Source: a virus. From it: a stretch of DNA of 23,566 nt. Location of the stretch: IMG/VR virus record IMGVR_UViG_3300028073_000181, positions 1 through 23,566 of that record. One strand, given 5' to 3'. Both the position numbers and the translations under genes were made by a program. The stretch's first letter is position 1. Each line of letters opens with the position of its first letter. Shown here piece after piece: positions 1 to 23,566 of the stretch. Below the pieces are notes generated by a model, which was given only the letters and a program-made list of their open reading frames with translations, ran no database searches and was not told the origin of the DNA.

Positions 1-791
1 TGTCCCATCACGCTCTTGCCCTGTTTGAACTCTACCAAAGGCACGATATCAAACAGATTGAGATGAGCATCTGATGCATTAACATTGTCCTTGCGATGCA
101 CCTGCTTCATGAGATCCTGGAACGAACCGCTCATGATCTCACCGTCTAACACATAAGACCTGCCAAAGGTGTCGATATGTTGTTGCAGATAATCTGTGAT
201 ATGCGCAAAGTTTTCTAGAACTTTGCCGTTGCGAGTATACTGAGTCACAGTTCTTTGTTCAAAGTCTATGACAGTAAGACAACGGACTCCGTCTAACTTA
301 CGCTCTACGATTTTTTTACCTGTGAGCTTGCTTTCATGATTGGCTGAATCATGACTGAGCTGACACTCAAACACAGGCACTGAATACTGCGGTTTCTTAG
401 ATTTCTTAGCGATCTTGTTCACAGTGGTTTCAGATACACCACAGCGTAGATCTTTGATAAGGATACGACGATAGAAGTCGTTCCATTGTTCACGAGTGGC
501 CACATCCATGGCCAACTGGATAGCATCACGAGCAGCATGACCGGTGAGCTCACGTTTATAAAGAGCTTCTGCCAACTGTTTGAAGTTGTCCCAACTTAGA
601 CCTTGACCGTCCTTGTCGCTGATTGGCACCTGTTTGACACCAAATGTATATAGGTTGTCTAGGCACATACGCACACCTTCAAAGAACTCGTCTAGTCCTT
701 GATTCATAGCAGATTCTAGCACAGCCTCTTTGGCCAGACGACTGTTGTCTGCTTCTAACTGTTGAATAATAACCTGTGGTTGTGTTCTCAT
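1..791 (-). CDS. ATP-dependent DNA ligase, T4 gp30-like (3' end cut by window)
   Basis: Seals nicks in DNA using ATP through a ligase-adenylate intermediate; serves phage replication and repair in the cytoplasm. The frame stays open from an ATG at 791 to the window edge, giving 263 residues. Motif I is ERKLDGVR with catalytic lysine K165, close to K159 of T4 ligase. Motif III appears as VLDGEIM and is followed by FDIVPL. The N-terminal ~150 residues are the helical DNA-binding part, including KDLRCGVSE, which is typical of T4-type ligases. The C-terminal OB-fold lies outside the window. The gene follows the 57-aa gene with a 1-nt gap, so it is probably translated from the same mRNA started by the promoter at 1356-1384. 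Family assignment is firm; only the C-terminus is unseen. Confidence 0.93.
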   Translation of the reverse strand, partial: MRTQPQVIIQQLEADNSRLAKEAVLESAMNQGLDEFFEGVRMCLDNLYTFGVKQVPISDKDGQGLSWDNFKQLAEALYKRELTGHAARDAIQLAMDVATREQWNDFYRRILIKDLRCGVSETTVNKIAKKSKKPQYSVPVFECQLSHDSANHESKLTGKKIVERKLDGVRCLTVIDFEQRTVTQYTRNGKVLENFAHITDYLQQHIDTFGRSYVLDGEIMSGSFQDLMKQVHRKDNVNASDAHLNLFDIVPLVEFKQGKSVMG

Positions 792-792
792 T

Positions 793-966
793 TTAAACTT
801 TCTTGTTGATCCAATTAGGGTCCCACATTTCTTCTGTGAGTTCTGGATAATACAATTCTGGTGCTACTGGTAATTTAGTTATTATAACATCGGGCGGCTG
901 TTTTGTCAATTCGTTATAGGCGTTATTGCCGAAAGCCATTAACCATAGAACCAAAAGTGTATCCAT
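793..966 (-). CDS. Small hypothetical protein with hydrophobic N-terminus (57 aa)
   Basis: Not recognised. The ATG at 966 is preceded by a good ribosome binding site (GGGAGAA), and the stop lies one base before the ligase start. The first ~13 residues (MDTLLVLWLMAFG) are hydrophobic and could be a short membrane anchor or an uncleaved signal; the remainder is proline- and acid-rich and ends in NKKV. It sits between the 116-aa protein and the DNA ligase in a compact minus-strand cluster. Spacing, the ribosome binding site and the packed context support a real gene; the function is unknown. Confidence 0.6.
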   Translation of the reverse strand: MDTLLVLWLMAFGNNAYNELTKQPPDVIITKLPVAPELYYPELTEEMWDPNWINKKV

Positions 967-974
967 ATTTCTCC

Positions 975-1325
975 CTAGACTATCACGTCTTTTGTTGTTT
1001 TTCTATTAGAGTAAATTTCGTAACTGTGATTATCACGCACCCAATTCGCAAATGACTGTGGATCGCATTCAAACCATTCTCGAATATCTTTGGGTTCGAT
1101 ATCATCTGTGGATGTGAACACATAGATTTCGTAATGACGATGACTATTCATTTGAGCTCGCATGATCAAATGCTGAACGTTGAAACTAAAATTCTTTTCA
1201 ACCTTCTTGCTCTGTTTGATGCTGTCAAACAAATGAGCCCTAGCCCAATTGTCGGGATGATATTTGGTGATTTCCTCAAAGAACTCTACACCCAAATTAT
1301 CCCAACTGACAATATAATAACGCAC
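975..1325 (-). CDS. Hypothetical protein (116 aa), first gene of the ligase cluster
   Basis: Not recognised. It starts with GTG at 1325, with a strong ribosome binding site (TAGGAG) seven bases upstream, which decides the start. The protein is soluble, rich in aromatic and charged residues (MRYYIVSWDN at the start, EIYVFTSTDD in the middle), with no membrane segment or metal-binding motif. It is the first gene after a sigma70-like promoter at 1356-1384 and precedes the 57-aa gene and the DNA ligase with short gaps, so an early-expressed, replication-linked role is possible but only inferred. Confidence 0.65.
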   Translation of the reverse strand: MRYYIVSWDNLGVEFFEEITKYHPDNWARAHLFDSIKQSKKVEKNFSFNVQHLIMRAQMNSHRHYEIYVFTSTDDIEPKDIREWFECDPQSFANWVRDNHSYEIYSNRKTTKDVIV

Positions 1326-1355
1326 AGTCTGCTCCTAAATTCTTACTATGGCAAT

Positions 1356-1384
1356 AGTATAACATCAATCGTCATTACTGTCAA
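1356..1384 (-). promoter_or_regulatory. Sigma70-like promoter for the ligase cluster
   Basis: Minus strand: -35 TTGACA (1384-1379), 17-bp spacer, -10 TATACT (1361-1356). Transcription would start near 1349 and leave a ~24-nt leader containing the TAGGAG site before the GTG at 1325. The -35 box overlaps the 3' end of the upstream HNH gene. Confidence 0.75.
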
Positions 1385-1829
1385 CCGACCTGCGATGATC
1401 GTGATTTAACCCTGATTTTTTAGAATTACAATTTTGACATAGAGTTTGGACATTGGTATCGTCATCGGCACCACCGTCTGCTTTTCTAATTTTGTGATCA
1501 CCGACTAGCATATTACGCATAGTTCTAAGTTTGTGATCTTCGTCGTCCCATTTTTGAGTTTCAAACCAAGAATCTTCTTTTGGATTGTAGCCGCACCAAT
1601 CACATACCCATTTGCGAGAAAATGTCCAAGGGCGGTCAATTCGACCCAATCCTCCATACTCTCTTTGTTTGATTTGATGACCTCGACAAAGATGTCGATC
1701 ATTTGGACCTTTAAACATCGTTAAAGGTTCATCACACCAACTCAGTTTACAAGTTGCACGACTTTCAATTTGTTCTTTGAGAGTCTGTGCATCCTTGCGT
1801 TTATCGAGAGTAGCATCTCGTAGAATCAA
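1365..1829 (-). CDS. HNH endonuclease (154 aa), coupled to the DGQH protein
   Basis: A metal-dependent nuclease of the HNH/McrA type. Zinc-knuckle cysteines C76/C79 (VCDWC) and C131/C134 (CQNCN) flank the catalytic core D111-H112 followed by KADGGADDDTN. A further cluster near the N-terminus (C27, C32, C48, H51) could bind a second zinc. The start is TTG at 1829, supported by AAGGAG seven bases upstream and by overlap with the stop of the preceding gene (1826-1828), which implies translational coupling. No ATG is available early in the frame. The DNA target is unknown; it could be a free-standing homing nuclease, or the effector of a two-gene system with the DGQH protein. The nuclease fold is secure, the role is not. 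Confidence 0.88.
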   Translation of the reverse strand: MILRDATLDKRKDAQTLKEQIESRATCKLSWCDEPLTMFKGPNDRHLCRGHQIKQREYGGLGRIDRPWTFSRKWVCDWCGYNPKEDSWFETQKWDDEDHKLRTMRNMLVGDHKIRKADGGADDDTNVQTLCQNCNSKKSGLNHDHRRSVDSNDD

Positions 1830-2980
1830 AATAAGTCTCCTTGACTAACAGGCCATAACGGATTCATTTTTGGCAATACGATGTCGGAAGTATTCTTCTT
1901 GAGTTGTGCCAATAAGAACGTTAAAGCAATTTTATTTTCGTTGTAAGAGATACCCCAAAGAGTTCCGTCCGGGCTTGGTTTATTATCACGCCACCAATCT
2001 TGATAAGACTTTTTAGCTTTGGCGTAGAACTCGTCAGAATCAAAATCTCCGCCCATTGCAGTCTTTAGTCCGCGAGCCACATCGCCGATATACTTGTCTG
2101 AGACATCGATCTTCTGAATCTTACACATTTTAAAGAAATCGTAGATCATCCAACTTTCTTTTGGTCGCACAGGTCTTGAACTTTTGCATACTTTAAAGAA
2201 ATATTTGGCAAAATACTCTGTAATAACAGGTTCGTAATTTGGATCAATAAATTCATCTAAACGACTGTAAGCTCCCGGCTGATCAATGTCGTTGAATTTT
2301 CTATTAGTTAAGAAAATTTTGCAGTTTTCTAGAGCTGTGTATTTGTTCTCAACAACTTTCCATTCGCTATTGTTAGATTTATCTGCGCGAACACCAAAAA
2401 CTTTTTGATGCACAATGTCAATGTGGTCTAACGGTCTTTTGGCATCACCGTTGAGAGAAATAAAACATTCACGCATTTCGGATTTTTGTTCAGATGCATA
2501 TACAACAATAGGAACCTTACACTTTGAAATGTCCTCTCCTAGAACCTTAGATGCAATAATCCAAAGAGCAATAGCAGTGTGTTGACCATCCCAACAAACA
2601 TAACGACCGGGCCTTGTGGGTTCGCGATACACACAAATAGGCATCACCAAAATTTGCTTGAAGTGATCTAAAATATTACAGCCGTGAATCAAATCATAAA
2701 GACGCTGTAAAGTGATGTCGATATCGATAAGATCGAGCGTAGTTTGTTGAGCAGAACAAAGAGTTAAATCATTCCACGTTTTAATTTGTGGATTGAGAGA
2801 ACGAAAGTTATCAATGCTGTCTTCGAGTAAACTTTGCTTCCAAAATTCTTCACCAATAGAAGAACGCAATCTTTCAGCAAGACTTACATAGTGCGACTGA
2901 CTTTTATGAAATTGAGAATTAACCTTGTCTGCGTATAATTGAGTAGCAGCAGGTGTTTCTCGAACAAGGGTTAATAGCAT
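1826..2980 (-). CDS. DGQH-motif protein, DndB/ParB-like (384 aa)
   Basis: The centre carries CWDGQHTAIALW (D131-G132-Q133-H134) and, about 40 residues later, CFISLNGDAKRPL (172-184). This two-part pattern is known from DGQHR-type proteins, a group related to ParB/sulfiredoxin-fold proteins that includes DndB of DNA phosphorothioation systems. Here the final Arg of DGQHR is Thr. The C-terminal half has no domain I recognise. The ATG at 2980 has AAGGA upstream. It is transcribed from a perfect sigma70 promoter (3014-3042) and its stop overlaps the start of the HNH nuclease, so the two are probably one functional unit. The domain call is by motif only; the biochemical role is unknown. Confidence 0.68.
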   Translation of the reverse strand: MLLTLVRETPAATQLYADKVNSQFHKSQSHYVSLAERLRSSIGEEFWKQSLLEDSIDNFRSLNPQIKTWNDLTLCSAQQTTLDLIDIDITLQRLYDLIHGCNILDHFKQILVMPICVYREPTRPGRYVCWDGQHTAIALWIIASKVLGEDISKCKVPIVVYASEQKSEMRECFISLNGDAKRPLDHIDIVHQKVFGVRADKSNNSEWKVVENKYTALENCKIFLTNRKFNDIDQPGAYSRLDEFIDPNYEPVITEYFAKYFFKVCKSSRPVRPKESWMIYDFFKMCKIQKIDVSDKYIGDVARGLKTAMGGDFDSDEFYAKAKKSYQDWWRDNKPSPDGTLWGISYNENKIALTFLLAQLKKNTSDIVLPKMNPLWPVSQGDLF

Positions 2981-3013
2981 TTGAATCCTTTTAAAGTTAC
3001 CTTAATAACTCTA

Positions 3014-3042
3014 ATTATAAATTCAAATGCTATGATTGTCAA
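3014..3042 (-). promoter_or_regulatory. Perfect-consensus sigma70 promoter for the DGQH/HNH pair
   Basis: Minus strand: TTGACA (3042-3037), 17-bp spacer, TATAAT (3019-3014). Transcription would start near 3007, leaving a ~27-nt leader that contains AAGGA before the ATG at 2980. Confidence 0.85.
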
Positions 3043-3043
3043 C

Positions 3044-3562
3044 TCAATCTAAACCCAAATAGGTTGCCCAACTTGGGTGACCCAAATGATAGCCTTTCCG
3101 CTTACGTTTTTCGGCTAGATCCCAAAAGTGCGGCTTGTATGGTAAGACTTTTGGTTTGAACTTGCCCACATGAGCAGCCTTCTTGTAGTTGCAGGGCTTA
3201 CATGCAGTGGTAGAGTTTTCCCAAGTGGTCTTACCGCCCTGGCTCACAGGATGAACATGGTCCAAAGTAGCAGTTTGATCTGTTACATCTGTGCCGCAGT
3301 ATTGGCAAACATATTCATCTCGCAAGAACACATTACGCTTAGATAGTCGCATGGTGTTCTTTGGCTTTTGGTATTCTTTGAGCAGCAGAACAGCTGGCAC
3401 ACGGGTTTCCCAGCGAGCCGATCTTACAATCCAATCATTGTGCCATTCTAACACAGTGGCCTTTTCCAAAACCATATATCGTATGGCTTCCTGCCAGTCT
3501 ACAGTAGACAGCGGAAGTAAGCTGATAGGTTGCATGTCTGCATTTAATAGTAAAGTGCTCAT
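3044..3562 (-). CDS. HNH endonuclease (172 aa)
   Basis: A typical stand-alone HNH nuclease, of a type common in phages and bacteria. The N-terminal half (MSTLLLNADMQPISLLPLST) is the usual leader of this family, with a DWQEAI segment. The HNH core has C86-x2-C89, D101-H102 with H104-P105 (DHVHPVSQGG), N116 and C121-x2-C124-N125. Length is normal and all catalytic and zinc residues are present. The ATG at 3562 lacks a strong ribosome binding site. It is read divergently from clpP. Targets are unknown; phage HNH proteins of this type act as homing, packaging or host-DNA nucleases. Confidence 0.9.
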   Translation of the reverse strand: MSTLLLNADMQPISLLPLSTVDWQEAIRYMVLEKATVLEWHNDWIVRSARWETRVPAVLLLKEYQKPKNTMRLSKRNVFLRDEYVCQYCGTDVTDQTATLDHVHPVSQGGKTTWENSTTACKPCNYKKAAHVGKFKPKVLPYKPHFWDLAEKRKRKGYHLGHPSWATYLGLD

Positions 3563-3584
3563 TTTGATTTCAATCTAAAGGGGA

Positions 3585-3596
3585 TCGCTTTCGCGA
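3585..3596 (-). other. Small GAAA-tetraloop hairpin in the HNH leader
   Basis: On the minus strand the leader reads TCGC-GAAA-GCGA, a 4-bp stem with a stable GNRA-type loop, between the candidate promoter (3620-3649) and the ATG at 3562. It may stabilise or tune translation of the nuclease message. Confidence 0.4.
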
Positions 3597-3619
3597 CAAA
3601 GTATTTAACCTTCAGGACT

Positions 3620-3649
3620 ATTATATACTCACTTAATGCCGAAAAGCAA
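3620..3649 (-). promoter_or_regulatory. Candidate sigma70 promoter for the second HNH gene
   Basis: Minus strand: -35 TTGCTT (3649-3644), 18-bp spacer, -10 TATAAT (3625-3620). A GTTAAATA box (3609-3602), a one-base variant of the late motif, also lies downstream, so early and late use are both possible. Confidence 0.5.
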
Positions 3650-3667
3650 GAGATTTTTGCTACATAC

Positions 3668-3696
3668 TTGACCTGCGTTACAATTTTCTATATACT
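3668..3696 (+). promoter_or_regulatory. Sigma70-like promoter for clpP
   Basis: -35 TTGACC (3668-3673), 17-bp spacer, -10 TATACT (3691-3696). The predicted start near 3703 gives a ~20-nt leader with AAAGGA (3714-3719) before the ATG at 3724. Confidence 0.8.
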
Positions 3697-3723
3697 GTAA
3701 CTTTAATACAACAAAGGAACACT

Positions 3724-4314
3724 ATGACACTAGTCCCAATGGTAATCGAAACTACATCCAAAGGCGAACGTGCTTTCGATATCTACAGCAGATTACTCAA
3801 AGAGCGTATCATTATGTTAAATGGTCCAGTTGAAGACCATATGGCTAATTTGATTGTTGCTCAAATGTTATTTTTGGAATCAGAAGATCCAAACAAAGAC
3901 ATTAACTTATTCATTAACTCGCCGGGCGGTGTGGTCACAGCAGGTTTGAGTATCTATGATACCATGCAGTTTATTAAATGTGATGTGGCTACCTATGTCA
4001 TGGGTCAGGCCTGTTCAATGGGATCGTTTCTAGCCAATGCAGGTGCAAAGGGCAAACGTTTTATGCTGCCCAATGCTCGTCATATGATCCACCAACCATC
4101 GGGCGGTGCAAGAGGTATGGCATCTGACATTGAGATTTCATACAAAGAGATCATGCACATCAAGAAACGTCTAACAGAACTTTATGTCAAACATAATACC
4201 CAAGGTAAGACCTACGAAGAGTTCGAACGTGATATGGATAGAGATAAATTTATGAGCGCAGAAGAAGCCTTAGAATACGGGCTTATTGATAAAATTATTG
4301 AGAAAAGACCATGA
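3724..4314 (+). CDS. clpP: ATP-dependent Clp protease proteolytic subunit ClpP
   Basis: Serine peptidase that forms a 14-subunit chamber and degrades unfolded substrates delivered by ClpX or ClpA in the cytoplasm. At 196 aa it is full-length for bacterial ClpP. The catalytic triad is intact: S98 (GQACSMGS), H123 (ARHMIHQP) and D172 (ERDMDRDKF), with the same spacing as bacterial ClpP. The oxyanion segment NSPGG (65-69) is present. No Clp ATPase is in the window, so a host partner is implied. It has its own sigma70-type promoter and an AAAGGA site, and its stop overlaps the ATG of the cupin gene. It is closer to cellular ClpP than to the prohead proteases of tailed phages; roles in host-protein turnover or capsid maturation are both inference. 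Confidence 0.95.
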
Positions 4315-4697
4315 ACCAACAACCAACAGGAAAGTTAGACAAGGGCTGGGGCTTTGAATTAGTCTGGGCCAACAACGAAAAATACTGTGGAAAGATCCTA
4401 GTATTTGAGCGTGTGGGCGCAAAGACTAGCCTAGTGTTTCATAGAGATAAACGCAAGAGCTGGTTTGTCAACGAAGGAAAGATTCGTGTAACCTGGACTG
4501 ATGTAGGCACAGGCGAATTGAAACAGGCTGAGCTAGAAGCAGGCAAGACCGCAGACTTTGCAGAAATGAGCCCCCATCAAGTGGAAGCTCTAGAACCCAA
4601 CACTGTGATATTTGAAGTAGGAACTACAGATATTATTGAAGACCGTTTTAGACTTGCACCTGGTGATACGCAAACGAAGCCTTCAGAGCAGAAATAA
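4311..4697 (+). CDS. Cupin-domain protein (128 aa)
   Basis: A small single-domain beta-barrel protein of the type-II mannose-6-phosphate isomerase/cupin kind. Visible cupin features are [18 protein letters not shown] (motif 1 with H44, ending in the usual EG) and the later [10 protein letters not shown] with H88 (motif 2). The N-terminus ([21 protein letters not shown]) matches the usual opening of small sugar-phosphate cupins. Substrate and metal are not evident, and not every canonical metal ligand is present. It is translationally coupled to clpP by an ATGA overlap. Its last 50 bases overlap, tail to tail, the end of the aminolevulinate synthase gene, with no terminator between. Confidence 0.78.
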
Positions 4698-5868
4698 GAT
4701 CTTCAATCATTCCATCATCATGAAACGGAGTAGGTGCAAAACGTAACCGCTCCGTTCCCACATCTACTGTAGGATAGTTGATAGGCTGCACATAGATGTT
4801 GTATTCGTTTAACAGCATATCTGACACTGCCTTACACTTAACAGCATCGCCTACCAGCACAGGAACGATGTGTGTAGTAGAACATTCCATGACTCGAATA
4901 CCGTTGGCATTTAATCTATGCTTGAGTTTTCTAGCACGTTCTTGATGCTTGTCTCGTATTTCATTATGATCTTTAAGATACTTAACTGCGGCTAGAGCAC
5001 CAGCACAGGCCACAGGGCTCATTGATGTGGTGAAGATAAATCCAGCAGCTACTGAACGGATGGCATCAATAACATCTGCATCAGCAGCAATGTAACCGCC
5101 CTGGACGCCAAATGCTTTGCCCAGTGTTCCGTTAATGATATCGATTCTATTTTCTAAACCTAGTTCTTCAACTTTGCCGCCACCGTGTGTGCCGTAAAGT
5201 CCCACAGCATGAACTTCGTCGATGTAAGTTATAGCTTGATATTTGTCTGCTAGATCGCAGATCTGCTTGATAGGACTTACATCACCGTCCATAGAATACA
5301 CTGACTCAAATACTATACACGGAGTATGTCCTGCTAATTTACTGTGAGCTAATTTGTTTTCTAGATCTTCTAGATCATTATGTTCGAATATCTGTTTGGC
5401 TGCTCGACTGTGTTGTATGCCTACGATCAAACTGTTATGGTTTTTACTGTCAGAAATAAACTGTATATTTGGCACGATCTTAGCAAGGCTGATCAGTGTC
5501 CATTCGTTGGCCACATATGCTGAACTAAACAGCAGGGCACGACTTTTGTTATGCAGTATGGCTAGTTCGTGTTCTAGAGCCACATGATAATGACTATGTC
5601 CGCCTATATTTCTAGTTCCGCCAGAACCCGACCCTGTTTGGTCTAGAGCTGTGTGCATGGCATCTAGCACTACTTTGTTCTGCCCCATACCTAGATAATC
5701 GTTTGAGCACCAATTAACTATAGTTTTAATGTTATAGGGCCCATACCATATAGCTTTGGGGAATTCACCACGCTCGCGAACAATGTCGTTGAATACACGA
5801 TATTTGCCGGAATCTTTAAGGTCTTTGATTAATTGTTTGAAAGGTTCTTTGTTGATCATAGTAAACAT
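4648..5868 (-). CDS. hemA: 5-aminolevulinate synthase (C4 pathway)
   Basis: A PLP enzyme that condenses glycine and succinyl-CoA to 5-aminolevulinate, the first step of heme synthesis in alphaproteobacteria and mitochondria. Signature segments occur in order: [12 protein letters not shown] (52-63), [12 protein letters not shown] (79-90), [10 protein letters not shown] (187-196), [10 protein letters not shown] (218-227) and the PLP lysine K251 in [14 protein letters not shown]. The ending [20 protein letters not shown] favours aminolevulinate synthase over the related AONS and KBL enzymes. At ~406 aa it is full-length. Start: ATG at 5868 is proposed; a TTG at 5889 and an ATG at 5859 are in frame, and none has a strong ribosome binding site. 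No promoter of its own was seen. Function of the family is secure; why a phage carries it is inference. Confidence 0.92.
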
Positions 5869-5876
5869 ATTTAACC

Positions 5877-5884
5877 GATAAATA
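5877..5884 (+). promoter_or_regulatory. T4-type late promoter box GATAAATA
   Basis: Exact NATAAATA motif of T4-like phages, 18 bases before the ATG at 5903. With the box at about -13 to -6, transcription would start near 5890, just before the CGGAGA ribosome binding site. It lies inside the 5' end of the divergent aminolevulinate synthase region. Confidence 0.7.
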
Positions 5885-5902
5885 TTCAATCGGAGATTAC
5901 AA

Positions 5903-6307
5903 ATGGATATAGTTCAGTTAGACGTTCCTCTTTTTATTAGACTGCTAGAATTAGCTCGTGAAGATATCAAACAAGATGCAGACATACATGATCTTGCACA
6001 GAGAGTTATAGAACTCAGCAAGAACGGCCCGGTGGATATGGCACACTATGATGATATTGTCAGCTTCATGCAGAAACAAGGTAAGCCAGCAATCAAAGAC
6101 GAAGATTTTTACAATGACGATATTCGCAGATTCCGTCAGATCGTAGACCTAGCAGACAAAGGCGATCCTACTGAATATTCAAACACTCCCAAAGAAGAAT
6201 ATGCTGCACCAGACGCAGTAACAACTCTAGCAGGTGGTGGGCCAAACAAACCTAAGCACGTTGATGATATACGAGGCAACAGTTTTAGAATCCACGGAGG
6301 AAATTAA
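5903..6307 (+). CDS. Conserved hypothetical phage protein (134 aa)
   Basis: No defined function. The N-terminal half ([24 protein letters not shown]) is helical and of a form I recall as frequent in marine T4-like phages; this is memory, not a search. The rest is acidic, with a Gly/Pro-rich tail ([16 protein letters not shown]). The start at 5903 is preceded by CGGAGA. It opens a plus-strand run that continues with the 74-aa protein, the fibre-type protein and others, starting from a late promoter at 5877, so it is likely a late gene. Confidence 0.75.
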
Positions 6308-6308
6308 A

Positions 6309-6533
6309 ATGTCAGCTAACGGAATTTCAACTCTAGCAAATAAAAAACTAAGACAAGAAGCTAAACTAGCTCTAGCTGGACAAGACAGAGCAGATCAAAA
6401 TCTTATTGAACCGGGCAGATATGCCGATACAACCGCAGACATTACACAACTACCTACAAAATATAAAGCAGATAATACTGTAGAAGATAATCCAAATGTA
6501 GGGGGTCTAATTCAGGGCCGCCCATGGGCATAA
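6309..6533 (+). CDS. Small conserved phage protein (74 aa)
   Basis: Function unknown. The start is ATG at 6309, decided by the GGAGG site at 6296-6300; a longer frame from 6234 overlaps the preceding gene and lacks such a site. The sequence (ISTLANKKLRQEAKLALAGQDRA, later GLIQGRPWA) resembles a short protein that often sits beside virion genes in marine T4-like phages. It lies one base after the 134-aa gene and three bases before the fibre-type gene, so the three are probably co-translated from one late message. Confidence 0.78.
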   Translation: MSANGISTLANKKLRQEAKLALAGQDRADQNLIEPGRYADTTADITQLPTKYKADNTVEDNPNVGGLIQGRPWA

Positions 6534-6536
6534 TCA

Positions 6537-7853
6537 ATGGGCATTCGAAATCCTAACTCAACAAACTACGTCCACAGTGACGAACCCAATCTCTACGACC
6601 TACACAAAGCATTAACCTATGATGCTGAAGGTAAGCCCAGTTTAAGAACACTAGATTCTCAAGCAGGCTACACTAGCAAGAACCGTATCAAAATATCAGA
6701 TTATCAAACTGATTTCTTTAATACATTCCAATACGGTAAAGAAACAGATGTCTGGGATGAAAGCACTACCTTGGGAGGATCAGCTACTTGGAATACCAAT
6801 ACCAACTGGGTAGATATGGCAGTGGGCAGCACACAGGGATCTAAGGTAATTCGTCAAACTCGCAATGTGATGAGATATATCCCTGGACGCAGTTCTACGC
6901 TAACATATGCCGTAAGATTACAAACACCAGTAACAGGCATACGCAGGCGATTAGGCCTTTTTGATGAAAATAACGGATTTTACTTTGAAGATGCTGGAGT
7001 AATAGGTGCCGACGGGCTACCCGAGTATAACGTAGTGGTGCGCACCAGCACATCGGGCGTTCTGACTGAAACTCGGGTTCCTCGCAGTCAATGGAACGGT
7101 GATAAGTTAGACGGAAGTGGAATAGATTCAATAACTGCCGATCCAACAAAATCTCAAATGGTATCATTTGAATATGAATGGTATGGTGCTGGACAGATAA
7201 TCATAGGTTGGGTCATTAACGGGTTCACCCATGTTATACATACCTTTAATCACGCTAACATAGCATCTCTGCCCTGGAGCTCGACACCTTTCTTGCCTAT
7301 TAGATTAGAACTAGAGAATCTCACAGGTGTGGCAGGCACCCACTATCTATATCAAGGATCTAACAGCCTTATATCAGAAGGAACAGCAACTAAACTAGGT
7401 ATCGCACAGAATATAACTGGTCCTATCACTGGTCGGACTATGGCAAGTGCTAATACATTTTATCCCATACTCAGCATCAGATTAAAAAGCACAGCCTTAA
7501 AAGGTATCGTTCTGCCTACATTCTTTCAAGCGGCCACTTTAGATAATACTTCAGTGTTTTATAAGTTAGTTCGCAACGCCACACTGACCGGCGCCAACTT
7601 TGTAGACATGCCCGATGCTAACTCATTCACACAATATGATATCTCAGCTACCAGTTACACAGGCGGAGTAGATATTGATTCGGGATTCGTTATTGGCGGT
7701 GGAGGCACAGGTATTAGACTAGATAAAGACACAGTCTATCAAATAGGTAGAGGCAGTCTGGGCACAGTCAGCGATATTCTTACACTGGCCATAGCATCGC
7801 CCAACGCTAACAAATCGGCACTGTCTGCAATGACTTGGATTGAACAGAGATGA
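6537..7853 (+). CDS. Virion structural protein, fibre/appendage type (438 aa)
   Basis: Probably an exposed virion protein. The sequence is beta-rich, Gly/Ser/Thr-rich and poor in cysteine. RQTRNVMRYIPGRSSTLTY, RRRLGLFDENNGFYFE and SQWNGDKLDGSGIDS follow a pattern I recall from large structural proteins of marine T4-like phages. The C-terminal part has further Gly-rich repeats (DSGFVIGGGGTGIRLDKD). There is no enzymatic motif. It is translated directly after the 74-aa protein and overlaps the next gene by four bases (ATGA). Whether it is a tail fibre, baseplate or head appendage cannot be decided from sequence alone. Confidence 0.78.
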   Translation: MGIRNPNSTNYVHSDEPNLYDLHKALTYDAEGKPSLRTLDSQAGYTSKNRIKISDYQTDFFNTFQYGKETDVWDESTTLGGSATWNTNTNWVDMAVGSTQGSKVIRQTRNVMRYIPGRSSTLTYAVRLQTPVTGIRRRLGLFDENNGFYFEDAGVIGADGLPEYNVVVRTSTSGVLTETRVPRSQWNGDKLDGSGIDSITADPTKSQMVSFEYEWYGAGQIIIGWVINGFTHVIHTFNHANIASLPWSSTPFLPIRLELENLTGVAGTHYLYQGSNSLISEGTATKLGIAQNITGPITGRTMASANTFYPILSIRLKSTALKGIVLPTFFQAATLDNTSVFYKLVRNATLTGANFVDMPDANSFTQYDISATSYTGGVDIDSGFVIGGGGTGIRLDKDTVYQIGRGSLGTVSDILTLAIASPNANKSALSAMTWIEQR

Positions 7854-8275
7854 CATACAGAAAATATATTAACATAGTAGAAGCAGCCAACAAGGGCTGT
7901 CCTATTGCTACCTATGATATAGATGTTAACCTAAAGAATCGTCAGAAAGCCATAGACGAATATCACTATGGTCCTGCCAATCCAGACGAGCCAGAATCAT
8001 ATTGGAAGGATGCTGCCCGTCGTTGGGGCATCACAGAAAAAACAGCTAAAACTATGAAGTGCGGCAATTGTGCTGCCTTTGATGTTAGCGACAAGATGTG
8101 GGCATGTATAGAAGAAGGCATTAAAGGCGACAGCAAAGAAACAGATGCCATGGCTACTATACACCGAGCAGACTTAGGTTACTGTAACTTTTTACATTTT
8201 AAATGCGCTGGCAATCGTAGTTGCACAGCATGGGTCACTGGAGGAGCGATAGATGACAAAGACAGAACAGAATGA
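7850..8275 (+). CDS. Cys-rich conserved phage protein (141 aa) with LxE-type leader
   Basis: Function unknown. The central and C-terminal parts carry spaced cysteines (CGNC, ACIEEG, GYCNF, KCAG, SCTAW), suggesting a bound metal. YGPANPDEP and KMWACIEEGI belong to a pattern I recall from many marine T4-like phages. The N-terminus MTYRKYINIVEA contains I9-V10-E11, resembling the cleavage context of the T4 capsid-targeting sequence. It overlaps the fibre-type gene by ATGA and contains the start of the next mini-gene. Confidence 0.75.
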   Translation: MTYRKYINIVEAANKGCPIATYDIDVNLKNRQKAIDEYHYGPANPDEPESYWKDAARRWGITEKTAKTMKCGNCAAFDVSDKMWACIEEGIKGDSKETDAMATIHRADLGYCNFLHFKCAGNRSCTAWVTGGAIDDKDRTE

Positions 8276-8399
8276 ATTTTTATGTAATCATTGCAGACAT
8301 CCTGCACACTGCGGACATAGCTGCCTAGACGAAACCTGCGATCACTGTTCAGAGTGCGCCTGTGTTCACTGTCAAGCCAAGCCACAAGAAGAAGAATAA
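8253..8399 (+). CDS. Cys/His-rich mini-protein (48 aa), probable zinc binder
   Basis: A short gene with a strong ribosome binding site (GGAGGAG at 8240-8246) and ATG at 8253, overlapping the end of the 141-aa gene. Of 48 residues, nine are Cys (11, 14, 20, 24, 29, 32, 35, 37, 40) and six are His, arranged as CNHC, HCGHSC and CDHCSECACVHC, which suggests one or two zinc clusters. The tail is acidic (QEEE). The stop overlaps the ATG of the following gene as TAATG. It could be an inhibitor, adaptor or nucleic-acid-binding protein; none can be chosen. Confidence 0.72.
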   Translation: MTKTEQNEFLCNHCRHPAHCGHSCLDETCDHCSECACVHCQAKPQEEE

Positions 8400-9022
8400 T
8401 GTTTCGTAGACATCAAGTAACACTGATGTCAAATCCTTCTTGCACAAAACCTGTAGAAGGTCTAGAAACACAGGACTTCAAATATTACGACAAAGACGGA
8501 TTTGAACTTAATCTAGCAGAACAGAAGTTTTATTCTGCTATGGGTTATCCCATTAACTATCCTATACTAAATCATCGTTGTTGGCAGGAGCCTTGGTTCG
8601 AATTAGAAAAATCTGATCTCGGATTAATACTAGATCATTCTATGTTTTTATGTCGTTGCAATTACGATAGAGAAGCTGTCGATCAACTAAAAGAACTAAA
8701 AGAACTTATCCCTTCAGCAGATTATCTTTTAAGGACTAAACGTAAATGGGGTTTTGATTTTGCTTTAGATGCTGTCACTGAAGACGGCACCGTTTATGAA
8801 GTTCTGCACGTGGAATATGATCACTGCGACTATGAAACATTTAAGAATCGTATGATCTGTTTTGAATATACTGTTCGACATACTGATTGGCAAGATGCAG
8901 CTATCCGTATTTGGAACGCTAAAAACAAGTGGGATCATCTACAAGGGTTCGAACAAAATCATTGGAAAGCTGAATATTTGCTCGGATGGACAAAAGCTGA
9001 GTATACTGAAAAAGCCGTATAA
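8399..9022 (+). CDS. Conserved hypothetical protein (207 aa)
   Basis: Not recognised. The start is ATG at 8399, fused to the previous stop as TAATG; a longer frame from 8354 lies inside the Cys-rich mini-gene. The sequence is acidic and aromatic-rich (FKYYDKDGFELNL, HRCWQEPWFELEKSD, VLHVEYDHCDYETFKN) with no membrane segment or catalytic signature. HVEYDHCDYETF hints at metal-binding residues but matches no family I can name. It is the last gene before a strong late promoter for the nuclease gene. Confidence 0.72.
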   Translation: MFRRHQVTLMSNPSCTKPVEGLETQDFKYYDKDGFELNLAEQKFYSAMGYPINYPILNHRCWQEPWFELEKSDLGLILDHSMFLCRCNYDREAVDQLKELKELIPSADYLLRTKRKWGFDFALDAVTEDGTVYEVLHVEYDHCDYETFKNRMICFEYTVRHTDWQDAAIRIWNAKNKWDHLQGFEQNHWKAEYLLGWTKAEYTEKAV

Positions 9023-9025
9023 ATA
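9018..9025 (+). promoter_or_regulatory. T4-type late promoter box TATAAATA
   Basis: Exact T4 consensus, 25 bases before the ATG at 9051. The predicted start is near 9031, followed by TTAGGAT as ribosome binding site. It overlaps the stop of the preceding gene. Confidence 0.78.
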
Positions 9026-9050
9026 TACAGAGTTATTTAGGATCCTATAA

Positions 9051-9485
9051 ATGAAAAAACTACTACTATTATTATTGGCAGTGCCCGCATTAGCACTGGC
9101 AGATAAAACACCACAAGGTGTTACTTATGATGCACAAATTTTAAGGGTGAACGACGGCGACACAGTAGTAATCAGTGCGCCGTTTCTTCCTAAACCGCTT
9201 AAGCCAGAACTTGCGATTAGAATCTACGGTGTTGACACCCCAGAAAAAGGATTCAGAGCTCAATGCCCTAGCGAAGATCAACGAGGACAAGCCGCCACAG
9301 CCTTTACCAAAAACGCTGTCGCTACAACCCAAAAGCATCAAGTTACGCTCTACGGATGGGATAAGTTCGGTGGTCGTGTATTGGGAGATATCATACTAAA
9401 CGGTGTGAGTCTACGATCCGAATTAATACGTAATGGCTTTGCTCGTGAATATTACGGTGAGGCAAAACAAAGTTGGTGTAACTAA
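9051..9485 (+). CDS. Secreted thermonuclease (staphylococcal nuclease family)
   Basis: A calcium-dependent nuclease of the SNase fold that cuts DNA and RNA. Residues 1-17 form a clear signal peptide (KK, then a leucine-rich core, cleavage after ALA). Mature-domain motifs: DGDT (35-38), IRIYGVDTPE with R57, D62 and E65, and GWDKFGGRVLGDI with R109, corresponding to the catalytic Arg/Asp/Glu/Arg set. C72 and the near-terminal C143 could form a disulfide after export. Length is normal. It has its own late promoter and is coupled by TAATG to the next gene. Likely acts in the periplasm or outside the cell late in infection; use against host or competing DNA is inference. Confidence 0.93.
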   Translation: MKKLLLLLLAVPALALADKTPQGVTYDAQILRVNDGDTVVISAPFLPKPLKPELAIRIYGVDTPEKGFRAQCPSEDQRGQAATAFTKNAVATTQKHQVTLYGWDKFGGRVLGDIILNGVSLRSELIRNGFAREYYGEAKQSWCN

Positions 9486-10351
9486 TGAGACAAGAAAGTT
9501 ATAAAATATTTGCGCAACTGTTAGAAGGTTATGTAGACGAAGCATCTACATCGCTGGATCTTATCTCCGGCAATCCTGGCGGAAAAGAAGTTATCGTCAA
9601 ACTACACAAAGATATGCGATTAGCGCACGATCAAGATTATCGTCAGGTAGATAAAATTTCTTGGTCAGAACTAAAGGGTGCTTATCAAGGAGCATGGGTC
9701 ATTATCAAAGGTGCTAACGGCACAGGGGCTATCAAAGCTCGAGGCGATACCTACGAAGCTGTGGCCAGCAGTGGCGGGGAAACTAGATCAGTTAAAGACA
9801 GCCGTGGTGGAAATATATTAGATTTCTTAAAAGGTGAGATTGGAAAACTACAGAAATTTTATGTAGGCAAAGGTTCTAAAGCTGTAGATGATAAAAAGAG
9901 GAACCGTTCAGATGCACAGGCAGGAACTACAGGTGAAGTTACAGTAGATACACTTACTAAAAAGTTTAAACCTTTGTGGGTTCGCGCTATCACAGCAGCT
10001 ATCGCAGACATCAAAGGACACATTGCCAATCAGATCAAGAACGATGCGTTTGATAAAGCAGAAAAGAAACTTAGTCAGGTTAAAACTTTACAAAATGCTA
10101 TAGACAGTTTAGAGGCAGGAGATTCGGATGTTCCAGGTAGTGTTTCTCAAGCTATCAACACAGCAGTATTGATGGCAGCTAGTCATCATTATCCAGAACA
10201 GACTGGTAACATTACCAGAGGTTACAGTAGAGGATTTAATGCAGAACGTTCAGAAGGCCCAAAGCAGTTATTAACAGATATATCCAATGGCGATCAAAAG
10301 AAACTGGGCACAGTTCTTGGATTCTTTAAAAGGACTTTGATATCAGGATGA
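9485..10351 (+). CDS. Conserved phage protein (288 aa) with capsid-targeting-like leader
   Basis: Function unknown. The start is fused to the nuclease stop (TAATG). The N-terminus MRQESYKIFAQLLEGYVDEA has L12-L13-E14 followed by Gly, like the (L/I)xE site cleaved by T4 gp21-type proteases. WSELKGAYQGAWVIIKGANG and DSRGGNILDFLKGEIGKLQKFYVG belong to a family I recall from marine T4-like phages, without known function. The C-terminal half is helical (AFDKAEKKLSQVKTLQNAID). It overlaps the next gene by ATGA. A virion-packaged protein is a testable idea, not shown. Confidence 0.75.
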   Translation: MRQESYKIFAQLLEGYVDEASTSLDLISGNPGGKEVIVKLHKDMRLAHDQDYRQVDKISWSELKGAYQGAWVIIKGANGTGAIKARGDTYEAVASSGGETRSVKDSRGGNILDFLKGEIGKLQKFYVGKGSKAVDDKKRNRSDAQAGTTGEVTVDTLTKKFKPLWVRAITAAIADIKGHIANQIKNDAFDKAEKKLSQVKTLQNAIDSLEAGDSDVPGSVSQAINTAVLMAASHHYPEQTGNITRGYSRGFNAERSEGPKQLLTDISNGDQKKLGTVLGFFKRTLISG

Positions 10352-11475
10352 AATTAAATCAAATCGTATTAGAAGCTAACATAGCAGCCAAACTCAAAGA
10401 CCCCAAGATGATCAAGATGTTGACCATTGCTATGCGTCATGACGGCACATTGCCTAAAAATAAAGTAGCAGCACTGGGAACAAAGCCTGCAGACGATCAA
10501 GTCGTTAAGTTATGGAGTGAACTGTTAGACGACAGTCTTAGATCAACAGATTATGGGGACCTAAGTCAAGATGGTAAGTTTGACGATTGGCTCACTCGTC
10601 TTTATATCAACGGTGTTGTTGACTACGAAGATATCAACGGTGAAGGCGGAGATGCTCTAGGTGCTTGGAAAGCACTGAGCATCCGAGGTAAGCTCAAAGA
10701 GCCACATCAAGATTTCAACAAGTTCAAGAGTCTCAAACAGATACAGCGCATCATACAAGATAGAGAATACCGTAACGAGCTTGCTCGGATCAAAGATGCC
10801 GAAACTATCGAAAAACATAAGCGTGAAAAGAAAGAAACTACCTTAATCGATAACGAGCGTTTTTTAATTACATTGCCTTATAACTACGGAGCCTGTTATA
10901 CATTTAATAATTCTGTTGGTTTCAATGCTAGTTTCTGCACAGGATCTAGTTCAGGCCTACGCTGGTTTGAAAGATATGCTCCGGAAGGTCCGATCATTTC
11001 GATCTTCGATAAAGAGAATCCAGACGATAAGAATGGTAAATGGCAGATGCATGCCCCTACTGGGCAAATGAATAATGGTGATCAAAGCGATAGTTATTCT
11101 AGAGGCGATAAAAAGTTTGCAGAGTTATTTCCAGGATTAATGAAAGAAATCATCAAAGCACTACAGAGTAAAGCCGAAGAAATCAAACAGAATTCGGAAA
11201 GCATTACAAGAGGTGGTTATGATGTTGCTAAAGCTATTGCTGATATTAAAGATAGGTTACCGGCTTCTTATGCATCTGAGGCACCTAAGAAAGATGAACC
11301 AGAAGAACCCGAACAAGATGCCAATGACGGTCCAGGAACTTATTTGGTAACACAAATAGCTTCAGGAAGAACAGCACGTATCGAAGGAGAAAATCGAGCT
11401 GATGTCCTTCGTAAGCTGACTACACGCTATCCCGATTCTAACGAGGCTGATTATAGAATCGAGAAGCAAAACTAA
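10348..11475 (+). CDS. Conserved phage protein (375 aa), leader plus Cys/Trp core
   Basis: Function unknown. The N-terminus MKLNQIVLEANIAAK is short and hydrophobic with V7-L8-E9-Ala, a near match to a capsid-targeting site. The middle has a conserved-looking core: ITLPYNYGACYTFNNS, FCTGSSSGLRWFERYAPEG, SIFDKENP and WQMHAPTGQMNNGD, a pattern I recall from marine T4-like phages. An acidic linker (KKDEPEEPEQDANDG) separates a small C-terminal domain (YLVTQIASGRTARIEGENRA). It overlaps the preceding gene by four bases and is followed by the structured non-coding stretch at 11476-11586. Confidence 0.75.
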   Translation: MKLNQIVLEANIAAKLKDPKMIKMLTIAMRHDGTLPKNKVAALGTKPADDQVVKLWSELLDDSLRSTDYGDLSQDGKFDDWLTRLYINGVVDYEDINGEGGDALGAWKALSIRGKLKEPHQDFNKFKSLKQIQRIIQDREYRNELARIKDAETIEKHKREKKETTLIDNERFLITLPYNYGACYTFNNSVGFNASFCTGSSSGLRWFERYAPEGPIISIFDKENPDDKNGKWQMHAPTGQMNNGDQSDSYSRGDKKFAELFPGLMKEIIKALQSKAEEIKQNSESITRGGYDVAKAIADIKDRLPASYASEAPKKDEPEEPEQDANDGPGTYLVTQIASGRTARIEGENRADVLRKLTTRYPDSNEADYRIEKQN

Positions 11476-11570
11476 CACACTACCTTAGGACGTTATCGTT
11501 ACAAGTGTGTGCCCGGCTGCTGGGCAGGGGATTATGGGAGTCGTGCCCCGGAATGGTCCCCTAAGTGAGC
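11476..11570. ncRNA. Structured GC-rich intergenic element, possible RNA or leader
   Basis: A 111-base gap that is clearly more GC-rich and more self-complementary than its surroundings. On the plus strand: ACACACT (11475-11481) pairs with AGTGTGT (11504-11510); GCCC (11511-11514) pairs with GGGC (11522-11525); GGGGA (11527-11531) pairs with TCCCC (11557-11561); CTTAGG (11484-11489) can pair with CCTAAG (11560-11565) and close or pseudoknot the whole. On the minus strand, 11503-11481 resembles the universal 23S rRNA helix-69/71 segment. It may be a leader of the amidotransferase gene or a separate RNA. No known riboswitch class was recognised, and the strand is undecided. Confidence 0.5.
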
Positions 11571-11586
11571 TTTTACAATTTATATC

Positions 11587-12207
11587 ATGCACATTGCTAT
11601 ATTTGTTCATCAACCAGCTTGCTCAGTTGATTCAGTTAATGGCATTATAAAATCTCTTTCTCCTCAACATTCCTTTAAATTATTTTCCAAAGATGAAGTA
11701 GAATCTACATTCTTCGATGATGTAGACTGTATTTGTATTCCCGGAGGCATCGGAGATGCAGATAGATTTGATAGCCTAATGAAATACAATGAAGAGCATG
11801 TTGTTCGATATGTAAAACAAGGAGGCCGCTATCTTGGCATATGCATGGGCGCATATTGGGCAGGACCTGATTACTTTGACCTACTTAATAATGTCAAAGT
11901 AGAACAGTATATTAGACGACCTAAAACAGATACCCATCGCCCACACCCAAAAGCCATGCCTGTGTTATGGAACGGCGAACAGCATAGGATGTATTTCTAC
12001 GACGGTTGTGCATTTGAAGGCACAGGCTTTAAAACAATAGCAACTTATCCTAACATGGATCCTATGGCGATCATTCAAAACCGCATAGGATTAATAGGCT
12101 GTCACCCTGAAAGTAGTCAATACTGGTATAATAAAAAATACCTCGAACCGCATTGGCATCGAGGTATTCATTACAAACTTTTATTAGAGTTTGTTAACTC
12201 TTTCTAA
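11587..12207 (+). CDS. Class I glutamine amidotransferase-like protein (BPL_N type)
   Basis: The N-terminal fold is of the flavodoxin-like amidotransferase class: CICIPGGIGDADRF (oxyanion strand), nucleophile elbow GGRYLGICMGAYWAG with C86, and a late GLIGCHPESSQYW providing H173 and E175, so a Cys-His-Glu triad is present. It resembles the stand-alone domain found at the N-terminus of eukaryotic biotin-protein ligases rather than a classical glutaminase. Length 206 aa fits. Substrate unknown. The ATG at 11587 lacks a clear ribosome binding site and follows the structured element, which may control it. The 3' end overlaps the convergent TerC gene by 14 bases. Confidence 0.8.
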   Translation: MHIAIFVHQPACSVDSVNGIIKSLSPQHSFKLFSKDEVESTFFDDVDCICIPGGIGDADRFDSLMKYNEEHVVRYVKQGGRYLGICMGAYWAGPDYFDLLNNVKVEQYIRRPKTDTHRPHPKAMPVLWNGEQHRMYFYDGCAFEGTGFKTIATYPNMDPMAIIQNRIGLIGCHPESSQYWYNKKYLEPHWHRGIHYKLLLEFVNSF

Positions 12208-12886
12208 ACAAATACTTTTTGTGAAGATGCAATCTTGCCTGATTGTATTGAACAGCAGTAATAACCAATGCAGCTACCCAAGGTAGTATTGCGGCCACCC
12301 AAGGAACTAATCCTGCCCACCATGCAGCCATTAATGGTTCTTTCATAGCCATTAAGAATGCTACAGCAAATAACACAAATGATCCTAGAAATACTGTGTC
12401 CGGCCAACGTTGTAGTATCTTGCTGACCATGGTAGCACCAAACAATATGATTGGCACACTGATCAACAATCCAGCGGCGACTAAAATAAAACTACCATTG
12501 GCGGCTGCGGCAATGCCTAAGGCATTGTCTATGCCCATGACAGCATCAGCGACCACAATAGTTCCAATTGCACCCCAGAAGGTGTCCTTGGCTTCGATGT
12601 TGTGTTCGCCGTGATCAAATACCAGTTTCCAGCCAATCCATATCAGTGCTAGAGCACCTATGATCCTAAGTCCTGGGATCATTAATAGGTATGTTAGTGC
12701 CGCAACTGATACAAATCGTATAGCAATGGCTCCGAACGTTCCCCAGAAGATTGCCTTCTTGCGTAAGTGGTCTGGTAATTTGTTAGCCGCCATTCCGATA
12801 ACAAGAGCGTTATCACCAGCTAATACAATGTCTATCAAAATGATAGCGAGAAATGCCCAAAGGGCTTGGAGTGTAAAGAGTTCCAT
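12194..12886 (-). CDS. TerC/YkoY-family membrane protein, probable Mn2+ exporter
   Basis: An integral membrane protein of about seven helices, 230 aa, in the cytoplasmic membrane. The two TerC signature segments with paired acidic residues inside helices are present: LIDIVLAGDNALVIG (D19, D25) and VADAVMGIDNALGIA (D114, D120). Cellular members with a yybP-ykoY leader export manganese or help metallate exported enzymes. The ATG at 12886 has AAAGGA upstream. Between it and the upstream HAD gene lies a manganese riboswitch (12905-12998), so expression should respond to Mn2+. Older 'tellurite resistance' labels of the family are not well founded. Confidence 0.9.
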   Translation of the reverse strand: MELFTLQALWAFLAIILIDIVLAGDNALVIGMAANKLPDHLRKKAIFWGTFGAIAIRFVSVAALTYLLMIPGLRIIGALALIWIGWKLVFDHGEHNIEAKDTFWGAIGTIVVADAVMGIDNALGIAAAANGSFILVAAGLLISVPIILFGATMVSKILQRWPDTVFLGSFVLFAVAFLMAMKEPLMAAWWAGLVPWVAAILPWVAALVITAVQYNQARLHLHKKYLFRKS

Positions 12887-12904
12887 AATTTTCCTTTAAA
12901 AAGT

Positions 12905-12998
12905 TATGGTCTCACCTCTTTGTCTATATACCGGACGCTGTTTCGCCGTGTTGACGATATATAGAACCCTAACTACAGGTTGGTTACTCCCCGAAAAT
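12905..12998 (-). promoter_or_regulatory. yybP-ykoY manganese riboswitch upstream of TerC
   Basis: The minus-strand leader carries the conserved elements of this class in order: GGGGAGTAACC (12992-12982, loop L1), a first hairpin AACC...GGTT, then a helix TCTATATA (12966-12959)/TATATAGA (12930-12923) enclosing CGTCAACACGGC (loop L3 core), and finally GGTGAGACC (12916-12908, 3' side of L1). The ribosome binding site follows about 15 bases later, so translational control is likely. The outer stem P1 is weaker than usual. The downstream gene is TerC, the classic partner of this riboswitch, which strongly supports the call. Confidence 0.85.
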
Positions 12999-13000
12999 AT

Positions 13001-13585
13001 TTAGCCTACGATTCTCTCGTAGATTTCTTTCCAGTTCTTTACTCTAGGAATTTCCGGATGTTCAAAATCCATATTGTGTCCATGTTCCATAAGTAAACTT
13101 TTTAGACCTCGATCTTGACCAGCTACAGCATTGGTAATTTTATCTTCAATCCACCAATAGCCTTTGTCTTGATACTTGTCCAATACTTCGTCTTTATCAG
13201 CACCTGTTTCTAGTATGATAAATTTGGTAAATGCAGTTTCTCCAAACAACTTACGCAGATTCATTTTGCGTAGTTCCTGTGCATTCTCATCTGAACTCAT
13301 AGATGTGATACAATGAAACACATAACCGTGTTCTTCGTGTAGCCGTTTAACATAGAACATGGCATCACGCAAGGGCGGTAAGAAACCCATATGTGCCGAT
13401 TCATTAAACATCTTTATAAGTTTTTTGGCCTGCTCTTTTTCAATACCATAGCGTTTGCCAATATCGTATTTGAATTGGTGATCCTCGGTTTTTTGGAAAC
13501 CATGTTGTTCCATCCAAACTGAGAAAGCGTATTCCCAATCTAGCAGAACTCCGTCTGCGTCTGTTAAAATGATTTTATTTTTCAT
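13001..13585 (-). CDS. HAD-superfamily phosphatase, 5'(3')-deoxyribonucleotidase-like (194 aa)
   Basis: A haloacid-dehalogenase phosphatase, probably acting on nucleotides or other small phosphates in the cytoplasm. Motif I is LTDADGVLLDW (residues 7-17, nucleophile D8 and general acid D10), motif II is CITSMS, and motif IV is WWIEDK with acidic Glu-Asp. This arrangement fits the NT5C-like group often seen in phages. The start is ATG at 13585; a GTG 15 bases upstream lies inside the -10 region. It is driven by a perfect sigma70 promoter whose predicted start falls at about the ATG, so the message may be leaderless. It is followed by the riboswitch and TerC in the same direction. Confidence 0.85.
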   Translation of the reverse strand: MKNKIILTDADGVLLDWEYAFSVWMEQHGFQKTEDHQFKYDIGKRYGIEKEQAKKLIKMFNESAHMGFLPPLRDAMFYVKRLHEEHGYVFHCITSMSSDENAQELRKMNLRKLFGETAFTKFIILETGADKDEVLDKYQDKGYWWIEDKITNAVAGQDRGLKSLLMEHGHNMDFEHPEIPRVKNWKEIYERIVG

Positions 13586-13591
13586 ACAGCT

Positions 13592-13620
13592 ATTATACAC
13601 TCAGTTAATTAATTTGTCAA
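13592..13620 (-). promoter_or_regulatory. Perfect-consensus sigma70 promoter for the HAD-TerC unit
   Basis: Minus strand: TTGACA (13620-13615), 17-bp spacer, TATAAT (13597-13592). The expected transcription start, about 7 bases beyond the -10 box, is near 13585, the first base of the HAD start codon. Confidence 0.88.
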
Positions 13621-13635
13621 GTCCTCTACAAGACC

Positions 13636-13643
13636 CATAAATA
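13636..13643 (+). promoter_or_regulatory. T4-type late promoter box CATAAATA
   Basis: Exact NATAAATA motif 24 bases before the GTG at 13668. Predicted start near 13649, followed by the strong AAAGGAG site (13656-13662). It would make the isocitrate lyase operon a late-transcribed unit. Confidence 0.72.
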
Positions 13644-13667
13644 CTGCATCACAGCAAAGGAGATATC

Positions 13668-14876
13668 GTGAAAAAACGCAATTACACACAAGACACAGTC
13701 CGCAAGTTACAAGGCTCATTACAAATTGAGCACACTTTAGCCAAACGTGGTGCTACCAAACTACGTGAACTTCTAGCTACAGAACCATACGTTAATACGC
13801 TAGGCGCATACAGTGGACAACAAGCAGTCCAACATGCCAAAGCAGGACTCAAAGCAATTTACCTATCGGGTTGGCAAGTGGCCGCAGCCGCTAACACCGC
13901 AGGTCAAACATATCCTGATCAAAGTTTATATCCAGTAAACTCTGTTCCTACAATCGTTAAACAGATCAACAATGCTTTCCGTCGTGCTGATCAAATCGAA
14001 TACTCAGAAGGTAATGTAACTACAGATTACTTCCTACCAATCGTTGCTGATGCTGAAGCAGGCTTTGGTGGTGCGTTAAACGCATACGAATTGATGATGG
14101 CCATGATCGAAGCAGGTGCAGCCGCAGTTCACTTTGAGGATCAATTATCAAGTGAAAAGAAATGCGGTCACTTGGGCGGTAAGGTTCTAATTCCTACTAG
14201 CCAAGCGATTCGTAACCTACAGGCTGCGAGATTGGCCGCAGATGTAGCAGGTGTTGATACAGTTATTCTAGCAAGAACAGATGCAGAATCAGCAACGTTG
14301 ATTACCAGCAACCATGACCCGTTAGACAAGGATTTTATTATCGATGAACGCACTGAAGAAGGTTTTTACAAATTTAAAAATGGGCTTGATGCATGTATTA
14401 GCCGAGGTCTTGCTTATGCCCCTTACGCTGATCTCCTATGGTTCGAAACTAGCACACCTGATATTGCACAGGCTAAGAAATTCGCCGATGCTATACATGC
14501 TGAGTTTCCAGACCAAATGTTGGCTTATAATTGCAGCCCTAGTTTTAATTGGCGTAAGTTTTTATCTGTAGACGAGTGCGAAACATTCCAGCGCGAGCTA
14601 GGTGAATTAGGATATAAGTTCCAATTCATTACACTAGCAGGATTCCACAGTGTTAACCTAGCAACATTTGAATTAGCAGAAGCATACAAACAACGTGGTA
14701 TGGCTGGCTACAGTGAAATGCAGGAACGTGAATTTGCCGCCCAGGCTCGTGGCTTCACAACCGTTAAACATCAACGTGAAGTTGGCGTTGGTTACTTTGA
14801 TCTAATCAGTGAAGCAGTTGGTGCTACCAGCACAGTGGCCAACAAGAGTTCTACAGAAGCGGAGCAATTTCACTAA
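13668..14876 (+). CDS. aceA: Isocitrate lyase
   Basis: Splits isocitrate to glyoxylate and succinate, the entry of the glyoxylate bypass; a cytoplasmic homotetramer. The catalytic signature is intact: [15 protein letters not shown] with nucleophile C166, plus [11 protein letters not shown] (66-76), ADAEAGFGG (127-135), HFEDQL (155-160), YNCSPSFNW and the usual C-terminal TEAEQF. At 402 aa it is ~30 residues shorter than E. coli AceA; most of the loss is at the N-terminus, with a few residues missing before [13 protein letters not shown]. The start is GTG at 13668 with AAAGGAG six bases upstream. Similarity to cellular enzymes is high along its whole length, suggesting capture from a host. Its stop overlaps the ATG of the aldolase gene (TAATG). 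Confidence 0.96.
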
Positions 14877-15529
14877 TGTTAGAAACCATTTGCGATATTC
14901 TAGTAGAAGCATATAAGCGCAATTGGATTACGAGTAGAGATGGCAACATCTCTATTCGTCATCACGATAGAGATCATTTCTATGTTACTCCTAGTGGTGT
15001 GCGCAAACAGACAATGCAACCTGATCAGTTTAAAAAGATTAAAATAAACAAATGTATCAATAGCGGTGCAGGCACAGCAGAAATGTTGTATAGTTGGGAG
15101 GAAATGCCTTACAGCGATATCAGTATAGGATTGAAGCCCACAGGTGAAATGCCTCTGCACTTTGGTCTACAACGTGAAATATACCAAGATGAAGTTCGTG
15201 TAGTTACTCATATCCATCCTACCTATATCGTTGCTGCCATGCATGCCGGAATCGAACTAAGTGAATTGGCCAAAGATTTTCCAGAACTTAGTCGTTATAC
15301 TAGAGTAGCACCCAATGTAGGTGATGTTCCGCCGATATCACAAGAATTAGGCGATCAATGTCACGAAAAGTTGGGTTTAAATCCAAATACTGGAGAGATT
15401 AAGTATGATATAGTTGGAATTAAAGGACATGGGGTCGTGGCTATAGATTCAACGCCATGGCGGTCTTTTGAACATATAGAGAGATTAGAACATATTTGCA
15501 AGATAGTTCTAAGCTCAGGGAATTATTAA
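14876..15529 (+). CDS. Class II aldolase/adducin-family protein (217 aa)
   Basis: A zinc-dependent aldolase or dehydratase of the fuculose-phosphate aldolase/methylthioribulose-phosphate dehydratase fold. Visible elements: RDGNISIR (21-28, phosphate loop), YVTPSGVRK (36-44), PTGEMPLH with E91, THIHPT with H112 and H114, and GIKGHGVVAI with H185, giving the three-His metal site and the catalytic Glu. The exact substrate (sugar phosphate or methylthioribulose phosphate) cannot be read from the sequence. It is translationally coupled on both sides by TAATG junctions, between isocitrate lyase and desaturase. Confidence 0.88.
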   Translation: MLETICDILVEAYKRNWITSRDGNISIRHHDRDHFYVTPSGVRKQTMQPDQFKKIKINKCINSGAGTAEMLYSWEEMPYSDISIGLKPTGEMPLHFGLQREIYQDEVRVVTHIHPTYIVAAMHAGIELSELAKDFPELSRYTRVAPNVGDVPPISQELGDQCHEKLGLNPNTGEIKYDIVGIKGHGVVAIDSTPWRSFEHIERLEHICKIVLSSGNY

Positions 15530-16230
15530 TGATTGAATTTATATACACCTTGGTAATGGTTCAAATTACCATTGCTTGTGTCACGCTCTATTTGCACAGA
15601 TCGCAGACACATAAAGCAGTAGCTTTCCATCCGGTAGTTAATCATATAATGCGTTTTTGGTTATGGTTGACTACAGGTATGGTTACTAAACAATGGGTAG
15701 CAATACATCGCAAGCACCATCAGGCCAGCGACACTGACTCTGATCCTCACAGTCCGCAAATTTATGGAATTAAGAAAGTGTTATTCGGTGGCGCATTATT
15801 GTATCACGAAGCCAGCAAAGATACAGCCATGGTCGAAAAACTAGGAGTTGGAACTCCTAATGATTGGTTAGAGCGTAACATTTACTCCGCACATAGTCGC
15901 TTAGGGATTCTATTGATGTTGGTCATAGACCTTGTTCTTTTTGGACCTGTAGGACTGTTAGTGTGGGGTATCCAAATGATATGGATACCGTTCTGGGCCG
16001 CCGGAGTAGTAAACGGATTAGCTCATTGGTGGGGATATCGTAATACAGATACCAAAGACACTAGTCGCAATTTATGGCCCTGGGCATTGTGGATTGGCGG
16101 GGAAGAATTGCACAACAATCATCACGCAGATGGTGCCAATGCTAGATTTAGTCAGAAATGGTATGAGTTTGATATAGGATGGATGTATATCAACATACTT
16201 AGATTTTTTAAGTTAGCAACAGTTAGATAA
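15529..16230 (+). CDS. Fatty-acid desaturase, delta-9 acyl-CoA/lipid type (233 aa)
   Basis: A membrane di-iron enzyme that introduces a double bond into fatty acyl chains. All three histidine boxes are present: HRSQTH (23-28), HRKHH (60-64) and HNNHH (195-199), with an extra H166 typical of the SCD-like class. Hydrophobic segments lie at about 2-21, 40-58 and 124-165. The start is ATG at 15529, joined to the aldolase stop as TAATG; a longer frame from 15496 has no support. Electron donors would come from the host. It is the last gene of the three-gene operon, followed by a terminator at 16235. Confidence 0.92.
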   Translation: MIEFIYTLVMVQITIACVTLYLHRSQTHKAVAFHPVVNHIMRFWLWLTTGMVTKQWVAIHRKHHQASDTDSDPHSPQIYGIKKVLFGGALLYHEASKDTAMVEKLGVGTPNDWLERNIYSAHSRLGILLMLVIDLVLFGPVGLLVWGIQMIWIPFWAAGVVNGLAHWWGYRNTDTKDTSRNLWPWALWIGGEELHNNHHADGANARFSQKWYEFDIGWMYINILRFFKLATVR

Positions 16231-16231
16231 G

Positions 16232-16260
16232 AAAAAACCCCCTTAAAGGGGGTTTCTCTT
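16232..16260. terminator. Bidirectional rho-independent terminator
   Basis: AAACCCCC (16235-16242), loop TTAAA, GGGGGTTT (16248-16255): an 8-bp stem with a T-rich tail in both directions. It separates the convergent desaturase (plus) and 91-aa (minus) genes. Confidence 0.9.
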
Positions 16261-16287
16261 TTCTATAATAATGCTCTACGAGCTATA

Positions 16288-16563
16288 TTACTTCTTCACG
16301 CCTTGATTAACAAAAGAATACATCTTTTCGGCGGTTTCTAATACTTTATCTAAACCTGGGAACTCAGGCATATCTACCTTAGACAATACTTGTCCAGTTT
16401 TGTCGTCGCGCTTCACAGATACTTCCCAACCCTGCCACTTGTAATTAAACTCTTGACCAACCAAATCCTTAGCCATTTCAAGAATTTCTGTGCGGATTTC
16501 ATAACCGTTCTTGTTAAACTTAACTTCTGGTGCTTTCATTTCTAGTCCGTTTGTAATTGACAT
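16288..16563 (-). CDS. Conserved small phage protein (91 aa)
   Basis: Function unknown. The start at 16563 has a strong AAGGAGAA site. The sequence (FNKNGYEIRTEILEMAKDLV, YKWQGWEVSVKRDDKTGQVL, LETAEKMYSFVNQGVKK) is a mixed alpha/beta soluble protein of a type I recall from marine T4-like phages. It follows the phasin-like gene with a near-identical leader sequence, suggesting similar translation control. It ends at the bidirectional terminator. Confidence 0.78.
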   Translation of the reverse strand: MSITNGLEMKAPEVKFNKNGYEIRTEILEMAKDLVGQEFNYKWQGWEVSVKRDDKTGQVLSKVDMPEFPGLDKVLETAEKMYSFVNQGVKK

Positions 16564-16595
16564 AATTTTCTCCTTGTGTGTGTATGTCTAGACCT

Positions 16596-16817
16596 TTAGG
16601 CGGTCACATCCTTCTTAGGAAACAGATACTTACTAACTGATTCCACAGAATATTTAGCCATGTCGATAGTGTTGTTCACAGCCATCTTGGCGAATTGTGT
16701 TTGTGCATCGATATATGCGTGAGCTGCTTTGTTTAGTGCAGGATCTTTGAACACTTGATCCGTAACGATCTTCTTAGTGTTTTGAAATGAGTCAATGTAA
16801 AAATGTGGTGAAAACAT
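16596..16817 (-). CDS. Small phasin-like helical protein (73 aa)
   Basis: The start is ATG at 16817, decided by AAGGAGAAGTT directly upstream; a longer frame from 16892 lacks a ribosome binding site and runs through the promoter. The protein is almost all amphipathic helix (AHAYIDAQTQFAKMAVNNTI, DMAKYSVESVSKYLF), like short phasin-family proteins that coat polyhydroxyalkanoate granules. The similarity is of pattern only, and a helical phage accessory protein is equally possible. It is read from a sigma70-like promoter at 16848-16876. Confidence 0.72.
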   Translation of the reverse strand: MFSPHFYIDSFQNTKKIVTDQVFKDPALNKAAHAYIDAQTQFAKMAVNNTIDMAKYSVESVSKYLFPKKDVTA

Positions 16818-16847
16818 AACTTCTCCTTGTGTGTTTGTGTATGTATT

Positions 16848-16876
16848 ATTATATATCCCTGAGGGATAGAAATCAA
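16848..16876 (-). promoter_or_regulatory. Sigma70-like promoter for the phasin-like gene
   Basis: Minus strand: -35 TTGATT (16876-16871), 17-bp spacer, -10 TATAAT (16853-16848). The leader (~25 nt) holds a CA-rich stretch and AAGGAG before the ATG at 16817. Confidence 0.72.
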
Positions 16877-16888
16877 GAGTCAGCATAG

Positions 16889-17098
16889 TCAAAATCTCCG
16901 ATCCTGTTCTAGCAATTCTATCAATTTCTGACAGTCTTCCCAGTCTGTGAATCTTCTAACGATTTTTCTGTTATAAGGTGTGATACTTTTTAACATTATA
17001 TCGTCTTCGTCGAACTGGGCTACGGTTGTAACGTAGCCCCACTGATTGCGCCAAGGTCCCCAGGTATCATAAGGAACCTCTTTAAAATTGTAAAACAT
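16889..17098 (-). CDS. Small hypothetical protein (69 aa)
   Basis: Not recognised. The start is ATG at 17098, one base after the stop of the 40-aa gene, so it is probably translated by coupling; a longer frame from a TTG at 17176 runs antiparallel in reading phase through the 40-aa gene and is rejected. The protein is aromatic-rich at the start (MFYNFKEVPYDTWGPWRNQW), then charged (DEDDIMLKSITPYNRKIVRR) with an acidic helix at the end (WEDCQKLIELLEQDRRF). The two-gene unit follows a late promoter at 17238. Confidence 0.6.
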   Translation of the reverse strand: MFYNFKEVPYDTWGPWRNQWGYVTTVAQFDEDDIMLKSITPYNRKIVRRFTDWEDCQKLIELLEQDRRF

Positions 17099-17099
17099 A

Positions 17100-17222
17100 T
17101 TATTTTCGGCAAACTTCCTGCGCTTCTCGCCATTTGCCATTGCGGGCCAATTCTGCTGCATATCTAGCCTTGCCAATTTCGCAGAGAAAATCCCATGTGG
17201 TTTTTAGAACTTTTTTGAACAT
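17100..17222 (-). CDS. Very small conserved protein (40 aa)
   Basis: A short gene with a strong ribosome binding site (AGGAGACGG) before ATG at 17222. The sequence is one amphipathic helix-turn-helix: KKVLKTTWDFLCEIGKARYA, then AELARNGKWREAQEV. The ARYAAELARNGKWREA pattern is one I recall from many tiny bacterial and phage proteins of unknown function. It lies 16 bases after a late promoter box (17245-17238) and its stop is one base from the next start. Confidence 0.65.
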   Translation of the reverse strand: MFKKVLKTTWDFLCEIGKARYAAELARNGKWREAQEVCRK

Positions 17223-17237
17223 TTCCGTCTCCTGATG

Positions 17238-17245
17238 TGTGTATT
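17238..17245 (-). promoter_or_regulatory. T4-type late promoter box TATAAATA (minus strand)
   Basis: Exact consensus on the minus strand, 15 bases before the ATG at 17222. It is the only exact late box found on the minus strand. It would drive the 40-aa and 69-aa genes. Confidence 0.68.
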
Positions 17246-17289
17246 AGTATTTATACTGAGATGTTGCGCACCGCACAAAACAAGGGCAT

Positions 17290-17318
17290 TTGACAACAAA
17301 ATAAGTTTAGTTTACAAT
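17290..17318 (+). promoter_or_regulatory. Sigma70-like promoter for the nucleotidyltransferase cassette
   Basis: -35 TTGACA (17290-17295), 17-bp spacer, -10 TACAAT (17313-17318). A GTTAAATA box (17332-17339), a one-base variant of the late motif, follows before the ATG at 17360, so the cassette may be read both early and late. Confidence 0.78.
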
Positions 17319-17359
17319 ATGATTGCTTTGAGTTAAATATAATATAAACGGAAACTCCG

Positions 17360-17644
17360 ATGAAACTACGAACCAGATCAATACTGCAAGAATTGAATGA
17401 AATAGCAGAAGTCCGAAACAAGGACTCTCTGTTTGAAAGCAGAGCTACGAATATTATAAATTCAGCTATTAATCTATTAGAAAGCATCCATAAGAACTAC
17501 TCTCCAGAACAGGCAGATGAGCTAGAGCGTAGATTTATCAATGCTATCCGCGGTCAAGATCCTGCTAAATTTACAAGAGGAATACGTAAAATCGTAGAGT
17601 CTCGCAGAACTAATAAACATCTAGATCAAACCAATGACGATTGA
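17360..17644 (+). CDS. Small helical protein (94 aa), first gene of the cassette
   Basis: Not recognised. The N-terminus MKLRTRSILQELNEIAEVRN is basic then hydrophobic and holds two (L/I)xE sites (L9-Q10-E11 and I15-A16-E17), as in capsid-targeting leaders; IAE is the exact triplet of the T4 internal proteins. The rest is helical and charged (INLLESIHKNYSPEQADELE, then RRFINAIRG). It overlaps the start of the nucleotidyltransferase gene by 11 bases, so the genes are coupled. It could be an antitoxin-like or adaptor partner of the enzymes, but nothing shows this. Confidence 0.68.
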   Translation: MKLRTRSILQELNEIAEVRNKDSLFESRATNIINSAINLLESIHKNYSPEQADELERRFINAIRGQDPAKFTRGIRKIVESRRTNKHLDQTNDD

Positions 17645-18422
17645 ATTATTTGAAGGGGGCAATGTATTCAAAGGCCCGGACAAAACACCTCTAACACGCA
17701 GAATTAAGCGTGAAGAAATCCCTACCACAATAGCTTTTCTGGAAAAAGAAACCGGAGTGGACTTTACCACAGACAAAGACGAAGAAGGTGTTCCAATTAA
17801 ATGGTTAGGAACAACTGGCCGTAAGGTAGACAGCGGCGACTTGGATCTATCAGTAGATGCTAACGAATTAGATAAAAAAGAATTTGCACAAAAATTAATC
17901 AGTATCTTTGGTAAAGATAGTGTAAAACTTTCTGGTGACAATGTTCATTTAAAAACACCAATCAATGGTGATCCATCAAACGGATTTGCTCAAACAGATT
18001 TTATGTTCAGCACCAATCCCAAGTTTCAACAAGGCAGTATGTTGGGTGGCGGCGCAGATAGTCCTTACAGAGGCGAACATAGACATATATTATTGTCTAG
18101 CATCGCTAGAGCAAGAGGAATGAAATATAGTCCTAAGCACGGATTAGTAGATCCGGAAACCAATGAACCAGTTCCTAATGGCGACGATTGGAACGTTATT
18201 TCAAAACAACTGTTAGGTCAATCAGCCACTGTTAAAGATATTCGCTCAGTGGAAGCTATCATCAACTATATTAAAAAATTACCTAACTACGAAGAATTAA
18301 TTGCTGCCGCACAAGAAACATTAGGACGTAGCGGCATCGAGCTACCAAAGAAAGAAGCGTTGGAACATTACACTCCTAATAGCCCTAGTTGGATGCGCAG
18401 GATCATTGACATAGTATCATGA
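17634..18422 (+). CDS. MNT-fold nucleotidyltransferase (262 aa)
   Basis: The pattern LGTTGRKVDSGDLDLSVD (residues 58-75) matches the core of the polymerase-beta-type nucleotidyltransferases: a G-(S/T) motif, then D69-x-D71 for metal, with a third acidic residue in FAQTDFMFS (D122). Such enzymes transfer a nucleotide to RNA, protein or small molecules; the acceptor is not evident. The N-terminus MTIELFEGGNVF contains L5-F6-E7-Gly, a capsid-targeting-like leader. The C-terminal half (AEDIR-type helices, PNYEELIAAAQETL) is not recognised. It overlaps the next gene by ATGA, so it probably works with the KxDG enzyme. Confidence 0.78.
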   Translation: MTIELFEGGNVFKGPDKTPLTRRIKREEIPTTIAFLEKETGVDFTTDKDEEGVPIKWLGTTGRKVDSGDLDLSVDANELDKKEFAQKLISIFGKDSVKLSGDNVHLKTPINGDPSNGFAQTDFMFSTNPKFQQGSMLGGGADSPYRGEHRHILLSSIARARGMKYSPKHGLVDPETNEPVPNGDDWNVISKQLLGQSATVKDIRSVEAIINYIKKLPNYEELIAAAQETLGRSGIELPKKEALEHYTPNSPSWMRRIIDIVS

Positions 18423-19621
18423 GAGCATTTGAATTTTTAACAGAAAAATGGAGCGCAAAATACAAACGCTCAATCAACTGTTCAAACCCTAAAGGGTTTA
18501 GTCAGAAGGCTCACTGTGCTGGTCGTAAGAAAAACGAAAGTGTAAATGAAGCCGAAGCTCCTGCTCCTAAGAAAGTAGGCCGTGAGTTCAACCACCTTGA
18601 AGACCTAGTGTTCACAGAACCAAACGGTGCTCAACGTGCTATACAGATACTTAAAGATCTAGCTAAACCAGAAAGCAAAATATCAATCAAGTGGGACGGT
18701 AATCCTACGGTGTATTGGGGCAGAGATGACGACGGAACTTTCCGAATGGTAGGCAAGAACAATTGGGGTCGTGAAGAAGGTAAATCATCTAGCCCAGATG
18801 AACTTAAACAGTTTATCATGAGTCGTGGCAAGGGCGAGGACTGGCGTGAAAAGTTTGCTTCTGATATGGCTAGCTTGTGGCCGATCTTCGAAGCAGGCAC
18901 TCCCAAAGACTTCCGTGGATACATCTACGGTGATATCCTATTCCATCCGGGAAAGCCCTACGATAGCGGCAATGGTAAGATCATGTTTACCCCTAATCAA
19001 ACAACTTATGAGGTTAAAGCCACAAGTCCTATAGGACAACGTGTAGGCAAGGCAAAGATAGCTGTGGCAGCGCATAAACATTTAGATTTCTTTGGCGATA
19101 AGACTGGAGAGGACATTGAAGATGTAAAAGCTCTTAATGCTAATCCAGAACTATTAGTTTTCGGTCTAACATACGTTAGCCATAAACCGGCAGTCAATGC
19201 AGACAATCTAGGAAAAATAGAATCTATGGCTAAGAATCAACCAGCCATTGATAAATTCCTAGCCCCAGTAGCAGGCATGGGTTATCTACAAAGTGAAATT
19301 TATACTTTTGTTAATTCACAGAGCAAGGCCAAACAACTAGACAATATCAGTGCTGAAGCATTTTTTAACTTCTTACAAAAAACTCCAGCCAAAGCCACGA
19401 AGATTAAAGCACACAGCGATGCTAATCCCGGAGTCCTAGACAAACTATTCGATCTAGTCAAAGAGATTATGGCTGCTAAAAATGAAGTCATTAGAGAACT
19501 CGATGCAGCTCAGGGCGATATTACAGCACATACGGGCGGCAAACCAGGCGGCGAAGGTTATGTAGCTGGCGGATCTAAGCTAGTCCCTAGAGATCGTTGG
19601 ACACCGTTTCGATCAGAATAA
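18419..19621 (+). CDS. KxDG ligase-like nucleotidyltransferase (400 aa) with N-terminal tag
   Basis: The segment SIKWDGNPTVYWGRDDDG holds K91-W92-D93-G94, the motif I lysine of the DNA/RNA ligase and capping-enzyme superfamily. RGYIYGDILF (166-175) fits motif III, with Asp in place of the usual Glu, and FTPNQTTYEVK could be motif IIIa/IV. The enzyme may adenylylate or join nucleic acid ends, but it is not close to the T4 ligases. The N-terminus MRAFEFLTEKW carries L7-T8-E9, and residues 21-40 (CSNPKGFSQKAHCAGRKK) form a short Cys/basic module that I recall from many marine phage proteins. The C-terminal part is helical. A terminator follows. Confidence 0.72.
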   Translation: MRAFEFLTEKWSAKYKRSINCSNPKGFSQKAHCAGRKKNESVNEAEAPAPKKVGREFNHLEDLVFTEPNGAQRAIQILKDLAKPESKISIKWDGNPTVYWGRDDDGTFRMVGKNNWGREEGKSSSPDELKQFIMSRGKGEDWREKFASDMASLWPIFEAGTPKDFRGYIYGDILFHPGKPYDSGNGKIMFTPNQTTYEVKATSPIGQRVGKAKIAVAAHKHLDFFGDKTGEDIEDVKALNANPELLVFGLTYVSHKPAVNADNLGKIESMAKNQPAIDKFLAPVAGMGYLQSEIYTFVNSQSKAKQLDNISAEAFFNFLQKTPAKATKIKAHSDANPGVLDKLFDLVKEIMAAKNEVIRELDAAQGDITAHTGGKPGGEGYVAGGSKLVPRDRWTPFRSE

Positions 19622-19644
19622 CAGCCAAAAAGGCTGATTTTTCC
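19622..19644 (+). terminator. Rho-independent terminator after the cassette
   Basis: CAGCC (19622-19626), loop AAAAA, GGCTG (19632-19636), then ATTTTT. The stem is short (5 bp) but GC-rich and followed by a T run, directly after the stop at 19621. Confidence 0.75.
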
Positions 19645-19651
19645 TCCAAAC

Positions 19652-19659
19652 TATAAATA
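19652..19659 (+). promoter_or_regulatory. T4-type late promoter box TATAAATA with 5' hairpin leader
   Basis: Exact consensus. The predicted start near 19665 is followed at once by a hairpin, GGTCCCG (19667-19673)/CGGGATC (19677-19683) with loop GAG, and later by AAGGAGAAAAATC before the ATG at 19711. The combination suits a very stable, well-translated message. Confidence 0.82.
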
Positions 19660-19666
19660 CTATGCC

Positions 19667-19683
19667 GGTCCCGGAGCGGGATC
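19667..19683 (+). promoter_or_regulatory. 5'-terminal mRNA hairpin
   Basis: A 7-bp stem (one G-U pair) with a 3-base loop, beginning about two bases from the predicted transcript start. 5' stem-loops of this kind are known to protect bacterial messages from decay. Confidence 0.65.
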
Positions 19684-19710
19684 ACGATTTAAGAGACAAG
19701 GAGAAAAATC

Positions 19711-20070
19711 ATGGCAGAATTTACAAGAGTAAACCCTACAGCAGTAGCATTAGGAACAGTTCAAAAGACATTCCAACAAACCGTATTCAAGTATGTATTG
19801 AGCGGTTCAGGCGGTGCAGCAGCACTAACAGCAACAACAGCAGCCCCAGTAACTGACGAAATTGGAACAACTTCATCTGTATTCCAAGTTAAGAGCGACG
19901 GTTTGGCTATCATTGCATTCGGTGACAACCACAATCTAGATGTCGACACATTAGCTATCCGTGCTGGTCGTGTTATCGGCGCTGGTTCATTGACAGCTTC
20001 TGGTGTATGGACATTTACAGCAGGTGGCACATTAACTGTAACAGCACCAACAACTTTATATTCACTATAA
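19711..20070 (+). CDS. Small Ala/Thr/Gly-rich protein, probable abundant virion protein (119 aa)
   Basis: Not recognised by family. The sequence is beta-type, rich in Ala, Gly, Thr and Val and free of Cys, with repeating segments such as GGAAALTATTAAPVTDE, GRVIGAGSLTASGVWTFTAG and GTLTVTAPTTLYSL. It forms a single-gene unit with an exact late promoter, a 5' hairpin, a strong AAGGAGAAAA site and a strong terminator at 20099. This expression design is expected for a high-copy structural protein such as a head-decoration, tail or fibre component. The role is inferred from the regulatory context and composition, not from homology. Confidence 0.72.
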   Translation: MAEFTRVNPTAVALGTVQKTFQQTVFKYVLSGSGGAAALTATTAAPVTDEIGTTSSVFQVKSDGLAIIAFGDNHNLDVDTLAIRAGRVIGAGSLTASGVWTFTAGGTLTVTAPTTLYSL

Positions 20071-20098
20071 TAGTTAATTCCTAGGGATGGGAAGGAAG

Positions 20099-20126
20099 AG
20101 ACCGGATTTATTCCGGTCTTTTTTTG
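20099..20126 (+). terminator. Strong rho-independent terminator
   Basis: AGACCGGA (20099-20106), loop TTTAT, TCCGGTCT (20112-20119), then a run of seven T. It insulates the 119-aa gene. Confidence 0.93.
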
Positions 20127-20148
20127 TCTGAGTAAATAATAGCACATT

Positions 20149-20541
20149 ATGGAACGCTATAGACTTACCACCCTAGTTGACATCACCCGAAGTGGTGCTT
20201 CGAGATCCGAAACAGATAAAATTAAAATTGGACAACAGGCCAACTTCAATAGTCTTATACAAACAATCGGTATAAGAAGTAATATCGAGTGGAATAAAGA
20301 TCCAGTCAAAGACAACGGCCGATTACCTGTAGGCAATGAAGGTAAGGCTGTTCACTGGACATGGGAATTTATCACTGAAAGGGATGATGTTTTCAAAGAA
20401 GGCGACAACAAAGTTCTATTACTACTCAAAGATCTACACGGTGTTCCTATTGTAGATCTTTTAGAAAATTCAGCAGATCTAACACCTCCTGTATTTCAAA
20501 CCTCCGGCGATAGACAAAATACCTGGATTGAAATAATCTAG
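20149..20541 (+). CDS. Conserved hypothetical phage protein (130 aa)
   Basis: Function unknown. The sequence opens MERYRLTTLVDITRSGASRS and continues with QQANFNSLIQTIGIRSNIEW, a pattern I recall from marine T4-like phages. VHWTWEFITERDDVF and VLLLLKDLHGVPIV suggest a compact beta-rich fold. There is no ribosome binding site before ATG at 20149, and a near-late box (GTAAATA, 20132-20138) is very close, so the message may be leaderless or nearly so. Confidence 0.72.
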   Translation: MERYRLTTLVDITRSGASRSETDKIKIGQQANFNSLIQTIGIRSNIEWNKDPVKDNGRLPVGNEGKAVHWTWEFITERDDVFKEGDNKVLLLLKDLHGVPIVDLLENSADLTPPVFQTSGDRQNTWIEII

Positions 20542-20596
20542 CATTTAAATTTCTTCAATAGACAAATTAAATATTTGTGTAAAGAGGCAAATTAAA

Positions 20597-20908
20597 ATGA
20601 ACTTTAAAATAAAAACAATCAATCAAATCAGGCTCTGGGCTTGGGCAGCAGTAATACTGCCTATTTCAGCTCTTGCAGGCATTTTTTTCGTATGGAAATT
20701 TTTTGATGGCACGGTCTTTAGTATGGCAATGATCACCGGAGAAACTGCTATGTTTGCTGTGGCGGTAGCTTGGTGGTGGTGGGCGATGTATACTATGAAA
20801 AATCTTGTTCGTCAGTGGGATGAAACCAAAGAAAAAGTCAAAGAAGTGTCTACTGATATTAAAGATATGAAATCTGCGGTCTTAGAAATATTATCAAAAG
20901 ATAAATAA
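20597..20908 (+). CDS. Small membrane protein with two helices and a coiled tail (103 aa)
   Basis: Two hydrophobic segments (about residues 12-33, LWAWAAVILPISALAGIFF, and 42-65, including MFAVAVAWWWWAMYT) are followed by a charged helical tail (QWDETKEKVKEVSTDIKDM). The ribosome binding site is AGAGG. Size and topology would fit a holin or another lysis/membrane protein, but no lysis-specific motif is visible and no endolysin is in the window. ATTAAATA (20566-20573), a one-base variant of the late box, lies upstream. Confidence 0.75.
   Translation: MNFKIKTINQIRLWAWAAVILPISALAGIFFVWKFFDGTVFSMAMITGETAMFAVAVAWWWWAMYTMKNLVRQWDETKEKVKEVSTDIKDMKSAVLEILSKDK
20900..20907 (+). promoter_or_regulatory. 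T4-type late promoter box GATAAATA
   Basis: Exact NATAAATA motif overlapping the stop of the 103-aa gene, 69 bases before the ATG at 20977. Predicted start near 20913. It could be chance at this position, since the TAA stop supplies part of the motif. Confidence 0.45.
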
Positions 20909-20976
20909 AACATAGAGGCTCACAACAGGCATAGTATTTTAGGCATCCAATTTTTTATTTTGGAGAGTATTTTATT

Positions 20977-21222
20977 ATGTCTGATTTATCACAGACCACA
21001 AATTTAGAAAAACAAAGTCTTGAAGCTCACGTTGACCTGTGCGCCATGCGCTACCTCAACTTGGATACGAGGCTGACTAACCTAGAAAATAAAGTTGATA
21101 GCATTCATACTGACATCGTTCAAGGTCAGAAGTCAATGACCAAAGTTATCATTGGCACAGCAGGAACAGTAGTAGCTGGTGTATTAAGCATTATTGTTAC
21201 TATGTTAATGAGAGGCGGATAA
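20977..21222 (+). CDS. Small coiled-coil protein with C-terminal membrane anchor (81 aa)
   Basis: The N-terminal part holds SLEAHVDLCAMRYLNLDTRL and a coiled coil (TNLENKVDSIHTDIVQGQKS), followed by one C-terminal hydrophobic segment (VIIGTAGTVVAGVLSIIVTM). This design resembles XhlA-type hemolysin/holin-associated proteins of phages. The ribosome binding site is TGGAGAG. Together with the 103-aa membrane protein it could form a lysis or membrane module, but this is inferred from topology alone. Confidence 0.75.
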   Translation: MSDLSQTTNLEKQSLEAHVDLCAMRYLNLDTRLTNLENKVDSIHTDIVQGQKSMTKVIIGTAGTVVAGVLSIIVTMLMRGG

Positions 21223-21228
21223 TTTTTA

Positions 21229-21243
21229 GCGTATTATATACGC
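21229..21243. promoter_or_regulatory. Perfect inverted repeat, possible operator
   Basis: GCGTAT-TAT-ATACGC: two 6-base arms around a 3-base centre, directly before GTTAAATA (21245-21252), a one-base variant of the late box. The position suits a regulator-binding site; it could also be a weak hairpin. Confidence 0.45.
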
Positions 21244-21251
21244 AGTTAAAT

Positions 21252-21273
21252 AAAGGACCATAGGTCCTTTTTT
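21252..21273 (+). terminator. Terminator-like hairpin touching the start of the 141-aa gene
   Basis: AAAGGACC (21252-21259), loop ATA, GGTCCTTT (21263-21270), then TTT. It has the form of a rho-independent terminator but ends two bases before the ATG at 21275 and carries the only AGG near that start. It may end upstream transcripts, or act as an attenuator or translation switch. Confidence 0.7.
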
Positions 21274-21274
21274 C

Positions 21275-21700
21275 ATGACTAATATTTCACAACGACTAGA
21301 ACAAGTCGTTAAAAAAGAGCTATCCAAATTAATAATTCCTGTTAAGACAGAAGATGGAATTCTTGTTGGTGATTTTTTAATAAAAAATAACGGTAGCCTA
21401 AAAGACATCGTAAGAAACGGAAATGTGTTATATAAAGAAATATCGTTAAACAAATCAGCTATCGCTATAGCCAATTTACTTGCATTAAAAAAATCTCAAA
21501 TGAATATTGATAACATTTACAAAGCTGATCAAGAATATGGTAAATGGTTCGCTGACAGCCAGATGCTGCGATCCCAATACGAAAAAGCCAACAATCAACA
21601 AGACTTTGACAGGGCAGATATGCTGTGGGCTAGGTATTGCGAAAGTAGAAATCGCACAGCTCAGGCCAAGAAAACTGTAGAGCGATTGGCTGTATTCTGA
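21275..21700 (+). CDS. Conserved hypothetical protein (141 aa)
   Basis: Function unknown. The sequence is charged and mostly helical (MTNISQRLEQVVKKELSKLI, ADQEYGKWFADSQMLRSQYE, RADMLWARYCESRNRTAQAK), with a short beta part (VKTEDGILVGDFLIKNNGSL). I recall similar proteins near structural genes of marine T4-like phages. The start at 21275 follows a terminator-like hairpin with no free ribosome binding site, so translation may depend on hairpin opening. The next late box overlaps its stop. Confidence 0.7.
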   Translation: MTNISQRLEQVVKKELSKLIIPVKTEDGILVGDFLIKNNGSLKDIVRNGNVLYKEISLNKSAIAIANLLALKKSQMNIDNIYKADQEYGKWFADSQMLRSQYEKANNQQDFDRADMLWARYCESRNRTAQAKKTVERLAVF

Positions 21701-21707
21701 ATAAATA
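21700..21707 (+). promoter_or_regulatory. T4-type late promoter box AATAAATA
   Basis: Exact NATAAATA motif starting at the last base of the preceding stop, 25 bases before the ATG at 21733. Predicted start near 21713. This favours ATG 21733 over a TTG at 21718. Confidence 0.7.
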
Positions 21708-21732
21708 TAGTATCAATTTGGACCCTTTGAAT

Positions 21733-23052
21733 ATGAAAACCACAGACCTATTTAAAACTAATAGATCCAGTAAAAAGATCAACGAAAGCATGGAACGTAT
21801 GTTTGGGCAGAAGCTAGATTTGCAGAGCTTTGATCTTCCAAAATTAGAAGATGCTCGTAACAAACTACGAACACAGATCAGCCAAGTTAGAGGACAGAGC
21901 GGATTCAACGAGAATCTAGACAACGAAGCCTTTACTAAAGCACAGTTCATGCTAGATGCTATAAACGCAGAGATCGCAGAAAGAGAAGAATTTATTGTTG
22001 ATCCTGGTGTTGCGGAAGTCAGCACCGAAGAAGGATTTGGGTCTTTGGAAAGCGAAGTTGCAAAAATTCTAAAACGATTTGACGAAGATATGAATGAGAT
22101 CGGCGGATACGGTGATCCGGATGCTGACAAGATTGTTAAACTATTACAGCAAGGTGATGTTGAAGGTGCTGTTGAAGAAGTATGGTATGCCTATAGTGAT
22201 CAGGACGGCGGCGAAATCCGCAATATGGATCCCTACATCGAAGACCTAGAAGCAGAATTTGAAGATCTCGCACAAGGTGGAGATGAAGACGAAGGCGGTG
22301 ATACAGATGACTCCTATGCTCTAGCATCAGCAGGTCACGGATCAGATGAAGATTATGGAAGTTTTGGCTACGATGAGAGCATAGAAGAAAAAGCGCCGCC
22401 GGGTGCCAAAGCAGAAAGAATGGTTAAGCATATCAAAAAAGGATATGCTAAAGATGGTAAACTAACAGACAAAGAAAAAGGTATTGCCTATGCTACTGCA
22501 TGGAAGCAACACAACAAAGAGAAAAACGAGTCAACTGAATCAGGAGAAGATATGACTACACTAAGAGAAGGCGAAGTGCAACAGGCCAGTGCAATCGTCA
22601 CAGCAAAGACAATGGTCGACAGAGTTAGTCGCTGGATTGAAGAACTATCTGGCATGGAGAACGATACCCTTCTACAGTTAGGTGATCAGATCCGTGACGA
22701 GATGGGACAAGATCAAGCCAAGCAGTTTATTTCTGCATGTGCTCCAGCTATCCAACAAGCTCTAGAAAATCTAAAGCAAACACGCGAAACTTTAGCTACA
22801 GGTGTTCGCACACTAACAGGTGAAGAACAAGGTGCTGAAATGCTAGGTTCTGAGCCAGATGCAGGTGGCGACGAGTTAGGTGCAGCTGAACCAGACGCTA
22901 TGAACATGGGTGACGAAATGGGTCCACCAGAAGAAGGCGGCGATGAGTTTGGCGCAGCAGATGCAGCAGCAGGTGGCGACGAAACATTAGGCAGAGAGCA
23001 ACGCGAAAGCATTGATCGTAGCAATCGTCTATTAAAAGTATTAGCAGGTTAA
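21733..23052 (+). CDS. Large acidic phage protein, probable virion/head-associated (439 aa)
   Basis: Function unknown. The start ATG 21733 is chosen over TTG 21718 because of its distance to the late box; the ribosome binding site is weak. Part 1 (about 1-180) is helical and acidic. Part 2 is the module APPGAKAERMVKHIKKGY with KDGKLTDKEKGIAYATAWKQ (bases ~22390-22520), which I recall from many marine phage proteins. Part 3, from MTTLREGEVQQ, is helical, then strongly acidic and Gly/Ala-rich (GDELGAAEPDAMNMGDEM). A good internal start lies at 22552. The acidic repeats recall scaffold or core proteins of T4-like heads, but this is only by composition. Confidence 0.72.
   Translation: MKTTDLFKTNRSSKKINESMERMFGQKLDLQSFDLPKLEDARNKLRTQISQVRGQSGFNENLDNEAFTKAQFMLDAINAEIAEREEFIVDPGVAEVSTEEGFGSLESEVAKILKRFDEDMNEIGGYGDPDADKIVKLLQQGDVEGAVEEVWYAYSDQDGGEIRNMDPYIEDLEAEFEDLAQGGDEDEGGDTDDSYALASAGHGSDEDYGSFGYDESIEEKAPPGAKAERMVKHIKKGYAKDGKLTDKEKGIAYATAWKQHNKEKNESTESGEDMTTLREGEVQQASAIVTAKTMVDRVSRWIEELSGMENDTLLQLGDQIRDEMGQDQAKQFISACAPAIQQALENLKQTRETLATGVRTLTGEEQGAEMLGSEPDAGGDELGAAEPDAMNMGDEMGPPEEGGDEFGAADAAAGGDETLGREQRESIDRSNRLLKVLAG
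22541..22554 (+). promoter_or_regulatory. Internal ribosome binding site and in-frame ATG
   Basis: AGGAG (22542-22546) stands five bases before ATG 22552, in frame with the 439-aa protein. It is better than the site at the main start. Use would give a separate ~166-aa C-terminal product beginning MTTLREGE, which itself has an LxE triplet. Confidence 0.45.
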
Positions 23053-23408
23053 TGAAACTCAAAGATCTAAGAGAGCGTGACTCTCAGCTTGATGAATTAT
23101 TGCCTGCTCTTGGCGCAGTCGCTGGCGGGGTAGGAAAAGCCGCAGGTGCTGCCATGCAAGGAGCAAGGGCAGTAGGCGGTGCTGTGGCCCAAGGAGCAAA
23201 AGCCCTAGGCGGAAAAATAGCACAAGGTGCTCAGGCACTTGGTCAAGCCGGTCAAGCCGCTGGGTTGGCAGGCAGTGGCATGGATCCAGCACAAGCAGCT
23301 CAGGCTGCAAAAGATCAGCAAGAGCAGAAAAAACAAATTCAAGATGCTATTAAACAAAAGCAACAAGAATTAACTGATCTACAAAAACAATTGGCAGAAC
23401 TAGGATGA
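23052..23408 (+). CDS. Gly/Ala/Gln-rich protein with C-terminal coiled coil (118 aa)
   Basis: Function unknown. The N-terminus MKLKDLRERDSQLDELLP holds L6-R7-E8. The middle is a low-complexity run with repeats of the form GA-(hydrophobic)-GG/QGA (GGVGKAAGAAMQGARAVGG, then GAKALGGKIAQGAQALGQAG), and the end is a coiled coil (QQEQKKQIQDAIKQKQQEL). It could be a membrane-active or scaffold-like protein. It is joined to the 439-aa gene by TAATG and overlaps the next gene by ATGA. Confidence 0.72.
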   Translation: MKLKDLRERDSQLDELLPALGAVAGGVGKAAGAAMQGARAVGGAVAQGAKALGGKIAQGAQALGQAGQAAGLAGSGMDPAQAAQAAKDQQEQKKQIQDAIKQKQQELTDLQKQLAELG

Positions 23409-23566
23409 GATTTTTTGAATTCGCAGGCGATGATGTAGCCGTAGACAAGTTTATTATGATCCTTAAAAATCATATTGGTCGTGCTGCATCTAAAAAAGTT
23501 CCTAGTTCTCTCAACTGGAATGCCTTGCATAACATTACCAATAATGCAGGATTTGAATTTGCTGCG
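23405..23566 (+). CDS. Hypothetical phage protein, start only (54 aa seen)
   Basis: The frame is open from ATG 23405 to the window end. The start overlaps the previous stop (ATGA). The visible part begins MRFFEFAGDDVAVDKFIMIL and continues with RAASKKVPSSLNWNALHNI. The opening resembles the aromatic leaders of other proteins in this window (for example MRAFEFLTE), but no LxE triplet is seen yet. No function can be assigned. Confidence 0.65.
   Translation, partial: MRFFEFAGDDVAVDKFIMILKNHIGRAASKKVPSSLNWNALHNITNNAGFEFAA

Follow-up and report, generated by a model that had tools for sequence, protein, structure and literature searches.

The leader of the terC gene in the viral DNA analysed here (record IMGVR_UViG_3300028073_000181; all 23,566 nucleotides are referred to as the window) is almost certainly a yybP-ykoY-class element carried by a phage, and Mn2+ is very probably the ligand of its RNA. 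The reading as a whole, considered likely, is that of a yybP-ykoY Mn2+ riboswitch of T4-like, sometimes jumbo-sized phages, whose transcript would start at a late promoter and which would exert translational ON control of TerC. The features of the unit are as follows.

13001 to 13585, minus strand: upstream HAD-like nucleotidase gene (phrog_420, 2.5e-36; PF06941, 22.1 bits, just below the cut-off)
12998 to 13005, minus strand: putative T4-type late promoter box GCTAAATA, with TAAATA at 13003-12998 and a predicted transcription start at 12992
12985 to 12992, minus strand: 5' strand of L1, GGGGAGUA, shared by every phage leader, in part because the search patterns required it; G12992-G12991 form the 5' strand of P1.1
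12914 to 12984, minus strand: P1.2, A12984-U12914 and C12983-G12915; both pairs change from AC/GU to GU/AC in 3 sequences and are never broken
12965 to 12981, minus strand: P2 hairpin, AACC 12981-12978 with GGUU 12968-12965; 98.5% of cells paired, 4 of 7 pairs changed on both sides
12924 to 12964, minus strand: P3.1, 12964-12956 with 12932-12924, 9 bp including a U-G; 97.8% of cells paired, 7 of 9 pairs changed on both sides
12948 to 12955, minus strand: L3, GUCAACAC, placed by alignment to the class; CGUCA is invariant in A1 and was required by the search pattern
12934 to 12947, minus strand: P3.2 hairpin, GGCG AAACAG CGUC; 99.2% of cells paired (3 pairs counted)
12917 to 12923, minus strand: linker ACAAAGA in place of the P4 helix (subtype A), from leader comparison; P4 is kept in subtypes B and C
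12908 to 12916, minus strand: 3' strand of L1, GGUGAGACC, from motif and pairing; C12909-C12908 supply the 3' strand of P1.1 and, alternatively, the first two bases of the start-codon hairpin
12883 to 12909, minus strand: start-codon hairpin, CCAUAA 12909-12904 with UUAUGG 12888-12883, from folding and an arm-exchange test
12194 to 12886, minus strand: terC, YjbE-type TerC family membrane protein of 230 aa (PF03741, E=1.7e-39; phrog_7180; TIGR03717)

Core motifs and covariation of the terC leader

The first-pass annotation had proposed three core motifs in order on the minus strand, in a leader between a HAD gene and TerC. All three were located (GGGGAGTA at 12992-12985, CGTCAACACGG at 12956-12946 and GGTGAGACC at 12916-12908), with the HAD-like nucleotidase gene upstream and terC downstream, and the ordered pattern, present a single time in the window, appeared in none of 100 dinucleotide shuffles. 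The L1, L3 and GAGACC/AAGACC letters of the yybP-ykoY class were found in order, and the leader from 12992 to 12883 contained every tested core element of these Mn2+ riboswitches except the P4 helix. The 8-bp helix described around the second motif corresponded to CUAUAUAU/GUAUAUAG, with seven Watson-Crick pairs and a U-G, and was one C-G longer (12964-12956 with 12932-12924). The unit is longer than the proposed span of 12905-12998, extending from the putative late promoter at 13005-12998 to the end of the hairpin at 12883. The identity of the downstream gene was supported by PF03741 and by NCBIfam TIGR03717 'R_switched_YjbE' (190 bits, cut-off 134.8), both of which were above their curated cut-offs.

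The single leader was less conclusive. Its fold was unexceptional (z = -1.26), and a gathering scan with Rfam gave no match above threshold. With a relaxed threshold RF00080 aligned from end to end at 18.3 bits (gathering score 45), with E-values of 0.0031 for 301 bases against all of Rfam and 5.7e-5 for the contig against RF00080 only. The above-threshold hit proposed earlier as a check was therefore formally missed. The z value and the low score are what favours a chance resemblance with no structured RNA behind it, and because of them the case would have stayed open without relatives.

Relatives were collected by a TerC protein search (80 viral loci) and a motif search (40 stretches), which combined to 48 distinct leaders. 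The extraction pattern demanded GGGGAGTA, CGTCA and AGAC(C/T), which in part explains why these letters do not vary; it placed no requirement on the helices. Three subtypes were distinguished, A without P4 and B and C with it, A being the main subtype. Across 41 leaders of subtype A, 98.6% of the predicted pair cells were paired (89.0 in shuffles and at most 42.1 in slid controls), 15 of 23 pairs changed on both sides, and such changes occupied 99 cells compared with 23 in shuffles. P1.2, P2, P3.1 and P3.2 are backed by these paired changes, and P2 reaches up to 7 bp in relatives. The outer switch helix P1.1 occurred only as GG:CC with one G-U variant; its two pairs hardly vary, so covariation is uninformative there. 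P4, which gives way to the 7-nt linker in subtype A, is variable in the yybP-ykoY class and was not treated as defining.

A covariance model, R1, was built from the 41 subtype A leaders. Outside its training set it found phage subtypes B and C (46-61 bits) and the terC leaders of Polynucleobacter (49-56 bits). The motif order, the covariation in phage leaders and the homologous leaders before bacterial terC genes together contradict a chance resemblance, which is barely conceivable. The earlier assignment of a yybP-ykoY-class element before a TerC-family gene was thus borne out by the core letters and the covariation in relatives.

The missed gathering score was not taken as a refutation because other leaders of the class miss it too. 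A Lactococcus-type yybP-ykoY element (L265) scored 38.7 bits with RF00080, Polynucleobacter terC leaders 26-28 bits, and those of Bacilli and Burkholderiales 26-37 bits, all under 45, while a UPF0016 leader reached 104.7 bits. The failure is a limit of the RF00080 model, the gathering score not being a defining feature of the class, and the cut-off was judged too strict: on L265, L138, L147, L123 and L125 it was seen to leave out Lactococcus-, Bacilli- and Polynucleobacter-type members. Default surveys consequently under-count the class, and Rfam-based annotation of viral genomes misses its phage members.

A12952 in L3 corresponds, by alignment to the class, to the Mn2+-discriminating A48/A41 of solved structures, and the role of A48 in this discrimination has been described (PMC6754395). 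Response to another signal in the phage, such as another divalent metal or alkaline pH, would have a precedent in alx, which responds to alkaline pH besides Mn2+ (PMC9603457). The L1 letters and CGUCA, which includes the discriminator A, nevertheless match the Mn2+ class, and the gene partners are of the TerC family throughout, which makes such a signal very unlikely.

Probable late promoter and start-codon hairpin

The box GCTAAATA directly before the aptamer is, with high probability, a T4-type late promoter. T4 late boxes span -13 to -6, and Aeh1 provides a known variant with gC at -13/-12 (PMC2988020). The box found here is TATAAATA-like with its last A at -6, and it stands 5 nt before 12992 and overlaps the stop codon (13003-13001) of the upstream HAD-like gene. 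From its position, +1 would fall on the first G of the aptamer, and we infer transcription to start at 12992. All 48 leaders had a TAAATA ending 4-8 nt ahead of GGGGAGTA (at 5 nt in 25 of them), and neither of the searches that gave these leaders had asked for it. Where enough flank was available (47 leaders), TAAATA was invariant while the bases on both sides varied, and the upstream 300 nt fell into 12 clusters without detectable similarity. Within the window, 15 of 17 TAAATA sites lay within 130 nt upstream of an ORF on the same strand.

The earlier reading of a T4-like phage agreed with the gene content of related contigs of 215-357 kb, on which a gp23 homologue was present and, on three, weak homologues of a gp55-type late sigma factor; the window, itself a fragment, has none. 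No late box was found directly before gp23 in three large contigs. The weakness of the outer stem had also been noted earlier, and P1.1 is indeed only 2 bp. With TAAATA directly before the aptamer the mRNA should begin at the aptamer, which would account for so short a stem; P1.1 is weak in known members of the class as well (PMC6754395).

The start-codon hairpin encloses the Shine-Dalgarno sequence AAAGG (12897-12893) and the AUG (12886-12884). CC 12909-12908 closes P1.1 and also opens the CCAUAA arm, and these two uses are mutually exclusive, from which Mn2+ is predicted to turn translation on. A hairpin of at least 5 bp was present in 40 of 48 leaders and missing in four distinct ones (L046, L062, L066 and L072). 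In a single leader it was not significant against shuffles (p ~0.2 at 6 bp and ~0.02 at 9 bp). In a set of 19 distinct arm pairs, however, own arms beat exchanged arms in 5000 of 5000 exchanges (mean 5.4 vs 4.5, a difference inflated by shared ancestry), with CCAUUUUAA/UUAAAAUGG and CUGUAAU/AUUAUGG as examples of co-varying arms. A translational ON switch is accordingly modelled as the probable function of the leader, in keeping with published work in which Mn2+ stabilises P1.1 (PMC6754395) and turns on mntP translation (PMC9603457).

A transcription terminator as expression platform was rejected for the window, where the start codon lies within the downstream hairpin and there is no U-run after it. 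This bears on a switch of opposite sign or acting at another level, that is, on transcription or OFF with Mn2+. Many class members do act on transcription (PMC6754395), and the hairpin argument is one of pairing alone; on the other side, no terminator-like U-run lies between the aptamer and the AUG, the start codon sits in the alternative hairpin, and the targets are all TerC-family genes, expected to be Mn2+-induced. We consider such a switch improbable.

The 2-bp P1.1 weighs against translational ON control, since coupling must then rely on stacking of L1. It would also suit a yybP-ykoY-derived RNA that no longer switches and that, after transfer from a host, became a constitutive structured leader serving mRNA stability or the start-codon hairpin. 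The loss of the aptamer in some phages (L037-L039) points the same way. Against this, the letters of the binding loops L1 and L3 stay constant despite the divergence of helices and flanks, only a minority of leaders in the clade concerned lack the aptamer, and the CC common to P1.1 and the hairpin is retained. A non-switching leader is therefore unlikely.

In the proposed mechanism of Mn2+-dependent ON control, the phage late sigma factor would direct RNA polymerase to start at about 12992, so that the transcript opens with the aptamer GGGGAGUA. At high cytosolic Mn2+, L1 and L3 would dock around Mg2+ and Mn2+ and the tiny P1.1 (GG:CC) would be stabilised, keeping CC off the start codon so that TerC is translated. 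At low Mn2+, CC would join the CCAUAA/UUAUGG hairpin over the Shine-Dalgarno sequence and AUG, and TerC would be off. The TerC protein, presumed to export Mn2+ in the infected cell, would expel it from the cell late in infection or pass it to envelope proteins.

Subtypes, spread and origin

A later scan that required TAAATA and another that did not brought the total to 70 distinct phage leaders, all before TerC-family genes: TerC-I (54), Alx-like (11) and TerC-II (5), groups that have Pfam support. In L219, L237, L241, L271, L274, L280, L285, L287 and L102, and in L231, L236, L224, L227 and L290, the late-promoter and aptamer unit stands before longer, Alx-like TerC genes (312-318 aa) and before a second TerC group carrying GGENALVI.

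Subtype B leaders (L021, L051, L057 and L059), ~60-130 nt upstream of terC at 4001, carry a second hairpin after the first, which covers the terC Shine-Dalgarno sequence. When the CC arm was blocked in silico, the freed AUAUUAUGG paired with a downstream CCAU-type segment and the second hairpin opened in 3 of 4, on which an RNA relay between the two hairpins is predicted. A short ORF (17-42 aa) begins in the first hairpin of subtype B leaders. Evenly balanced in our judgement is a wider proposal of an AND-gate cassette. Here the late start would coincide with the first base of the aptamer, TerC would be made only late and at high Mn2+, the unit would be mobile among T4-like phages and serve three TerC-family groups, and subtype B would relay to its second Shine-Dalgarno hairpin.

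Three leaders upstream of 4001 (L037, L038 and L039) are decayed: L1 and most of P3 are lost, and CTATAGACAAAACTGTGATACCATAAC and the start-codon region are kept. At least 15 phage TerC genes have no such leader. The switch thus appears to be dispensable in some phages. The TerC proteins behind one subtype C leader (L046) and one subtype B leader (L020) fall among subtype A proteins in the tree, which suggests that leaders were exchanged independently of the gene, although support is weak for many branches in that part of the tree. Other viral contigs carry canonical riboswitches, before mntP (L082, L101) and UPF0016 (L118, L302) and in L301, that have no late promoter and appear to come from hosts.

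Phage TerC-I and Polynucleobacter TerC formed one clade (SH-aLRT 100), separate from a lineage formed by the TerC of isolated phages such as Otagovirus, whose genes lie mostly in tellurite-resistance clusters. The nearest bacterial TerC proteins were those of Polynucleobacter, with 62-65% identity, the leader too was closest to this genus, and most terC leaders of the nearest bacteria had a complete yybP-ykoY core. The simplest reading of these sequences would be acquisition from a Polynucleobacter-like host. Two leader subtypes had no DNA similarity to isolated phages, and R1 had no match in six sampled isolated-phage TerC loci; hence no isolated phage with the promoter-aptamer-terC unit was found.

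The window also encodes 5-aminolevulinate synthase (4648-5868, minus strand; TIGR01821, 574 bits, cut-off 339), an auxiliary metabolic gene for haem-precursor synthesis on a phage contig, and a complete ClpP protease (3724-4314, plus strand; PF00574, 1.5e-82). A late-type TAAATA box at 13638 precedes a row of plus-strand genes (13668-16230) whose products are an isocitrate lyase (688 bits with NF011645, exceeding the cut-off), an aldolase of class II and a fatty acid desaturase of the DesA type. In L060 and L064 terC directly follows an aldolase gene, without riboswitch. A changed genetic code for the L060 and L063 TerC was rejected, as the in-frame stops were ordinary gene ends.

Comparison with known systems

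As the sensor is kept in many distinct leaders while helices and flanks diverge, free Mn2+ seems important to these phages late in infection. Whether infection raises Mn2+, and why a phage would export it, thereby become testable questions. Candidate benefits of late TerC would be relief of Mn2+ overload, shielding of phage enzymes from Mn2+, and metal loading of envelope proteins, as described for MeeF/MeeY (PMC12096827). The compact P4-less aptamer is offered for structural work.

Phage riboswitches have been described as rare, with glutamine and other ones known (PMC9004378). In the literature searched, which was covered in part so that priority is not proven, no report was found of the Mn2+ class in a phage or of an Mn2+ riboswitch directly behind a phage late promoter. 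The glutamine riboswitch of methylophage Melnitz and the cyanophage psbA element (PMC9004378) are, as here, riboswitches in T4-like phages; their class and ligand differ, and no Mn2+ class is mentioned in that paper. The mntP and alx riboswitches of E. coli share with the proposed phage switch the published Mn2+ ON control of translation of an Mn2+ exporter, but are bacterial, with longer leaders and a different type of L3 and P3. The Polynucleobacter terC leaders (L122-L128, L141) are found by R1, and in most of them GACC stands 23-33 nt ahead of the start codon, as in the phage; they differ from subtype A in having P4, and from the phage leaders in having a TATAGAAT-like promoter element further upstream and no late box. 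With the RF00080 members of solved structure (Lactococcus lactis, Xanthomonas oryzae) the phage leader shares L1 GGGGAGUA...GAGACC, L3 CGUCA, P1.2, P2, P3.1, P3.2 and TerC-family targets. It is unlike them in being phage-encoded, in a 5' end apparently set by a late promoter, in a P1.1 cut to GG:CC, in the absence of P4 in subtype A and in an Rfam score far below threshold. The aptamer class was already known; its occurrence in phages, its fusion to a probable late promoter and its form without P4 set this variant apart.
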